A stretch of 64,000 bases of DNA from Plantactinospora mayteni (GTDB taxonomy: Bacteria; Actinomycetota; Actinomycetes; Mycobacteriales; Micromonosporaceae), in assembly GCF_016862935.1 (NCBI RefSeq), contig NZ_BONX01000011.1, positions 62,001 through 126,000 on the forward strand, written 5' to 3'. How positions within the stretch are numbered: position 1 is the stretch's first letter; each line of letters opens with the position of its first letter. Below are positions 1-64,000 of this stretch, in pieces. The notes beneath the pieces are model-generated. The model was not told the origin of the DNA. It saw only the letters and a list, made by a program, of their open reading frames with translations, and did not search any database. A program made the position numbers and the translations under genes.

Positions 1-137
1 TCCAGCTCGTCCAGCGCGGCGAGCTGGTCGGCGCGGGGCGCGGGCGGACGGTGCCACGGCACCAGCAGCGCCGTGGCGACGACGAGCAGCACCACGAGGG
101 CGACGAGGGTCAGCCCGGCCCAGGCACGCGGCGTCAT
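1..137 (-). CDS. Membrane protein N-terminus, possibly M48 peptidase (partial)
   Basis: This is the first 45 codons of a gene that runs off the left edge. From an ATG at 137 it reads MTPRAWAGLTLVALVVLL, a single hydrophobic helix, followed by a stretch with the motif VPWHRPPAPRADQLAALDEL. The helix followed by a proline/arginine-rich turn resembles the start of actinobacterial M48-type membrane metalloproteases as I remember them, but no catalytic motif lies inside the window, so the family is a guess. It lies about 100 bases downstream of the small gene at 242-466, on the same strand, and could be cotranscribed with it. Confidence 0.5.
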   Translation of the reverse strand, partial: MTPRAWAGLTLVALVVLLVVATALLVPWHRPPAPRADQLAALDEL

Positions 138-241
138 GCCGTCGCCCGTACCCGCTCGGTCATCCGATCCGCCCTTCGCCAGCCCGATCGCGCGGCCAAT
201 CCTATGCCGGACCGCCCGTCGGAATCCCGCTGGCGGCCGGA

Positions 242-466
242 CTACGCGACCCGGCGGCGTCGGCGCCGGTTGGCGAGCCGCAGCGGCGCCGAGACCGGGG
301 CGTCCAGGATCTCGACGTCGAAGCCGGCCCGGGTGAAGACCTCGATCGCGTGCATCTCGTCGGCGGTCAGCGCGGCCTGCCCGGGTGGCTGGTCCAGCAG
401 GGCACTCACCAGGCACCCGGAACAGGCCGCACCCCGCAGGGTGCAACCGTCGCAGTCGATGAGCAT
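242..466 (-). CDS. Small conserved protein with paired CxxC motifs
   Basis: A 74-residue protein. The N-terminus carries two cysteine pairs, CDGC at residues 5-8 and CSGC at 15-18, spaced as in a small metal or iron-sulfur site. A short acidic/hydrophobic segment follows (VEILDAPVSAPLRL), and the tail ends in a run of arginines. The ATG at 466 is chosen because a strong GGAG lies about 8 bases upstream and the cysteine pairs begin right after it; longer in-frame extensions are arginine-rich and look non-coding. I do not recognise a named family and assign no function. The upstream region carries a DNA-damage type promoter motif (532-554), so damage induction is possible. Confidence 0.75.
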   Translation of the reverse strand: MLIDCDGCTLRGAACSGCLVSALLDQPPGQAALTADEMHAIEVFTRAGFDVEILDAPVSAPLRLANRRRRRRVA

Positions 467-868
467 CTGCTCACTCCTCAAAGCAGCGGGAGACGGCGGT
501 TGTCGTGACGCGGCCACCGTCCGTGACATCGACGCTAGAACAGGGGTACGACAAAACCTCCGTTGCCGCCCAACGCCCCCATCAGGATGATCAACGGACA
601 AAGGGCGCCGGGCGTATCGCGGGCGCTCCCCGGGGTGGGGACAACGGTCGTCGGGAGCGCCTCGCCCAGCGTTCGTCGCCGACGTTCCTCGCCGAGCGGT
701 TCGTCGCCAACGGTTCTCGCTCCGGGCGGAGCCGAGCGTTCTCGCTCCGAGCGTTCTCGCTCCGAGCGGAGCCGAGCGTAGCCGCCCGGGCAACGTCGCA
801 CGGCCCCCCGGCAACGGCACCGTCGGCCCGTCACCCGTCGGAGGCGGGTTGCCCGGCGGGCGCGCTGC
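467..868. repeat. Intergenic region with 15-base tandem repeats
   Basis: About 400 bases between the NYN gene and the cysteine-motif gene, both on the minus strand. Besides the promoter at 532-554 it holds a 15-base direct repeat (gagcgttctcgctcc at 734-748 and 749-763, with a variant at 764-778) in which GCTCC and GGAGC can pair, so it may fold into small hairpins and help end NYN transcription. Short open frames here are low-complexity arginine/serine strings and are not convincing genes. Confidence 0.5.
532..554 (-). promoter_or_regulatory. PafBC / RecA-NDp-like promoter
   Basis: On the minus strand this reads TTGTC, then 12 bases, then TAGCGT. The arrangement and total length (23 bases) match the mycobacterial recA P1 element, TTGTCRGTG-N8-TANNNT, which is activated by PafBC after DNA damage. 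The R-GTG part is only partly kept (TTGTCGTAC). Transcription would start near 525, about 60 bases before the ATG at 466. Function is inferred from the motif alone. Confidence 0.5.
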
Positions 869-2740
869 TCAGGAGCGGGCGAGCCGGCGGAGCAGGGAGT
901 CCGCGCCGAGCGGATAGGCGCCGTGCCGGCGTACCCCGTCGGCGACCTCGCGGTCGGAGGAGACCACCACGATCGGCCGGCCGGCCGGCTCGGCCCGGAC
1001 CAGCCGGCGGATCAGGTCGTCGGCGGTCTCGCCCTTCCGGGAGAACAGCACCCGTACCCCGCGCGGCGAGGGCGGCAGCCCGTGCATCCGCTCGGCGCCG
1101 TCGAAGACGACCGTCACCTCGTCACCGGTCTGCGCCGCGATGCCGCCGAGGCCGGTGATCAGACGCTTGCGCTGCTGCTCCAGGGACATGTCGCCGAAGC
1201 CGCGCTTGGTGACGTTGTAGCCGTCCACCACCAGGTGCGCCCGGGGCAGCGCCAGCAACTCGTCCAGCCGGGCCGGGTCGTCGGTGTCCAGCGCACGGGC
1301 CGAGTTGGCGGCCGCCGGGCGCTCGGCGAACGCGTCGGCGACGTAGTCGGCCGGCAACCGGTCGGCGGGATCGAGGGCGAGTTCCCTGCGCAGCCCGACG
1401 GCGGCCCGGCCGATCGTCTCCAGCAGCAGCCAGAGCCGGGCGTCGTCGACCGAGCGGGCCTCCTTGGCCGTCTGCCGGACCGCACCGGCGGTCGCCTCGG
1501 CCTCGGCCAGCCGGGCCCGTACCCGGCGCAGCTCCGCCTCGTGGTCGGCCGTGGCCCGGTTGGCCCGGCCCTTCTCGGTGGCCAGCAGCTCGGCCGCCCG
1601 CCGCTGCCCGGCCTGGGTCTCCCGCAGCGTCCGGCCCAGTACCCGGTTCTCCTCGCGGAGCTGGCCCAACTCCTCCCGGAGCCGGGCCACCTCGTCGCGC
1701 AGCTTGTCCGCCTCCACCTTCGCCACCGCACGGTCGTGCTCGGCCCGGGTGGCCCGCTGTTCGGCCTCGCGGACCAGTTCGGCGACGACCGCGCTGTCCA
1801 CCTCGGCCCGGACCGCCGCACCGGCATCCTCGACCAGGTGACGCCAGCCCGGCGGCCGGGTCAGGTAGGCGAGCGCGGCGACCTCCACCGGATCGGCGGC
1901 GGCCGGACTTCCCCCGGAGACCACCACGGACCCGAGTTCGCCGGCCTCGGAGAGCACCCGGCTGGCCACCCGCTGCCGGAACAGCGGGTCGGCGGCGAGC
2001 TGGGTGGCGATCGGTCCACCGCCGAGCCGGGCCCGCCGGTTCGGCGCGAACTTGGCGACCCGGCGCAGCGGCGGCGGCAGTTCGTCGGCGGGCAGCGTCG
2101 GCAGCGCGGCGGCGGCCAGGCTGACGATCCGGGCCCGGACCGGCTCCGGCAGCGTCGGCTCCGGCTCCCGATCACCCGCCTCCCGATCGGCCGACCCGTC
2201 ACCACCCAGCTCACTACCGGCCGGCCCGCCATCACCCGCCTCCCGATCGACCGACCCGCCGCCACCCAGCTCACTACCGGCCGGCCCGCCATCACCCGCC
2301 TCCCGATCGACCGACCCGCCGCCACCCGGCTCACTGCCGGCCGGCCCGCTCCCGGTCAGGTCGGTGCCGTCCGGCTCATGGTCGGCCGGGTCGACGCTGG
2401 TCGCATCGGCGCTGGTCGGATCGGCGTTGGTCGGATCGGTGCCGATCGGATCGGTGCCGGCCAGGTTGCCGCCGGCCGGCTCGGGACCAGCCGGGTCAGG
2501 ACCGGTCCGGTCGCCGCCGGTCGGCTCCGTCGGATGGTCGGTGGGTGGCACGGCTTCGCCGCCGGTGGAGCCGGGCGGGGTGTCGGTGAGCAGCGTGGGC
2601 TCCGGCTCCTCGGCACCGGGTACGGCCGGACGCGGCTCGTCGGTACCGTCGTCCCGCCCGGGATCGCCAGCACGCTCGGAGCGCGCGAGCTGCGCCGCCT
2701 CCTCCGGGAGGCGGTCGTCGGACGGTTCGGCGCGGGGCAT
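869..2740 (-). CDS. NYN-domain protein (YacP-like nuclease fold)
   Basis: A 623-residue protein. Residues about 1-195 are disordered and full of Gly, Asp, Pro and Glu, and include pentapeptide-like DPT repeats and 20-residue repeats encoded by exact 60-base DNA units (2161-2340). Residues about 200-310 form a conserved actinobacterial domain. About 315-430 is a charged coiled coil (EAEQRATRAEHDRAVAKVEA is typical). The C-terminus from about 480 is a NYN/DUF901 domain with HLVVDGYNVTK, VVFDGAE, a GETADDLIRRL acidic site and VVSSDREVA, the pattern of PIN-like ribonucleases related to YacP/Rae1. It is probably an RNA-processing or RNA-quality-control protein. The ATG at 2740 follows a GGGAG site. 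It is the left neighbour of the divergent DEDDh exonuclease. Confidence 0.8.
   Translation of the reverse strand: MPRAEPSDDRLPEEAAQLARSERAGDPGRDDGTDEPRPAVPGAEEPEPTLLTDTPPGSTGGEAVPPTDHPTEPTGGDRTGPDPAGPEPAGGNLAGTDPIGTDPTNADPTSADATSVDPADHEPDGTDLTGSGPAGSEPGGGGSVDREAGDGGPAGSELGGGGSVDREAGDGGPAGSELGGDGSADREAGDREPEPTLPEPVRARIVSLAAAALPTLPADELPPPLRRVAKFAPNRRARLGGGPIATQLAADPLFRQRVASRVLSEAGELGSVVVSGGSPAAADPVEVAALAYLTRPPGWRHLVEDAGAAVRAEVDSAVVAELVREAEQRATRAEHDRAVAKVEADKLRDEVARLREELGQLREENRVLGRTLRETQAGQRRAAELLATEKGRANRATADHEAELRRVRARLAEAEATAGAVRQTAKEARSVDDARLWLLLETIGRAAVGLRRELALDPADRLPADYVADAFAERPAAANSARALDTDDPARLDELLALPRAHLVVDGYNVTKRGFGDMSLEQQRKRLITGLGGIAAQTGDEVTVVFDGAERMHGLPPSPRGVRVLFSRKGETADDLIRRLVRAEPAGRPIVVVSSDREVADGVRRHGAYPLGADSLLRRLARS
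2161..2480 (-). repeat. Intragenic 60-base and 15-base tandem repeats
   Basis: Three copies of a 60-base unit (2161-2220 with changes, then 2221-2280 and 2281-2340) are followed by about six 15-base units around 2392-2480. Both periods are multiples of three and expand the disordered N-terminus of the NYN protein without breaking the frame. High identity between the units points to recent slippage or unequal recombination. Confidence 0.85.
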
Positions 2741-2854
2741 GTCGCCAGTCTCCCACCGACACCCACCCGAGCGCCCGACACCTCAGATGATCTCGCCCCG
2801 TCGGCCCCCGGTAACGAGTGGTACGGATGATACGGAAGTGTCGTACGTGCCGCC

Positions 2855-2870
2855 TAACCTGCCCGCCGTG
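2855..2870 (+). promoter_or_regulatory. Leaderless promoter of the DEDDh exonuclease
   Basis: TAACCT (2855-2860) is followed by 7 bases and then a GTG at 2868. This is the geometry of an actinobacterial -10 element whose transcript starts at the first base of the start codon. It supports 2868 over the in-frame alternative GTG at 2838. Confidence 0.65.
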
Positions 2871-4634
2871 GTCCCACCTCAATATGTCCAGGGCACGTTG
2901 GACGGCCTGCCACCCGGCACTCCCGGCGCGGACGGCTGGCCCGACGAGGCGACATCGCTGCGCCAGACCACCTTCGTGGTGCTCGACCTGGAGACGACCG
3001 GGGGTGCCCCGGACGGCGGCGGGATCACCGAGATCGGCGCGGTCAAGGTGCGCGGCGGCGAGGAGCTGGGCATCCTGGCCACCCTGGTCAACCCGGGTGA
3101 GCCGATCCCGCCCTTCATCACGGTGCTGACCGGGATCACCCAGGCGATGCTGCTGCCGGCCCCGCCGGTCGAGGAGGTGCTGCCCAGCCTGCTGGAGTTC
3201 CTCCGCGGCGCGGTGCTGGTCGCGCACAACGCGCCCTACGACGTGGGTTTCCTCAAGGCGGCCTGCGCCCGGCACGGCTACACCTGGCCGAACCCGCGGG
3301 TGCTGGACACGGCGGCGCTGGCCCGCCGGGTACTCACCCGGGACGAGGTGCCCAACCGCAAGCTCGGCACCCTGGCGGCCTACTTCCGCACCCCGCACCA
3401 GCCGACCCACCGGGCGCTGGCCGACGCGCACGCCACCGTGGACGTGCTGCACGGGCTGATCGCCCGGCTGGGCGGGCACCGGGTGGAGACCCTCGGCGAG
3501 GCGATCGAGTTCGCCAGGGCGGTCACCCCGACCCAGCGCCGCAAGCGGCACCTGGCCGAAGGGCTGCCCAAGGTGCCCGGGGTCTACATCTTCCGGGCCG
3601 CCGACGACCGGCCGCTCTACGTCGGCACCTCCGGCGACATCGCCACCCGGGTCCGCAGCTACTTCACCGCCGCCGAGAAGCGGGCCCGGATCTCGGAGAT
3701 GCTGGCCGCCGCCGAGCGGGTCGAGGCGGTCGAGTGCGCCCATCCGCTGGAGGCGGAGGTACGCGAGCTGCGGCTGATCGCGGCGCACGCTCCGCCGTAC
3801 AATCGCCGGTCGAAGTTTCCGGAGCGGGTGGTCTGGCTCAAGTTGACCTCGGAGCCCTACCCGCGACTCTCCCTGGTCCGGTCGCTGGGCCCGGACGACG
3901 CGGCCTATCTCGGCCCGTTCAGCTCCCGCCGCTCGGCAGAGTTGGCCGCGGCCGGGGTGCACGACGCGGTGCCGCTGCGCCAGTGCACCCCCCGGCTCTC
4001 GGTCCGGACCACCAGCCCGGCCTGCGCCCTGGCCGAGCTGGGTCGCTGCCCGGCGCCCTGCGAGCACCGGATCTCGGTCGAGGACTACACGGCCCGCGCG
4101 GTCGAGCCGGTCCGCTCCGCCCTGGCGGACGACCCCCAGGTGGTGGTCGACGCGCTGCTGGCCCGGATCGGGGTGCTCGCCGACGCCCGGCGCTACGAGG
4201 AGGCGGCGGTGGTCCGGAGCCGGCTGGCGGCGGTACTCCGGGCCACCGTCCGGATGCAACGGCTGGTCGGGCTGACCCGGATCGGCGAGTTGGCCGCCGC
4301 CCGCCGGGCCGCCGACGGCGGTTGGGAGATCGCGGTGATCCGGCACGGCCGGCTGGCCGGGGCCGGCACCGCCGCGCCGGGCGTGCCGCCCCGGGGGGTA
4401 CTCGACCTGGTCCGGGCCACCGCCGAGACCGTGCTGCCGGGGCACGGCCCGGTGCCGAACGCCTCGGCCGAGGAGTCCGAACGCATCCTGTCCTGGTTGG
4501 AGCGACCCGACACGCGGCTGGTGGAGACATCAACCGGTTGGGCCTCCCCGGCCAGGGGCGCGGGGCGGTTCCGTGACCTGCTGGTCCGGGCCGAGGCGGC
4601 GTCGTCGCGACAACTCCCGACCGAACGCACATAG
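2868..4634 (+). CDS. DEDDh exonuclease / GIY-YIG nuclease fusion
   Basis: A 588-residue two-nuclease protein. Residues about 35-200 are a DnaQ/epsilon-like DEDDh 3'-5' exonuclease: ExoI is VVLDLETTG, ExoII is HNAPYD and ExoIII is HRALADAHAT. About 230-310 is a UvrC-type GIY-YIG domain (PKVPGVYIF, PLYVGTSGDI). A UvrC-like C-terminal region follows, containing CALAELGRCPAPC and a UVR-like helical segment (DARRYEEAAVVRSRLA). M. tuberculosis Rv2191 is the known homologue of this fusion and is thought to act in DNA repair. As in M. tuberculosis, the locus lies beside trpD and the qcr/cta genes, though here about 10 kb of other genes have come between. It is divergent from the NYN gene. Confidence 0.9.
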   Translation: MVPPQYVQGTLDGLPPGTPGADGWPDEATSLRQTTFVVLDLETTGGAPDGGGITEIGAVKVRGGEELGILATLVNPGEPIPPFITVLTGITQAMLLPAPPVEEVLPSLLEFLRGAVLVAHNAPYDVGFLKAACARHGYTWPNPRVLDTAALARRVLTRDEVPNRKLGTLAAYFRTPHQPTHRALADAHATVDVLHGLIARLGGHRVETLGEAIEFARAVTPTQRRKRHLAEGLPKVPGVYIFRAADDRPLYVGTSGDIATRVRSYFTAAEKRARISEMLAAAERVEAVECAHPLEAEVRELRLIAAHAPPYNRRSKFPERVVWLKLTSEPYPRLSLVRSLGPDDAAYLGPFSSRRSAELAAAGVHDAVPLRQCTPRLSVRTTSPACALAELGRCPAPCEHRISVEDYTARAVEPVRSALADDPQVVVDALLARIGVLADARRYEEAAVVRSRLAAVLRATVRMQRLVGLTRIGELAAARRAADGGWEIAVIRHGRLAGAGTAAPGVPPRGVLDLVRATAETVLPGHGPVPNASAEESERILSWLERPDTRLVETSTGWASPARGAGRFRDLLVRAEAASSRQLPTERT

Positions 4635-4666
4635 GCAAGTGACCGATCGGACGACCTTCACTCCTT

Positions 4667-4672
4667 TAGGCT
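4667..4672 (+). promoter_or_regulatory. Candidate -10 box of the RSH gene
   Basis: TAGGCT lies in a relatively AT-rich stretch (cctttaggctgttagagaag) about 100 bases before the RSH start. Transcription would begin near 4679 and leave a leader of about 100 bases, so this is a conventional rather than leaderless promoter. No clear -35 hexamer is visible. Confidence 0.4.
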
Positions 4673-4777
4673 GTTAGAGAAGTGCAGTCCTGCCCGATTT
4701 CGGGGCTTGCGTTCGCACCGGCACTCCGGTGTGTCCGTCGGCACCGGACGCGGCGGTGAGTGAGGGGGTGGCTCCGC

Positions 4778-6559
4778 GTGGACCTCGAAGCCGGTCACGG
4801 TGCTGCCTTCGGAAGCGCCCGCCCGACGGAGATCACGCTGAGCAGGCGGCTGCGCTCGCTGCTCTCCTGGCCGTCCGCTGAGGACGATCCGGTGACCCAC
4901 CTGGTCCGGGCCCACCGCAGCGTGCACCCCAGCGCCGACGTCGGGGTGCTGCGCCGCAGCTACGCCATTGCCGAGAGCATGCACCGGGGGCAGTTCCGCA
5001 AGAGCGGCGAGCCGTACATCACCCATCCGCTGGCGGTGGCGCAGATCTGCGCCGAGTTGGGGATGGACACCGTGACCCTGGTCGCCGCGCTGCTGCACGA
5101 CACCGTGGAGGACACCCGCTACACCCTTCAGGCGCTCACCGGCGACTTCGGACGCGAGGTGGCGCACCTGGTCGACGGGGTGACCAAGTTCGACAAGGCG
5201 TTCTACGGCAAGGCCGCCGAGGCCGAGACGATCCGCAAGATGATCATCGCTGCGGGCAAGGACGTCCGGGTGCTGATCATCAAGCTCGCCGACCGGCTGC
5301 ACAACATGCGTACCCTCGACGCCCGTTCGCTCGCCTCCCGGGCCCGGATCGCCCGGGCCACCCAGGAGGTACTGGTCCCGCTCTGCGACCGGCTCGGCAT
5401 CCAGGCACTCAAGCGCGACCTGGACGACGTGGTGCTGCGCCACCTCGAACCCGAGGCATACTCCCGGATCGACGAATACGTGCAGAGCCGGCCGGACTGG
5501 GCCGGCTATCTCGTCGACGTGGTGGGCCAGGCCAAGGTGGTGCTCCGGCGCGACAAGATCGTCTCGACGGTACGGCGCCGGGACCGGCACTACTACTCGA
5601 TCTGGAAGGACACCGTCGCCCGGGAGCAGACCACCCCGTTCGACCTGCCCCGGATCGCCATCGTGGTGGACGGGCCGGACACCGACTGCTACGCCGCGCT
5701 CGGCTCGATCCACGGGCTCTGGCGGCCGGTCGCCGGGCGGTTCAAGGACTACATCGCCGCACCGAAGAACAACCTCTACAAGTCCCTGCACACCACGGTG
5801 ATCGGGCCGAACGAGCGGACCGTCGAGGTGCTGATCCGGACCAGGACGATGGACCAGTCCGCCGAGTACGGCATCGCCGCCGACTTCCGCTTTCCCAAGC
5901 TCGGCGTGGACGCCGCAGGCAGCGCCGAACAGCTCGACTGGCTGCAACGGGTGCTCAACTGGGAACGGGACACCGCCGACCCGGCGCAGTTCCTCCAGTC
6001 GCTGCGCTGCGACCTCGCCGAGACCCAGATCCAGGTCTTCGCCGAGGGCCGGCAGATCGTCCTGCCGGCCGGCTCCACCCCGGTCGACCTGGCGTACGAG
6101 CTGGGTCCGCACCGGGGCGACCACTGCCTCGCCGCGAAGATCAATGGCCGGCTGGCCCCGCTCTCGTCGGAGCTGGACGAGGGCGACGTGGTCGAGATCT
6201 TCAGCGAGACCGACGCGCAGGGCGAGTTCGACCTGGCGGTCGCCCCACCGGGGCCGCGCAAGGAGTGGCTCGGCTTCGTCAAGTCACCGCACGCGCAGAT
6301 GCAGATCAACCGCTGGTTCGCCGAGCACCAGGAGCCGGCGATCTCGATCACCGACAAGGTCCGGCTCGGCCGGGCCACCATCGGGCTGACGCTGCGCAAG
6401 CACGACCGGGGGCTCGCCAACGACCTGCCGCTGCGCCGGCTGGCCGAGGAGCAGGGCTATCCCGACCTGGAAACCCTGCTGGTCGCGGTGGTGGACCGGA
6501 CGGTCGAGCCGGACACGGTGGTCGAGCAGTTGATCGCGTTGGTGGACCACCAGGAGTGA
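4778..6559 (+). CDS. RelA/SpoT homologue lacking the ACT domain
   Basis: About 593 residues. The HD hydrolase domain is intact: YITHPLAVA, LLHDTVEDT and LADRLHNMRTL carry the metal and ppGpp-hydrolysis residues. The following synthetase-like domain keeps GRFKDYIAAPK and SLHTTVIGP but departs from the canonical pattern at several points: NLYKSLHT instead of NGYQSLHT, VEVLIRT instead of IEVQIRT, AADFRF instead of AAHWxY, and loss of the usual acidic strand before DCYAALG. A TGS domain follows (about 395-455), and the protein ends with a short helical region and no C-terminal ACT domain. Full-length Rel proteins are about 750-850 residues, so this looks like a second RSH with probable hydrolase activity. 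The GTG at 4778 is preferred because GAGGGGG lies 8-9 bases upstream; a GTG at 4760 is also possible. Confidence 0.85.
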   Translation: MDLEAGHGAAFGSARPTEITLSRRLRSLLSWPSAEDDPVTHLVRAHRSVHPSADVGVLRRSYAIAESMHRGQFRKSGEPYITHPLAVAQICAELGMDTVTLVAALLHDTVEDTRYTLQALTGDFGREVAHLVDGVTKFDKAFYGKAAEAETIRKMIIAAGKDVRVLIIKLADRLHNMRTLDARSLASRARIARATQEVLVPLCDRLGIQALKRDLDDVVLRHLEPEAYSRIDEYVQSRPDWAGYLVDVVGQAKVVLRRDKIVSTVRRRDRHYYSIWKDTVAREQTTPFDLPRIAIVVDGPDTDCYAALGSIHGLWRPVAGRFKDYIAAPKNNLYKSLHTTVIGPNERTVEVLIRTRTMDQSAEYGIAADFRFPKLGVDAAGSAEQLDWLQRVLNWERDTADPAQFLQSLRCDLAETQIQVFAEGRQIVLPAGSTPVDLAYELGPHRGDHCLAAKINGRLAPLSSELDEGDVVEIFSETDAQGEFDLAVAPPGPRKEWLGFVKSPHAQMQINRWFAEHQEPAISITDKVRLGRATIGLTLRKHDRGLANDLPLRRLAEEQGYPDLETLLVAVVDRTVEPDTVVEQLIALVDHQE

Positions 6560-6599
6560 GAGCTGTGCCCCGGGTCACACGCCGGGCCCGTACGCCATC

Positions 6600-6614
6600 T
6601 AGCCTGGTCCGGTG
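6600..6614 (+). promoter_or_regulatory. Leaderless promoter of the NUDIX gene
   Basis: TAGCCT (6600-6605), 6 bases, GTG at 6612. No ribosome binding site precedes the GTG, which fits a leaderless transcript. Confidence 0.65.
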
Positions 6615-7148
6615 ATCTCCCGCCGCTCGTCGACGCGCGCCGTCGGCTACAAGATCTTCTATCGTCTGCCCCTCGGGGTGCGCCGCCGGTTGGTCCGGCT
6701 GGCGGTGCCGAAGTACATCGTCGGCGCGGTCACCCTGGTCCACGACGCCGAAGCGGCGGCGCCGGGCCGGATCCTGCTGCTGCGCCAGCCCCCGGGTCGG
6801 GGGTGGACGCTGCCGGCCGGGCTGCTCCAGCGCCGCGAGGCCCCGCTGGTCGGCGCCGCCCGGGAACTGCACGAGGAGACCGGCATCGAGCTGCCGCTGA
6901 CGGAGTTCCAGCCGGCCGTGCCGAACGCGGTGGTACACCTCAAGGGCTGGGTCGACATGGTCTTCGAGGTACGCGTCCCGGCCTCGACCACCGAACTGGT
7001 GGTCGACGGCGCCGAGGTCTTCGAGGCCGCCTGGCACCGGCTCGACGAACTGCCCCCGCTCAGCACCGCGACCGCCCGGCTGCTCGCCCACTACCGGATC
7101 GGCCCGCTCGCCGAGCCCGACCGGGCCGGCGCCCCACCACCGTCGTGA
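6612..7148 (+). CDS. NUDIX hydrolase
   Basis: A 178-residue protein with a complete NUDIX box, G-x5-E-x7-REL-x-EE-x-G-I (from GLLQRREAPL to REL and HEETGI), so it should cleave a nucleoside diphosphate linked to another group. The substrate cannot be read from the sequence. The N-terminus is basic (residues 1-35). The stop overlaps the GTG of the nucleotidyltransferase gene (GTGA), which argues for coupled translation and a shared pathway, possibly nucleotide-sugar metabolism or clean-up. Confidence 0.88.
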   Translation: MISRRSSTRAVGYKIFYRLPLGVRRRLVRLAVPKYIVGAVTLVHDAEAAAPGRILLLRQPPGRGWTLPAGLLQRREAPLVGAARELHEETGIELPLTEFQPAVPNAVVHLKGWVDMVFEVRVPASTTELVVDGAEVFEAAWHRLDELPPLSTATARLLAHYRIGPLAEPDRAGAPPPS

Positions 7149-8110
7149 CCACGACCCCCGGCCCGGCCCCACACCTCGGCCCAGCCCCGCATCCCGGCCC
7201 AGCCCCGCATCCCGGTCCGGCGCGGATCGGCTCCGCCTCGCTCGGCGGCGGCGTCGAGGTCTGCGCCGTGGTGCTTGCCGCCGGGGAGGGTCGCCGGCTG
7301 CGCCCGCTCACCGAACACCTGCCGAAGGCGCTCTGTCCGGTGGGGAACGTACCGCTGCTGGACCGGGCGCTCGATCGGGTGTCAGCGCTCGGCTTCGACA
7401 CTCCGGCCACGGTCGCGGTGAACGCCTGCTATCTCGGCGCGCAGGTGGTGTGGCACGTGGGCGGCCGGGCCGCGCTCTCGGTCGAGCCCGGTGACCCGCT
7501 CGGCACCTCCGGCGGGGTGGCCAACCTGCGAAACTGGATCGACGGCCGGGGCGTACTCGTCGGAAACGCCGACGCCTTTCTGGCCGCGCCCGACTCGCCA
7601 CCCGGACCGGACGTCGCCGCGCTGCTCGCCGGATGGGACGGCACGACGGTACGGCTGCTCGGCCAGCCGGTCGACGGGCCGTCCCGCCCCGGCGACTTCG
7701 GCCGGTACCGGTTCGCCGGCTTCTCGCTGCTGCCCTGGACCCGGGTACGCGACCTGCCGGTCGAGCCGACCGAACTGGTGCACACCGTGTGGCGCCCCGC
7801 CGAGGCGGCCGGCGAACTGGAGGTCGTCGAGTTCTCCGGCCGGTACCTCGACACCGGCAGCCCCGCCGACTACCTGGCGGCGAACCTGCACGCGGCGGGC
7901 GGCGGCAGCCTGGTCGACCCGACCGCCGAGGTGACCGGCGAACACCGGTCGGCGGTGATCGGCGCCGGCGCGGTGGTCCGGGGCACCCTCGAACGCTGCG
8001 TGGTCTGGCCCGGCGGCCTGGTCCGGGCCGACGAGCACCTGACCGACGCGGTACGGGTCGGCAACAGCCTGACCGTCCCGGCGTCGGCCACCCCGCCGCC
8101 GGCCCGGTAG
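7145..8110 (+). CDS. Sugar nucleotidyltransferase
   Basis: A 321-residue NTP_transferase-type protein. The signature AVVLAAGEGRRLRPLT followed by LPKALCPVGN is the nucleotide and metal-binding start of glucose-1-phosphate or mannose-1-phosphate nucleotidyltransferases. GTSGGVANL, VGNADAFL and YLDTGSPADYL are further family motifs, and a short left-handed-helix-like end follows (VIGAGAVVRGTLERCVVWPGG). The first 35 residues are a Pro-Gly-Pro-Ala repeat, so the catalytic domain may really begin near 7255. I used the GTG at 7145 because it overlaps the NUDIX stop. The sugar is unknown. Confidence 0.85.
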   Translation: MTTTPGPAPHLGPAPHPGPAPHPGPARIGSASLGGGVEVCAVVLAAGEGRRLRPLTEHLPKALCPVGNVPLLDRALDRVSALGFDTPATVAVNACYLGAQVVWHVGGRAALSVEPGDPLGTSGGVANLRNWIDGRGVLVGNADAFLAAPDSPPGPDVAALLAGWDGTTVRLLGQPVDGPSRPGDFGRYRFAGFSLLPWTRVRDLPVEPTELVHTVWRPAEAAGELEVVEFSGRYLDTGSPADYLAANLHAAGGGSLVDPTAEVTGEHRSAVIGAGAVVRGTLERCVVWPGGLVRADEHLTDAVRVGNSLTVPASATPPPAR

Positions 8111-8230
8111 CCGCCGCGCGCCGTCCTTTCGGGTCCTCGGTCCCGCAGACCGGTAACCGCCGCCGGGCCGGTAGCCGCCGCGAGGCCGGCAGCCGCCGCC
8201 AGACAAGGTAACGCCGCCGGGCCGGTAGCC
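8096..8230 (+). repeat. Tandem repeat spanning the nucleotidyltransferase stop codon
   Basis: About six imperfect copies of a 17-18 base unit (core ccggtagccgccgc) run from the last codons of the nucleotidyltransferase into the intergenic region. The first copy contains the TAG at 8108-8110, and later copies repeat the tag or become taa or cag. Confidence 0.8.
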
Positions 8231-8251
8231 GACGGCGGTCAGCAGAAGCTC

Positions 8252-8257
8252 TAGCAT
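8252..8257 (+). promoter_or_regulatory. Candidate -10 box of the Lrp-type gene
   Basis: TAGCAT at 8252-8257 would start transcription near 8264, giving a leader of about 75 bases that carries the GAGAGGAG ribosome binding site before the GTG at 8340. Confidence 0.4.
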
Positions 8258-8339
8258 GGGCGGGCAGCCGCGACACGGCACCCGTGCTCCGGCCGGCGTG
8301 GGCTGCGCCAGCGAGCACGTCGACGAGAGGAGTCCCCCG

Positions 8340-8627
8340 GTGATCACCGCGATCGTCCTGATCGACTGCGCCACCGACTCGATCCCCGAGGTGGCCGAGG
8401 CGCTGGCCGCGGTGCCCGGCGTCAGCGAGGTCTACTCGGTCGCCGGCAACGTCGACCTGATCGCGATCGTCCGGGTACGCGAGTTCGAGCAGATCGCCGA
8501 GGTGATCGCCGGACGGATCTCGAAGGTGCCGGGCGTGGTCGGCACCGAGTCGCACATCGCCTTCCGGGCGTACTCGCAGCACGACCTGGAGGAGGCGTTC
8601 GCGATCGGCCTCCCCGACCCGGACTGA
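8340..8627 (+). CDS. Stand-alone Lrp/AsnC ligand-binding domain (RAM) protein
   Basis: A 95-residue protein made only of the alpha-beta sandwich found at the C-terminus of Lrp/AsnC regulators: ITAIVLIDCATDSIPEVAEA, then VPGVSEVYSVAGNVDLIAIV and a conserved SHIAFRAYS end. There is no HTH domain. Such proteins bind small ligands, often amino acids, and form rings; some are partners of full-length regulators. The GTG at 8340 sits 7 bases after GAGAGGAG. It lies just upstream of a hydrolase with its own promoter. Confidence 0.85.
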   Translation: MITAIVLIDCATDSIPEVAEALAAVPGVSEVYSVAGNVDLIAIVRVREFEQIAEVIAGRISKVPGVVGTESHIAFRAYSQHDLEEAFAIGLPDPD

Positions 8628-8750
8628 CCCGCCGCATCCGACCCCGACTGCCCCGCCGCATCCGAACCGGGCTCACCCCGCCGCGTCCGACCCGGGCTCA
8701 CCCCGCCGCGTCCGACCCGGGCTGACCTCGCCGCATCCGCCCCGGACCGA
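8614..8750 (+). repeat. Tandem repeat spanning the Lrp-type gene stop codon
   Basis: Five or more copies of a 24-25 base unit (ccgacccgggctgaccccgc type). The first copy begins in the codons for Pro-Asp-Pro-Asp at the end of the Lrp-type gene and includes its TGA at 8625-8627. Later copies fill the space before the next gene. Confidence 0.85.
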
Positions 8751-8813
8751 CGCCCGGTGCGCGGCTCCGGGGCTGGGGCGAACGACGGCTACCCGTCGGT
8801 AACGTAACCCCGC

Positions 8814-8828
8814 TACGCTCGCCGGATG
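8814..8828 (+). promoter_or_regulatory. Leaderless promoter of the alpha/beta hydrolase
   Basis: TACGCT (8814-8819), 6 bases, ATG at 8826; no ribosome binding site. Confidence 0.65.
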
Positions 8829-9827
8829 ACCGCCACGCCGGACCATCCCCCGAAGCAGAAGCCGACGCCGACGCAGAAGCAGCAGCCGACGCCGACGCCG
8901 GATCAGGACCCGGCTCGGAATCAGGACCCGGCTAGGAATCAGGACCCCGCTCCGGATCTGGCCCCGGCTTCGACCCCGGACTACGAAGAGTCCTTCGTCG
9001 ACCGTGACGGCGATCGGATCGCCCTGCGCGGCTATCCCGACCCGGTCGGCGTACCGGAGGCGCCGGTCGTGCTGGTCTGGCCGGCCATGGGGGTACGGGC
9101 CAGCTACTACGCGCCGTTCGCCGCCGCGCTCCGGACCGCCGGCTTCGCCGTGGTCGTGGCCGACCTGCGGGGCACCGGCGCCAGCACCCCGGCACCGAGC
9201 CGCGCCTCCCGGTACGGCTACGCGGAGCTGGCCGGCGACGTCGGCGCGGTACTGGAGAGCCTGAAGCCGCGGCTCGACGGCCGGAGGCGGATCCTGCTCG
9301 GCCACTCGCTCGGCGGGCAGGCCGCGCTGCTGCACCTGGCGCTCGACCCCGGAGTACGGGTCGACGGGTTGGCCCTGGTGGCGGTCGGTCTGCCGCACTG
9401 GCGAGCCTATCCCCGCAGCCGTCGCCTCCCAGTCCTCGCCCTTACCCAGTTCATCCACGGCTGCGCCACGGCCCTGGGCACCTGGCCCGGCTGGCGCTTC
9501 GGCGGCCGGCAGGCGCGCGGGGTGATCCGGGACTGGGCGTACACCGCCCGGACCGGCCGGTTTCCCCGGCTCGACGGGGTCGACACGGAGGCGGCGGTGC
9601 GGGCCGTCCGTACTCCGGTGCTGGCGGTGAGCGTCGACCACGACCAGTACACGCCGCACGAGACGCTTGACCGACTCTGCGACAAGCTCGTCGCCGCGCC
9701 GGTCCGGCGGATCCGCCACACGGTGGCCGACAGCGGCGTCCGGCTCGACCATTTCCGCTGGGTACGGTCCTCGACTCCGATCGCCGCGCAGGTGGCGACG
9801 TTCGCCGCCGACCTGCCGACCCGATAG
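8826..9827 (+). CDS. Alpha/beta hydrolase
   Basis: A 333-residue alpha/beta hydrolase. The first 50 residues are a disordered Thr-Pro-Gln-Lys-Asp tract with a repeated QDPARN. The fold begins at about 55 (FVDRDGDRIALRGY). GHSLGGQAAL near residue 160 is the nucleophile elbow, VSVDHDQYTP is a candidate acid segment and the LDHFRW histidine near the C-terminus completes a plausible Ser-Asp-His triad. Similar proteins are annotated as serine aminopeptidase S33/lysophospholipase-like; the substrate is unknown. The last 16 codons are duplicated downstream as non-coding repeats. Confidence 0.85.
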   Translation: MTATPDHPPKQKPTPTQKQQPTPTPDQDPARNQDPARNQDPAPDLAPASTPDYEESFVDRDGDRIALRGYPDPVGVPEAPVVLVWPAMGVRASYYAPFAAALRTAGFAVVVADLRGTGASTPAPSRASRYGYAELAGDVGAVLESLKPRLDGRRRILLGHSLGGQAALLHLALDPGVRVDGLALVAVGLPHWRAYPRSRRLPVLALTQFIHGCATALGTWPGWRFGGRQARGVIRDWAYTARTGRFPRLDGVDTEAAVRAVRTPVLAVSVDHDQYTPHETLDRLCDKLVAAPVRRIRHTVADSGVRLDHFRWVRSSTPIAAQVATFAADLPTR

Positions 9828-9924
9828 CCGGTCGCCGCGCAGGTGGCGTTCACCGCCCACCTGCCGACCCGATAGCCGGTCGCCGCGCAGGCGACGTTCA
9901 CTGCCCACCCGCCGACCCGGTTGC
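9779..9924 (+). repeat. 48-base tandem repeat spanning the hydrolase stop codon
   Basis: Three copies of a 48-52 base unit. The first is the 3' end of the hydrolase gene (Ile-Ala-Ala-Gln-Val to the TAG), the second carries the same gacccgatag, and the third is more diverged. A shorter 17-base repeat (gaccgtcgtgccgggcc) follows at about 9945-9987. Confidence 0.85.
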
Positions 9925-10003
9925 GAAACCCGACCCGACCGTCGTGCCGGGCCGACCGTCGTGCCGGGCCGACCGTCGTGCCGGGCCCTCGGCGGGCGCG
10001 GCT

Positions 10004-10037
10004 ACGGGTCCCCCGGGTAAGCGTCCGGAGGACCCGT
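10004..10037. terminator. Hairpin between the hydrolase and DUF4142 genes
   Basis: ACGGGTCC (10004-10011) pairs with GGACCCGT (10030-10037), with further inner pairing of CCCCGG and CCGG. It sits between two convergent genes and lacks a T-run, as is common for GC-rich actinobacterial terminators. Confidence 0.5.
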
Positions 10038-10062
10038 CATGCTGCCACGTCCCCGCGTCTGA

Positions 10063-10722
10063 CTAGCTGATGGTCGGGCTCGGCGTGACCGTGCCGCCCG
10101 GCGCCGGAGCACCGGAGCTGATTCCCGGACTCGGTGCCACCGTGGTGCCACCCGGGATCGGGATGCCCAGACTCTGGGCCACCGCCACCAGCGCGTTGTG
10201 GTGCGCCTGGAGCACCGGAGCCGCCTGCTGCGCCACCTGCTTGGCCGACGGGTCGGAACCCTGGGTCAACTCGGCCTGCACCAGCTGCATCGCCTGGGTG
10301 TGTGCGGTCAGCTGGGAAGTGACCCACTGCGTGTCGAAGTCCGCGCCCGTGACGTTCTGCAACTGATTGATGACCGCCTGCTGCTCACTGGTCACCTTGT
10401 TCGGCAGCGTCAGGGAGGCCCCCGAGGCGACGCTCTGCACCTTCTGGTCGAGCTGGGTGTGATCCGTCACGAACCGACCGCCGAGGTCCTTGATCTCCTG
10501 GCTCGCCCCCTTCTGCTTCGCCAGGTTGCCGGTGGCGATCTCCGCGAGGTTCACCTGGTGCATCGACTGTAGGAACTGTTTGTCCTGCGCCGACAGTGAA
10601 GCGGACGGCGTGGCCGACGGTGTCCCCGACGGTGCGGCGGCAGCGCTGTACGCGGCACCGGCCGGTACGAGGCCGAGCACCGCCATCGAGACGAGCACAC
10701 CCAAGCGTTTGACGACCAACAT
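10063..10722 (-). CDS. Secreted DUF4142 protein
   Basis: A 219-residue exported protein. Residues 1-29 are a signal peptide (VKRLGVLVSMAVLGLVPAGA, then AYSA). Residues about 48-185 are a DUF4142 four-helix, ferritin-like domain (DKQFLQSMHQVNLAEIATGN, with conserved HTQ, DTQWVTSQLTAH and AHHNALV). The tail is rich in Pro, Gly and Ser. Proteins of this family are extracytoplasmic and of unknown activity. The ATG at 10722 has GGAGGGG 8 bases upstream. Confidence 0.85.
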   Translation of the reverse strand: MLVVKRLGVLVSMAVLGLVPAGAAYSAAAAPSGTPSATPSASLSAQDKQFLQSMHQVNLAEIATGNLAKQKGASQEIKDLGGRFVTDHTQLDQKVQSVASGASLTLPNKVTSEQQAVINQLQNVTGADFDTQWVTSQLTAHTQAMQLVQAELTQGSDPSAKQVAQQAAPVLQAHHNALVAVAQSLGIPIPGGTTVAPSPGISSGAPAPGGTVTPSPTIS

Positions 10723-11040
10723 GTTTGTTCCCCCCTCCGTCGTTGAACTTCGGGGATACCCGGTTGACCCGTGCACACGCGGACCGATGGCAGTCGAGAT
10801 CGGCCAGGCCCGGCACGATCCCGCCCAGCCCGCACCACCCCGTGTTTGCCGCTCCCCCCACCGGGTACCCCGCACCCGGCGCTATGCGGCGCGTCCCGGC
10901 GAAGATCACGCTACTTCCGGGAAGGAGTGCCTGCGGCCAACGCGGAGGCCACTCCTTCCCCGAACGAGCCTCCCCGAACCAGCCCTTCCCGAACCAGCCC
11001 CGTCCCGAACGAGCGCGACGTTGCTCGGGAAGGCTCGCGC
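10723..11040. other. Intergenic region upstream of DUF4142, downstream of trpD
   Basis: About 320 bases. It holds the DUF4142 promoter region near the gene, the trpD terminator (10919-10960), and a run of related cccgaacgag/cccgaaccag short repeats (10960-11010). I see no gene in it. Confidence 0.6.
10919..10960 (-). terminator. trpD terminator hairpin
   Basis: GGGAAGGAGTG (10919-10929) is perfectly complementary to CACTCCTTCCC (10950-10960), with extra inner pairing of GCG/CGC. The hairpin lies about 80 bases beyond the trpD stop on the minus strand. Confidence 0.6.
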
Positions 11041-12102
11041 CTACCGCTCGTCGGCCTTGGCGGCCTTGGCGACGTCGACCCAGGCGTCGAGGGTGCGGGC
11101 GGCGGCGCCGGAGTCGATCGACTCGGCGGCCCTGACCAGGCCGTCCCGCATCGCCGGCAGCAGGCCACCGGCGAACCCGCCGTTGGCCGCCAGTGCCGCG
11201 GCGGCGTTGACCAGCACCGCGTCCCGGACCGGGCCGCGCTCGCCGGCCAGCAGTCGGCGGGTCACGTCGGCGTTGAAGGCGGCGTCACCACCGCGCAGGT
11301 CGCCGGGGGCGGAACGGGGCAGGTCGAGGTCGGCGGCGTCGGCCACGGTCTCGGTGACCCGGCCCTGGTGCGCGATCCACAGCCGGGTCGGCGCGGCGGT
11401 ACTGAACTCGTCGAGCCCGTCCTCGCCGCGCATCACCAGTACCGCGTCGCCGCGCCGGGCGAAGACCTCGGCGACCACCCGGGCCATCCGGGGGTCGAAG
11501 CACCCCACCGCGCCGGACCGGGGCCGGGCCGGGTTGGTCAGCGGGCCGAGGAAGTTGAAGACGGTCGGCACGCCCATCTCGCGCCGGGGCACGGCGGTGT
11601 GCCGCATCCCGGGGTGGAACCGGGCGGCGAAGCAGAACCCGATGCCGACCTCGGTCACGCACCGGGCCACCCCGGCCGGCCCCAGGTCGAGCGGTACGCC
11701 GAGGAATTCGAGCAGGTCGGCGGCGCCGCACGAGGAGGAGGCGGCCCGGTTGCCGTGCTTGACGACGCGTACCCCGGCGCCGGCCACCACCATCGCGGTC
11801 ATGGTGGAGATGTTGACGGTATGCGCTCGGTCACCACCGGTGCCGACCACGTCCACGGCGTCGGCCCGGAGCGACTCCGGCAGCTCCACCAGGGTGGCCC
11901 GGCCCAGCATCGCCTCGACCAGGCCGGCCAGTTCGGCCGGGGTCTCCCCCTTGGCCCGCAGCGCCGTGGCGAACCCGGCGATCTGGACCGGGGTCGCCGA
12001 CCCCGACATGATCTCCCCCATCGCCCACGAGGTGTCGGCGGTGGAGAGTTCCTCGGCGCGCAGCAGCGCGGCGAGCAGGTTGGGCCAGGTCCGTTCCCCC
12101 AT
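11041..12102 (-). CDS. trpD: Anthranilate phosphoribosyltransferase
   Basis: A 353-residue enzyme that joins anthranilate and PRPP in the second step of tryptophan synthesis. It has the PRPP-binding [15 protein letters not shown], the [18 protein letters not shown] segment and the [21 protein letters not shown] anthranilate-site motif, all typical. Length matches the family. The ATG at 12102 has GGGAGG upstream. No other trp gene is nearby. The location beside qcr/cta genes matches M. tuberculosis (Rv2192c). Confidence 0.95.
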
Positions 12103-12163
12103 GCGGGCCTCCCGGGCGGGGCGGGTGGTTGGCGGTGTGTGCTGGTGTGCGTGCCCCGGAGCC

Positions 12164-12574
12164 CTAGGAGAGCGTGCTCGCCCCGCTGGCGCGGGCGCGG
12201 AGCAGGCCGGCCACGGTCTGGCCGGTGGTCACCGGGTCGAGCGGGTGCACCAGGGTGGCGTCGACCTGGGCGTAGGCCGCGAGCCAACGGTCGGCCGCCC
12301 GGGCGATCACCAGGCAGGTCGGCGGGGCGTCGTCCCGGTCGTCCTTGATCTGCCGGGCGATGCCGAGCCCGCCGGACGGGGTCGCCTCGCCGTCGAGCAG
12401 CAGCAGATCGATCTCGTACTCGTCGACCAGCCGGATGCACTCGTCGTAGTCGGCCGCGTCGACGAACTCGACGGCCAGGTCGGCCGCCGGCCGGGTGCCG
12501 ACCGCGAGCCGCATCCGGTCCCGGACCTCCGGGTCGTCGCTGTAGAGCAGGACGGTGTACTGACGATCGCTCAT
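12164..12574 (-). CDS. Orphan response-regulator receiver domain
   Basis: A 136-residue single-domain protein with a CheY-like fold. [14 protein letters not shown] carries the acidic pair, and [20 protein letters not shown] carries the likely phospho-acceptor Asp at the end of beta-3. The position of the conserved Thr/Ser is replaced in VIARAADRW, and the usual Lys-Pro is His-Pro (LVHPLDP). With no output domain and an altered switch, it may act as a pseudo-receiver. No histidine kinase is nearby. It lies upstream of trpD on the same strand, 61 bases away. Confidence 0.75.
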
Positions 12575-12717
12575 CGGCGCTGGGCTCCCACCTCGTAGCT
12601 GCCCGCCGATCGTACCGGTCGGCTCCGGGGCCCGACCGGCCCGCCCGGCGCCCGGGGCCGGCACCGCCCGAATCCCGGGACATCGGGTACGCCGAACGCC
12701 GCACCCGGCCCGGGCCG

Positions 12718-13671
12718 TTACACCGCGCTGCCGGCAGCCCGTTCCCGGGCCTCCTGGCGGTCCAGTTCCCGGTCCACCCGGCGGGCCTCCCGCTCGGACT
12801 GCCGTACCCACTGCACCACCAGCACGGCCAGCATGGTGACGCTGACGAACTCGCCACCGGCCCAGAGGATGCCGCCGGCGACCTTCTGGTCGCTCCACGG
12901 ATCGGACCAGGCCAGCCCGAGCGACGGGTACCAGTCGCCGCCGAAGAGCGTGCTGCTCTGCATGACCGTGAGCCCGAGCACGGTGTGGAAGGGCACCGAG
13001 AGCAGCATCAGCAGCGCCCGGGCCGGGTACGGCCAGCGGCCGGGCAGCGGGTCGAACCCGACCAGCGGCCAGAAGAAGAGGCAGCCGGTGAGGATGAAGT
13101 GCGCGTGCACCAGCTCGTGGCCGAACGAGCTCTCCAGGGTCCACCGGTAGATCCCGGAGAAATACAGCACGAACGGGTTGACCACGAAGATCGCGTAGGC
13201 GAAGAGCGGGAAGGAGAAGACCTTCGCCACCCGGCTGTGCAGCACCGCGAGCAGTCGCCGCCGGGGTGCTTTGCCGAGGGTACGCAGCGCCAGCGTCACC
13301 GGGGCACCCAGCGCAAGGAAGATCGGCGCCACCATCGACAGCACCATGTGCTGGACCATGTGCACCGACAGCAGGCTGGTGTCGTACGCGCCCAGCCCGC
13401 TCAGCGTCACCGCGGCGATCCCGCCCAGCCCCGGCCCGAGGAAGAGCACGGTACGCAGCACCGGCCAGGAGTGCCCGCGCACCCGCAGCCGGTGTACGCC
13501 GTACAGGTAGCAGCCGGCGGCCAGCACCAGCCCGACGGCGAGCCAGCTGTTCAGCGTGCTCTCCGTGAAGATGGCGGAGATGGTGAACGGCGTGGTCTCG
13601 GCGCCCCCACCGGCGAGGACGGCCGGTGCCGGGGGCAGCGCCGAGGCGGAGCCGGGATCGAGGTGCAGCAC
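12718..13671 (-). CDS. CtaG-like cytochrome c oxidase assembly membrane protein
   Basis: A 317-residue polytopic membrane protein of the caa3_CtaG family, with about seven helices and conserved histidines in [13 protein letters not shown] and [20 protein letters not shown], plus a late PFHTVLGL. Family members help mature cytochrome oxidase, probably by handling copper. The basic/acidic C-terminal tail is cytoplasmic. The GTG at 13671 is chosen because it is preceded by a leaderless TAGCCT element. It is divergent from ctaE, which fits the proposed role. Confidence 0.85.
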
Positions 13672-13684
13672 GATTTTCAGGCTA
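13669..13684 (-). promoter_or_regulatory. Leaderless promoter of the CtaG-like gene
   Basis: On the minus strand TAGCCT (13679-13684) is followed by 7 bases and the GTG starting at 13671. Confidence 0.65.
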
Positions 13685-13768
13685 GGCCAGACGAACCGGG
13701 CGAGGCACGTCACCCCGTCCGACGAGGCAGTTAGGCCACCCCGACGATGGCCGATGCCGATCAGGGGC

Positions 13769-13783
13769 AATAATGACCGCGTG
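13769..13783 (+). promoter_or_regulatory. Leaderless promoter of ctaE
   Basis: AATAAT (13769-13774), 6 bases, GTG at 13781. It is about 85 bases from the opposing CtaG-like promoter, so the two share a divergent control region. Confidence 0.55.
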
Positions 13784-14380
13784 ACTGCGGCCTCAGCCAT
13801 TGACAAGAGCCGGATCCACTCGCTGACCCGACCCAACATGGTCAGCGTCGGGACGATCGTGTGGCTCTCGAGCGAACTCATGTTCTTCGCGGCGTTGTTC
13901 GCGATGTACTTCTCCATCCGGGCGGCGGCGCCCGAGCAGTGGGAGAAGCACACCGAGGTGCTGCAAATCCCGTACGCGACGACGTTCACGGTGATCCTGG
14001 TGCTCTCCTCGGTCACCTGCCAGATCGGCGTCTTCGCCGCGGAGCGGGGTGACGTGCACGCGCTGCGCCGCTGGTTCACGATCACGTTCCTGATGGGCCT
14101 GGTCTTCGTCCTGGGCCAGCTCAACGAGTACCGCAACCTGGTGCACGAGGGCGTGAAGATCAACGGCGACGGGTACGGCTCGGTCTTCTACCTGACCACC
14201 GGCTTCCACGCGCTGCACGTGACCGGCGGTCTGGTCGCCTTCATCATCTTCATGATCCGGACCACCATGGGCCGGTTCACCCCGGCGCAGGCGACCTCGG
14301 CGATCGTCGTCTCCTACTACTGGCACTTCGTCGACGTGGTCTGGATCGCGCTCTACGGCATGATCTACTGGCTTCAGTGA
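13781..14380 (+). CDS. ctaE: Cytochrome c oxidase subunit III
   Basis: A 199-residue membrane protein with five predicted helices. The motifs [31 protein letters not shown] and [16 protein letters not shown] are diagnostic of aa3 oxidase subunit III in actinobacteria, which have the short five-helix form. It begins the ctaE-qcrCAB cluster, as in M. tuberculosis Rv2193-Rv2196. The stop is 75 bases before qcrC. Confidence 0.96.
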
Positions 14381-14455
14381 TCTTGGAGCTGTCACGTTCC
14401 GCCCCGTTGCCCCGTCCCTGAGACAAGGTCGAGAAAACCGTTAAGGACACAGGCC

Positions 14456-15304
14456 ATGACTTCTGACACCCCCGGCGGCGACCGCTCCCGCGGGCTGCTC
14501 TCGCGGCTTCGCCGCGCGCGGTCCAGGCCGCGTGGCAAGGCCCGCCGTCGACTGGGCGCCGCGGTCCGGCTGCTGGCCGCACTCACCCTGGCCGGCGGCG
14601 CCTACACCGTCTTCGCGCCCGGCCTTTCGGCGCAGGACACCCCGCAGCTCACCTCGGCGGCGCAGGAGGGCAAGGCGCTCTTCGACACGAGCTGCGTGAG
14701 CTGCCACGGCCGCAACGCGCAGGGCGTCGAGGGGCGCGGGCCGAGCCTGATCGGCGTCGGCGCGGCGTCCGTGGAGTTCCAGGTGAGTACCGGCCGGATG
14801 CCGCTGACCCGGCAGGAGGCCCAGGCCGAGGAGAAGCCGCCGGTCTTCAACGCCGACCAGACCACCCAGCTCTCCCAGTACGTGCAGGAACTCGGCGGCG
14901 GGCCGCAGCTCCCCGAGGGTGACAACCTGCACCGCGACGGGGACGTGGCCGAGGGCGGCCGGCTGTTCCGGATCAACTGTTCCTCCTGCCACACCTTCGG
15001 CGGTGGCGGCGGCGCGCTCTCCTCCGGCAAGTTCGCCCCGGACATCAAGTCCGCCGACGACCGGCAGATCTACGCCGCGATGCTGACCGGCCCGCAGAAC
15101 ATGCCGGTCTTCGGCGACAACCAGCTCCGGCCGGAGCAGAAGGCCGACATCATCGCGTACGTCCAGCAGACGCTGGCCGAGGACCGCGACCCGGGTGGGT
15201 TCAACCTGGGCCGGCTCGGCCCGGCCACCGAGGGTGTGGCGATCTTCCTGGTCGGCATCGTCGCACTGGTCTTCGCCGCGCTGTGGATTGCGGGGAAGTC
15301 ATGA
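14456..15304 (+). CDS. qcrC: Menaquinol-cytochrome c reductase, diheme cytochrome c subunit
   Basis: A 282-residue protein. A basic N-terminus precedes one helix (about 33-55). Two CxxCH heme sites follow: CVSCH at about 80-84 and CSSCH at about 175-180. A C-terminal helix (VAIFLVGIVALVFAALWI) anchors the end. Two c-type hemes on one subunit is the actinobacterial substitute for cytochrome c1 plus a soluble cytochrome c, and lets the bc1 and aa3 complexes form a supercomplex. ATGA overlap with qcrA indicates coupled translation. Confidence 0.96.
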   Translation: MTSDTPGGDRSRGLLSRLRRARSRPRGKARRRLGAAVRLLAALTLAGGAYTVFAPGLSAQDTPQLTSAAQEGKALFDTSCVSCHGRNAQGVEGRGPSLIGVGAASVEFQVSTGRMPLTRQEAQAEEKPPVFNADQTTQLSQYVQELGGGPQLPEGDNLHRDGDVAEGGRLFRINCSSCHTFGGGGGALSSGKFAPDIKSADDRQIYAAMLTGPQNMPVFGDNQLRPEQKADIIAYVQQTLAEDRDPGGFNLGRLGPATEGVAIFLVGIVALVFAALWIAGKS

Positions 15305-16386
15305 GCACGCGTACGGACGAGCACACCTCGGGCACGACCGACGCGATCGACGTGAACGACCCGCAGGTCACCCGGTTCGACATCGTCCGGGAGGGCGCCC
15401 GGCGCGACGATATCGAGATCGTCCACTACGAGGCGCAGTTCCCGGTCCCCGGCACCAAGGCCGAGCGCCGGATCACCCGCACCATCGCCCTGATGTTCCT
15501 GCTGGTCGGCCTCTTCGCCACGGCGTTCGTGGTGGCGTACATCTGGTGGCCGTGGCAGTACAAGCCGGGCACCGGCGCCGGCAAGCTCTACACCCCGGTC
15601 CTCGGCCTGACCCTCGGGCTGGCGCTGCTGCTGGTCGGCTTCGGCATCCTGGCCTGGGGCAAGAAGCTGCTGCCCAAGGAGGTGTCGATCCAGGATCGGC
15701 ACATCGAGCCGGCCAGCGACGAAGAACGCAAGATCACCGGTAACACGCTGGTCTACATGGCTGACGAGCTGGGCGTACGCCGTCGCCCGCTGCTGGGCAT
15801 CTCGCTGCTCGCCGGCCTGGCCCCGGTGGGCGCGGTCGCCGCGGCACCGCTGATCGGTGGCCTGATCGAGCAGCCGCACAAGAACAACCAGTACTTCACC
15901 ACCGGCTGGAAGCCGATCGACGGCAAGCTGATCCACCTGACCCACCACGACGGCACCCCGGTACGCCCGGAGGACGTCAGCCCCGGCGGACAGATCACCG
16001 TCTTCCCCGGCATCGAGGGCGGCGCCACCAACAAGCACGCCGACTCCCCGGTCCTGCTGATCCACCTCCGGGAGAACGACGCGGCCCAGGCGAAGGCGGC
16101 GAACGACCAGGACGGCAAGCAGAACTTCATGTGGGGCAACTACATCGCCTACTCGAAGATCTGCACCCACGCCGGCTGCCCGGCCAGCCTCTACGAGCAG
16201 CAGACGAACCGGCTGCTCTGCCCGTGCCACCAGTCCCAGTTCCTGATCACCGACAACGCCCGCCCGATCTTCGGACCCGCGAGCCGGCGGCTTCCTCAGC
16301 TTCCCCTGGCCGTTGAGGAAGGCTTCTTCGTCGCGCAGTCCGACTTCACCGAGACGGTCGGGCCCGACTTCTGGGAGCGGCCATGA
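15301..16386 (+). CDS. qcrA: Menaquinol-cytochrome c reductase Rieske subunit
   Basis: A 361-residue Rieske protein with three membrane helices (about 60-85, 105-125, 170-195), the actinobacterial arrangement. The 2Fe-2S ligands are in CTHAGC (about 288-293) and CPCHQSQF (about 307-314). It starts inside the qcrC stop and ends inside the qcrB start (ATGA at 16383-16386), so the three genes are tightly coupled. Confidence 0.96.
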
Positions 16387-18005
16387 AGCGTCGTAGGTTC
16401 GATCTGGCGGCGGTGCCGGGCAAGGCGGCCCGGGAGGTAGACGACCGGCTCCAGGTGAACACCCCACTGCGGTCCCTGCTCAACAAGGTCTTCCCGGACC
16501 ACTGGTCGTTCCTGCTGGGCGAGATCGCGCTCTTCTCGTTCATCGTGCTGCTGCTCACCGGCGTCTACCTGACGCTGTTCTTCGAGCCGTCGCTGCGCGA
16601 GGTGACCTACGACGGCAGCTACCGGCCGTTGCAGGGCACCCACATGTCCGCCGCGTACGCCACCTCGCTGGACATCTCGTTCGACATCCGCGGTGGCCTG
16701 GTCATGCGGCAGATGCACCACTGGGCGGCGCTGCTGTTCATGGCGTCGATCATCGTGCACATGATGCGGATCTTCTTCACCGGAGCGTTCCGCAAGCCGC
16801 GCGAGATCAACTGGATGATCGGCTACCTGCTCTTCTGGGTCGGCTTCCTGGCCGGCTTCACCGGATACTCGCTCCCGGACGACGGGCTCTCCGGCACCGG
16901 CCTGCGGATCGCCTCGGGCATCATGCTCTCGATCCCGGTGATCGGCACCTGGGTCACCTCGGCGATCTTCGCCGGTGAGTTCCCGGGCGAGATCATCATC
17001 AGCCGGTTCTTCATCGCCCACGTGCTGCTGATCCCGGCCCTGCTGGTAGGTCTGATCAGCGCGCACCTCGGACTGGTCTTCAAGCAGAAGCACACCCAGT
17101 GGCCCGGCCCCGGCCGGACCAACTCGAACGTGGTCGGCGAACGGATGTTCCCGCGCTACGCCCTCAAGCAGGGCGGCTTCTTCATGATCGTCTTCGGGGT
17201 GATCGCGCTGCTCGGCGGGCTGGTCCAGATCAACCCGATCTGGCTCTTCGGCCCGTACGAGGCCGGCGTGGTCTCCGCGGCCAGCCAGCCCGACTGGTAC
17301 GTGATGTTCCTGGACGGGTCGACCCGGCTGATGCCGCCATGGGAGATCAATATCCCGATCGGCGACGGCTACGTCATCCCACCGCTGTTCTGGCCCACCG
17401 TGGTGCTGCCCGGCATCCTGACCATGGTGCCGCTGTTCTATCCGTTCATCGAGGCGCGGCTGAACAAGGACCGGGAGATCCACAACCTGCTACAGCGCCC
17501 GCGTGACGTGCCCGGCCGGACCGCCCTCGGCGTGATGGCGGTGTCGTTCTGGCTGGTGCTGACGCTCTCCGGCGCCAACGACGTGATCGCGGACAAGTTC
17601 TTCATCAGCCTGAACGCGATGACCTGGGCGGGCCGGATCGGGTTGATCATCGTGCCGCCGATCGCGTACTACGTCACCTACCGGATCTGCCTCGGGCTCC
17701 AGCAGCACGACCGGGAGGTGTTGGCGCACGGCGTCGAGACCGGCATCATCCGCCGGCTCCCGAACGGGCAGTTCGTGGAGGTGCACCAGCCGCTCGGCCG
17801 CACCGACGAGCACGGACACAGCGAACTGGAGTACGTCGGCTGGGTCGTACCGAAGAAGATGAACCGGCTCGGCGCGCTGGGCCCGGCGATCCGGGGCTTC
17901 TTCTACCCGATCGAGAAGCCGGCCGAGGCGCCGGTCTCGCCCGGCCACCCGCCGGTCGAGCCGCGCCCCGAGCGCCAGGAGATCAGCAGCGGCGACCGCC
18001 GCTGA
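16383..18005 (+). CDS. qcrB: Menaquinol-cytochrome c reductase cytochrome b subunit
   Basis: A 540-residue cytochrome b. [24 protein letters not shown] and [21 protein letters not shown] carry the heme b histidines, and the PPWEINIP stretch lies in the quinol-site region. Nine or so helices are followed by a charged cytoplasmic C-terminal extension of about 100 residues that is typical of actinobacteria. QcrB is the target of Q203-type inhibitors in M. tuberculosis. A strong hairpin terminator follows at 18021-18052. Confidence 0.96.
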
Positions 18006-18019
18006 ACAAGTTCCGCCCA

Positions 18020-18053
18020 CGTGGCGCCCGCCGGACTTCCGGCGGGCGCCACG
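18020..18053. terminator. qcr operon terminator
   Basis: A perfect 15-base-pair stem: CGTGGCGCCCGCCGG (18020-18034), loop ACTT, CCGGCGGGCGCCACG (18039-18053), with a short cgtttc after it. It lies 15 bases beyond the qcrB stop and faces the end of a convergent hydrolase gene, so it may serve both. Confidence 0.85.
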
Positions 18054-18118
18054 CTCGTTTCCGGGTACGTCCGCCGTTTCCGGGTACGTCCGCCGCGCCT
18101 CGTGCCGGGTGCCCAGCC

Positions 18119-19027
18119 TCACCGGGTCCGAACGTCGGGGGTGTGGGATTCGACGAAGTCGAGGACGAGCCGGTTCACCAGGGCCGGCCGTTCCATCGGC
18201 AGGCCGTGCCCCGCGCCCGGCACGATCTCGGCCCGCACGCCGGGGATCAGCGCTTCGGCCCGGGCGATTGCCCGCGCCGGGCGGAGCAGAGAGCTGCGGC
18301 TCCCGACCAGCAACCGGGTCGGCACCCGTACCGCACGCAGCTCGTCGTCGGTGAGCCGCCGGGCGGCCGGCCGGTTGGTACGCCAACTGCGGGCAGCGAT
18401 CATGATCGGCGCCAACTGCTCGGCGGACTCCACCAGGGCGTGGTTGGCCAGCAGGTGCGCGAGCCGACGCCGGGCCCGGCGGGGCGCCACCGAGGCGGCC
18501 GCGCCGAGCAACAGGTTGAGGTAGAACCGGGTCGGTACCTTCGCCAGCCCGCCTGGATCCAGCAGGGTCACGGTGGCCAGCCGCTGCGGCGCGTACACCG
18601 CCTGGTTGAGGGCGAGCCAGCCGCCGTAGGAGAGGCCCACCAGGTGTACGTCGTGCAGCCCGAGCCCGGCCAGCACCGCGTCGAGCCAGCCGGCGTTTCC
18701 GGCCGAGCCGACCACCACCCGCCGCTGCACACTGCGGCCCGGATCGTCGATCGTGTCGACGGCGTAGACCGGGTGCCGCTCGCCCAGCGCGGCGACCTGC
18801 GGATACCAGTTCGAGGAGTTGCCGGTGGCGCCGTGCAGCAGCACGATCGGCGCCCCGGTCTCCGGCCCGTACCGGTGCACGTGGACAGTGCCGAAGTCGG
18901 TCGGCACGTCGAGTTCCCGGCGCGGTTCGGGCCAGGCCCGCATCGCCGTGTCGTACGCCCGGAGGAACCTCTGTCGGGCCTGCTCGGTGCTGAACCTTCC
19001 GATCCGCTGTCGACCGCTCGCCGTCAT
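18119..19027 (-). CDS. Alpha/beta hydrolase divergent from a TetR regulator
   Basis: A 302-residue alpha/beta hydrolase. PIVLLHGATGNSSNW is the oxyanion-hole loop, VGLSYGGWLALNQ the nucleophile elbow, VGSRSSLLRPA the region of the acid residue, and PGAGHGLPMERP the catalytic histidine. It resembles proteins annotated as carboxylesterase or YbfK-like hydrolase. It is transcribed away from the TetR gene across an 80-base gap holding an inverted repeat, the usual layout for local repression of a detoxifying enzyme. Substrate unknown. Confidence 0.88.
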   Translation of the reverse strand: MTASGRQRIGRFSTEQARQRFLRAYDTAMRAWPEPRRELDVPTDFGTVHVHRYGPETGAPIVLLHGATGNSSNWYPQVAALGERHPVYAVDTIDDPGRSVQRRVVVGSAGNAGWLDAVLAGLGLHDVHLVGLSYGGWLALNQAVYAPQRLATVTLLDPGGLAKVPTRFYLNLLLGAAASVAPRRARRRLAHLLANHALVESAEQLAPIMIAARSWRTNRPAARRLTDDELRAVRVPTRLLVGSRSSLLRPARAIARAEALIPGVRAEIVPGAGHGLPMERPALVNRLVLDFVESHTPDVRTR

Positions 19028-19061
19028 TCCCCGACCTCCACTCCCGTTGGTGATACGACTG

Positions 19062-19077
19062 TATAGTACGTTCGTAC
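19062..19077. promoter_or_regulatory. Operator/promoter between hydrolase and TetR genes
   Basis: GTACG-TT-CGTAC (19066-19077) is a perfect inverted repeat. It overlaps TATAGT (19062-19067), which could be the -10 box of the TetR gene. This is a plausible TetR operator controlling both divergent genes. Confidence 0.5.
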
Positions 19078-19107
19078 CACCAAACGATGTCGAGAGGGGT
19101 GGCCGAG

Positions 19108-19743
19108 GTGCCGAGGCTGGCCAACCACGAGCAACGCCGGGCGCAGATCGTCGACGCGCTACTGCGGATCGCCGCCACCCGGGGACTGCACGCCGCCAGC
19201 ATGCGTACCGTCGCCGCCGAGGCCGGGGTGACGGTCAGCACCGTGCAGTACTACTTCCACAGCAAGGAGCAGCTGCTCTTCGCCGGGCTGCGTCACCTCG
19301 CCGAGGCGCTGGGGCGGCGGCGGGCCGAGGCGGTCACCCGGGCGGCCAGAACGGGAGCCGACGACGCCGTCCCGGTCCGGGACCTGCTCGACGGCTGGCT
19401 GGGCCAGCTCATCCCCGCCGACGACGAGCAGCGGGCCGCGTACACGGTCTTCGCCGCCTACCACGCCCTCGCGCTGACCGACCCGGCGCTGGCCGCCCTC
19501 CCCTACGCCCGCAACTCCGGCGACCTGGAGCGGGCCATCGCCGACCGGCTCGACCGGGCGGGCCGGGCCGGCGAGCTGGCGCCGGGCCGGAATCCGGAGG
19601 CGGAGGCCGGCAACCTGCTCGCGCTCGCCACCGGTCTCGCCGACAGCGTCATGGCGGGCCTGCGTAGCGCGTCGGCCGCCCGAGCCCTGCTCGGATACCA
19701 CCTCGACCAGATCTTCGCCACACGGCCCGCTCAGCACGGCTGA
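19108..19743 (+). CDS. TetR/AcrR family regulator
   Basis: About 211 residues. The N-terminal HTH is typical (RRAQIVDALLRIAATRGLHA, MRTVAAEAGVTVSTVQYYFHSKEQLLFAG). The C-terminal ligand domain includes VFAAYHALALTDPALAAL and matches TetR_C_6/BetI-like proteins. The GTG at 19108 is preferred, with AGAGGGG 8 bases upstream; an ATG at 19087 would add seven residues. It probably represses the divergent hydrolase and itself. Ligand unknown. Confidence 0.88.
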   Translation: MPRLANHEQRRAQIVDALLRIAATRGLHAASMRTVAAEAGVTVSTVQYYFHSKEQLLFAGLRHLAEALGRRRAEAVTRAARTGADDAVPVRDLLDGWLGQLIPADDEQRAAYTVFAAYHALALTDPALAALPYARNSGDLERAIADRLDRAGRAGELAPGRNPEAEAGNLLALATGLADSVMAGLRSASAARALLGYHLDQIFATRPAQHG

Positions 19744-19757
19744 CCGGGCACCAACGA

Positions 19758-19794
19758 CGACGACCCGCAGCCCTCGGTGGGCCACGGGTCGTCG
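19758..19794. terminator. Bidirectional terminator between TetR gene and ctaF
   Basis: CGACGACCCG (19758-19767) pairs with CGGGTCGTCG (19785-19794), with inner CCC/GGG pairing. It is centred between two convergent genes. Confidence 0.7.
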
Positions 19795-19814
19795 GAGAGG
19801 CTGACGTGCGCCGG

Positions 19815-20240
19815 TCAGTGCTCCGCGGTACGCCGGGTGCCGGAGTAGTACTCGAAAAGCAGGCCGCAGGCGCCGAAGATAACCGCGATCATGCCGGTGG
19901 CGATCAGCCACCACTGCCAGAACACCAGGCCCAGCCCGGCGACGGTGGCGGCGACGGCCAGCCCGAACGGCCAGTAGCTGCCCGGGCTGAAGAAGCCGAG
20001 CTCACCCGCGCCGTCCGAGATCTCGGCGTCCGCCCGGTCCTCCGGACGCGGGTCGATCCGCCGCGACACGAACCAGAAGAAGCCGCCGCACATCGCGGTG
20101 AGCAGGAACGACAGCGACAGCGCGACCGTACCGATCCACTCCAACCGCCCGTCGACAGCGGTCGTCCACAGCCCGTAGACAACCGCCGCGATGGCCAGGA
20201 AGAGCGAGACGACGCTGAACAGCTTCCACTCGGTCTTCAT
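19815..20240 (-). CDS. ctaF: Cytochrome c oxidase subunit IV (actinobacterial)
   Basis: A 141-residue membrane protein starting MKTEWKLFSVVSLFLAIAAV, with four helices and a middle charged loop (SRRIDPRPEDRADAEI) followed by GELGFFSPGSYWPF, the signature of actinobacterial CtaF. It is an accessory subunit of the aa3 oxidase. It follows ctaC by 10 bases on the same strand (M. tuberculosis Rv2199c-Rv2200c). Confidence 0.95.
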   Translation of the reverse strand: MKTEWKLFSVVSLFLAIAAVVYGLWTTAVDGRLEWIGTVALSLSFLLTAMCGGFFWFVSRRIDPRPEDRADAEISDGAGELGFFSPGSYWPFGLAVAATVAGLGLVFWQWWLIATGMIAVIFGACGLLFEYYSGTRRTAEH

Positions 20241-20250
20241 TTGGCGCTCC

Positions 20251-21213
20251 TCAGCTTCCCGCGCTGGCGTTACCGAAGTTGTTGGTGTCCCGCTTGGTGT
20301 CGAACGGCCGGGTGGTCTGGGCCAGCGGCGGCTCACCGATGGCGACCAGGGCGTCCTGGGTCGACTGGCCGGCCCGCTTCGCCTCGATGAACCGGTCGTA
20401 CTCGTCCGGCGAGACGACCCGCAGCTCGAAGTTCATCATCGAGTGGTACGTGCCGCACAGCTCCGCACAGCGGCCGACGTACGCCCCCTCGGTGTCGAGG
20501 TTGGTGACCTCGAAGACGTTGCGGACGTTGCCGGGGAAGACGTCCCGCTTGAACAGCAGCTCCGGCACCCAGAACGAGTGGATGACGTCCTTGCTGGTCT
20601 CCTCGAACCGGATGCTCCGGCCGGTCGGCAGCACCAGGATCGGGATCACCTCGGTGGTGCCCAGCGTCGAGGCCACCGTGTTGGCGTCCTCGCCCGGCTT
20701 GTCCAGGTAGTTGAACTGCCAGTTCCACTTGAACGCGACCACCTCGACGGTCACGTCCGGGTTGCTGGTGGTCTTGTTCACCCCGGTCTGCACGATCGCC
20801 GTGTAGTAGAAGAGCACGGCGACGATCAGGATCGGCGCGATGGTGTAGAGGAACTCCATCGGCATGTTGAACCGGGTCTGCACCGGCAGCGCCTCACCCC
20901 GCTTGCGGTAGCGGATGACGCACCAGAAGATCAGGCCCCAGACGAAGACGCCGACCGCCAGGGCCGCGATCGTCGAGCCGATCCAGAGGTCGTACATGCG
21001 GTGGGACTCGGGGCTGATGCCGCCCTGCGGCCAGCCGAACCCGTCGAACGTCCGGCCGACGTCACAACCGGTCAGCAGGGCGAGCAGCGCGGCGCCACCG
21101 GCTCCGAGCCCGGCCAGCCGGCCCATCGACGGGCGTGGGCCGCGCCCTCGGGCGTCCCGGGGACTGCTCTGCCGTACGGCCGACGGCCGTACCTCCGAAC
21201 CCCTTGCGACCAC
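20251..21213 (-). CDS. ctaC: Cytochrome c oxidase subunit II
   Basis: A 320-residue lipoprotein. The signal sequence ends in a lipobox (LLALLTGC, with Cys near 50). Two membrane helices follow (about 75-100 and 120-140). The periplasmic cupredoxin domain carries the CuA ligands in DVIHSFWVP and GRCAELCGTYHSMM. It accepts electrons from QcrC. The GTG at 21213 is preceded by GGGAGG at a longish distance; an internal start is possible. ctaF is next in the operon; ctaD is not in the window. Confidence 0.95.
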   Translation of the reverse strand: MVARGSEVRPSAVRQSSPRDARGRGPRPSMGRLAGLGAGGAALLALLTGCDVGRTFDGFGWPQGGISPESHRMYDLWIGSTIAALAVGVFVWGLIFWCVIRYRKRGEALPVQTRFNMPMEFLYTIAPILIVAVLFYYTAIVQTGVNKTTSNPDVTVEVVAFKWNWQFNYLDKPGEDANTVASTLGTTEVIPILVLPTGRSIRFEETSKDVIHSFWVPELLFKRDVFPGNVRNVFEVTNLDTEGAYVGRCAELCGTYHSMMNFELRVVSPDEYDRFIEAKRAGQSTQDALVAIGEPPLAQTTRPFDTKRDTNNFGNASAGS

Positions 21214-21372
21214 CTGGTCCTGCCTCCCTAGCGCGCCGCGGCGTCCGGATTGTCGACACCGGCGGCAAAGGCGTCACCGACGGTCGCAGATTACTCGACC
21301 TGCGTCGGCTGGACGGCCTTGGGGTCCGCGTCCCCACTCCGCCGGGGGATCTTGCCCGATCCCCCGGCGCGC

Positions 21373-21387
21373 TACGGTTTCCTGGTG
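21373..21387 (+). promoter_or_regulatory. Leaderless promoter of the cysteine desulfurase gene
   Basis: TACGGT (21373-21378), 6 bases, GTG at 21385. It supports this start, which gives the family-typical N-terminus (NEPPAYFDAASAAPLHPVAR). Confidence 0.65.
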
Positions 21388-22536
21388 AACGAGCCTCCGG
21401 CGTACTTCGACGCGGCCTCTGCCGCACCGCTGCACCCGGTGGCCCGGCAGGCGATGCTCGCCGCCCTGGCGGACGGCTGGGCCGACCCGGCCCGGCTCTA
21501 CGCGCCGGCCCGCCGGGCCCGCCAGCTCCTCGACGCGGCCCGGGCGGCCACCGCCGAGGTGCTCGGGGTACGCCCCGACGAACTCTCCTTCACCCCCAGC
21601 GGTACGGCCGCGGCGCACGCCGCAGTGCTCGGCGGGCTGGCCGGGCGTCGCCGGGCCGGTGGCACGCTGGTGCACTCGGCGATCGAGCACTCCGCGGTAC
21701 TGCACGCGGCGGAACGGCACGTGGCCGGTGGCGGCTCGGCCGAGTCGGTCCCGGTGGACCGGTCCGGGCGGCTCGACCTCGACGCCTGGTCGGCCGCGGT
21801 GGCCGCCCCGGGAGTGGCGCTCGGCACGCTGATCAGCGCCAGCCACGAGGTGGGTACGGTGCAGCCGGTCACCGAGGCGGCCCGGGCCTGCGCGGCGGTC
21901 GGGGTACCGCTGCACCTCGACGCCGCCCAGTCTGTGGGCCGGCTGCCCGTGCCGGAGGGCTGGTCGATGCTGTCGGCCAGCGCGCACAAGTGGGGCGGCC
22001 CGCCCGGGGTGGGGCTGCTGGTGGTCCGCAAGGGCACCCGCTGGGAGTCGCCCTATCCGGCGGACGAGCGGGAGGCCGGTCGTACCCCCGGGGTCGGCAA
22101 CCTGCCGGCGATCGTGGCGGCGGCGGCAGCGCTGCGGGCGGTGCACGCGGAGGCGGCGGCCGAGGCCGCCCGGCTCGGCCCGCTGGTCGACCGGATCCGC
22201 GCCACCGTGCCGGCGACGGTGCCCGACGTGGAGGTGGTCGGCGACCCGGTGCACCGGCTGCCGCACCTGGTCACCTTCTCCTGCCTCTACGTCGACGGCG
22301 AGGCGCTGCTGCACGCGCTGGACCGGCGCGGCTTCGCGGTCTCGTCCGGCTCCTCCTGCACCTCGTCCACGCTCCGCCCGTCACACGTGCTGGAGGCGAT
22401 GGGGGTGCTGTCGCACGGCAACGTCCGGGTCTCGCTGCACCGGGAGAGCACCGAGGCGGAGGTGGACCGGTTCCTCGCCGAACTGCCGGGGATCGTGGCC
22501 GGGCTGCGCGCCGAGGCCGGCGTGGTCGGACTCTGA
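21385..22536 (+). CDS. Cysteine desulfurase (class V aminotransferase)
   Basis: A 383-residue PLP enzyme. YFDAASAAPLHPVAR is the N-terminal signature, SHEVGTVQPV and HLDAAQSVGRLPV bind PLP, and SASAHKWGGPPGVG holds the Schiff-base lysine. The active cysteine is in SSGSSCTSSTLRPSHVLEAMG, the IscS-like (class I) pattern. It should remove sulfur from cysteine as a protein persulfide. The next gene is a TusA-like carrier, so the pair may form a sulfur relay for thiocofactor, tRNA or lipoate/iron-sulfur needs. In M. tuberculosis asnB occupies the comparable place between ctaC and adoK. Confidence 0.93.
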   Translation: MNEPPAYFDAASAAPLHPVARQAMLAALADGWADPARLYAPARRARQLLDAARAATAEVLGVRPDELSFTPSGTAAAHAAVLGGLAGRRRAGGTLVHSAIEHSAVLHAAERHVAGGGSAESVPVDRSGRLDLDAWSAAVAAPGVALGTLISASHEVGTVQPVTEAARACAAVGVPLHLDAAQSVGRLPVPEGWSMLSASAHKWGGPPGVGLLVVRKGTRWESPYPADEREAGRTPGVGNLPAIVAAAAALRAVHAEAAAEAARLGPLVDRIRATVPATVPDVEVVGDPVHRLPHLVTFSCLYVDGEALLHALDRRGFAVSSGSSCTSSTLRPSHVLEAMGVLSHGNVRVSLHRESTEAEVDRFLAELPGIVAGLRAEAGVVGL

Positions 22537-22564
22537 GACCGGCCGGATTCGGAAGGGACGGATG

Positions 22565-22616
22565 CGAGTGCCGGGAGGTCAGCCGTGAACGGGGTGCCGG
22601 GAGGTCAGCGGTGAAC
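22565..22616 (+). repeat. 26-base duplication of the tusA translation start region
   Basis: The segment gtgccgggaggtcagcSgtg occurs twice, 26 bases apart, so the ribosome binding site GGGAGG and a GTG start are both duplicated. The upstream GTG (22585) opens a nine-codon frame whose TGA (22612-22614) overlaps the real GTG at 22611. Confidence 0.8.
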
Positions 22617-22844
22617 GGGCCGGACGAGGTCGTCGACTGTCTCGGCCAGCGCTGCCCGCTGCCGGTCATCGCGGCGGCCCGGCGACTGCCCCAGCTCCCG
22701 GTCGGCGGCGTGCTCCGGGTACTCGCCGACGACCCGGCCGCGGCGATCGACATTCCGGCCTGGTGTCGGATGCGGGGACAGGAGCTGGTCGACACCTCGA
22801 CCGTCGACGGCTCCCCCGCGTACGACATCCGCCGCGCTCACTGA
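22611..22844 (+). CDS. TusA-family sulfur carrier
   Basis: A 77-residue protein with the TusA signature DCLGQRCPLPVIAAARRL (Cys-Pro-x-Pro motif) and the LADDPAAAIDIPAWCR strand. The CPxP cysteine accepts persulfide sulfur from a desulfurase. It follows the cysteine desulfurase by about 75 bases and is probably its partner. The GTG at 22611 has GGGAGG 8 bases upstream. Confidence 0.9.
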   Translation: MNGPDEVVDCLGQRCPLPVIAAARRLPQLPVGGVLRVLADDPAAAIDIPAWCRMRGQELVDTSTVDGSPAYDIRRAH

Positions 22845-22852
22845 GCGGAGAC

Positions 22853-22884
22853 CGGCGGCACGGGGTGACCGCCCCGTGCCGCCG
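22853..22884. terminator. Bidirectional terminator between tusA-like gene and adoK
   Basis: CGGCGGCACGGGG (22853-22865), a 6-base loop, then CCCCGTGCCGCCG (22872-22884): a perfect 13-base-pair stem between convergent genes. Confidence 0.85.
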
Positions 22885-22912
22885 TACCGGCCTGACGTGA
22901 CCCGGTGACGCC

Positions 22913-23887
22913 TCAGCCCAGGTGCTGCCGGACTTCCTCGGCGGCCTCGTCGCCGTACGACTCCGCGAGGCGCTTGACGAAGAGGTCGGCCCGGACCTCG
23001 TACTCCTGGGTGCCGACGGTCTCCAGCACCAGCGTGGCGAGGAGGGAGCCGATCTGGGCGGACCGCTCCAGGCTCAGTCCCCAGGAGAGGCCGGCGAAGA
23101 ATCCGGCCCGGAAGCCGTCACCCACCCCGGTCGGGTCGGCGGCCTGCAACTCGCGGGCGATCGGCACGTGGATCCGCTCGATGTCCCGTCCGGCGATCTC
23201 CACGCCGTCCTTGCCCAGCGTGGTGACCCGGATTTTGACCCGCTCCAGCAACTGGTCGTCGGTCAACTTGGCCTTGCTCTGCAACAGCGACTTCTCGTAG
23301 TCGTTGGTCAGCAGGTAGTCGGCACCGTCGATCAGGCCGAGTACGTCGGAGCCCTTCATCCGGGCGAGCTGCTGCGACGGGTCGGCGGCGAAGGCGTACC
23401 CCCGCTGGCGGCACTCCTCGGAGTGCCGCTGCATCGCGGCCGGGTCGTTGGCGCTGACCAGCACCAGGTCGAGCCCGCCGACCCGGTCGGCGACCGGGGC
23501 CAGCTCGATGTTGCGGGCCTCGCTCATCGCGCCGGCGTAGAAGGAGGCGATCTGGCACATCTCGGTGTCGGTGGTGCAGACGAACCGCGCCGTGTGGGCG
23601 ACCTCGCTGACGTGCACCGAGGCGCAGTCGACGCCGTGCCGCTCCAGCCAGGACCGGTAGTCGTCGAAGTCGGCGCCGACCGCGCCGAGCAGCACCGGAC
23701 GCAGGCCGAGCTGCGCCATCCCGAAGGCGATGTTGGCGGCGACCCCGCCCCGCCGGAGCACCAGCTCGTCGACGAGGAAGGAGAGCGAGACCTTGTGTAG
23801 CTGGTCGGCGATGAACTGATCGGCGAACCGGCCCGGGAAGTGCATCAGGTGGTCGGTGGCGATCGAGCCGGTGACGGCGATCTTCAT
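22913..23887 (-). CDS. adoK: Adenosine kinase (PfkB family)
   Basis: A 324-residue PfkB-fold kinase. The N-terminus MKIAVTGSIATDHLMHFPGRF and the C-terminal ADPTGVGDGFRAGFFAG (catalytic Asp and anion hole) are close to the M. tuberculosis adenosine kinase Rv2202c as I recall it. Its place next to ctaC and an ErpA-like gene matches that genome. It should phosphorylate adenosine to AMP (purine salvage and recovery after methylation reactions). ATG at 23887. Confidence 0.9.
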   Translation of the reverse strand: MKIAVTGSIATDHLMHFPGRFADQFIADQLHKVSLSFLVDELVLRRGGVAANIAFGMAQLGLRPVLLGAVGADFDDYRSWLERHGVDCASVHVSEVAHTARFVCTTDTEMCQIASFYAGAMSEARNIELAPVADRVGGLDLVLVSANDPAAMQRHSEECRQRGYAFAADPSQQLARMKGSDVLGLIDGADYLLTNDYEKSLLQSKAKLTDDQLLERVKIRVTTLGKDGVEIAGRDIERIHVPIARELQAADPTGVGDGFRAGFFAGLSWGLSLERSAQIGSLLATLVLETVGTQEYEVRADLFVKRLAESYGDEAAEEVRQHLG

Positions 23888-24322
23888 GTCGGCCCTCGGG
23901 GGTCGGAGTCGGAATTGCGGCCGGGTCAGCCTACCGGTCCGTCGTCCGCCGCGCCCCCGATCGATCGGGTACCGGCCAGCCGAACGTCACCCGCAGCTCG
24001 CCGCCCGGCAACCCTGGCTGCCGCAACGGGTGCCGGGACGCGCGGGTGCGGAGCCGCCCGGGGCTCACCGGCGCCCGGATCGCGCCGACGACGCAGTGCC
24101 GCCCCGCTCACCGGCGCCCGGCCCCGCTACGACGACAAGCCCTCGACGGGACGGGCGCGGTGCTCGCCGGACCCCGGGGACGCCGAACGGGCCGCTCCCG
24201 GCGCGGCGGCGTGACGGACTCTCCGGGTAACGTCACGCCGCCCGCGCGGGGCGACCCGCTCAGGCGACCAGTATGTAACGGTGGATCGGGGTGTACCGGC
24301 TAAAACCGGGACAAAGCACCGA
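23888..24322. other. Intergenic region upstream of adoK
   Basis: About 435 bases. It contains a 16-base direct repeat (gctcaccggcgcccgg at 24063-24078 and 24106-24121) and, near 24260-24320, a less GC-rich segment (ccagtatgtaacgg) that could hold a promoter. Open frames here have no convincing codon pattern or start. I see no gene. Confidence 0.5.
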
Positions 24323-24691
24323 TCAGTGGAACGAATCACCGCACGCGCACGAGTTCTGCGCGTTCGGGTTGTCGATGGTGAAGCCCTGGGCGTCGATCCG
24401 GTCGGCGAAGTCGATGGTGGCGCCGGTCAGGTAGGGCGCGCTCATCCGGTCGACGACGACCCCGACCCCGCCGAAGTCGCTGACCACGTCACCGTCGAGC
24501 GAGCGCTCGTCGAAGAAGAGCTGGTAACGCAGGCCGGAGCAGCCACCCGGCTGCACCGCGACCCGCAGCCGCAGGTCGTCGCGGCCCTCCTGCTCGATCA
24601 GGGCCTTCACCTTCTGCGCCGCGACGTCGGTCAGGACGACGGTGCTCGGAGCGGTTTCCGCGGTCGACTCGGTCTGCGCTGGCGTTGTCAC
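24323..24691 (-). CDS. A-type iron-sulfur carrier (HesB/IscA/ErpA)
   Basis: A 122-residue protein with VVLTDVAAQKVKALIEQEG, QPGGCSGLRYQLFFDE and the C-terminal NSCACGDSFH: the three conserved cysteines C-x(n)-C-x-C that hold or transfer a cluster. It corresponds to M. tuberculosis Rv2204c. The GTG at 24691 has GGGGAG about 9 bases upstream, and an AT-rich TAAATAT lies further up. It likely delivers clusters to enzymes such as NadA and LipA encoded nearby. Confidence 0.92.
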   Translation of the reverse strand: MTTPAQTESTAETAPSTVVLTDVAAQKVKALIEQEGRDDLRLRVAVQPGGCSGLRYQLFFDERSLDGDVVSDFGGVGVVVDRMSAPYLTGATIDFADRIDAQGFTIDNPNAQNSCACGDSFH

Positions 24692-24997
24692 GATGAAAGT
24701 CTCCCCTGCGCCGGTGCGATATTTATCCGTACTGGCCAACGCTAGCCGGCTGGCCGGTGATTCCCAATGTGGGTACGGCATCGATTCTAGGCTGATGCGG
24801 CGCAGGTCACCGTGGCTCGGGTGGAACCCGCCCCGGTGTGCCGGATCGTCCCGGCCGCCCCGACGAATGTGACGAACACCCCAGAGCGACTCGACCGGCC
24901 CCGGCTCGGTCCGGCTCGCGCCCGCCGGGTCGCCCGGTCGACGGCCCACGAACGTCGCTCCGTCCGCAGGTCGGCGAGCGGGAACGCGATTTGCCCG
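24692..24997. other. Intergenic region between erpA-like and glycerate kinase genes
   Basis: About 305 bases. The left end carries the probable promoter of the iron-sulfur carrier (minus-strand AT-rich box near 24716-24730). The rest shows no hairpin, repeat or coding pattern that I can support. Confidence 0.5.
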
Positions 24998-26134
24998 TCA
25001 GCGGCTCCACTGCCCGGCCAGTCGGGCCGCCAGCACCCGCAGGCCCTCCGCCGGCCGACTCATCGCCCGCTCGACGCCGCCGTGCGGCTCCCCACCGAAG
25101 TGGTCGACCAGGCTGTGCGTCTCGGTAACCCCGGCCGCCGCCGACTCCCGCCGCCCGGCGCTGACCCGGCCGGCCAGCACCACGCAGGGCACGCCACGGT
25201 CCCGGGCCGCCCCGGCCACCCCGGCGACCACCTTGCCGCGCAGCGACTGGTGGTCGAAGGAACCCTCCCCGGTGATCACCAGGTCCGCCTCGTCGTAGCC
25301 GGCGTCCAGCCCGGTCAGCCGGGTGACCAGGTCGATGCCCGACTCGCACCGGCCGCCGAGGGCGAGCAGCGCCGCACCGAGCCCGCCGGCCGCGCCGGCA
25401 CCGGGCAGCCCGGCCAGGCCGGGTGGGCAGCCGGGCAGGTCCCGCTCCAGCACCTCGGCGAAGCGCCGCAACGCGTCGTCGAGCAGGAGTACGTCCTCCC
25501 GGGTCGCGCCCTTCTGCGGCCCGAAGACGTTCGAGGCTCCGGTCAACCCGGTCAACGGGTTGTCGACGTCGGTCGCCGCGACCAGTGCCATCCCGCGCAC
25601 CTGCGGCCGTCCGGTCAGCCCGGCAACGGCCAGCAGCGCGGCTCCGCCGTACGGGAGGGCCAGCCCGGAGGCGTCCACCGGTACGGCGTTCAGCGCGGCC
25701 AGCAGCCCGGCACCCGCGTCGTTCACGGCCGAGCCGCCCAGCCCGACGACGGCACGCCGGGCCCCCGCCTCGGCGGCGGTGGCGAGCAGCGCGCCGAGGC
25801 CGTACGAGGTGGCCCGCAGCGGGTCACGCTCGGCCGAGGCGAGCAGGTGCAGGCCGCACGCCTGGGCGCTCTCCACGTACGCCGTACCGTCGGCGGTGAG
25901 CAGGATCTCCCCGTCGACCGGCCGGCCCAGCGGGTCGACGGTGCGGACCGGCACCCGACGACCCGGCAGCGCGGCGGCGAGCACCTCCACGAAGCCCGGC
26001 CCGCCGTCGGAGAGTGGCCGCAGCACCAGGTCGTCGCCGGGGGCCACCTCCCGCCACCCGTCCCGGACCGCCTCGGCCACCTCGGACGCGGAGAGGGTAC
26101 CGGCGAACTTGTCCGGACAGATCAGGATCCGCAT
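24998..26134 (-). CDS. Glycerate kinase
   Basis: A 378-residue GK-II/GarK family protein. MRILICPDKFAGTLSASEVA is the family N-terminus, PLSDGGPGFVEVLA the substrate loop, GLGGSAVNDAGAGLLAAL a glycine-rich nucleotide-binding segment, and ADLVITGEGSFDHQSLRGK a late signature. It phosphorylates glycerate to 2- or 3-phosphoglycerate; the product cannot be told from sequence. It matches M. tuberculosis Rv2205c in position. It is divergent from nadA. Confidence 0.92.
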   Translation of the reverse strand: MRILICPDKFAGTLSASEVAEAVRDGWREVAPGDDLVLRPLSDGGPGFVEVLAAALPGRRVPVRTVDPLGRPVDGEILLTADGTAYVESAQACGLHLLASAERDPLRATSYGLGALLATAAEAGARRAVVGLGGSAVNDAGAGLLAALNAVPVDASGLALPYGGAALLAVAGLTGRPQVRGMALVAATDVDNPLTGLTGASNVFGPQKGATREDVLLLDDALRRFAEVLERDLPGCPPGLAGLPGAGAAGGLGAALLALGGRCESGIDLVTRLTGLDAGYDEADLVITGEGSFDHQSLRGKVVAGVAGAARDRGVPCVVLAGRVSAGRRESAAAGVTETHSLVDHFGGEPHGGVERAMSRPAEGLRVLAARLAGQWSR

Positions 26135-26190
26135 GGATCACGAGTGTGGCAGCCCACATCGGGGCGGCCGGAAAGCGGCCCCGGCTGTGG

Positions 26191-26205
26191 AAGCATGGGA
26201 ACGTG
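26191..26205 (+). promoter_or_regulatory. Possible leaderless promoter of nadA
   Basis: AAGCAT (26191-26196), 6 bases, GTG at 26203. The first base departs from TANNNT, so the case is weaker than the others, but no ribosome binding site is visible. Confidence 0.4.
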
Positions 26206-27372
26206 ACTTCGACGTGGGTAGAGCCGTCCAGCACCGCCACCGCCCTGCTGCTGCTCGGCCGTGGTGCCGACCCGGCCAGCGAGCGCGGGGTCGACTGTCC
26301 CGGCGAACTGCCGCCGCCGAGCGACCCGAACCTGGTCGCCCGGGCCCGCGCGGCGAAGGCGGCGCTCGGTGACCGGGTCTTCGTGCTCGGCCACCACTAC
26401 CAGCGCGACGAGGTCATCCAGTTCGCCGACGTGACCGGCGACTCGTTCAAGCTCGCCCGCGAGGCCGCGGCCCGGCCGGACGCGGAATACATCGTCTTCT
26501 GCGGCGTGCACTTCATGGCCGAGAGCGCGGACATCCTCACCACCGCCGCCCAGCGGGTGATACTGCCCGACCTGGCCGCCGGCTGCTCGATGGCGGACAT
26601 GGCGGCGCTGCCGCAGGTCGAGACCGCCTGGGAGGCGCTGGCGGAGCTGGGTGTGGCCGGCTCGACGGTGCCGGTGACCTACATGAACTCGTCCGCCGAC
26701 ATCAAGGGCTTCGTCGGGCGCAACGGCGGGGTGGTCTGCACCTCGTCGAACGCCGAACGGGCGCTGCGCTGGGCGTTCGAGCGCGGCCAGCGGGTGTTCT
26801 TCCTCCCCGACCAGCACCTCGGCCGCAACACGGCGGTGCTGAAGATGGGCCTGGACGCCGACGACTGCGTGCTCTACGACCCGCACAAGCCGGGCGGCGG
26901 GCTGACCGCGAAGCAGCTCCGGGAAGCCAAGATGATCCTGTGGCGGGGGCACTGCTCGGTGCACGGCCGGTTCACCAGGAGCAGCGTGGACGAGGTCCGG
27001 ATGCGGGTGCCCGGCGTCAACGTGCTGGTCCACCCCGAGTGCCGGTACGACGTGGTGACCGCGGCCGACCACGTCGGCTCGACGGAATACATCATCAACA
27101 CCATCGAGGCGGCGCCGGCCGGTTCGGCCTGGGCGGTCGGTACCGAACTGAACCTGGTACGCCGACTGGCGAACGCCCACCCGGACAAGCAGGTCATGTT
27201 CCTGGACCGGACCGTCTGCTACTGCTCGACGATGAACCGGATCGACCTTCCGCACCTGGTCTGGTCGCTGGAGGAGCTGGTCGCCGGCCGGGTGCCGAAC
27301 CAGATCACCGTGGACCCGGACACCGCGCACCACGCCCGGGTGGCGCTGGACCAGATGCTGGCCCTGCCGTAG
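26203..27372 (+). CDS. nadA: Quinolinate synthase
   Basis: A 389-residue NadA that condenses iminoaspartate and dihydroxyacetone phosphate to quinolinate for NAD synthesis, using a 4Fe-4S cluster. The pattern VLGHHYQRDEVIQFADVTGDS, FCGVHFMAESADIL, VTYMNSSADIKGF, VCTSSNAERAL, FLPDQHLGRNTA and DRTVCYCSTMNRI includes the three cluster cysteines. nadB and nadC are not adjacent, unlike in M. tuberculosis, and murA follows instead. Confidence 0.95.
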   Translation: MTSTWVEPSSTATALLLLGRGADPASERGVDCPGELPPPSDPNLVARARAAKAALGDRVFVLGHHYQRDEVIQFADVTGDSFKLAREAAARPDAEYIVFCGVHFMAESADILTTAAQRVILPDLAAGCSMADMAALPQVETAWEALAELGVAGSTVPVTYMNSSADIKGFVGRNGGVVCTSSNAERALRWAFERGQRVFFLPDQHLGRNTAVLKMGLDADDCVLYDPHKPGGGLTAKQLREAKMILWRGHCSVHGRFTRSSVDEVRMRVPGVNVLVHPECRYDVVTAADHVGSTEYIINTIEAAPAGSAWAVGTELNLVRRLANAHPDKQVMFLDRTVCYCSTMNRIDLPHLVWSLEELVAGRVPNQITVDPDTAHHARVALDQMLALP

Positions 27373-27481
27373 CGGACGTGGTCAACTACGCAAGGTAATC
27401 GTCGGGGTACGGATTCCTGCCGCTGTCCCCGTTTCGTGCCATCCGTCGCGCTGTGACCGCTCTTTTTTCGTAACCGAGCGC

Positions 27482-27487
27482 TATGCT
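27482..27487 (+). promoter_or_regulatory. Candidate -10 box of murA
   Basis: TATGCT at 27482-27487, preceded by an unusually T-rich stretch (ctcttttttcgtaacc). Transcription from near 27495 would give a leader of about 135 bases. No known riboswitch is recognised in it. Confidence 0.4.
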
Positions 27488-27630
27488 GCCCGGGGCCGTG
27501 AGAGAGCTCGGGCCGGAGGGCGTGATCGCGCCGCGCCGGCCGGGCCACGGGGCGACGGCTGAGTGGACCGGATGGTTCACCCTCGCGGACAGCATCGACG
27601 TAGAGCAGCATCGACCCGCTGGAGGTTGCG

Positions 27631-28986
27631 TTGACGGACGACGTCCTGGTCGTACACGGAGGTACGCCCCTTTCCGGGCAGATCCGAGTGCGCGGCGCGA
27701 AGAATCTCGTCTCCAAGGCGATGGTCGCCGCCCTGCTCGGCGACGAGCCGAGCCGGCTCTTCGACGTGCCGCGGATCCGCGACGTCGAGGTGGTCCGGGG
27801 GCTGCTCGAACTGCACGGCGTCAAGGTCACCGACGGCGTCGAGGACGGCGAACTGGTCTTCGACCCGGCCAACGTCGAGAGCGCCAGCACGGACGAGATC
27901 AACGTGCACGCCGGGTCGAGCCGGATCCCGATCCTGTTCTGCGGTCCGCTGCTGCACCGGCTCGGCCACGCGTTCATCCCCGACCTGGGCGGCTGCCACA
28001 TCGGCCCCCGGCCGATCGACTTCCACATCCAGGCACTGCGGCAGTTCGGCGCGGTGGTGGACAAGGCGCCCGAGGGGATGCACCTGACCGCACCGAGCGG
28101 CCTGCACGGCACCAAGTTCGAGCTGCCGTACCCGAGTGTGGGCGCCACCGAGCAGGTGCTGCTGACGGCGGTACTGGCCGAGGGCGTCACCGAGCTGCGC
28201 AACGCGGCCGTCGAGCCGGAGATCATCGACCTGATCTGCGTACTCCAGAAGATGGGCGCGATCATCAAGGTGCACACCGACCGGGTGATCGAGGTGCAGG
28301 GCGTGGCCCGGCTCGGCGGCTACACCCACCGGCCGATCCCGGACCGGATCGAGGCGGCGAGCTGGGCCGCCGCCGCGCTGGCCACCGGTGGCCGGGTCGA
28401 GGTGCTCGGCGCCGAGCAGGCCGACATGATGACCTTCCTCAACGTGTTCCGCTCGGTCGGCGGGGCGTACGAGGTCACCGACACCCGGCCGCCCCGGCAG
28501 GGCAGCCTGGGCCAGGAGGGCGGGATCCGGTTCTGGCACCCCGGCGGCGAGCTGCGGGCGGTGGCGCTGGAGACGGACGTGCACCCGGGGTTCATGACCG
28601 ACTGGCAGCAGCCGTTGGTGGTGGCGCTGACCCAGGCCCGGGGCCTGTCGATCGTGCACGAGACGGTATACGAGCAGCGGCTCGGCTACACCGAGGCGCT
28701 GAACAAGATGGGCGCGACCATCCAGGTCTACCGGGACTGCCTCGGCGGTACGCCCTGCCGGTTCGGCCGCCGCAACTTCAAGCACTCGGCGGTGATCGCC
28801 GGGCCGTCGAAGCTGCACGCCGCCGATCTGGTGATCCCCGACCTGCGGGCCGGGTTCAGCCACCTGATCGCCGCGCTGGCGGCCGAGGGCACCTCCCGGG
28901 TCTACGGGGTGGATCTGATCAACCGCGGCTACGAGGACTTCGAGGCCAAGCTCGCCGACCTCGGCGCGCACGTCGAGCGGCCGTAG
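27631..28986 (+). CDS. murA: UDP-N-acetylglucosamine 1-carboxyvinyltransferase
   Basis: A 451-residue EPSP-synthase fold enzyme that makes the first committed peptidoglycan precursor. GQIRVRGAKNLVSKAMVAAL is the N-terminal substrate site, and DLGGCHIGPRPIDFHI has the catalytic cysteine that binds PEP and is the target of fosfomycin (this MurA has Cys, not the Asp of mycobacteria). The TTG at 27631 has GGAGG five bases upstream. It is about 30 residues longer than E. coli MurA. Confidence 0.93.
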   Translation: MTDDVLVVHGGTPLSGQIRVRGAKNLVSKAMVAALLGDEPSRLFDVPRIRDVEVVRGLLELHGVKVTDGVEDGELVFDPANVESASTDEINVHAGSSRIPILFCGPLLHRLGHAFIPDLGGCHIGPRPIDFHIQALRQFGAVVDKAPEGMHLTAPSGLHGTKFELPYPSVGATEQVLLTAVLAEGVTELRNAAVEPEIIDLICVLQKMGAIIKVHTDRVIEVQGVARLGGYTHRPIPDRIEAASWAAAALATGGRVEVLGAEQADMMTFLNVFRSVGGAYEVTDTRPPRQGSLGQEGGIRFWHPGGELRAVALETDVHPGFMTDWQQPLVVALTQARGLSIVHETVYEQRLGYTEALNKMGATIQVYRDCLGGTPCRFGRRNFKHSAVIAGPSKLHAADLVIPDLRAGFSHLIAALAAEGTSRVYGVDLINRGYEDFEAKLADLGAHVERP

Positions 28987-28999
28987 CCGACGCTGTCCA

Positions 29000-29090
29000 C
29001 GGGCACCCGGGGCCAGTGCATCGGCACGGGCGTCCGGGGGCAGTGCGGCGGCACGGGCACGCGCGGACAGCGGAGACCGGAGGCCGGGTG
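29000..29090 (+). repeat. 27-base tandem repeat downstream of murA
   Basis: Three copies of a 27-base unit (cacgggcacccggggccagt type). Unlike several other repeats here, it begins just after the stop codon rather than spanning it. Confidence 0.75.
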
Positions 29091-29169
29091 AGCAGCGTCT
29101 CACCCGGCTCTGGACGGCAGCGGCTGGCCGTCGGCGTACCGCGAGGTGCGGGTCGGGCCGACGGTTGGC

Positions 29170-29184
29170 TACCCTTGCCGCGTG
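29170..29184 (+). promoter_or_regulatory. Leaderless promoter of the DUF3043 gene
   Basis: TACCCT (29170-29175), 6 bases, GTG at 29182; no ribosome binding site. Confidence 0.65.
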
Positions 29185-29790
29185 CCGTCGCTGTTTCGCC
29201 GTAAGCCCACCGACCTCGTCGAGGACGCCACCGCTCAGGTGACCCCCGAGGAGGAGTCCACGCCTGCCCGTCCCCGGGGCCACACCCCGAGCAAGAAGGA
29301 ACTGGGCCAGGAGACGCCGAAGCGGCCGAGTGCCGGTCGGCGTGCCGCCGGCGACGCCAAGCCGCTCACCAAGCAGGAGGCCCGGGAGCGGCGCCGGCAG
29401 GTGCGGGCCGAGTCGGCGGCCGAGTTCCGCCGGGAGGGCGGCCCCCGGGACCGGGCCCCGGAGCGCGGGCTCGCCCGCGACGTGGTGGACTCCCGGCGTA
29501 CCGTCGGGACCTGGTTCTTCGGCGGCGCCCTGGTGGTGCTGATCGGTTCGGCGAACACCATGCCACCGGAGGTGCGGTTCGCCTCCAACCTGCTCTGGGG
29601 TCTGCTGGCCATCGCCCTGGTGATCGACTCGGTGTTGATCTCGCGGAAGGTCAAGAAGCTGGTCCGGCAGCGGTTCCCCAAGACCGACCAGCGGATGGGT
29701 TCGCTCTACCTCTACGCGATCATGCGCTCCATCACGTTCCGCCGGATGCGCGCCCCGGTCCCCCGGGTCAACCTCGGCGACGCGATCTGA
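29182..29790 (+). CDS. DUF3043 membrane protein
   Basis: A 202-residue protein. Residues 1-100 are highly charged and disordered (PSKKELGQETPKRP, KQEARERRRQVRAES). Two helices follow (about 110-128 and 133-152) and a conserved tail MGSLYLYAIMRSITFRRMR. This is the actinobacterial DUF3043 family of unknown function. Confidence 0.88.
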   Translation: MPSLFRRKPTDLVEDATAQVTPEEESTPARPRGHTPSKKELGQETPKRPSAGRRAAGDAKPLTKQEARERRRQVRAESAAEFRREGGPRDRAPERGLARDVVDSRRTVGTWFFGGALVVLIGSANTMPPEVRFASNLLWGLLAIALVIDSVLISRKVKKLVRQRFPKTDQRMGSLYLYAIMRSITFRRMRAPVPRVNLGDAI

Positions 29791-29804
29791 GCCACCCGGC
29801 CGGT

Positions 29805-29920
29805 CCGGTCACGGCACGCCGAGGACCCGCCGCAGGGCCGCCGGACGCGTCACGCCGAGCCGCCGGAGCAGGGCTGGGCGCGTCACGGGACGCCGAGCAG
29901 GCGGAGCAGGGCCGCCGTGC
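29805..29920 (-). repeat. Tandem repeat spanning the stop codon of the azlD remnant
   Basis: Three imperfect copies of a 33-41 base unit (core gcgtcacgccgagc). Read on the minus strand, the first copy is the last codons of the azlD remnant with its TGA (29883-29885), and the other two lie downstream of it. Confidence 0.75.
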
Positions 29921-29999
29921 CGGCCGCCGCGACCACCACGGCGACGAACGGGGCACGGCGCCAGGCCAGTACGGCGCCGACGAGTACTCCGGCCGATGA
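29883..29999 (-). pseudogene. azlD remnant (C-terminal fragment)
   Basis: Thirty-eight codons read SSAGVLVGAVLAWRRAPF followed by VAVVVAAAGTAALLRLLGVP and a stop. This is the last transmembrane segment typical of AzlD, the small partner of AzlC in branched-chain amino acid export. A full AzlD has about 100 residues; there is no start codon or upstream AzlD sequence in frame, and azlC is absent. The fragment abuts the damaged XRE regulator gene at 30039, and azlC/azlD beside an XRE-cupin regulator is a common arrangement. Confidence 0.6.
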
Positions 30000-30038
30000 A
30001 CACCTGACACGTGTTCGTCAAGCCGAACGGATGGACCG

Positions 30039-30320
30039 ATGAACCGGACGCAGTCCCGTTCCGACAGTTCCCCCGTGCCCGCCATCGCCGCCGCGCTGCG
30101 CCGGGAGCGGGAACGCACCGGCATCTCCCTCGCGGAGTTGGCCCGCCGGGCCGGGATCGCCAAGTCGACCCTGTCCCAACTCGAGGCCGGCAACGGGAAC
30201 CCGAGCGTGGAGACGGTCTGGGCCCTCGGCGTACCGTTCACGTTCCCGGGCGACGTCCCGCACCGCTACGAGGCGCTCGCCCCCGGCACCTTCGCCGTGC
30301 TCGTGATGGAGCACTCCTGA
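30039..30320 (+). CDS. XRE-cupin regulator with in-frame internal deletion
   Basis: Ninety-three residues. Residues about 14-66 are a complete XRE HTH (AALRRERERTGISLAELARRAGIAKSTLSQLEAGNGNP in type). The sequence then goes straight from VETVWALGVPF to TFPGDVPHRYEALAPG and ends AVLVMEHS. In XRE-cupin regulators of about 190 residues, those two pieces are separated by roughly 90 residues of cupin barrel. The open frame is intact, so a short HTH protein may still be made, but its sensing domain is gone. Its 3' end overlaps the convergent ABC ATPase gene by 55 bases. Confidence 0.7.
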   Translation: MNRTQSRSDSSPVPAIAAALRRERERTGISLAELARRAGIAKSTLSQLEAGNGNPSVETVWALGVPFTFPGDVPHRYEALAPGTFAVLVMEHS

Positions 30321-31318
30321 ACCGCACCGCTGTCGACCGGGGTGGGTGTGCGGTAGAGCCGGGCGACCACCTCCTCGATGTCCGGCTCCACGATGGCGAT
30401 GTCCCGCAGCGCGGCGACCCGGGCCAGCCCGGCCACCACGTCGGAGGCGGTCGCCGACTCGCAGGCGAAGACCAGCCGCCGCCCGTCGGCCTCGGTACGC
30501 AGCAGCGGCGCACCGGGTAGCACCGGCGGCTCGGCCAGTGGCTCGTCGAGGTCGGCGACGACCTGCCGGCGCGAGCCGTACCGCGTGTGCAGCGCCTCGA
30601 TCGACCCGTCGTGCACCACCCGGCCGTGGTCGATCACCACCAGCCGCCGGCAGAGCCGCTCGATGTCGGCCAGGTCGTGTGTGGTCAACACCAGCGTGGT
30701 GTCGCCGGCCGCGCCGAGTTCGGCCAGGAAGCCCCGGACCGCCTGCCGGCTCACCACGTCGAGCCCGATCGTCGGCTCGTCCAGGAAGAGCACCTCCGGG
30801 CCGTGCAGCAGCGCGGCGGTCAACTCGCCCCGCATCCGCTGGCCGAGCGAGAGCTGCCGGACCGGGACGTCGAGGAAGCCGTCCAGGTCGAGTTCGGCCC
30901 GGCAGCGGCGCAGCCGGGCGGCGTGCTCGGCGGCCGGTACCCGGTAGACGTGCCGGAGCAGGTCGAAGGAGTCCCGCAGCGGCAGGTCCCACCAGAGCTG
31001 CGAGCGCTGCCCGAAGACCACCCCGATGCGCAGCGCCAGCCGGGTGCGCTGGGCCACCGGCGCCAGCCCGCAGACGCGTACCCGGCCGGACGAGGGGCTC
31101 AGCACCCCGGTCAGCATCTTGAGCGTGGTCGACTTGCCGGCGCCGTTCGGGCCGATGTAGCCGACCATCTCGCCGCGCCGGACGGTCAGGTCGATCCCGT
31201 CGACCGCGCCCACCACCCGCTTCGCCCGGCGGAACCGGCCGGCCCGGACGCGTACCACGAACTCCTTGCGCAGGTCGCGGGTCTCGATCACCGGGGCGTC
31301 CGGTGGGGTCGCGGTCAC
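30266..31318 (-). CDS. ABC-2 type exporter ATP-binding protein
   Basis: A 350-residue ATPase: Walker A GPNGAGKSTT, Q-loop VVFGQRSQLWWDLP, signature LSLGQRMRGELTAALLH (a variant of LSGGQ), Walker B VLFLDEPTIGLD and H-loop TTHD. The WWDLP and LSLGQRMR features are typical of the ATPase paired with ABC-2 (DUF990-type) permeases. The last 25 residues, after VVARLYRT, are read antisense to the XRE gene and are probably not native. It overlaps the permease gene upstream by 4 bases (ATGA). Confidence 0.9.
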   Translation of the reverse strand: MTATPPDAPVIETRDLRKEFVVRVRAGRFRRAKRVVGAVDGIDLTVRRGEMVGYIGPNGAGKSTTLKMLTGVLSPSSGRVRVCGLAPVAQRTRLALRIGVVFGQRSQLWWDLPLRDSFDLLRHVYRVPAAEHAARLRRCRAELDLDGFLDVPVRQLSLGQRMRGELTAALLHGPEVLFLDEPTIGLDVVSRQAVRGFLAELGAAGDTTLVLTTHDLADIERLCRRLVVIDHGRVVHDGSIEALHTRYGSRRQVVADLDEPLAEPPVLPGAPLLRTEADGRRLVFACESATASDVVAGLARVAALRDIAIVEPDIEEVVARLYRTPTPVDSGAVQECSITSTAKVPGASAS

Positions 31319-32136
31319 GAGCCGGTGCTCCGGTAGTGGCGTACCCCGAAACGCCAGACCGCGGCGGCGAGCCCGGCGGCCGGCAGCGCGACGCCCGGCG
31401 CGACCCAGCCCACCCAGCCCGGCAGGCCGAGCGGGTCAGCCCGGCCGAGCAGCGCCAGCGCCGGGTAGTAGGACACGAAACCGAACCCCATGCCGTACGC
31501 GAACAGGGCTCGAAACCAGCCACTGTAGACAGTCATCGGGTACGTGGTGAAGTCGCGGCCACCGTAGGTGAACGCCGCGCCCACCTCGCCGGAGTCGATC
31601 CACCAGAACGACAGCGACGCGGTGGCCACGAAGATCGCGCCGAAGAACACCACCCCGGCCAGCGGGGTCAGCACGGCCAGCGCCACCCGGCCCGGCGTCC
31701 ACGCCAGCTCGGCGGTGGCCAACGCGACCACCAGTACGCCCGCCCCGAAGACGGCCCGGGACGCCTTGCGCAGCGGCAGGTCCATCAGCAGCAGTTGGGG
31801 CAGCGCGCCGAGCGGGCGGACCAGGACCGCGTCCAGCAGGCCGGTCCGGACGTACTGGCGGAGCGACTCCACGTTGCCGACCATGAGATCGGCGGCGGCG
31901 AAGGCGGCCGACGAGAGCCCCACCATCACCATCGCCTCGGTCCGGTCGAAGCCGCCCAACTCCCGGGTGACCCGGAACAGCACCAGCACGGTGAGCACGT
32001 CGAGCACGGTGGCCCCGACATTGCTGACCAGGTCGACCACGAACGAGGTGCGGTACGACGCCTGCGACCGGGCCTGCCCGCGCAGCAGCGCCAGATAGGC
32101 CGGCCCCCGGCGCAACCGGTACGTCCACTCAGCCAC
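31315..32136 (-). CDS. ABC-2 family permease
   Basis: A 273-residue membrane protein with about six helices, starting with a charged MAEWTYRLRRGPAYLALL. It contains LVSNVGATVLDVLTVLVLF and VFFGAIFVATASLSFWWIDS, typical of the ABC-2/DUF990 exporter subunits. It overlaps the ATPase gene by 4 bases and the other permease by 8, so the three are one operon. Confidence 0.88.
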   Translation of the reverse strand: MAEWTYRLRRGPAYLALLRGQARSQASYRTSFVVDLVSNVGATVLDVLTVLVLFRVTRELGGFDRTEAMVMVGLSSAAFAAADLMVGNVESLRQYVRTGLLDAVLVRPLGALPQLLLMDLPLRKASRAVFGAGVLVVALATAELAWTPGRVALAVLTPLAGVVFFGAIFVATASLSFWWIDSGEVGAAFTYGGRDFTTYPMTVYSGWFRALFAYGMGFGFVSYYPALALLGRADPLGLPGWVGWVAPGVALPAAGLAAAVWRFGVRHYRSTGS

Positions 32137-32983
32137 CCTGCACCACCAGCCGGTGCTCGGCCCGACGCTGCACCAGATGGCAGGTCAGCAGGACCAGCCC
32201 GACCCAGAGCAGTTGTACGGCCACCATTCCAGCCTGGATCCCCGCCCCGTCCCGCTCGACGAGTACGTCCAGTGGGGTCTGCAACAGGCTCGGGAACGGG
32301 GTGGCCAGCCAGAGCGGTACGGCGATCCAGTCCGGCAGGAACCGCAGCGGGAAGTAGAGCCCGGCCAGTACCCCGGAGCCGAGGGTCCAGAGGATCATCG
32401 CGCCCCGGGCGTCGTGCAGCCAGTACGCGGTCGCGTTCACCAGGAACCGGCAGCCGAAGCAGATCACCACCGCCAGCCCGACGGAGAGGGCGAAGAGCGG
32501 CACGGTCTGCCACCGGGTCGGCAGCGCAAGGTCGAAGAAGAGCAGCCCGGTGAGTACCGGTGGCAGGAAACGGGTCAGCACGGCGTACCCGGCCCGGCCG
32601 AGGTCGGTGGCGAGGTAGCTGACCACCGGGTGCACCGGGCGGAGCAGGTCGCTGGCGACCTCGCCGGTACGGATCCGGTCGGCGAGTTCGGTCCACCGCC
32701 AGAGCAGCACCACGGCGAGCAGACCCTGTCCCACCCAGACGAAGGTGGCCAACTGGGCCGGGCTGTAGCCGGCGGCGGCGCCACCGGCACCGCTGGCGAC
32801 GGCGAGCAGGACGTAACAACGGAGGAAGCCGAAGACGGTGTTGGTGAAGGCGCCGGCAAGAGTAGCTTGCCGGTATGTAGAGTACCGACGAAACCCTGAT
32901 CCGGTTATGGCAGCAAATGTCCGGAACCATGGGATGATGTTTCGGCTGATGGGTGGTGCCACAGTGGCGGTGACCGAGCCCAC
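32129..32983 (-). CDS. ABC-2 family permease (DUF990-like)
   Basis: A 284-residue permease with about six helices (GAFTNTVFGFLRCYVLLAVA; AVVICFGCRFLVNATAYWLH). It is the first gene of the exporter operon. The GTG at 32983 has AGGAGGG about 8 bases upstream. The first 35 codons are noticeably less GC-rich than the rest, and the conserved part begins near FRRYSTYRQATLAGA, so the start is less certain. The exported compound is unknown; the arrangement resembles exporters of drugs or lipids. Confidence 0.85.
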   Translation of the reverse strand: MGSVTATVAPPISRNIIPWFRTFAAITGSGFRRYSTYRQATLAGAFTNTVFGFLRCYVLLAVASGAGGAAAGYSPAQLATFVWVGQGLLAVVLLWRWTELADRIRTGEVASDLLRPVHPVVSYLATDLGRAGYAVLTRFLPPVLTGLLFFDLALPTRWQTVPLFALSVGLAVVICFGCRFLVNATAYWLHDARGAMILWTLGSGVLAGLYFPLRFLPDWIAVPLWLATPFPSLLQTPLDVLVERDGAGIQAGMVAVQLLWVGLVLLTCHLVQRRAEHRLVVQGG

Positions 32984-33137
32984 GCCGTTACCCTCCTTCC
33001 GCGACCACGCTGCACCGAGCCGGGTGACTTTACCCGGAACGCCCGGCTGCCCAGCGAGATTTTTCGACGAGGTGACACCCCGTGAGTGAGCGACGCGAGC
33101 CGGCTTCCCCGGCCGCGTCGCGCGCGGTTCGGCATAC

Positions 33138-33187
33138 CGCTCGCGGCATCGGGTTCCAGACCGCTCGCGGCATCGAGTCCCACACCG
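33138..33187 (+). repeat. 24-base direct repeat upstream of the WG-repeat gene
   Basis: gctcgcggcatcgggttccagacc is followed by a second copy with three changes. It lies in the 240-base gap between the divergent exporter operon and the WG-repeat gene, where no other feature is clear. Confidence 0.6.
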
Positions 33188-33221
33188 GTCGGCACAGTGG
33201 CGTACGGCCTGGAGCGCCGGT

Positions 33222-36200
33222 ATGAGCGGTCGATACTCCGGCCGCTGGGGCGAGGCCGCCGAACCGTCCTGGGTGGTCGAACCGACCGCGGAGTGGGCGC
33301 CGCAGTTCCCCGGTCAGCGCTATCCCGGCGACATCGGCCACCAGCGGCGTCGTCGGCCGGCCGGGCGGGCACCGGTACCGACCGGTCGGGCCAAGGTGCC
33401 GCCACCGGGCAGCCGCCCCGGCGAACCGGAGCCGTTCGGCCGCCCCGAGCCGGTCGCGAAGGGCCGCCCAGAGCCGGCCTCCAACGGCCGCTCGGACGCG
33501 CCGCCGAACGGGCGCCCCGACACGCCGCCCGGCGGGCGTCCCGAGGCGCTGCCGAGTGGGCGTCCCGGGCAGCCGGCCGGCGCGCATCCGTCGGCCCGGG
33601 CGGACGGGCCGCCGCGCGAGACGCGTACCGGACGCCTCGACCGCTGGGACAGCCGATCCGCCGGCTGGAACCCGCCGCCCGACTCTCGGGACGACGGCCC
33701 GGACTCCTGGGACGAACCGTCGAACGGACGTGGCCGGCCCCCGGCCGAATACCGCACCGGCGGCTCGGTACCGGTCGGTCGAGACGACCGGCGGCCACCC
33801 GGCGGTGGCGAGCCCGGATCGCGCGGAGGTCGCGGCGAGAGCGGCTTCGCCGGCGGCCGGGCCGCGTCGCAACACGATCCGCACCGCTCCGGCGACGACC
33901 GGCCGGGCCGCCCCAGCGCTCCGCCTGAGCGGCGCGGACGGTGGCTCACCGGGCCGGCGTCCGAGGAGACCCAGCCGCTGCCGGACCGTCGTCCGATGCC
34001 GTCGGACGGCCGGCCCGGACCACGGGACGGCCGGGGTCGGGCCGGGCCGGGTGGACGTCCGGCCATGCCGGCGGCGTTCGACGGCTCCCCCGGCCCGGAG
34101 CGGGGCATTCCCGGCCCGGAGCGGGGCACTCCCGGACAGGATCGGGCCGACGGTTGGGCGGCCCGATCCGGCGGCCAACCGCATCCGGGGAGCCGCGAGG
34201 TGCCGCCGGGTCGCACCCCGCCCCGGGCCCGGCCCGACCGCCCCGGCTCCGAACCTCCGGTCCGACGGCCCGCCGCCGGGCCGTCCGGTGCACCCAGTTG
34301 GCCGGCCCAGCGTGGCCCGGTCCAGGAGCCGCGCGAGGGACGGCGCTTCCCGGACCTGGGTTCCGGCCGGCCGCCGGCACGCGACCCGCGCGAGACCGAT
34401 CCGGCCGTCCGGCCGGGCCCGGTGCCCCGGGGCGACCGGGTCGGGTCGACACCGCCGGGCGTCGACCGGCCGACCACCGAGCGGCCCGGCGTCCATCGGC
34501 CCGGCGTCGACCGGCCGGCCACCGACCGGCCCGGCGTCGACCGGCCCGCTGCCGCGGAACTCGCACCGGGATACGGGCGTCCAGACCGGACGCCGGTCTC
34601 GGGTGCCGACCGGGTCCCACCGCGCACCGGCCAGCCGGACGACGCGCCGATCCGCCCGGACCGGGGCGCCGGATATCCGGCCGTCGCCGCCGGACCGGCG
34701 AGCCCGACCGAGCGGGTCGGGCCGACCACCCCACCCCGGACCGGGGAACCGCCCCGGACCGGGGAACCCGCCCGCGCCGCCGACCAGCCTCGCCCGGTCG
34801 AGCCCGCCCGCCGGATCGAACCGACGCACCCCGTCGAGCCGGTACGCCGGGTCGAGCAGTCCCGGCCGATCGAGCCCCGCCCGGTCGACGCCGGCCGGTC
34901 GGTCGAACCACCCCGCCCCGTCGAGCCACCCCGCCCGGTCGACCCGACCCGCCCGGTCGAACCACCCCGCCCCGTCGAGGCGGCCCGACCGGTCGAACCA
35001 CCCCGGCCCGTCGAGCCGACCCGCCCGGTCGAACCACCGCGCCCCGTCGAGCCACCCCGCTCGGTCGAGGCGGCTCGGGCTGTCCAGGCACCGCGTCCGG
35101 TCGAACCGACCCGGCCTGTGGAGCCAGCCCCGCCGGCCGACGCGGTCCGGGGCGCCGAGCCGGCCCGTACGGCCGAGCCGCCGGCCCGGAGCGTCGAACC
35201 GGTCCGGCCGGCCGAGCCGCCCCGTACCGTCGAATCGGGTCCGTGGCTCACCCCGCCTCCCGCCGAGCCGGCCAGCCCGGTCGAACCGGCGGCCTCGGCG
35301 GACCCGCCGCGCGAACGGGCGGCGGGCTGGCTGACCCCGGCCACCCCGTCGGACCCGGCTCCTCGGCCGCCTCGACAGCCGTCCGCCGACGAGACCGGCC
35401 AGCGCCCTCCGGTCACGCCACCCCCGACCACGGGCCTACGGCTGGAGTTCCTGCCCGCGCCGACGCCCGCCAGCACACCGTCCCCGGCCACACCCGCCGA
35501 GTCGACGCCGCCCGCCAGCCCGTTCCCGGGCGCAGCGGTCGGGGCGGACGCCGGCGGGCCGGTCGAACCAGCCGCCGCCACCCCGGCGGCGGGTCCCGTC
35601 ATCGAACCCGCCTCGCCCGTCCCCTCGTCCGGTCCTCCGATCGAACCGGCCGGCGCCGGGCCCGCACCGGAGTCCGGACGGGCCACCGACCTGAGTGAGA
35701 CTTCCGTACCCTCCATGCCAAAGACCGGACCTGTCGCGGACCACGCCCCAGTCGGACCGCTCACCGATGCCGCCCCGGCGGCCCCCTCCCCCACCGTGCT
35801 GGGTACCGATCCGGCCTCGGCCGCCGACGAAGGTGCCGGCGTGACAGCCCAGCCGCGCGACGGCGACCCGGAGCTGACCGTCGACGCCGGGGCACCAGCG
35901 TCCCCGGCCGGCGCCCCGGCACCCGACGAGGCACCGGCCCCGGACACCCCGGCAGACGGATCCGCGAAGAGCGTGCCGCCGGCAACGGCAGCCGCCGTCG
36001 GCCCGCCGGACGTGGCGGCCGGCTCCGGACCGCAGTCCACCGCACCGGTCTCCGGGCCGCCGGCCACCTCGGCATCCGGACCGCCCGCTGCCGCACCCAC
36101 CTCCGGGCCGCCGGCCGCGGCGCCCACCTCCGGGCCACCACTGGCCACCTCGCCGCCGGGCTCGCCGGTCGTCGAGGCCAGCCCCGACACGGTGCTGCCG

Positions 36201-37634
36201 ACCGGGCCGGCCGCCGGGGCGGCGACCGCACTGAGCGCGCCCACCATGCTCACCCCGATCATCCGACCGGGCGGGAAACGAGGACCGGCCGAGCCGGAAC
36301 CCGCCGACATACCGGCGGAGCCGGGAGCCACCGACCCGGAACAGGTGCTCGCGTCGTACGAGTGGCGGTTCCACCACGAGACGCTGCGGGAGCTGGTCGA
36401 GGACCCCGAGTCGCTGCGGGCGATCCGGGACCGGTTGACGGAGAAGCTCGAACCGGCGAAGGACAACGGCACCCGGGCCCGGCTGCTGAGCCTGCGAGCG
36501 GTGGTCTCCCGCATCCTCGGCGACCTCGGCAAGGCGCTCTCGGACGGCAAGCTGGCGCTGGCCCACGCCGAGGCGACCGGCCAGTTGCGGCGGATCGCCA
36601 TCGCACAGGCCCGGCTGGCGCACGTACTCCAGTGGCGGGGGGACTTCGCCGAGGCGGACCGGCTCTTCGAGGAGGCGAACTCCTCCGAGCTGCCGGACCG
36701 GCTGCGGGCCACCATGCACGAGCACGCCGGACGGTCCTGCTACGACCAGGGCCGCTACATGGAAGCCTGCAACCACTTCGAGAAGGCGCTGGAGCTGCGC
36801 AAGGTCGAGGACCCGGACCTGATCGCCCGGACCGAACTCGCGCTCGACGCCGTCTTCAACAAGGTCGCCCAGAACGGCTGGGGCCCGTACCCGCGTGACC
36901 GGGACGAGATCCTCCAGGTGCACCGGCCACCGGTGCCGAAGTTCAGCGAGAAGGTGCAACGCTGGGGCTACGCCGACCCCGACGGTCAACTGGCGATCGC
37001 GCCGAGCTATGCCGACGTGCAGCCGTTCCGGGACGGGGTGGCCTGGGTACGCCGGCCCGAGACCCGCACCTGGGAGCTGATCGACGAGACCGGTGAGCTG
37101 CTGATCGACGCGTCGACCGGATATCTCGGCGTCGGTTCCTTCTCCGACGGGCTGGCCTGGGTCTCCCGGGACGGCACCGGCGGCTGGATCGCGATCGACA
37201 AGTCCAACAAGGTCGTCATCCCGGCCGGTTTCGAGGACGTACGCCCGTTCCGGCGCGGTGTCGCCGCCGTCCGGCGGGGCGGCTGGGGCGCGGTCGACCG
37301 GAGCGGCAAGGTGGTGCTGCCGACCCGCTACACCGGCTTCACCACCGCGCTCACCGACGGCCGGTACGTCGACGGCTTCACCGACGAGGGCCTGGCGATC
37401 GTCGACGCGGGCGGGCGCAAGGGCGTGGTGGACCGGTCCGGGCAGGTGCTGGTCGCCCCGGCCCACCCGGCGCTGGTCATCCACCCGGTGGCGTTCCTGA
37501 TCGGCAACGGCACCGGCCAGTGGGGTGCGCTCGACCGCCGGGGCGAGCCGTTGATCGACGCGGTGCACCCGAGCCGGAACGACGTGATGGAGGAGATCGA
37601 CCGGCTGCTCGCCGACACCAAGCCGGTGCTGTGA
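33222..37634 (+). CDS. Giant disordered protein with C-terminal TPR and WG repeats
   Basis: A 1470-residue protein. Residues about 30-1030 are disordered and made of Pro, Arg, Gly, Ala and Glu, with shifting repeats: GRPDTPPGGRPEA-type near 80-125, GVDRPATDRPGVDRP-type near 420-445, and a long PRPVEPPRPVEPTRPVEP array near 530-640. About 1040-1240 is a helical TPR-like domain (LLSLRAVVSRILGDLGKALSD, HEHAGRSCYDQGRYMEACNHFEKALELRK). About 1245-1455 holds WG_beta repeats (RWGYADPDGQLAIAPSYADV, GWIAIDKSNKVVIPAGFEDV, GWGAVDRSGKVVLPTRY). Similar proteins occur in Micromonosporaceae, and their role is unknown. There is no signal peptide. The domains may form a scaffold for protein interactions. ATG at 33222 with GGAG upstream. 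Confidence 0.85.
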   Translation: MSGRYSGRWGEAAEPSWVVEPTAEWAPQFPGQRYPGDIGHQRRRRPAGRAPVPTGRAKVPPPGSRPGEPEPFGRPEPVAKGRPEPASNGRSDAPPNGRPDTPPGGRPEALPSGRPGQPAGAHPSARADGPPRETRTGRLDRWDSRSAGWNPPPDSRDDGPDSWDEPSNGRGRPPAEYRTGGSVPVGRDDRRPPGGGEPGSRGGRGESGFAGGRAASQHDPHRSGDDRPGRPSAPPERRGRWLTGPASEETQPLPDRRPMPSDGRPGPRDGRGRAGPGGRPAMPAAFDGSPGPERGIPGPERGTPGQDRADGWAARSGGQPHPGSREVPPGRTPPRARPDRPGSEPPVRRPAAGPSGAPSWPAQRGPVQEPREGRRFPDLGSGRPPARDPRETDPAVRPGPVPRGDRVGSTPPGVDRPTTERPGVHRPGVDRPATDRPGVDRPAAAELAPGYGRPDRTPVSGADRVPPRTGQPDDAPIRPDRGAGYPAVAAGPASPTERVGPTTPPRTGEPPRTGEPARAADQPRPVEPARRIEPTHPVEPVRRVEQSRPIEPRPVDAGRSVEPPRPVEPPRPVDPTRPVEPPRPVEAARPVEPPRPVEPTRPVEPPRPVEPPRSVEAARAVQAPRPVEPTRPVEPAPPADAVRGAEPARTAEPPARSVEPVRPAEPPRTVESGPWLTPPPAEPASPVEPAASADPPRERAAGWLTPATPSDPAPRPPRQPSADETGQRPPVTPPPTTGLRLEFLPAPTPASTPSPATPAESTPPASPFPGAAVGADAGGPVEPAAATPAAGPVIEPASPVPSSGPPIEPAGAGPAPESGRATDLSETSVPSMPKTGPVADHAPVGPLTDAAPAAPSPTVLGTDPASAADEGAGVTAQPRDGDPELTVDAGAPASPAGAPAPDEAPAPDTPADGSAKSVPPATAAAVGPPDVAAGSGPQSTAPVSGPPATSASGPPAAAPTSGPPAAAPTSGPPLATSPPGSPVVEASPDTVLPTGPAAGAATALSAPTMLTPIIRPGGKRGPAEPEPADIPAEPGATDPEQVLASYEWRFHHETLRELVEDPESLRAIRDRLTEKLEPAKDNGTRARLLSLRAVVSRILGDLGKALSDGKLALAHAEATGQLRRIAIAQARLAHVLQWRGDFAEADRLFEEANSSELPDRLRATMHEHAGRSCYDQGRYMEACNHFEKALELRKVEDPDLIARTELALDAVFNKVAQNGWGPYPRDRDEILQVHRPPVPKFSEKVQRWGYADPDGQLAIAPSYADVQPFRDGVAWVRRPETRTWELIDETGELLIDASTGYLGVGSFSDGLAWVSRDGTGGWIAIDKSNKVVIPAGFEDVRPFRRGVAAVRRGGWGAVDRSGKVVLPTRYTGFTTALTDGRYVDGFTDEGLAIVDAGGRKGVVDRSGQVLVAPAHPALVIHPVAFLIGNGTGQWGALDRRGEPLIDAVHPSRNDVMEEIDRLLADTKPVL

Positions 37635-37765
37635 TCCGACAGCGAGCAGGTGCGGTGAGCCGACCCGAGCCCGGGTTGTGATCCGACAGCGAGCCGGTGC
37701 GGTGACCCGACAGCGAGCCGGTGCGGTGATCCGAGCGCCGGGTCCGGGCTGTGATGCGCCTTCCG
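37622..37765 (+). repeat. 24-base tandem repeat spanning the WG-gene stop codon
   Basis: Five to six copies of a 24-base unit (gccggtgcggtgatccgaca type). The first copy is the end of the WG-repeat gene and contains its TGA at 37632-37634; most other copies keep the tga. Confidence 0.85.
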
Positions 37766-37805
37766 CGCGCCGTCGCCCAAGGTGATCCACTCGGGGTACG
37801 AGGAC

Positions 37806-37821
37806 TAGGGTCGGAGGTATG
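37806..37821 (+). promoter_or_regulatory. Promoter/start of the aldo/keto reductase gene
   Basis: TAGGGT (37806-37811), 7 bases, ATG at 37819. The 7-base spacer reads CGGAGGT, so the site could serve as a leaderless start or the GGAGG could act as ribosome binding site on a longer transcript. Confidence 0.55.
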
Positions 37822-38817
37822 GAATTCCGACACCTGGGCCGCTCGGGCCTGCTGATCAGCGAGATCTCGTACGGAAACTGGATCACCCACGGCTCCCAGA
37901 TCGAGGAGGAGGCCGCGCTCTCCTGCGTACGCGCGGCTCTGGAGGTCGGTATCACCACCTTCGACACCGCCGACGTGTACGCCGGCACCAAGGCGGAGGC
38001 GGTGCTGGGCCGGGCCCTGAAGGGCGAGCGCCGGGAGGGTCTGGAGATCCTCACCAAGGTCTACTGGCCGACCGGCCCGGGCCGGAACGACCGGGGCCTG
38101 TCCCGCAAGCACATCATGGAGTCGATCAACGGCTCGCTGCGCCGGCTCCAGACCGACTACGTCGACCTCTACCAGGCACACCGGTACGACTACGCCACGC
38201 CGCTGGAGGAGACGATGGAGGCGTTCGCCGACGTCGTGCACTCCGGCAAGGCGCACTACATCGGCGTCTCGGAGTGGAAGGCGTCGGAGATCCGGGCCGC
38301 ACACGCGCTGGCCCGCGAACTGAAGATCCAGCTCATCTCCAACCAGCCGCAGTACTCGATGCTCTGGCGGGTCATCGAGGGCGAGGTCGTGCCGACCAGC
38401 CAGGAGCTGGGTGTCAGCCAGATCGTCTTCTCGCCGATCGCCCAGGGCGTGCTGACCGGAAAATACCTGCCCGGCCAGGAGCCGCCGGCCGGCTCCCGGG
38501 CGACCGACACCTCCGGCGGGGCGGGCTTCATCGCCCGGTTCATGTCCGACGAGGTGCTGACCCGGGTGCAGCGGCTCAAGCCCCTCGCCGAGCAGGCCGG
38601 TCTCAGCATGGCCCAGCTCGCGGTCGCCTGGGTACTCCAGAACCCGAACGTCTCCTCGGCGATCGTCGGCGCCTCCCGCCCGGAGCAGGTGCACGACAAC
38701 GTCAAGGCGGCCGGGGTGAAGCTCGACGCCGAGTTGCTCAAGGCGATCGACGAGATCGTCGACCCGATCACCGAACGGGACCCGGCCAAGACGCAGAGCC
38801 CGGCCCAGCGGCCCTGA
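37819..38817 (+). CDS. Aldo/keto reductase (Kv-beta type)
   Basis: A 332-residue NADPH-dependent oxidoreductase. FDTADVYAG has the catalytic Asp and Tyr, LEILTKVYW the Lys, and YQAHRYDY the His. NPNVSSAIVGASRPEQVHDN is the cofactor-binding end. It is closest to YghZ/YajO or voltage-gated potassium channel beta-like reductases. Substrate unknown. A strong hairpin ends the unit. Confidence 0.92.
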   Translation: MEFRHLGRSGLLISEISYGNWITHGSQIEEEAALSCVRAALEVGITTFDTADVYAGTKAEAVLGRALKGERREGLEILTKVYWPTGPGRNDRGLSRKHIMESINGSLRRLQTDYVDLYQAHRYDYATPLEETMEAFADVVHSGKAHYIGVSEWKASEIRAAHALARELKIQLISNQPQYSMLWRVIEGEVVPTSQELGVSQIVFSPIAQGVLTGKYLPGQEPPAGSRATDTSGGAGFIARFMSDEVLTRVQRLKPLAEQAGLSMAQLAVAWVLQNPNVSSAIVGASRPEQVHDNVKAAGVKLDAELLKAIDEIVDPITERDPAKTQSPAQRP

Positions 38818-38868
38818 TCATGCGCCGGCCGTGAACGTGCGGCCGTGCTGACCTCCGCCAGGTCTTGT

Positions 38869-38910
38869 CGAAGGCCCTCGCTCGGCACCCGCGCCGGGCG
38901 AGGGCCTTCG
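38869..38910. terminator. Bidirectional terminator
   Basis: CGAAGGCCCTCGC (38869-38881) pairs perfectly with GCGAGGGCCTTCG (38898-38910). It lies between the convergent reductase and M50 protease genes, 14 bases from the protease stop. Confidence 0.85.
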
Positions 38911-38924
38911 GTATACCGTCCGGG

Positions 38925-39722
38925 TCAGTCCTGCCAGAAGCGGATCAGGCGCAGGCCCTCGGCGTAGAGGTAGTCGGGCAGGCCGATCAGGTCGCCGACC
39001 GCGAAGACCCCGTCGAAGAACCAGCCGCCGACGCGCGGGTTCCAGAGCAGGGCGAAGAGCAGGATGAAGCCGTACGGGGCCATCAGGTCGTAGCCGCGCC
39101 GCCACTGCGGGTTCAGCCACGGCTGGAGGACGTTGCCGCCGTCCAGCCCCGGTACCGGCAGCAGGTTGAGGATGCTCGCGGTGAGCTGGAGGAAGCCGAG
39201 CAGCGCGACCCCGGACCAGAACTCGGGCCGGGCGAAGACGTCCACCCCGATCGCGAACGGTACGACCAACAGCAGCGCGAACAGCACGTTGGTGGCCGGA
39301 CCGGCGAGGCTGACCAGCGAGTGCCGGAGCCGGCCGGGGATCTCGTGCCGGTCCACCCAGACGGCACCGCCGGGCAGGCCGATGCCGCCGAGCAGCACCA
39401 CCACCACGGGCAGGATGATCGACAGCAGCGGGTGGCTGTATTTCAGCGGGTTCAGGGTCAGGTAGCCACGGTGCGCCACTCCCCGGTCGCCGGCCCGGAA
39501 CGCCACCACGGCGTGTGCGTACTCGTGCAGGCAGAGCGAGACCAGCCAGCCCGAGACGACGAAGAGGAAGACGTCGAGCCGGACGTTGCCGTACCCGTTC
39601 CACGCCATCGCGCCGCTGGTCACGAAGAGCGCGACCAGGGCCAGGAAGATCGGGCTGGGTCGGAACGCCTCCAGCGGCACGCCGAGGACCAGTCGGTCCC
39701 GGCCGCGTTGGTCGAAGTTCAT
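38925..39722 (-). CDS. Site-2 protease family (M50) membrane protein
   Basis: A 265-residue polytopic protein. CLHEYAHAVVAFRAGD holds the zinc-binding HExxH, and NLLPVPGLDGGNVL holds the third ligand region (the NPDG-like motif). About six helices surround the site. It belongs to the small M50B proteases without a PDZ domain, whose substrates are usually unknown. The next gene begins 5 bases upstream of its start. Confidence 0.9.
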   Translation of the reverse strand: MNFDQRGRDRLVLGVPLEAFRPSPIFLALVALFVTSGAMAWNGYGNVRLDVFLFVVSGWLVSLCLHEYAHAVVAFRAGDRGVAHRGYLTLNPLKYSHPLLSIILPVVVVLLGGIGLPGGAVWVDRHEIPGRLRHSLVSLAGPATNVLFALLLVVPFAIGVDVFARPEFWSGVALLGFLQLTASILNLLPVPGLDGGNVLQPWLNPQWRRGYDLMAPYGFILLFALLWNPRVGGWFFDGVFAVGDLIGLPDYLYAEGLRLIRFWQD

Positions 39723-39726
39723 CCCG

Positions 39727-39927
39727 TCACTCGACCACGGGCAGCAGGCTCATCCGGTATTCCACCCGGTCGTCCTCGACCAGCAGCACCGAGGCGACAC
39801 CCGCGGCGGCGAGTTCGCGCCAGGTCTGGCCGATCCAGGACTCGGCGTCGGCCTGGCTGCTGAACGCCTCGGCCGGTCCGTTCACCGGATCGCCGTCCGC
39901 GCCCTCGTACCGCCAGCTCCACGGCAT
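39727..39927 (-). CDS. Small conserved protein
   Basis: A 66-residue acidic protein (MPWSWRYEGADG; WIGQTWRELAAAGVASVLLV; ending MSLLPVVE). It is conserved in actinobacteria as a hypothetical protein, in my recollection. The ATG at 39927 is chosen for GGGGAG 8 bases upstream. It precedes the M50 protease gene by 4 bases and is probably in the same operon. No function assigned. Confidence 0.75.
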   Translation of the reverse strand: MPWSWRYEGADGDPVNGPAEAFSSQADAESWIGQTWRELAAAGVASVLLVEDDRVEYRMSLLPVVE

Positions 39928-40063
39928 GTCGCGTCTCCCCTCGCCGATCTTCCGCGCCGACAAACCTCCGCCAGCCTAGTCGGCCGGCCGGTGTCAGCCA
40001 GCCAGAGCGGTCCGGAGGGGTTCCGCACCCGTACCTCACCGCGAGCTGTCCAGCCAAGCGCTC

Positions 40064-40078
40064 TAAGGTACGGGCATG
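40064..40078 (+). promoter_or_regulatory. Leaderless promoter of cobUT
   Basis: TAAGGT (40064-40069), 6 bases, ATG at 40076. A leaderless start leaves no room for a cobalamin riboswitch upstream of this cobalamin gene. Confidence 0.65.
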
Positions 40079-42499
40079 TCCGTTGACGGGTGGAGCAGGC
40101 TCCTGGTGCTGGGCGGGATCCGTTCCGGCAAGTCCGAGTTCGCCGAGTCGCTGCTGAAGGACGTACCGGTTGTCCGTTATGTCGCGACGGCCACGACCGA
40201 TCCGGACGACCTGGACTGGACGGCCCGGATCGACGCCCACCGACTCCGCAGGCCGGCGGGCTGGACGACCGAGGAGGCCAACGCCGATCCGTCCCGGCTC
40301 GCCGAGCTGATCGCCGAGGCCGGGCCAGGCGACACGCTGCTCGTCGACGACCTCGGCGGCTGGGTGACCGTGCTGCTCGACCCGGCGCACCAGCCCGCCG
40401 ACGACGTCGCCACGATCGGCGAACTCGGCGCCGCGATCCGGACCTGCCCGGCCCGGCTGGTGCTGGTCAGCCCCGAGGTGGGGCTGTCGACGGTGCCGGT
40501 GACCCCGCTCGGGCGGGCCTTCGCCGACGCGCTCGGCACCACCAACCGGGCGGTCGCGGACGCCTGCGACGCGGTGGTGCTGGTGATCGCCGGGCAGCCG
40601 GCCTGGCTGAAGGCGGGCACGGACCAGCCGCCGCCGGCCCCGGACGGCGCCGGCCAGCCCGGCGTACCGGCGCAGGCCGACCGGGCCGCCGCCGATCGGG
40701 CCGCCGCCAATAGGGCCGCTGCCAATAGGGCAGCCGCCGATCGGGCAGCCGCCGATCGGGCAGACCCTGCCTCCTCGGCCTGGACCGAGGTGCTGGGCGC
40801 GGTTCCGCAGGTACTCCGCCCGACCGTGATCCCGGCACCGCCGGCCGAACCGGCAACGTCCACGGGGACGGGAGCGGCGACGGGCTGGACCGCGCCGACC
40901 ATGGCGCTGCCGATGGTCGCCACCGGTCTGGTCATCCAGGCCGGGATGGACCTGCCGATGCCGGACGAGTACGCCGGTCCCGCCGCCGTCGACCGGCTCG
41001 GCACGCTCGACCTGCCCGGCGCCGGCCTCGGCCACCTGGACCGGGTGGTCTCGTTCGCCGCCGCCACGCAGGGTACGGCGACTCCGCAGCCCTGGCGCTC
41101 GGTCCGGGTGTTGCTGGTGCACGGCGATCACGAGGGCAGCGCTTCCGCCGGCGCGGTCCCCGGTGAGTCCGCCCGCCGCGCCGAACAGGCCCGCCAGGGC
41201 ACGGGGCCGGTCGCCCGGCTGGCGGCCGAGGCCGGCGCCACCCTCCAGGTGGTGGAGGCACCGCTGTCCCGGCCGATCGAGGAGGGCCCGGCGCTGACCG
41301 TCGCCGAGGTCGAGGCGGCCCTGCGCTACGGCTGGCGACTCGCCGAGGAGGCGGTGGACGCGGGCGTGGACCTGCTGGTCCTCGCCGCCTCGGGTGCCGG
41401 TACCGAGGCCGCCGCCGCAGCCGTACTGGCCGCCACGGCCGGCGCCGAACCCTCGGCGGTACTCAGCCGGGTGGTGACGCTCGGCGGGCAGGTGGACGAC
41501 GAGGCGTGGATGCACCGCTGCGCGGCGGTACGGGATGCGATGCACCGCACCCGACGCAGCCCCCGGGACGCCAAGGACGTACTCGCCGAACTCGGTGGCG
41601 GCGACCTGGCGATCGCCACCGGCATCCTGCTCGGCGCGACGGCCCGGCGTACCCCGGTGCTGCTGGACGGGCCGGTCGGGGTGGCGGCGGGCCTGGTCAG
41701 CCGGGACCTCGCCGGCCAGGCCCGGCACTGGTGCCTGCTGCCGGACCACGGTGACCAGCCGGCGGTCAAGCTCGGCGCCGACGTGCTCGACCTGAGCCCG
41801 TTGCTGGACCTGCGACTCGGCCTCGGTGAGGGTGCCGCCGCGCTGGCCGCGCTGCCGCTGCTGCGCGCCGCACTGACCCTCGCCGCCACCCTGCCGGTGC
41901 ATCCGAGCCTGGCCACCGACCAGCCGGCCGACCCGGCGGGCAACGGCGGGACCGATCCGGCGCGCGACGGCTCACACCCGCCCGTCCCTGACCCGGCCGA
42001 ACCATGGACCCCGGAACCGGCGGCCGACCGCCCCGGACCGGACGACGACTCACACCCGCCCATGCCGGACCCCGCCGAACCATGGACCCCGGAACCGGCA
42101 GCCGACCGCCCCGGACCGGACGACGGTTCGCACCCGCCCATGCCGGACCCGGCCGAACCGTGGGCCCCGGGCCCGCCGGCCGACCGCCCCGGGCGGGACG
42201 ACAACCCGGACGGCGACCAGGAGTTCATCGAGCCGCCGCCGGCCGGCCCCGGCCCGACCGCCGTACCGGAGGACGCCGCCGGGCAGCCGCCGACGGGCGA
42301 CTCACTGCCGGCGCAGCCGGCGACGGACGCGCCCCTGCCGGGGCAGCCGGCGACCGGCGAGTCACTGCCGGCGCAGGCGTCGGCGGACGCAGCGCTGCCG
42401 GGGCAGGCGTCGACGGAGCGGCCGGGCACCGGCGCCGGGCCGGCGGACGACCGGGAGGGTGGGCGCCGGGACGACGCCACCGTGCCACCGGGTGTCTGA
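40076..42499 (+). CDS. cobUT: Adenosylcobinamide kinase/guanylyltransferase - DMB phosphoribosyltransferase fusion
   Basis: An 807-residue fusion for lower-ligand assembly in vitamin B12. Residues 1-180 are CobU: P-loop GGIRSGKSEFAE, the DAHRLRRPAGW segment (histidine region) and LLVDDLGGWVTVLL. About 195-225 is an Ala-Asp-Arg-Asn repeat linker encoded by 15-base units (40680-40770). About 240-625 is CobT: MALPMVATGLVIQAG, VLLVHGDHEG, the RSPRDAKDVLAELGGGDLA loop and LRLGLGEGAAALAALPLLRAA with the catalytic Glu. About 630-807 is a disordered tail with three 26-residue repeats (78-base DNA units at 41970-42203). It overlaps cobS by 8 bases. Confidence 0.92.
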   Translation: MSVDGWSRLLVLGGIRSGKSEFAESLLKDVPVVRYVATATTDPDDLDWTARIDAHRLRRPAGWTTEEANADPSRLAELIAEAGPGDTLLVDDLGGWVTVLLDPAHQPADDVATIGELGAAIRTCPARLVLVSPEVGLSTVPVTPLGRAFADALGTTNRAVADACDAVVLVIAGQPAWLKAGTDQPPPAPDGAGQPGVPAQADRAAADRAAANRAAANRAAADRAAADRADPASSAWTEVLGAVPQVLRPTVIPAPPAEPATSTGTGAATGWTAPTMALPMVATGLVIQAGMDLPMPDEYAGPAAVDRLGTLDLPGAGLGHLDRVVSFAAATQGTATPQPWRSVRVLLVHGDHEGSASAGAVPGESARRAEQARQGTGPVARLAAEAGATLQVVEAPLSRPIEEGPALTVAEVEAALRYGWRLAEEAVDAGVDLLVLAASGAGTEAAAAAVLAATAGAEPSAVLSRVVTLGGQVDDEAWMHRCAAVRDAMHRTRRSPRDAKDVLAELGGGDLAIATGILLGATARRTPVLLDGPVGVAAGLVSRDLAGQARHWCLLPDHGDQPAVKLGADVLDLSPLLDLRLGLGEGAAALAALPLLRAALTLAATLPVHPSLATDQPADPAGNGGTDPARDGSHPPVPDPAEPWTPEPAADRPGPDDDSHPPMPDPAEPWTPEPAADRPGPDDGSHPPMPDPAEPWAPGPPADRPGRDDNPDGDQEFIEPPPAGPGPTAVPEDAAGQPPTGDSLPAQPATDAPLPGQPATGESLPAQASADAALPGQASTERPGTGAGPADDREGGRRDDATVPPGV
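41970..42203 (+). repeat. 78-base in-frame tandem repeat in the cobUT tail
   Basis: Three copies of a 78-base unit encode SHPPMPDPAEPWTPEPAADR followed by PGPDD-type residues. A second family of 27-base repeats follows (42290-42420). Neither touches the enzyme domains. Confidence 0.85.
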
Positions 42500-43250
42500 G
42501 GGCCGGTTCGCGGCCGGCGGCCGGCTGGCACTGACCACCTTCACCGTCGCGCCGCTGCGGGCCGGTCGGGTCGACCGCGCCTCCGCCGGTACGGCGATGA
42601 CCCTCGCCCCGCTGGTCGGCGCGCTACTCGGGCTGCTCCTCGCCGGGGTGCTCGGCGGGCTGGGGGCGATCGCCCCGCCGCTGGTCGCCGGTGGGGTGAC
42701 CGTGGCGGTGGCGGCGCTGCTGACCAGAGGGCTGCACCTGGACGGGCTGGCCGACACCGTTGACGCGCTCGGGTCGTACCGCTCCGGGGACGAGGCGCTG
42801 CGGATCATGCGGCAGCCGGACGTCGGCCCGTTCGGGGTGACCGCGCTACTCCTCGTACTCCTGCTCCAGGCGGCGTCGTTCGCGGCGCTGGCCGCCCGGC
42901 CGTGGACGGCGCTGGCCGCCGGGGCCGCGACCGGCCGGCTGGCGGTGAGCTGGGCCTGCCGGCGCGGTGTCCCGGCGGCCCGCCCGGAGGGGCTCGGCGC
43001 GCTGGTGGCCGGTACCGTCGGCCCGGCCGCGCTGGTCGGGCTCTCGGCCGGAGTGGCGCTGCTCGCCGTGCCGGCGGTGCCGGGCCGCCCCTGGCAGGGG
43101 CCGCTCGCGGTCGCCGTGGCGCTGGCCGGCACGCTGCTGCTGGTCCGGCACGTGGTACGCCGGCTCGGCGGCATCACCGGCGACGTGCTCGGCGCCGTCG
43201 TCGAACTCGGCAGCACGCTGTTCTACCTGGGTGTCGTGCTGACCGGCTGA
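42492..43250 (+). CDS. cobS: Adenosylcobinamide-GDP ribazoletransferase
   Basis: A 252-residue membrane enzyme that joins GDP-cobinamide and alpha-ribazole, the last main step of cobalamin synthesis. The family motif RGLHLDGLADTVDALGSYRSGDEAL and the RIMRQPDVGPFGV segment are clear, with about six membrane helices. The GTG at 42492 overlaps the cobUT stop; a GTG at 42459 would add 11 residues. Confidence 0.93.
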   Translation: MSEGRFAAGGRLALTTFTVAPLRAGRVDRASAGTAMTLAPLVGALLGLLLAGVLGGLGAIAPPLVAGGVTVAVAALLTRGLHLDGLADTVDALGSYRSGDEALRIMRQPDVGPFGVTALLLVLLLQAASFAALAARPWTALAAGAATGRLAVSWACRRGVPAARPEGLGALVAGTVGPAALVGLSAGVALLAVPAVPGRPWQGPLAVAVALAGTLLLVRHVVRRLGGITGDVLGAVVELGSTLFYLGVVLTG

Positions 43251-43258
43251 CCGGACCG

Positions 43259-43279
43259 GCGAACGCGGGTAGCGTTCGC
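43259..43279 (+). terminator. Hairpin just after cobS
   Basis: GCGAACGC (43259-43266), loop GGGTA, GCGTTCGC (43272-43279): a perfect 8-base-pair stem 8 bases beyond the cobS stop, followed by GAAAAGG rather than a T-run. It contains TAGCGT and might instead be an operator for the next gene. Confidence 0.5.
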
Positions 43280-43335
43280 GAAAAGGACACCAGCACGATT
43301 ACCAGGCCGACAGATCGGTCGAGCGGGGGAACGTA

Positions 43336-44628
43336 ATGCTCATCACGGACGATTTCCTGCCCGTGCCGGTCCCGGAGTCGTTGACCGCGACCTACCTGGT
43401 GCCCACCACCGGCCAGGTCGACCCGGCCCCGGCCGAGGCGGTGGCGGCGCTCGGCGGCCGGCTCCCCGGGCCGGTGCACGACCTGGCCCGGCAGATGCTG
43501 GACAGCCCGCTCATGACGGTCGACACCCGGCCGATCGCCGAGTTCCCGCACCTGCCGCCGGACCTGCTCACCGCGTTCGGGGCCACCGACACCCAGTTGG
43601 CCCGGCTGGACGCCGCCACCGACCTGGTGGTGGTACAGGCCAGCTACCGGCCCGGCTGGCCGCCCGCGCACGAGTGGGCGGCCCGTACGGTCGCCTGTGC
43701 CATCGCCGAGTCCCTCGGTGCCGACGTGGTGGACGTCTTCGCGTTGCAGTTCCTCGACCCGGCCACCGCGCTGCGCTCGCTGCCCGACGCCGAGGGCCGG
43801 GTACGCCTGATCGACTGGGTGCTGGTGCCGTACTCGTCGGACGACGGCGGGCTCTGGTTCACCACCAAGGGGCTGCGCCGGTTCGGGCTGCTGGAGTTGC
43901 AGGCGCAGGGGGTGCCGACGCACCTGACCCGGGCCTGGGGCGCGGTGATGACCGGGGTGGCCCGACGGCTGCTCCGGGCCTGGACCGACGGGCTCACCGA
44001 CAGCGAGGTGCCGGCCTTCGTCCAGTTGCCGGTGGTCACCTCGGTCAGCGGGCACGACATCGCGGTGGCGTACGGCAACCCGCAGCAGCACGACACCACC
44101 GGCCCGGCGGCGCTGCGGCTGGAACTCGATCCGGCCACCGACCCGGACGCCGACTCGTTCCTGACCCTGCTGCCGCCGGTCGGCCACCCCGGCCCGACCG
44201 GGCGATACTTCGCCGCGGTCTGCGCCGCCCTGTTCGGTGCCGCCGCCCAGTCCGACGTCCGGTACGCCCGGCCGGACGACGCGATGGCCCGGGCCATCGC
44301 CACCGCCCGGGACGGCTTGCCCGGCATCCGGGAGCGGTTCCTCGCCGACACCCTGCCGGACGGCGTCCAGTTGCTGGTCAAGTACGGCCTGCCGACCGAC
44401 GAGGGGCCGGAGTTCGTCTGGGCCGGGGTCACCTCGTGGGCGACCCCGGAGCGGATCGTCGGCGCGAGCGCCTGCGACGCCACGGCCGATCCGGCGGTCC
44501 GGGTCGGCCAGCCCGTCGTGGTGGACGCCGTCGACGTGGTCGACTGGGCCCTGCTGGACGGCAGCGGGGTGATCGAGGGCGGCTGGACGCAGGCCGTACT
44601 CGACGCCGGCGACCGCTCCCAACGCTGA
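43336..44628 (+). CDS. DUF2314-containing protein
   Basis: A 430-residue soluble protein. The first 300 residues resemble DUF4261-like proteins (DLVVVQASYRPGWPPAHEW; GLWFTTKGLRRFGLLELQA), and the C-terminal 100 residues (EFVWAGVTSW ... RVGQPVVVDAVDVVDWALLD) look like a DUF2314 domain. Neither has a known activity. The ATG at 43336 has GGGGGAA upstream. A strong bidirectional terminator follows. Confidence 0.75.
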   Translation: MLITDDFLPVPVPESLTATYLVPTTGQVDPAPAEAVAALGGRLPGPVHDLARQMLDSPLMTVDTRPIAEFPHLPPDLLTAFGATDTQLARLDAATDLVVVQASYRPGWPPAHEWAARTVACAIAESLGADVVDVFALQFLDPATALRSLPDAEGRVRLIDWVLVPYSSDDGGLWFTTKGLRRFGLLELQAQGVPTHLTRAWGAVMTGVARRLLRAWTDGLTDSEVPAFVQLPVVTSVSGHDIAVAYGNPQQHDTTGPAALRLELDPATDPDADSFLTLLPPVGHPGPTGRYFAAVCAALFGAAAQSDVRYARPDDAMARAIATARDGLPGIRERFLADTLPDGVQLLVKYGLPTDEGPEFVWAGVTSWATPERIVGASACDATADPAVRVGQPVVVDAVDVVDWALLDGSGVIEGGWTQAVLDAGDRSQR

Positions 44629-44670
44629 CCCGCCGGCCGCGCCCCCACCCTGCGAACCCCCCGCCCCCGG

Positions 44671-44716
44671 ATTGGGGAATCTCGACGGGGTGCAGACCCC
44701 ACTGGGATTCCCCAAT
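44671..44716. terminator. Bidirectional terminator between DUF2314 gene and gcvT
   Basis: ATTGGGGAATC (44671-44681) pairs perfectly with GATTCCCCAAT (44706-44716), and GGGGT/ACCCC form an inner stem. The closing A/T bases give short A and T runs on either strand. Confidence 0.85.
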
Positions 44717-44777
44717 GTCGAGCGGGCCGGGGCCGAGGCCGGACGGGAGGGCGGGACGAGGGCGAGGCGGTGGGGTG

Positions 44778-45965
44778 TTACTTCACCGAGGGTTGGACGA
44801 AGGGTGGGCGGACGATGCGCATCGCGGCGCGGCGGCCTCGGACGTCGACCTCGACCTCGTCGTCCTGGCCCAGGCCGGCGGCGCTGTCGAGCAGGGCGAG
44901 GGCGATGCCAGCCTTCCGAGTGGGCGAGAAGGTGCCGCTGGTGACCGTGCCGACGGGCGTACCGTCGGCGGCGAGCACCGTCATGCCCGGCCGGGGGATG
45001 CCCCGGTCCAGCGCCAGCAGCCCCCACAGGGTGCGCCGGGGCCCGGCCGCCTTCTCGGCGAGCAGGGCGTCCCGGCCCCAGAACGCCGGCTTGTCCCAGC
45101 CGACCGCCCAGCCCGCCCGGGCCTGCACCGGGGTGATCTCCGGGGAGAGGTCCTGGCCGTGCAGCGGGTAGCCCATCTCGGTACGCAGGGTGTCCCGGGC
45201 GCCCAGCCCGCAGGCGCGGATCCCGTACGGCTCGCCGGCCGCCAGCAGCGCGTCCCAGACCGTGGTCGCCGCCTCGGCCGGGACCACCAGTTCGTACCCG
45301 TGCTCGCCGGTGTAACCGGTCCGGCAGACCACCAGTGACACCAGGTCTCCGTCCGGGGTGGCCGCCCCGGCGGTGGAGAGGCCGAGTTCGGCGGTGGAGA
45401 AGCTCATGTAGCCGTGTCCGGTCGGCAGTCCGAGGGTGCCCAGCAGTTCGGCCGAGCGCGGCCCCTGCACCGCCAGTACGGCGTACGCCTCGTGTTCGTC
45501 GGTCACGGTGATCCCGGCCGGGGCGGCGGCGCGGAGCCGGCGTACCACCTCTGCGGTGTTGGCGGCGTTCGGGATCAGGAAGACGTGCTCGGGGCCGTGC
45601 AGGTAGGCGATGATGTCGTCCAGTACCCCGCCGGTGACCTCGTCGCAGCAGAGCGTGTACTGCGCCCGTCCCGGCCCGATCCGGCCCAGGTCGTTGCTGA
45701 GGCAGGCGTTGACGAAGTCGGCCGCCCCCGGGCCGGTGACCCGGGCCTTGCCCAGGTGGGAGACGTCGAACACACCGACCCCGGTACGCACCGCGGTGTG
45801 CTCCCGGAGGACTCCGCCACCGGCGTACTCCAGCGGCATGGACCAGCCGCCGAAGGCGGCGAACTTGGCGCCGAGCGCGGCGTGCCGCTCGTGCAGCGGC
45901 GATCGGCGGAGTGCGTCGGCGGGAGGTTCCGGGGTCTCGCCGGTCACCTGGGTCGGGTCGGTCAT
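44778..45965 (-). CDS. gcvT: Glycine cleavage system T protein (aminomethyltransferase)
   Basis: A 395-residue tetrahydrofolate-dependent enzyme that takes the aminomethyl group from lipoylated Gcv[79 protein letters not shown] and [20 protein letters not shown] are all diagnostic. It depends on the lipoate made by LipB/LipA and on Lpd, all encoded in this window. The ATG at 45965 is leaderless. Confidence 0.96.
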
Positions 45966-45978
45966 GGGTCGCAACCTA
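45963..45978 (-). promoter_or_regulatory. Leaderless promoter of gcvT
   Basis: On the minus strand TAGGTT (45973-45978) is followed by 7 bases and the ATG starting at 45965. A glycine riboswitch is therefore unlikely at this locus. Confidence 0.65.
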
Positions 45979-46057
45979 CCTGCGAGCCGGCTCATGGTTA
46001 GCATCGGCGGGACCCGTCCGGCGGACCGTCGGCGGGACAGCCCATTCGTCCGGCGGG

Positions 46058-46063
46058 TAGGTT
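46058..46063 (+). promoter_or_regulatory. Candidate -10 box of pepA
   Basis: TAGGTT at 46058-46063 would start transcription near 46070 and give a 58-base leader before the GTG at 46128. Confidence 0.4.
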
Positions 46064-46127
46064 GCGCCGGAGACCACTTCGCCGGGCCGCAACCAGGCGG
46101 CCGGCCACGCCCGTCCGGAGCCGCGCA

Positions 46128-47711
46128 GTGACATCGCCCAGCACCAGCCTCAGCCTGGTCGACACCGACCCCGCCGAACTCGCCGTCGACGCCATCGTCA
46201 TCGGCTTGCACAGCCAGACGGTGCAGGACGTGGGTCCCGCCGCGGACTTCGCCGGAACCCTGCTCCTCGCGACCGGCGCGGAGAGTATCGCCGCAGCGTT
46301 CGACGGCCGGCTGACGGAGACCCTGGCGCTGCTCGGTGCCACCGGCAGCCCGGGCGAGGTGATCAAGCTGGCCACCCTGGGCACCATCACGGCGCCGCTG
46401 GTCGCCGCCGTCGGGCTCGGCCCCGAGCCGACCGGTGCGGCCCCGGCACCGGAGACCCTGCGCCGGGCCGCCGCCGCGGCCGTCCGGGCGCTGGCCGGCG
46501 CCGAGCGGGTCGCGCTGACCCTGCCGGTACCCGACGACGAGGACGGCCCGGCCGCGCTGCGCGCCACCGCCGAGGGTGCGCTGCTCGGGGCGTACCGGTT
46601 CGCCGGCTACAAGACCCGGCCGCAGCCGACCCGCCGCCCGCCGGTGGCCGCGATCGCGGTGCACGTGCCGGACGCCGGTGACGACCGGGCCCGGGCGGAG
46701 ATCACCCGGGCCGGTGTGGTGGCCCGGGCGGTCGCCCGGACCCGGGACTGGGTGAACACGGCCCCGAACGAGCTGCGCCCGCCGTCCTTCGCCGACTCGG
46801 TGGCCGCCGCCGCCCGGGAGGCGGGACTCGGCGTGGAGGTCCTCGACGAGCAGGCGCTCGCCGACGGCGGCTACGGCGGCATCCTGGCCGTCGGGCTCGG
46901 CTCGGAGGCGCCGCCCCGGCTGGTGAAGCTCTCCTACGACCCGGCCGCCGCCGGTGCCGACGGGTCGGTGAAGCGGCTCGCGCTGGTGGGCAAGGGCATC
47001 ACCTTCGACACCGGCGGTGTCTCGATCAAGCCGGCCCAGGGCATGTGGGAGATGAAGTCCGACATGGCCGGCGCGGCGGCGGTCGCCGCCACCATGCTGG
47101 CGATCGCCGAGCTGAAGCCGGCGGTCGCGGTCACCGGATACCTGCCGATGGCCGAGAACATGCCGTCGGCCACCGCGTACCGGCCGGGCGACGTGGTGAC
47201 GATGTTCAACGGCAAGCGGGTCGAGGTGCTGAACACCGACGCCGAGGGCCGGATGGTGCTCGGCGACGCGATGGCCCGGGCCTGTGCGGACGGCTGCGAC
47301 TACCTGGTCGAAACCTCCACGCTGACCGGCGGCCAGGTAGTCGCGCTCGGCAAGCGGGTGGCCGGGGTGATGGGGAGTACCGAGCTGTGCCAGCGGGTCC
47401 AGCAGGCCGGTGACGCGGCCGGCGAGCCGGCCTGGCCGATGCCGCTGCCGGACGACGTCCGGAAGGGAATGGACTCCGAGGTCGCGGACATCTCGCAGGT
47501 CAACGCGACGATGGACCGGGCCGGCCACATGCTCCAGGGCGGGGTCTTCCTGCGCGAGTTCGTCGCCGACGAGGTGCCGTGGGCGCACATCGACATCGCC
47601 GGGCCGAGCTACCACGCGGGCGAGCCGACCGGGTACTGGACCAAGGGCGGCACCGGAGTGCCGGTGCGTACCCTGCTGGAGCTGGTCGACGACATCGCCG
47701 CGAACGACTGA
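46128..47711 (+). CDS. pepA: Leucyl aminopeptidase
   Basis: A 527-residue M17 family enzyme. [26 protein letters not shown] has metal-binding and lysine residues, and [19 protein letters not shown] is the M17 signature with further metal ligands. The N-terminal 170 residues form the macro-like domain. It should form a cytoplasmic hexamer that removes N-terminal residues from peptides. It is divergent from gcvT, as in M. tuberculosis (Rv2211c and Rv2213 lie close together). GTG at 46128. Confidence 0.94.
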
Positions 47712-47723
47712 TCCGGGCCGGCT

Positions 47724-47748
47724 CCCGGCCCCGCCGCGCGGGGCCGGG
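47724..47748. terminator. Bidirectional terminator after pepA
   Basis: CCCGGCCCCGC (47724-47734), loop CGC, GCGGGGCCGGG (47738-47748), with outer GGCCGG/CGGCCG pairing, between convergent genes. Confidence 0.8.
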
Positions 47749-47757
47749 CTCGGCCGG

Positions 47758-48081
47758 TCAGCCCGTGGTCCGCTTGCGGCGCTCGTTGAAGTCGCGCATC
47801 CGCTGCGGATAGCCGACCAGCCGGACGTCGTAGACCGGGATCGCCAGTTTGTGGGCGAACCGCCGGGCGCCGTCCGGGCCGTCGATCCGGCGCCGGGTCC
47901 ATTCACCGTCGTGCGCGATCAGCATGACGGTGGTCTCGGTCACGGTCGTCCGGGGCTCGATGAACGCCTCGACACCGCGCTTCGACCGGACGAACTGTTC
48001 AAGATGGTCAAGATCCGCACGGCTGGCGGGACGATCACCCGCCGCGACAACCGCCTTCTTGCGTCGGCGAAACCAGGCCAA
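47758..48081 (-). CDS. Conserved actinobacterial small protein next to pepA
   Basis: A 107-residue basic protein: [20 protein letters not shown], then [40 protein letters not shown] and [15 protein letters not shown]. It is conserved beside pepA/lpd in actinobacteria as I recall, sometimes annotated loosely as an oxidoreductase, but I see no cofactor motif. The TTG at 48081 is chosen because GGAGAGGG lies just upstream and conservation appears to begin here; a longer frame to 48258 is possible but overlaps the lpd promoter region. Confidence 0.7.
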
Positions 48082-48350
48082 CCCGACCCTCTCCTCCCCG
48101 GCACGCCGCCCTGCGGCGAAAGTGGCGACTTCCGCGGCAAGCGTACGTCCCGACGACGTGTCCTTGGGCACCTCGGTACGCGGCCCGCTTCCACTAGTGA
48201 CAAGATGACCGAGGTGGGCGGTCCCCGGTCCCAACTGGTAAGTCCGGAGAAAGTCCACGCCCCGCCGGCCGGAGAACCCGACCGGGGGCGGCGGTATGCC
48301 CGGTTGACCGGCATCACCCTCGTAGCAGCGACGCGACCTGGGAGTTAACT

Positions 48351-49739
48351 GTGAGCGAGCCGAACGGCGGAACGTTCGATGTCGTCATCCTCGGAGGTGG
48401 CAGCGGCGGGTACGCGGCGGCGCTGCGCGCCGCCCAACTGGACCTCTCGGTCGCGATGATCGAGAAGGGCAAGGTCGGCGGCACCTGCCTGCACAACGGC
48501 TGCATCCCTACCAAGGCGCTGCTGCACGCGGCGGAGATCGCCGACCAGACCCGCGAGTCGGAGCAGTTCGGCGTCAAGGCCGAGCTGGTCGGCATCGACA
48601 TGCCCGGCGTCAACGCCTACAAGGACGGCGTGATCTCGCGGCTCTACAAGGGCCTGCAAGGGCTGATCAAGGGCGCCAAGATCACGCTGGTCGAGGGCGA
48701 GGGCAGGCTCGTCTCCGCCGACACCGTCGAGGTGGCCGGCACCCGCTACACCGGCCGCAACATCATCCTGGCCACCGGCTCGTACGCCCGGACCCTGCCC
48801 GGTCTGGAGATCGACGGCGAGCGGGTGATCACCAGTGACCACGCGCTGACCCTGGACCGGGTACCGACCTCGGCGATCGTGCTCGGCGGCGGCGTGATCG
48901 GCGTCGAGTTCGCCAGCGTCTGGAAGTCCTTCGGGGTCGACGTCACGATCATCGAGGCGCTGCCCCGACTGGTGGCGGCCGAGGACGAGGAGTCCTCCAA
49001 GGCGCTGGAGCGAGCGTTCCGCAAGCGCGGCATCGGGTTCAAGACCGGCAAGCGCTTCGAGAAAGTGGAGCACACCGAGAAGGGCGTCAGGGTCACCATC
49101 GAGGGCGGCGAGACCGTCGAGGCCGAGGTACTGCTCGTCGCGGTCGGCCGTGGCCCGAACACCGCCAACCTCGGTTACGAGCAGCAGGGCGTCAAGCTCG
49201 ACCGGGGCTTCGTGCTCACCGACGAGCGGCTGCGTACCGGCGTGCCGAACGTCTACGCGGTCGGCGACATCGTGCCCGGCCTCCAGCTCGCGCACCGGGG
49301 CTTCCAGCAGGGCATCTTCGTGGCCGAGGAGATCGCCGGCCGCAACCCCGCCGTGATCGACGAGAACGGCATCCCCCGGGTCACCTACTCCGACCCGGAG
49401 CTTGCCTCGGTCGGGCTCACCGAGGCCCGGGCCAAGGAGCAGTACGGCGCCGACAAGGTGAAGACCTACAACTACAACCTCGGTGGCAACGGCAAGAGCC
49501 AGATCCTCAAGACCGCCGGCTTCGTCAAGCTGGTCCGGGTCGACGACGGTCCCGTGGTCGGCGTGCACATGGTCGGCGCCCGAGTCGGCGAGCTGGTCGG
49601 CGAGGCGCAGCTCATCTTCAACTGGGAGGCGTACCCGGCCGAGGTGGCGCAGCTCATCCACGCCCACCCCACCCAGAGCGAGGCGCTCGGCGAAGCCCAC
49701 CTGGCCCTGGCCGGCAAGCCGCTGCACGCACACGCCTGA
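48351..49739 (+). CDS. lpdA: Dihydrolipoyl dehydrogenase
   Basis: A 462-residue flavoprotein disulfide reductase. [20 protein letters not shown] binds [20 protein letters not shown] has the redox disulfide, [13 protein letters not shown] binds [24 protein letters not shown] is the second FAD site and [15 protein letters not shown] holds the catalytic His-Glu pair. It is the E3 subunit for the 2-oxoglutarate dehydrogenase complex and the glycine cleavage system. It sits 70 bases upstream of sucB. GTG at 48351 with GGGAG upstream. Confidence 0.96.
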
Positions 49740-49809
49740 CCACAGAATCTCCGCGCCGCCCGGCGACAACCGGGCCAGGATCGCACAGGCCACGAAGGAG
49801 TCGTTAAAG

Positions 49810-51630
49810 ATGCCGGTATCGGTCACCATGCCCCGGCTGGGCGAGAGCGTCACTGAGGGCACCGTCACCCGGTGGCTGAAGCAGGAGGGCGACCGGGTCG
49901 AGGTCGACGAGCCCCTGCTCGAGGTTTCCACCGACAAGGTCGACACCGAGATCCCCTCCCCGGCGGCCGGCGTGCTGGCCCGGATCGTGGTGAGCGAGGA
50001 CGAGACCGCGGAGGTCGGCAGTGAGCTGGCGGTGATCGACGGCGACGGTGGGCCGGGCGGCGAGGCCCGGCCGGCCCAGCCGGAGCCGGCCGAGCCCGAG
50101 CCCTCCCCGGCCGAGGCCGCCCCGTCGGCCGAGGTGGCGGAGCCGGCCAGTCAGCCGGAGCAGCCCGAGCCGGAGACCGTCGCGGCGCAGACCGCGCCGG
50201 CCGGCGACTCGGGCACCGTCGTCAAGCTGCCGGCGCTGGGCGAGAGCGTCACCGAGGGCACCGTGACCCGCTGGCTGAAGGAGGTCGGCGACACCGTCGA
50301 GGCCGACGAGCCGCTGGTCGAGGTCTCCACCGACAAGGTGGACACCGAGATCCCCTCCCCGGTCGCCGGCACCCTGCTGGAGATCCGGGTCGGCCAGGAC
50401 GAGACCGCGCCGGTCGGCGCCGACCTGGCGGTGATCGGGGTCGCCGGCGGCGCCGCACCGGCGAAGCCCGCCCCCGAGGCCGCGAAGCCGGCCCCCGCCC
50501 CCGAGCCCGCGAAGCCGGCGGCGGAGCCGGCCCGGCCGGCGGCACCGGCGGCCGGTGCGTCCTACCAGACTCCGGCACCGGAGACCGAGCGTTCCGCGCA
50601 GCCGGTCCGGACCGAGCAGGCGGCCCAGCCAGCCCCGGCGCCCACCCCGGCCCCCACGCCGGCTCCGGCACCATCCGGCGAGAACGGTGCCGGGTACGTC
50701 ACCCCGCTGGTCCGCAAGCTCGCCAGTGACCAGGGCGTCGACCTCGCCACGGTCAGCGGTACCGGGGTCGGTGGCCGGATCCGCAAGCAGGACGTACTCG
50801 AGGCGGCGGAGCGGGCCCGCGCAGCGGCACAGGCCCGGGCCGCCCAGCCGGCCGCGGAGGCCGCCGCTCCGGCCGTACCCGCGGCGAAGGCGGCACCGAG
50901 CCCGCTGCGGGGCAGCACCCAGAAGCTGCCCCGGATCCGCGCGGTCATCGCCAGGCGGATGCAGGAGTCGCTGCACGAGATGGCGCAGCTCACCACGGTC
51001 GTCGAGGTGGACGTCACCAGGGTCGCCCGGCTGCGGGCCAAGGCCAAGGACACGTTCTTCCAGCGGCACGGGGTCAAGCTGTCGTTCCTGCCGTTCTTCG
51101 CGCTGGCCGCCGTCGAGGCGTTGCAGACCTACCCGGTGGTCAACGCCCGGATGGACCTCGACGGTGGGACGATCACCTATCCGGAGGCGGAGCACCTCGG
51201 GATCGCGGTGGACACCGAGCGCGGCCTGATGGTGCCGGTGATCCACAACGCCGGTGACCTGAACCTGGCCGGGATCGCCCGGCGGGTCGCGGACCTCGCC
51301 GAGCGGACCCGAACCAACAAGATCAACCCGGACGAGATCGCCGGTGCGACCTTCACGCTGACCAACACCGGCAGCCGGGGTGCGCTCTTCGACACCCCGA
51401 TCGTCCCGGCGCCGCAGTCGGCGATGCTCGGCACCGGCGCGGTGGTCAAGCGTCCGATGGTGGTCACCGACCCGCAGCTCGGCGAGGTGATCGCGCCGCG
51501 CTCGATGGTCTACCTGGCGCTCTCCTACGACCACCGGCTGGTCGACGGCGCGGACGCCGCCCGGTTCCTGACCGCGATCAAGGAGCGGCTGGAGGCCGGC
51601 CAGTTCGAGGCCGAACTCGGGCTGTCCTGA
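49810..51630 (+). CDS. sucB: 2-oxoacid dehydrogenase E2 (dihydrolipoamide succinyltransferase)
   Basis: A 606-residue E2. It has two lipoyl domains (about 1-78 and 135-215), each with [14 protein letters not shown] and the lipoylated Lys, joined by Ala-Pro-Glu linkers. A peripheral-subunit-binding domain follows near 298-335 ([34 protein letters not shown]). The catalytic domain ends with [15 protein letters not shown], which has the HxxxDG motif. M. tuberculosis DlaT (Rv2215) is the homologue and serves the pyruvate complex there. The ATG at 49810 has AAGGAG 9 bases upstream. A long terminator hairpin follows. Confidence 0.95.
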
Positions 51631-51645
51631 CCGCACCAACGCGTC

Positions 51646-51682
51646 GTGCGGGGCGTCCGGCCGTCGGCCGGGCGCCCCGCAC
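51646..51682 (+). terminator. lpdA-sucB terminator
   Basis: GTGCGGGGCGTCCGGCC (51646-51662), loop GTC, GGCCGGGCGCCCCGCAC (51666-51682): a 17-base-pair stem with a single G-T wobble, followed by ccgtttcc, 15 bases beyond the sucB stop. Confidence 0.85.
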
Positions 51683-51747
51683 CCGTTTCCGTCGGACGCC
51701 GGCTGCGCGACGACGCCGTTGCGGACCGCGTGGGCGAAGATACGGAG

Positions 51748-52650
51748 ATGCGTATCCTGATCGCCGGCGCGTCCGGCTGGCTCGGCACCCGTCTGACCGA
51801 TCGGCTCCGGGCGGCGGAGCACGACGTCGTCCGGCTGGTCCGGCGCCCGGCGCAGGGGCCGGAGGAGGTGCGCTGGGATCCGGCCGCCGGCCAACTCGAC
51901 CCGGCGGCGCTCTCCGGTGCCGACGCGGTGGTCAACCTGGCCGGCGCCAACGTCGGCGACCAGCGCTGGACCCGCGGCTTCAAGGAGATACTCCGGGCCA
52001 GCCGGGTCGACAGCACCGCGACGCTGGCCCGGGCGATCGCCGCGCTGCCGGCCGAGCGGCGTCCCCGGGCGCTGCTGAACGGCTCGGCGATCGGCTGGTA
52101 CGGCGACACCGGCGACCGTCCGGTCGAGGAGGAGGAGCCGGCCGGCGACGGTTTCATGGCCGACCTGTGCCGGGTCTGGGAGGCGGCGACCGCACCAGCC
52201 GAGCAGGCCGGGGTACGGGTGGTACGACTGCGCATCGGCCTGCCGCTGGAACACTCCGGTGGGCTGCTCAAACCGCAGCTGCTGCCGTACCGGCTCGGGA
52301 TCGCGGGCAAGTTCGGCAGCGGGCGGCAGTGGATTCCGTGGATCTCGATGGCCGACTGGCTGGCCGCGATGACCTTCCTGCTGGAGCGCGAGGAGATCGC
52401 CGGGCCGGTCAACGTCGTCGGCCCGACGCCGGTGACCAACGCCGAGTTCACCAGGGAGCTGGGCCGGGCACTGCGCCGGCCGACCGTGATGCCGGTGCCC
52501 GCGATCGCGCTGCGGATCCTGCTCGGCGAGCTGTCGGTCGAGCCGTTGCGCAGCCTCCGGGTACTGCCCGGGGTGCTGAACCGGGCCGGCTTCGCGTACC
52601 GGCATCCCGACCTGCCCAGCGCGCTGGGTGCGGCGCTGGCCGGGCGCTGA
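51748..52650 (+). CDS. TIGR01777 family SDR epimerase
   Basis: A 300-residue extended SDR/NAD-dependent epimerase-like protein. MRILIAGASGWLGTRL binds NAD(P). VVNLAGANVGDQRWTRGFK, SRVDSTATLARAI, NGSAIGWYGDTGD, LRIGLPLEHSGGLL and WIPWISMADW are TIGR01777 (YfcH-like) motifs, and a DUF1731 C-terminus follows. Function is unknown. Position after sucB and before lipB/lipA matches M. tuberculosis Rv2216. A GTG at 51730 would add six residues. Confidence 0.9.
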   Translation: MRILIAGASGWLGTRLTDRLRAAEHDVVRLVRRPAQGPEEVRWDPAAGQLDPAALSGADAVVNLAGANVGDQRWTRGFKEILRASRVDSTATLARAIAALPAERRPRALLNGSAIGWYGDTGDRPVEEEEPAGDGFMADLCRVWEAATAPAEQAGVRVVRLRIGLPLEHSGGLLKPQLLPYRLGIAGKFGSGRQWIPWISMADWLAAMTFLLEREEIAGPVNVVGPTPVTNAEFTRELGRALRRPTVMPVPAIALRILLGELSVEPLRSLRVLPGVLNRAGFAYRHPDLPSALGAALAGR

Positions 52651-52970
52651 GCGGGGCCGGAGACTGCGAATCAGCGCACGCCGGGATGCCGCAGCAGCCA
52701 GGCCCGATACTGCGAATCAGCGCACGCTGGACGCGGCACCGGCCCGGCCGGAGACTGCGGATCAGCGCACGGTGGACGCGGCACCGGCCCGGCTGGGGAA
52801 TGCGAATCAGCGCATGCTGACGGCCTAAACAGCCACCAGAAGCGAGAAGGTGTGTAAAAGTAATTTCACCTTCCGTACCGGACAAAATCTCCGGCACCGG
52901 ACGGCCGCCCGGCGGGTCCGGTCGGGAAGGCGATCCGCGCCGCGAGCGGCGCCGCCAGGCTGGAGGCTCG
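52651..52970 (+). repeat. Intergenic 45-base tandem array and AT-rich dyad
   Basis: About 320 bases. Four copies of a 45-46 base unit are marked by tgcgaatcagcgcac at 52665, 52711, 52756 and 52801. The first partly resembles the end of the epimerase gene. After the array comes an AT-rich dyad, GAAGGTG (52846-52852) and CACCTTC (52867-52873), separated by 14 bases (tgtaaaagtaattt), unusual in this GC-rich DNA and placed about 100 bases before the LPXTG gene. It may be an operator or a promoter region. Confidence 0.75.
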
Positions 52971-53387
52971 ATGACCGTGCAGGACCGGACCGGCCGACCG
53001 GCCGTCCCGACCCGACCGCGCCGGGCGGTCGCCGCCGCACTCGCGTTCTCCGTCGGCCTGGCCGTCGCCGGTACGGCGGTCGCGGCGGCCAGCCGGCCAG
53101 CCGGCCGGACCGCTGTCGCGCTGGCCGCCGCCGAGCCGCCGGAACCCGGCACCGTCACCTTCCGGGTGGTACCCGCGCCGACGACCGCGCCACCGACCCC
53201 GCCCACGCCGCAGCCGCCCACCCCTCGGCCGACGCCCTCGGGCCACCTTCCGGTCACCGGCGGCGGCGGTGACCCGGCCTCGGGCTGGCTGCCGGCGCTC
53301 GGCGCACTGCTGGTGCTCACCGGCACGCTGATCGTGGTGGCCGCCCGCCGATCCCGCCGCCCGGGCGACGCGGGGCCCACCGGGTAG
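52971..53387 (+). CDS. Small LPXTG cell-wall anchored protein
   Basis: A 138-residue exported protein. Residues 1-45 are a signal peptide with a basic start and AALAFSVGLAVAGTAVAAAS core. About 70-92 is a proline-rich stalk (TTAPPTPPTPQPPTPRPTPS). The end has the sortase signal HLPVTGGGG, a helix (WLPALGALLVLTGTLIVVAA) and a basic tail RRSRR. Only about 40 residues would remain outside the wall besides the stalk, so it is very small for such a protein. The ATG at 52971 has GGAGG 5 bases upstream. Confidence 0.82.
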   Translation: MTVQDRTGRPAVPTRPRRAVAAALAFSVGLAVAGTAVAAASRPAGRTAVALAAAEPPEPGTVTFRVVPAPTTAPPTPPTPQPPTPRPTPSGHLPVTGGGGDPASGWLPALGALLVLTGTLIVVAARRSRRPGDAGPTG

Positions 53388-53413
53388 CCGGCCGGACCCC
53401 GCGCCGAACCCGG

Positions 53414-53806
53414 TCAGCAGTCGCGCAGCTCCGGGGACTGGTTGCGGACCTGGGCGAGCGGCGAGACGAACGACCGGTACGTCGTCCCGCCCACCGCCCC
53501 CAGCCGGAACGCCGCCACCCGGTGGCAGTTCTGGAACGCGAGGCGTACCCCGAAGTGGCGTTCCAGCCCGCCCCGGATGGCGTCGCTGGCCAGTGCGCGG
53601 AGCAGTTGGCCCCGCTCCGCCTCACTCGGCGGCGGTACGGCGTGGTCGGCGTAGTCGGCCGTGGTCGCGTGGACCCGGGCCGAGACCTCGGCGACCACCG
53701 CCCAGGCGTACGGCAGGGACCGCCGGACACAGTCGACGAACTCCTCGTCGTCGACTCGGCCGGCCTCGGCCCGCTCCAGCAGTGCGGCGGGTACGTCCAG
53801 GGACAT
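53414..53806 (-). CDS. SCO5389-family protein
   Basis: A 130-residue protein conserved across actinobacteria and, to my memory, named after Streptomyces SCO5389. MSLDVPAALLERAEAGRVDD, DCVRRSLPYAWAVV, the LASDAIRGGLERHFGVRLAFQNCHRVAAF block and NQSPELRDC are characteristic. No function is known. The ATG at 53806 has AGGAGGAG upstream. The CooC-like ATPase gene lies immediately upstream on the same strand (113 bases). Confidence 0.85.
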   Translation of the reverse strand: MSLDVPAALLERAEAGRVDDEEFVDCVRRSLPYAWAVVAEVSARVHATTADYADHAVPPPSEAERGQLLRALASDAIRGGLERHFGVRLAFQNCHRVAAFRLGAVGGTTYRSFVSPLAQVRNQSPELRDC

Positions 53807-53919
53807 CTCTCTCCTCCTGTCGTGGATTCGATCCGGTCCGGGCCGAGCGACCCGGACCGGCGACACATCTCGACCGGCCCCGACGGCGGGACCGACCAGC
53901 GGACCAGCCAGCAGCGCAG

Positions 53920-54897
53920 TCAGCGGACCGGCGCCTGTGGACCGGGTACGAAGTCGGGGTCCACCTGCCCGGCCAGGTCCTCGCCGACCCGGTCGTTCGC
54001 CCAGGCGACCGCGTTGCGCAGGTGGAACTCCACCGCGTGCCGCTGGAAGGTCGCCCAGTCCTGCACCTGCTCGTCGACGGTGACCCGGAGCAGGTCGAGC
54101 GCGGCCCGGTTGCCCGGCTCCAGGGCGTGCGCCGGCCCCGGTACGCCCCGTTCGGCGCTCTTCACGTAGTCGGAGCGGGTCAGCCAGGTGAGCAGGTCGG
54201 CCCCGACGTGCTGGCGCAGGAACTCCACGTCACCGTGGTCGTCGACCTTGTTGCCGACCACGTGCACCCGGACGCCGTACTCCCGGGCGTAGCCGACGTA
54301 CTGCCGGTAGACGCCCATGCTGCGCAGGGTCGGCTCGCAGACGAGGAAGGTGGCGTCGAACCGGGTGAACAGTCCGGAGGCGAACGAGTCGGCCCCGGCG
54401 GTCATGTCCACCACCACGTACTCCCCCGGGCCGTCGACCAGGTGGTTTAGCAGCAGTTCCACCGCACCGACCTTGGCGTGGTAGCAGGACACCCCGAGGT
54501 CGTCGGCGCCGAACGGCCCGGTCACCGCGAGCCGGACGCCGGCCACCTCGCGGACCACCGCCGGGTAGAGCGGGTTGTCGCCGTCGACCGGCAACAGCCG
54601 GGAGCCACGGCCCGGCGGGGTGGTCTTGACCATCGCCGCGGCCGAGGAGATCCGGGGGTTCTCGCCGCGCAGGTACTCCTTGATCTGCGGCAGGTGGTCG
54701 CCGAGCGTCGGCAGCCGGGCCGCCTCCTCCTCGGTGGCGCCGAGCGCGGTCCCGAGGTGCTGGTTGATGTCGGCGTCGATGGCGAGCAGCGGCGGCGGGC
54801 CGCCGTCGGCCGGGCCGGCGGCGGCGAGATGCCGGGCGAAGAGGGCTGCCAGCGTGGTCTTGCCACTGCCGCCCTTGCCGACGAACGAGATTTTCAC
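53920..54897 (-). CDS. CooC/ParA-like ATPase
   Basis: A 325-residue SIMIBI-class ATPase starting KISFVGKGGSGKTTLAALFA, the deviant Walker A. LLAIDADINQHLGTALG is the second signature, EYVVVDMTAGADSFASGL the Walker B region, and VHVVGNKVDD the base-recognition NKxD-like site. CooC-type proteins insert nickel or otherwise prepare metalloenzymes such as CO dehydrogenase, but none is nearby. The GTG at 54897 follows GGAGG. A 15-base Zur-like palindrome lies 41 bases upstream of the start, suggesting zinc-dependent regulation. Confidence 0.85.
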   Translation of the reverse strand: MKISFVGKGGSGKTTLAALFARHLAAAGPADGGPPPLLAIDADINQHLGTALGATEEEAARLPTLGDHLPQIKEYLRGENPRISSAAAMVKTTPPGRGSRLLPVDGDNPLYPAVVREVAGVRLAVTGPFGADDLGVSCYHAKVGAVELLLNHLVDGPGEYVVVDMTAGADSFASGLFTRFDATFLVCEPTLRSMGVYRQYVGYAREYGVRVHVVGNKVDDHGDVEFLRQHVGADLLTWLTRSDYVKSAERGVPGPAHALEPGNRAALDLLRVTVDEQVQDWATFQRHAVEFHLRNAVAWANDRVGEDLAGQVDPDFVPGPQAPVR

Positions 54898-54931
54898 TGT
54901 ACGGGTCCTCCGGTGCAGTCTGCGACGTTAA

Positions 54932-54952
54932 TCCAATTGGAAATCATTTCCA
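54932..54952 (-). promoter_or_regulatory. Zur-like palindromic operator
   Basis: On the minus strand TGGAAATGATTTCCA (54938-54952) is a perfect 7-1-7 inverted repeat. It differs at only two symmetric positions from the Streptomyces Zur box as I recall it (TGAAAATGATTTTCA). A second perfect palindrome, TCCAATTGGA (54932-54941), overlaps it. The pair lies between the CooC-like gene and the divergent membrane protein gene and could control either or both. Confidence 0.6.
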
Positions 54953-55001
54953 TCAGATTCGTCAAGCTGCCCGCTTCCTCGGCGTGTCGGAGCGGGGTTG
55001 G

Positions 55002-55017
55002 TAACCTCCGGCCCGTG
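55002..55017 (+). promoter_or_regulatory. Leaderless promoter of the polytopic membrane protein
   Basis: TAACCT (55002-55007), 7 bases, GTG at 55015. Confidence 0.65.
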
Positions 55018-56841
55018 CCGCTCTCCCCGCCCGCGCTCGCCGGGCCGACCTCGCCGCCGCCCGCGCCCCCGGCCGCCCGACGGAGCCGCCGGACCGACCT
55101 GCTCGTCGCGCTGGTCGCGATCGTCGGAGCAGGCTGGGTCACCAGCGGACTCTGGCTCGACCCGGACGGGCGGGCGATCACCGTCAACTCCAGCGACCAG
55201 GCCCTCTTCGAGTGGCTGCTCGCGTACGGCGCGCACGCGCTCACCCACGGGCAGAACCCGTTCTTCACCGACCTGGTGAACGTGCCGGACGGGGTCAACC
55301 TCGCGGTCAACACCTCGGTCACGGTGTACGCCGTCGTCTTCGCCCCGCTCACCTACCTGATCGGCGCCCCGGCCACCTTCCTGGTGGTGCTCACCGGCAA
55401 CATCGCCGGCACGGTCTTCGGCTGGTACTGGCTGCTCTCCCGGAAACTCGTCCGGAGCACCCCGGCCGCGGTCCTCGGCGGGCTCTTCATCGGCTTCGCG
55501 CCGGGCCTCGTCGCGCACGCCAACGCCCACCTGAACTGGAGCGCCGGCTGGGTGGTCCCGATGCTGCTCTGGGGGGTACTCCGGCTGCGCCAGCCCGGCC
55601 GCTGGCTGCGCAACGGGCTGCTGCTCGGGGTGCTGGTCGCGGTCGCCTTCTCGATCGCCGCCGAGGGGCTCTTCTTCACCGCGCTGGCCTGCGGCGTCTT
55701 CCTCGGCACCTGGGCACTGGACCGGGGCCGCCGAGCCGAGACGCGGGCCGCGCTGCCGGACTTCCTGCGCGGGCTCGGGGTCACCGCGCTGGTGGCGTTC
55801 GTACTGCTGGCGTACCCGCTGTGGCTGCACTTCCTGGGCCCGCAACGGTTCCACGGCACCGGCTTCGACCCGGTGATCCACGCCGAGGACATCGCCGCGT
55901 ACGGGGCGTACCCGCAGCGGACCCTGGCCGGGGAGGCCGGGCTGGGCAGCTCGCTGGCACCGAACCCGACCGAGGAGAACTCCTTCCTCGGGCTGCCGCT
56001 GCTGGTGCTGGCCGTACTCTGCTTCGTCGTGCTGTGGCGGCGGGCCGCCCCGGAGCGCCGGGCCACCCTACGGGCGATCGGGGTGACCGCGCTGGTCTTC
56101 GCCGTACTCTCCTGGGGCCCCCGGGTGAAGATCTTCGGGATGCACACCGACATCCCGCTCCCGTACGCCCTGCTCGGCCACCTGCCGGTGTTCAACGCCG
56201 CCCTGCCGTCCCGGTTGGCCCTGGTGGTGGCGCCGCTGGTCGGGCTGCTGCTGGCGCACACCGTCGACCTGCTCCGGGCCAGTCCGCTCTCCCGACGGGC
56301 CAGGGCCGGCTGGACGGCCGGGTTCGCCGTGGCACTCCTGCCGCTGGTGCCGGTACCACTGCTCAGCACGGCTCGGGAACCGATCCCGGAGTTCGTCACC
56401 GCCGGCACCTGGCGGCAGTACGTCTCCCCCGGCGGGGTGCTGACCCCGCTGCCGCTCACCCTCGACCTGGCCCCGGACGGGCAACGCTGGCAGGCGTACG
56501 CGCTGAGCCACCGGCAGGGCGAGTTCCGGATCCCGTCCGGCTTCTTCCTCGGCCCCGGCGGCCCGGACGGACGGGGCCGGATCGGGCCGGTGCCCCGGGC
56601 CACCGACGCGCTGCTGATGCGGGTGGCCGAAACCGGCGAGCGGCCGGTGATCACCGACGCCGACCGGGCCGCCGCCCGGGCCGACCTGCGCTACTGGCGG
56701 GTCGAGGCGGTGGTACTGGCCGACCGGGCGCACGGGGCGAAGTTCCCGCTGCACATCGACGCGCTCCGCGAGGTCACCACCGCCCTCCTCGGACCACCGG
56801 AGCGGGTGTCCGACGTCTGGCTCTGGCGCCTCACCCCGTGA
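55015..56841 (+). CDS. Polytopic membrane protein, glycosyltransferase-like (GT-C fold)
   Basis: A 608-residue integral membrane protein with about eleven helices. The first outside loop (NSSDQALFEWLLAYGAHALT, then NPFFTDLVNVPDGVNLAVN) has the acidic residues and layout of GT-C family proteins that use polyprenol-linked sugars. A long soluble C-terminal part follows from about 455. It resembles actinobacterial proteins annotated as membrane or glycosyltransferase family 39-like. The donor and acceptor are unknown. It shares a control region with the CooC-like gene. Confidence 0.75.
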   Translation: MPLSPPALAGPTSPPPAPPAARRSRRTDLLVALVAIVGAGWVTSGLWLDPDGRAITVNSSDQALFEWLLAYGAHALTHGQNPFFTDLVNVPDGVNLAVNTSVTVYAVVFAPLTYLIGAPATFLVVLTGNIAGTVFGWYWLLSRKLVRSTPAAVLGGLFIGFAPGLVAHANAHLNWSAGWVVPMLLWGVLRLRQPGRWLRNGLLLGVLVAVAFSIAAEGLFFTALACGVFLGTWALDRGRRAETRAALPDFLRGLGVTALVAFVLLAYPLWLHFLGPQRFHGTGFDPVIHAEDIAAYGAYPQRTLAGEAGLGSSLAPNPTEENSFLGLPLLVLAVLCFVVLWRRAAPERRATLRAIGVTALVFAVLSWGPRVKIFGMHTDIPLPYALLGHLPVFNAALPSRLALVVAPLVGLLLAHTVDLLRASPLSRRARAGWTAGFAVALLPLVPVPLLSTAREPIPEFVTAGTWRQYVSPGGVLTPLPLTLDLAPDGQRWQAYALSHRQGEFRIPSGFFLGPGGPDGRGRIGPVPRATDALLMRVAETGERPVITDADRAAARADLRYWRVEAVVLADRAHGAKFPLHIDALREVTTALLGPPERVSDVWLWRLTP

Positions 56842-56849
56842 CGCCTTCG

Positions 56850-56899
56850 TGATCCCGTGGCGTCCGGCTCGCCCCGACCGGCCGGACGCCACCGGATCA
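56850..56899. terminator. Bidirectional terminator
   Basis: TGATCCCGTGGCGTCCGG (56850-56867) pairs with CCGGACGCCACCGGATCA (56882-56899) with one mismatch. The right arm ends with the stop codon of the convergent CopD-like gene, so the arms overlap coding sequence by one codon. Confidence 0.85.
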
Positions 56900-57364
56900 T
56901 GTGGAGTCAGCGTGCGTGGTGAGGATGCCGAGCGCGTAGGCGGTGGCGACCAGGGCGAGCATCAGCACGGCGACGCGGCGGAACCTGCGGGTCAGCCCCG
57001 GCAACTCGGCCGGTAGGGCGAAGACCCGGCGCGGCCAGCCCCGCCAGGAGACCCAGCAGAACAGGCCGGTCGCGGCGGCCAGCAGCACCGCCTTGCCAGC
57101 GACCACCGCCCACCACCCGGCCGTCCGCTCGGGAGCCAGCAACACCAGGGCGAGCCCGGTCGCCCAGAGCACCCCGACCAGCCCCACCACCGGCCACCGG
57201 TTGCCGTGCGCCAGCACCCGCTGCGCGTCCTCCACCCGCTCGGGGTCGTCGAACATCCGGGTCAGCTTCGGTTGCACCACGAAGAGGCTGTACGCCATCG
57301 AGCCCAGCCAGAGGGCCGCGACCCCGGCGTGCACCAGGACGATCCCGATCGGCAGCGCATCCAT
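56897..57364 (-). CDS. CopD-like four-helix membrane protein
   Basis: A 155-residue membrane protein with four helices: GIVLVHAGVAALWLGSMAYS, VVGLVGVLWATGLALVL, AVVAGKAVLLAAATGLFCWV and VAVLMLALVATAYALGIL. The early histidine (VHAG), the VVQPKL segment and the helix pattern resemble the CopD/YcnJ family linked to copper or heme. The ATG at 57364 follows a perfect palindrome. No copper chaperone gene is adjacent, so the role is uncertain. Confidence 0.75.
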   Translation of the reverse strand: MDALPIGIVLVHAGVAALWLGSMAYSLFVVQPKLTRMFDDPERVEDAQRVLAHGNRWPVVGLVGVLWATGLALVLLAPERTAGWWAVVAGKAVLLAAATGLFCWVSWRGWPRRVFALPAELPGLTRRFRRVAVLMLALVATAYALGILTTHADST

Positions 57365-57365
57365 C

Positions 57366-57380
57366 CGGGCATCATGCCCG
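57366..57380 (-). promoter_or_regulatory. Palindrome at the CopD-like start codon
   Basis: CGGGCAT-C-ATGCCCG (57366-57380) is a perfect 7-1-7 inverted repeat ending one base upstream of the ATG at 57364. On the minus strand CATGAT is 6 bases from the ATG, so the palindrome may cover a leaderless -10 box and act as an operator. Confidence 0.45.
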
Positions 57381-57540
57381 CTCGCGCCCCCACCCGGCTG
57401 ACCCGCGACTCCGACGGCCGCCCTGACGGTCTGACCCGCGACCCGGGCGGCCCGGCGGGGGCCGAGGCCGTCGCCCCGGTGCAGCGTGCCTTCGCCTGGT
57501 GACTCCGGCCACGAACCGGAGCGACTGGCCGGTAGCGCAC

Positions 57541-57555
57541 TAGGCTGGAGCGGTG
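57541..57555 (+). promoter_or_regulatory. Leaderless promoter of lipB
   Basis: TAGGCT (57541-57546), 6 bases, GTG at 57553. The lipA promoter at 60130 has the same hexamer. Confidence 0.65.
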
Positions 57556-58209
57556 ACCAGCACTGTTGCCGCGTTGACCAGCGTCCGGCTCGGGACGGTG
57601 GACTATCTGGCGGCCTGGGACGAACAGCGTCGGGTGCACGAGGCGGTGGTCGCCGGAGAGCTTCCGGACAGCGTGCTGCTGCTGGAACACCCGAGCGTCT
57701 ACACGGCCGGCAAGCGCACCGAGCCCTGGGACCGGCCGATGGACGGTACGCCGGTGATCGACGTGGACCGGGGCGGCAAGATCACCTGGCACGGCCCCGG
57801 CCAGCTCGTCGGCTATCCGATCCTCACGCTCCCCGGGGCGGACACCGGACTGCCGGTGGACGTCGTCGCCTTCGTCCGGCGTACCGAGCAGTTGCTGCTC
57901 GACGTCTGCGCCGAACTGGGACTGGGCACGGTCATGCTGGTCGAGGGACGCAGCGGCGTCTGGGTACCAGCCGACGAGCGCGGGCCGGAACGCAAGGTGG
58001 CCGCGATCGGCATCCGGGTGGCCCGGGGCGTGACCCAACACGGCTTCTCGATCAACTGTGACTGCGACCTCGCCGCGTACGACCGGATCGTCGCCTGCGG
58101 GCTGCGCGACGTCGGCGTCACCTCACTCACCGCCGAACTGGCCCGCCCGGTCACCGTCGCCGAGGTCCTTCCGATCGTCGAACGCCACCTCCCAACCCTC
58201 CTCCCCTGA
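57553..58209 (+). CDS. lipB: Octanoyltransferase
   Basis: A 218-residue enzyme that moves octanoyl groups from acyl carrier protein to lipoyl domains. [20 protein letters not shown], the [18 protein letters not shown] signature, [22 protein letters not shown] with the catalytic Lys, and the [12 protein letters not shown] cysteine region are all present. Its targets include SucB and GcvH. lipA lies about 2 kb downstream, separated by the opposing aspS gene. Confidence 0.96.
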
Positions 58210-58221
58210 CGCCACTCGCCG

Positions 58222-58286
58222 AGATCTTGACGACTTGGTGCGGTCGGGACTACTGCGGTCGGGACTACAAGACGTCGTCAAGGTCT
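58222..58286. terminator. Bidirectional hairpin between lipB and aspS
   Basis: AGATCTTGACGAC (58222-58234) pairs with GTCGTCAAGGTCT (58274-58286), one wobble. The loop holds two exact copies of tgcggtcgggactac. Confidence 0.65.
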
Positions 58287-58326
58287 GGCTTACCTCCGGC
58301 AGCGTAGGTGGCCGGGCGGGTGGTGT

Positions 58327-59709
58327 TCACGGGGTGAGGCGGTGCAGGTCGCGCGGGAACGCGGTGACCTCGCGGACGTTCGTCGCTCCGAGCAGCCTGG
58401 CCACCATCCGCTCCAGGCCGATGGCGAAACCGCCGTGCGGTGGCATGCCGTGCCGGAACGCGTCCAGATAGCCGGCGTACGGCTCGACCGGCTCGCCCCG
58501 CTGCGCGAGCGCGGCGAGGTAGTCGGCGTACCGGTGCAGCCGCTGGCCGCCGGTGACCAGCTCCACGCCCCGGAACAGCAGGTCGAACCCGTTCGAGTAC
58601 GCCCGCGCCGGACCGCCCGACGGGGTGTCCTCGGTCGCCGGGTGGGTGTAGAAGGGGCGCTTGGCCAGCGGATAGCCGGTGACGAAGAGGAAGTCCGAGC
58701 CGTGCTCGGCCCGGGCCCAGTCGCCGAGCGCCCGCTCGTGTGCCGGGGCGAGGTCGGGCTCGTCCGGCGGTGCTCCGGCGATCGCCAACGCCTCGGTGAA
58801 GTGCACCGCCGGAATCTCCGGCGCCGGCAGGTCGAGCCGGCCCGCCCCGGCCCCGGTCACCCGGCCGGCGAGCCGCCCGAGCCGACCCTCGACCTCGCCG
58901 TGCCGACCCTCGACCTCGCCGAGCCGGCCCTCGACCTCGCCGAGCCGACCCTCGACCTCGCCGAGCATTCCGGCCAGCACGTCGCGGAGCAGCCGCATCA
59001 CGTCCCGGTGGTCGGTGACGAAGCCGAACTCGACGTCCAGCGAGGTGTACTGGGCCAGGTGCCGGGTGGTGTCGTGCGGCTCGGCCCGGAACACCGGCCC
59101 CACCTCGTAGACCCGCTCCAGCACCCCGACCAGCATCTGCTTGTAGAACTGCGGCGACTGGGCCAGATAGCCGGGCCGGCCGAAGTAGTCGAGGGCGAAG
59201 ACGTTCGCGCCGCTCTCGGTGGCGGCGGCGACGATCTTCGGGGTGTGCACCTCGACGAAGCCGAGCCGGTCGAGGGCGGCCCGGAAGCCGGCCACCAGGG
59301 CGGCCGAGATCCGCAGCGCGGCGGCCCGACCGGGGTGCCGCAACGCCACCGCCGCATGGTCGAGCTGGGTGGGTAGCGCCGCGGTCAGCTCCGGGCGGTA
59401 CACGTCGAACGGTGGCGGCACGGCCGGGTCGCCGAGCGGTCGTACCGTCGGATCGACCAGCTCGACCCCGGCGGGCGCGGCGGGGTTGCCGACCACCCGG
59501 CCGGTCACCTCCAGCACCGACTCCTCGGGCAGGTCGGCCAGCCGGGCCCGCAGGTCGGCAGCGGTCACCACCACCTGGGCCAGCCCGGCGGCGTCCCGCA
59601 GGATCAGGAACGTCACCGACTTGAGTTGCCGGCGGCGGTGCACCCAGCCGGCGGTGGTCACGGTCGCGCCGACGTGCGCGGAGAGGGAGGCGGAGAGGAC
59701 ACGTGGCAC
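58327..59709 (-). CDS. aspS: Aspartyl-tRNA synthetase, archaeal type
   Basis: A 460-residue class IIb synthetase. The OB-fold starts the protein (TTAGWVHRRRQLKSVTFLILRD). Class II motif 2 is FRAEPHDTTRHLAQYTSLDVEFGF, with the flexible YLAQSPQFYKQ loop; motif 3 is GGFAIGLERMVARLLGATNVRE. The short length and the lack of the bacterial GAD insertion (bacterial AspRS is about 590 residues) mark it as archaeal/eukaryotic type, often non-discriminating between tRNA-Asp and tRNA-Asn. A variable region (about 250-285) contains four LGEVEGR repeats encoded by 21-base units. The GTG at 59709 has GAGGAG 8 bases upstream. A T-box precedes it. Confidence 0.92.
   Translation of the reverse strand: MPRVLSASLSAHVGATVTTAGWVHRRRQLKSVTFLILRDAAGLAQVVVTAADLRARLADLPEESVLEVTGRVVGNPAAPAGVELVDPTVRPLGDPAVPPPFDVYRPELTAALPTQLDHAAVALRHPGRAAALRISAALVAGFRAALDRLGFVEVHTPKIVAAATESGANVFALDYFGRPGYLAQSPQFYKQMLVGVLERVYEVGPVFRAEPHDTTRHLAQYTSLDVEFGFVTDHRDVMRLLRDVLAGMLGEVEGRLGEVEGRLGEVEGRHGEVEGRLGRLAGRVTGAGAGRLDLPAPEIPAVHFTEALAIAGAPPDEPDLAPAHERALGDWARAEHGSDFLFVTGYPLAKRPFYTHPATEDTPSGGPARAYSNGFDLLFRGVELVTGGQRLHRYADYLAALAQRGEPVEPYAGYLDAFRHGMPPHGGFAIGLERMVARLLGATNVREVTAFPRDLHRLTP
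58881..58964 (-). repeat. 21-base in-frame repeats in aspS
   Basis: Four copies of gccgaccctcgacctcgccga-type units encode LGEVEGR heptads, with charge and hydrophobic spacing of a short coiled coil. They lie between catalytic motifs 2 and 3, in a surface insertion. Confidence 0.85.
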
Positions 59710-59768
59710 CTGGACTGCTCCTCGGTGTGGTCGCGGCGCGCTCGACCCGAACGCGCCGGTGGCCCCGG

Positions 59769-60000
59769 GGAGTGTGGGCGAGCGGGTACTCGCGGTGCCA
59801 CCACACCTTCACCGCCGACGCCACGGCCGGCGGCCTCGTTCGTGGCCCGTGACGCGGGCCGGGTCGGCGGGTTCTAATGGGCGCCGAGACGCCGTTCTTC
59901 CCGCAGCTCGGGAGGGTCTTCCCAGCCCGGCCGGAGATCACCTTCCAGCGACGGTGACTCTCTGGACTCCGGTTGTCGGGCTGGTACTCGGCTCCGTCCA
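59769..60000 (-). ncRNA. T-box leader of aspS
   Basis: Read on the minus strand. A short Stem I is closed by TGGAC (60000-59996) and GTCCA (59967-59963). Its loop holds AGTA (59988-59985) and GAC (59977-59975), an Asp codon that would pair with tRNA-Asp, directly followed by AAC, an Asn codon. The hallmark T-box sequence GGTGGCACCGCG is at 59802-59791, with UGGC (59800-59797) able to pair with an NCCA end whose discriminator is G, as in tRNA-Asp. GTGTGG next to it can pair with CCACAC (about 59777-59772) in one state, while GGTGTGGT can pair with ACCACACC (59731-59724), just before the ribosome binding site. That suggests control of translation, as in actinobacterial ileS leaders. The T-box core is clear; the Stem I fold is my reading. 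Confidence 0.72.
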
Positions 60001-60012
60001 CGCTCTGCCCGG

Positions 60013-60018
60013 AGGGTA
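60013..60018 (-). promoter_or_regulatory. Candidate -10 box of the aspS T-box transcript
   Basis: On the minus strand TACCCT (60018-60013) lies about 13 bases before the Stem I, so transcription would begin near 60006 and include the whole T-box. Confidence 0.5.
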
Positions 60019-60129
60019 GCCGGGCCGGTCGGCGTTCTGACACCGAATATCCCATCCGGCGTGAGTGGTATCACCTGGTCCGGCACGTGAGGCCGGTCGC
60101 CTCCGGTCGATCGGCCGACCCGTGACGCG

Positions 60130-60145
60130 TAGGCTCGGATTCGTG
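60130..60145 (+). promoter_or_regulatory. Leaderless promoter of lipA
   Basis: TAGGCT (60130-60135), 7 bases, GTG at 60143. It lies about 115 bases from the divergent aspS promoter. Confidence 0.65.
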
Positions 60146-61276
60146 ACCATCGAGCAAGCCGCGCCATCCACCGCCGCCGAAGCCGGAGGGGTGAGCGTCG
60201 TGACCGCACCGGAGATCCGTACCGGCCATCCCGTCGCGCCGGAGGGGCGCCGGCTGCTGCGGGTCGAGGCCCGCAACGCGGCGACGCCGATCGAGCGCAA
60301 GCCGCCGTGGATCAAGGTCAAGGCGAAGATGGGTCCCGAATACACGCAGCTCCGTGGACTGGTCTCCCGGGAGGGTCTGCACACGGTCTGCCAGGAGGCC
60401 GGCTGTCCCAACATCTACGAATGCTGGGAAGACCGGGAGGCGACCTTCCTGATCGGCGGTGACCAGTGCACCCGCCGGTGCGACTTCTGCCAGATCGACA
60501 CCGGCAAGCCGGCCGACTTCGACGCGGACGAGCCGCGCCGGGTCGCCGAGTCGGTGGTCGCGATGGGCCTGCGGTACGCCACCGTGACCGGCGTGGCCCG
60601 GGACGACCTGCCGGACGGCGGCGCCTGGCTCTACGCCGAGACGGTCCGGCAGATCCACGGGCTGACCCGCCGGGAGCAGCAGCCCGGTGCCGAGCAGGCC
60701 GGCGCCGCCGAGCGTGCCGGCGGTACTCGCGAGCGTGCCGGCGCTGCCGAGGAGGCCAGCGGGACCCTGGACGGCCTGCCGCACTGCGGGGTGGAGTTGC
60801 TGGTCCCCGACTTCAACGGCAACCCGGAGCAGCTCGCCGAGGTCTTCGGCGCCCGCCCCGAGGTGCTCGCGCACAACGTCGAGACGGTACCCCGGATCTT
60901 CAAGCGGATCCGGCCGGCGTTCCGCTACGAGCGCTCGCTCGACGTACTCACCCAGGCTCGGGCCGCCGGGCTGGTGACCAAGTCCAACCTGATCCTCGGG
61001 CTCGGCGAGGATCGTGCCGAGATCTCCCAGGCGCTACGCGACCTGCACGCGGCCGGCTGCGAGCTGGTCACCATCACGCAATACCTCCGCCCGACGCCCC
61101 GGCACCACCCCGTCGAGCGGTGGGTCCGGCCGGAGGAGTTCGTCGAGCTGCGCGAGGAGGCCGAGGAGATCGGCTTCGCCGGGGTACTGAGCGGGCCGCT
61201 GGTCCGCTCGTCCTACCGGGCCGGCCGGCTCTATCAGCAGGCCGTCGAGGCCCGGACGGCACCGACCGCCAGCTAA
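60143..61276 (+). CDS. lipA: Lipoyl synthase
   Basis: A 377-residue radical SAM enzyme that inserts two sulfurs into the octanoyl group placed by LipB. The auxiliary cluster ligands are C83, C88 and C94 ([14 protein letters not shown]), and the SAM cluster ligands are in CTRRCDFC (109-116). [28 protein letters not shown] in type and the C-terminal [11 protein letters not shown] are intact. An insertion of about 40 Ala/Gly/Glu/Arg residues (about 174-214), encoded by imperfect repeats at 60662-60785, interrupts the usual short loop before [12 protein letters not shown]. LipA proteins are normally about 290-340 residues. A GTG 17 codons inside is an alternative start. Confidence 0.95.
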
Positions 61277-61360
61277 CCCCGACGGCCACCGCGCGGTGAC
61301 TCCGGTTGCCACCGCCCGATAACTCCAACGGCCACCGCCCGGCAACTCCAGTGGCCTTAC
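61253..61360 (+). repeat. 23-24 base tandem repeat after lipA
   Basis: Three clear copies of a unit like ggccaccgcccgataactcc fill the region after the lipA stop; a degenerate first copy seems to overlap the last codons and the TAA (61274-61276). Confidence 0.6.
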
Positions 61361-61449
61361 TCCAGTGGCGGTTTCGGCCAGCTCTCTGCCACCTTCAGCC
61401 GGCTCGTCCACCCCCGAGGGCGAGCCGGATCGGACGTGTCGCACCGTGT

Positions 61450-61455
61450 TAGATT
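61450..61455 (+). promoter_or_regulatory. Candidate -10 box of the FAD oxidoreductase
   Basis: TAGATT at 61450-61455 would start transcription near 61462, about 50 bases before the ATG at 61513. Confidence 0.4.
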
Positions 61456-61512
61456 CCGGCCGCCAGCCGGGAGGTGCTTGCCGGCAACACGTCGAAGGTG
61501 ATGAATAGAAGT

Positions 61513-62970
<1,458 letters not shown>

Positions 62971-62988
<18 letters not shown>

Positions 62989-63043
62989 CCCCGTCCCAAG
63001 CTGCCCCGTCCCGAGCTGACCCCGCCCCGAGCTGACCCGCCCG
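62971..63043 (+). repeat. 16-base tandem repeat spanning the oxidoreductase stop codon
   Basis: Four to five copies of gaccccgtcccgagct. The first is the end of the oxidoreductase gene with its TGA (62986-62988), and each later copy restores the gagctga. Confidence 0.85.
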
Positions 63044-63135
63044 ATCAGCCGAAGCCGCTCGCGACACCGCCGCTCAGCCCGCTGCCGTCCCGCCGCCGTG
63101 CCGCCAGTCAGTCTGCAGGGACGCCGGTTCAGGTC

Positions 63136-63214
63136 GGAGGACGCCGGTCAGGGGTCGAGACGTCGCCGTCCCTCGGAGGACGCCGGTCAGGGGGTCGAGG
63201 CGTCGCCGTCCCGG
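63136..63214 (-). repeat. 39-base tandem repeat spanning the LuxR gene stop codon
   Basis: Two copies of a 39-40 base unit (63136-63174 and 63175-63214). The right copy contains the last codons and TGA (63187-63189) of the LuxR gene; the left copy repeats them downstream with three changes. Confidence 0.85.
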
Positions 63215-64000
63215 GGCTGCCGGTCGAGCAGGCCCAGCCGGTGCGCGACCGCCGCCGCCTCGATCCGGTTCGCCACGTCCAGCTTGGCGATGATCCGGGA
63301 CACGTGCACGCTCGCCGTCTTCGGCGAGATGTAGAGCCGCTCGGCGATCCGGCTGTTGCTGTGCCCCTCCGCGACCAGCCGCAGCACCTCCTGCTCCCGA
63401 GCGGTGAGCAGGTCGGTGCCGGGCGCCGCGCCGGGCCCGGCCCGCAACCCGAGCCGCCGGGCCAGCGTCGCCGCCTGCTCCCCCAGCGGTACGGCCGCCA
63501 GCTCACCCGCGATCGCCGCCGCCTCCTCGAGCGCGCTCGCCGCCAGCGTCCGGTCCCCGCTCGCTGCCGACGCCTCGGCCAGCCAGAACAGTGCCCGGCC
63601 GAGCGGATACCGCTGACCGTCCACCCGCCACGCCGCCACCGTCTCCTGCCAGCGCGACACCGCCTCGGCCGGGTCGGCGAGCGTCGCCGACACCTGGGCC
63701 GCGTACGCCAGCTCGGCCGGATAGCGGGCGGGGATCCCGTCGGCCGCCGACCGTACCCGCTCGGCGAGTTCCCGGTCTCCGGCCGCTCCGGCGGCCCGGG
63801 CGGCGGCGGCGAGCGCCGGCCAGGCGCACCGGGGGTCGGTGTCGAGCTGCCGGCCGAGCAGGGACCGGACGGTCTCCACCGCCACCGCGACGTCCCCGGC
63901 GACCAGCGCCGCCTCCAGCCGCAGCTCGTAGAGGGGCAACTCCAGCGGCAGGTACGGCCGGCGGAGGAAGCCCAGCGCCCGGGCGACCAGGTCGTCGGCA
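63187..64000 (-). CDS. LuxR-family transcriptional regulator, C-terminal part
   Basis: The last 270 codons of a gene that continues beyond the right edge. The visible part is an Ala-rich helical, TPR-like region (ELRLEAALVAGDVAVAVETV; RALFWLAEASAASGDRTLAA) followed by a LuxR HTH: LTAREQEVLRLVAEGHSNSRIAERLYISPKTASVHVSRII. Long helical N-termini plus a LuxR HTH are typical of large ATP-binding LuxR (LAL) regulators, but the ATPase domain would lie outside the window. Targets unknown. Confidence 0.88.
   Translation of the reverse strand, partial: ADDLVARALGFLRRPYLPLELPLYELRLEAALVAGDVAVAVETVRSLLGRQLDTDPRCAWPALAAAARAAGAAGDRELAERVRSAADGIPARYPAELAYAAQVSATLADPAEAVSRWQETVAAWRVDGQRYPLGRALFWLAEASAASGDRTLAASALEEAAAIAGELAAVPLGEQAATLARRLGLRAGPGAAPGTDLLTAREQEVLRLVAEGHSNSRIAERLYISPKTASVHVSRIIAKLDVANRIEAAAVAHRLGLLDRQPRDGDASTP

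Follow-up and report, generated by a model that had tools for sequence, protein, structure and literature searches.

Upstream of aspS2, a gene for an archaeal-type aspartyl-tRNA synthetase (AspRS) in Plantactinospora mayteni, lies a leader that resembles a T-box riboswitch, and the locus raises the questions of whether this leader is a genuine T-box, which tRNA it would sense, at what level it would act, and what a second synthetase would do for the cell. The window analyzed here is the whole 64,000-nucleotide stretch of contig NZ_BONX01000011.1 from position 62,001 to 126,000; aspS2 occupies 59709-58327 on its minus strand, as judged from the open reading frame list, profile scores, and a structure match. 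The explanation that we favor, with considerable confidence, is an Asp-specific translational T-box that controls this second, archaeal-type AspRS as a reserve enzyme. Computed support comes from T-box identity, the GAC specifier, the tRNA fit, covarying helices, the association with the gene, the second AspRS copy, and a search that found no terminator; tRNA binding, switching, the translational level, and the reserve role are what we infer. The original prediction, which described a T-box with adjacent GAC and AAC codons ahead of this gene, was partly confirmed as an observation and partly supported as an interpretation.

T-box identity and anatomy of the leader

The hallmark motif GGTGGCACCGCG was found at 59802-59791 of the minus strand, with UGGC at 59800-59797, 93 nt before the GTG start codon at 59709. 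A search with the Rfam T-box model RF00230, proposed with the original prediction, aligned the full model (positions 1 to 219 of 219) to 60009-59771 with 53.6 bits and an E value of 6.4e-11 when 601 nt were scanned with the threshold lifted; over the whole genome (9.84 Mb, 123 contigs) the E value was 2.6e-10, and no other credible match was present in the genome, the sole other row at an E value of 10 or less scoring 12.7 bits. The score falls short of the gathering score of 93 bits and a scan of the whole window at the gathering threshold gave zero matches, so that a hit above threshold, taken literally, is absent. Matches to RF00230 at an E value of 0.01 or less occurred in 121 of 150 genomes of the family, with none above 93 bits in any of the 150, and 2 of 14 control genomes had matches over the cut-off. 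T-box identity was decided by comparative evidence, namely, the motif upstream of the relatives' genes and covariation, and not by the cut-off.

An archaeal-type AspRS2 was found in 111 of the 150 family genomes, with 110 rows usable. At least 76 of these 110 genes have an RF00230 match in the 600 nt upstream of them, and 33 of the other 34 upstream stretches contained the T-box motif, which thus precedes 109 of 110 family aspS2 genes; the exception is L137. On this comparative evidence, the leader (60009-59710, minus strand) is a real T-box.

Stem I extends from 60005 to 59904 and is of full length, containing, in order, a base helix, GGAG/CUCC, AGUA (59988-59985, on the 5' side of the specifier loop), a long helix, an AGAGAG bulge, a distal loop, and GAA-GAC-C, in which GAC (59918-59916) is the specifier codon. 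The compact Stem I closed by TGGAC/GTCCA that had been proposed is thereby replaced. Stem I is followed by the Stem II region (59904-59867; GCGGG/CCCGC with AUUAGAA), placed by the RF00230 alignment and by reading of the sequence; by a GGCCCG/CGGGCC hairpin (59860-59844) that by its position is probably the Stem IIA/B region; and by the Stem III region (59834-59811), located by the RF00230 alignment. The antisequestrator (59806-59772) consists of the helices GUGUGG/CCACAC and GCGAG/CUCGC around the T-box bulge UGGCACC (59800-59794). The leader therefore contains an antiterminator-like element whose UGGN bulge, here UGGC, is complementary to the GCCA end of tRNA-Asp, as well as a Stem I specifier that corresponds to the amino acid of the downstream gene.

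The alignment of related leaders, also suggested with the original prediction, gave strong covariation in both Stem I and the antisequestrator. From 66 leaders with the long motif, 56 were retained (under 265 nt and nonidentical), and 54 of these were aligned, with L027 and L184 omitted; AGU of the AGUA element was invariant in all 54. Over 27 Stem I pairs chosen by reference to the window and Rfam, 92.5% of 1,449 cells were paired and 21 pairs had changed on both sides, and RNAalifold, applied to the same alignment, returned 26 pairs that were mostly the same as the named ones, 19 of them with double changes. The antisequestrator, aligned in 68 of 69 distinct leaders (L027 omitted), was paired in 98.0% of cells, with double changes in 7 of 12 pairs. 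The covariation score was 0.391 in Stem I, compared with 0.153 when shuffled and at most 0.075 when slid, and 0.197 in the antisequestrator, compared with 0.106 and at most 0.069, respectively; the shuffle counts are not probabilities, since the aligned rows share descent.

Specifier, tRNA partner, and the second AspRS

The hexamer GAAGAC was invariant in all 54 aligned long leaders. The adjacent codons of the original prediction belong to a GACAAC at 59977-59972, which lies on the 5' strand of a Stem I internal loop, away from the specifier place, and occurs in 2 of 54 leaders. The tRNA-Asp of the genome has the anticodon GUC and ends in G73-CCA, fitting both GAC and UGGC, and the Asp specificity of the prediction is thus upheld by sequence matching. 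The tRNA-Asn that was found, with anticodon GUU, likewise has G73; UGGC therefore fits both tRNAs, and the specifier alone distinguishes them. Recognition of tRNA-Asn by the leader, alone or alongside tRNA-Asp as had been suggested, draws on this shared G73, on a Clostridium relative with AAC at the specifier place, and on two residues of the synthetase discussed below; we regard it as very unlikely, given that the specifier stretch reads GAAGACC with no AAC frame, that GAC is retained in ultrashort leaders too, and that a GUU anticodon could read GAC only through a U-G pair at the first position of the codon. The leader accordingly falls outside the two-codon (Asp plus Asn) type of T-box. The T-box of Clostridium acetobutylicum that reads tRNA-Asn and tRNA-Glu (PMC4052509) provides a precedent, as described there, for T-box control of tRNA-dependent amidation genes, but the leader studied here lacks an overlapping second codon for Asn. 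One feature counts against the favored explanation: a purine is usual after the specifier according to PMC7583486, whereas the base 3' of GAC is C in 28 of 54 leaders, including that of the window, and A in 26. The T-box very probably senses uncharged tRNA-Asp and then permits synthesis of the second AspRS.

The aspS2 product, at 460 amino acids, scored 492.8 bits against PRK05159 (cut-off, 353), and the closest solved structure is 1n9w, which is described as a nondiscriminating, archaeal-type enzyme, in agreement with the archaeal-type assignment. The further suggestion that it might be nondiscriminating agrees with its residues but not with its profile score: at two diagnostic columns, which we take to be marks of nondiscriminating AspRS, it has H and P, as does 1n9w, whereas W and K stand at these places in the Thermococcus enzyme (among 105 rows of the aspS2 clade, 100 have H and 101 have P), but its TIGR00458 score of 320.6 bits lies below the nondiscriminating cut-off of 368.4.

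Elsewhere in the genome lies a gene for a bacterial AspRS (709.5 bits), and 148 of the 150 family genomes have such an enzyme scoring over the cut-off. Searching the genome at the protein level with an E value of 0.001 returned five rows, namely, aspS2, two pieces of the bacterial AspRS, and two weak pieces on C18, which we take for LysRS; there was no AsnRS-like row among the five, and gatB is present in the genome. Because of these three observations, aspS2 is viewed as encoding a second AspRS, and the genome as one in which Asn-tRNA is probably formed by amidation. Such a second AspRS is called rare in bacteria in PMC4206432. The archaeal-type AspRS2 of Thermus and Deinococcus likewise stands beside a bacterial enzyme, shares H and P, and includes the closest structure, 1n9w; the Plantactinospora case differs in its genome without an AsnRS-like row, in its T-box control, and in that the activity of its product is a prediction.

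The gene lies between two plus-strand genes judged by eye to be lipB-like (57553-58209) and lipA-like (60065-61276), and in several family genomes the region upstream of aspS2 also contains pieces of a lipA-like start. Within aspS2, a 21-bp unit is repeated 4.3 times in frame at 58877-58966 (GEVEGRL repeats), a feature not seen in the congeners L088 to L090. The second codon, CCA, is rare (3 of 36 aspS2 proline codons), a count too weak to serve as an argument, and it was dropped.

Pairing around the start site and level of control

Two mechanisms could connect a tRNA-Asp sensor to aspS2. In a transcriptional T-box, the same sensor would govern termination, for example, through a GC-rich hairpin at about 59757-59735, between the T-box and the gene; the full-length Stem I, which is typical of transcriptional T-boxes (PMC7583486), would also be in keeping with this. 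No site with a stem and a following T run was found in 59600-60150, however, the leaders tend to have a run complementary to the Shine-Dalgarno sequence beside the antisequestrator, and the ileS T-boxes of actinobacteria likewise lack terminators according to PMC1262725. Transcriptional control is therefore considered unlikely. A promoter scan at the leader gave no consensus site; TANNNT was present in 55 of 56 leaders within a searched stretch of 32 nt immediately before or at the leader start.

For control at translation, three OFF pairings are candidates in the window according to complementarity and folding. The 3' strand of the antisequestrator merges into a CUCC or ACCUCC run that complements Shine-Dalgarno sequences; in the window, CUCC (59772-59769) overlaps that strand and could act as an anti-Shine-Dalgarno element toward GAGGAG (59723-59718). 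The second candidate is the pairing of GGUGUGGU (59807-59800) with ACCACACC (59731-59724), which adjoins the Shine-Dalgarno sequence, and the third is that of the T-box strand GUGGCACC (59801-59794) with GGUGCCAC (59710-59703), which contains the GUG start codon (59709-59707).

These candidates fared differently depending on what was folded. With 59809-59700 alone, GUGGCACC/GGUGCCAC reached a pair probability of 0.99 around the GUG start and CUCC with GGAG reached 0.98. Four folds of the full-length leader, with Stem I imposed in two, gave a mean pair probability of 0.43 to 0.82 for GGUGUGGU/ACCACACC, with which the minimum free energy structure of the full leader agrees, 0.13 to 0.43 for the start pairing, and 0.002 to 0.22 for the free antisequestrator. 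The antisequestrator is thus not predicted as the free state in any fold, as a switch requires. The switch proposed originally, GGTGTGGT with ACCACACC, gains from being favored in the full-length folds and loses from its value of 0.004 with the 3' part alone and from its poor conservation among congeners: ACCACACC is absent in three of four (L088, L089, and L091), and in L090 it lies about 23 nt before the Shine-Dalgarno sequence.

Across the relatives, Shine-Dalgarno complementarity could be scored in 85 of 106 leaders, folding with an imposed antisequestrator in 104, and start pairing in 93. The CUCC:Shine-Dalgarno pairing beat shuffles at the 0.05 level in 33 of 85 leaders, the window being borderline at 0.055. 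When the antisequestrator was imposed, the Shine-Dalgarno sequence gained more than 0.1 in unpaired probability in 61 of 104 leaders but became more hidden in 14, mostly of one clade, in a set in which the start choice is wrong for some leaders, such as those with GGGG; in the window leader, the unpaired probability rose from 0.17 to 0.47. The start pairing beat shuffles at 0.05 in 43 of 93 leaders and is lacking in L090; 102 predicted gene starts of the window and its relatives (aspS2 included, starts rough) averaged -12.0 versus -13.9 kcal/mol, and the T-box strand pairs better with another gene's start in some loci. Pairing of the T-box with the start codon was consequently rejected as a general rule for the family. 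For the window leader, it stays among the three possible OFF pairings because of its high probability in the 3' part alone and its lower one at full length. The lack of a terminator-like site in 59600-60150 and the modeled freeing of the Shine-Dalgarno sequence make control at translation likely, as had been anticipated.

According to the favored explanation, uncharged tRNA-Asp would read GAC in Stem I with its anticodon GUC and pair its free GCCA end with UGGC, which would hold the antisequestrator and free the start site, so that the reserve AspRS would be made alongside the constant bacterial AspRS. With charged tRNA-Asp, the antisequestrator would be undone and the ribosome site hidden through CUCC on the Shine-Dalgarno sequence, GGUGUGGU on the adjoining ACCACACC, or the T-box strand on the GUG start.

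Among the closest known counterparts are the translational ileS T-boxes of actinobacteria, exemplified by Class III in Nocardia farcinica and Class IV in Actinomyces odontolyticus, which resemble the leader in their phylum and in lacking a terminator, and in which the Shine-Dalgarno sequence is hidden in the OFF state, as is predicted for the counterpart in the window (PMC10482949, PMC1262725). The leader differs from them in having GAC instead of AUC, aspS2 instead of ileS, and a full-length Stem I. Translational T-boxes are described as having mostly an intermediate or ultrashort Stem I, with a few long ones (PMC7583486). Four T-box classes are distinguished in PMC10482949, with ileS exemplifying III and IV, and PMC1262725 describes the actinobacterial T-boxes upstream of ileS as acting on the Shine-Dalgarno sequence. 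In PMC2494555, 12 of 19 actinobacterial genomes are listed with 32 T-boxes in total, probably including 18 of Symbiobacterium, which is set apart there. The his operon of Corynebacterium glutamicum carries a transcriptional T-box, and ileS is therefore not the sole target in the phylum, in which T-boxes are stated to be broadly distributed (PMC9413887).

Stem I series and spread of the T-box/AspRS2 pair

In a quick tree of 124 AspRS rows, with long branches flagged, 59 rows were labeled as having a long Stem I and 41 as having a short one. The label changes 9 times on the tree, and at least 5 changes are forced by well-supported branches; by this sequence-based reckoning, Stem I type, long or short hairpin, has changed several times, and we infer that most changes were from long to short. 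Among 34 short leaders, 31 contained UGAC in an apical loop of 6 to 9 nt on a stem of 3 to 7 pairs, the next best triplet reaching 13 of 34; L030 failed (GGAC), the hairpin of L149 is doubtful, and L152 and L159 failed on account of a truncated stretch, GGGAGUGACGCCC being visible in their sequence. In L148 and L151, one and the same 7-pair stem survives a change from G-U to A-U. A specifier in a small apical loop is also found in the Class III ileS T-boxes (PMC10482949). An apparent "intermediate" Stem I in Catellatospora-like leaders turned out to be a short hairpin, ccggAGUGACGCccgg.

Three leaders, L011, L024, and L035, have a Stem I that is either missing or broken, and L145 has lost it too. 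A palindromic repeat, AAGGAAGGGCCCCC...GGGGCCCCT...TTAACACC, is inserted in five leaders of Micromonospora and its kin (L008, L011, L017, L024, and L035), in three of which Stem I is lost or broken. The broken leaders and the motif-less L137 indicate that loss is tolerated and, together with the low RF00230 score, would fit a decaying T-box that no longer switches. That the window leader is such a relic is highly improbable: its named elements are intact, all 26 Stem I pairs tested can form in it, and its relatives keep their helices by compensatory changes.

Outside the family, AspRS2 is patchy: it was present in 25 of 394 genomes of a class sample, 22 of them outside the family, and the T-box motif lies upstream in 18 of these 22. 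It was not found at L227, whose AspRS match lacks the first 71 residues, nor upstream of three divergent AspRS2 genes outside the family (36 to 39% identity). Motif-bearing relatives include Micromonospora, Catellatospora, Actinoplanes, Nonomuraea, Nakamurella, and Actinophytocola as well as metagenome-assembled genomes (MAGs) of Chloroflexi, Acidimicrobiaceae, and Bacillota. L123 and L224 carry a divergent archaeal-type AspRS-like gene (PRK05159 score of 454.7 bits in L123) behind a long T-box with GAAGACC and fall on a long branch of the AspRS tree, outside the aspS2 clade.

In Bacillota, 10 of 16 AspRS loci scanned had an RF00230 match over the cut-off, and the specifier place was GAC in 7 of 8 leaders among the matches listed; the eighth, a Clostridium bovifaecis T-box before an archaeal-type AspRS (L070:3689-3936), has AAC (Asn). 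Three Bacillota MAGs (L042, L043, and L064) have two tandem T-box motifs before an archaeal-type AspRS. The Class I T-boxes of Bacillota, among them those that precede archaeal-type AspRS genes, share the full Stem I, AGUA, bulge, and distal loop with the window leader but score above 93 bits, compared with 53.6 for the leader, in which no terminator was found. Nine family loci (L101, L102, L105, L106, L112, L114, L118, L119, and L120) have long-Stem-I T-boxes, most with AUC at the specifier place, before IleRS-type genes whose N termini are unlike those of the genes behind ultrashort ileS T-boxes (L092, L113); TIGR00392 was the best match, in part, for both of the two scanned (L105 and L118). 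These are perhaps another T-box-controlled second synthetase.

The leader is a known kind of switch with a specificity unusual for Actinobacteria. Literature searches found no paper on an actinobacterial Asp T-box; the TBDB table lay outside that search. Actinobacteria were searched with a class II model for TBDB (PMC7778990), and the leaders studied here may already be in its table. The translational T-boxes described in PMC1262725 and PMC10482949 are those of ileS, and a series of Asp-specific leaders on one orthologous gene, with Stem I ranging from full length to ultrashort, provides matched natural pairs that would be useful for learning the role of the elbow-binding part of Stem I and the way in which it can be lost. 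The analysis also predicts that the second AspRS is an inducible reserve. More speculatively, and with doubt, the Asp T-box and archaeal-type AspRS may form an alarm-and-replacement module that has spread over Actinobacteria, Chloroflexi, and some Bacillota, acting here at translation, possibly with the start codon covered by the T-box strand, and with Stem I repeatedly reduced from full to ultrashort while GAC was kept. If this is true, failure of the housekeeping AspRS through starvation or a natural inhibitor would, by way of uncharged tRNA-Asp, induce a foreign-type AspRS that may escape the inhibitor.
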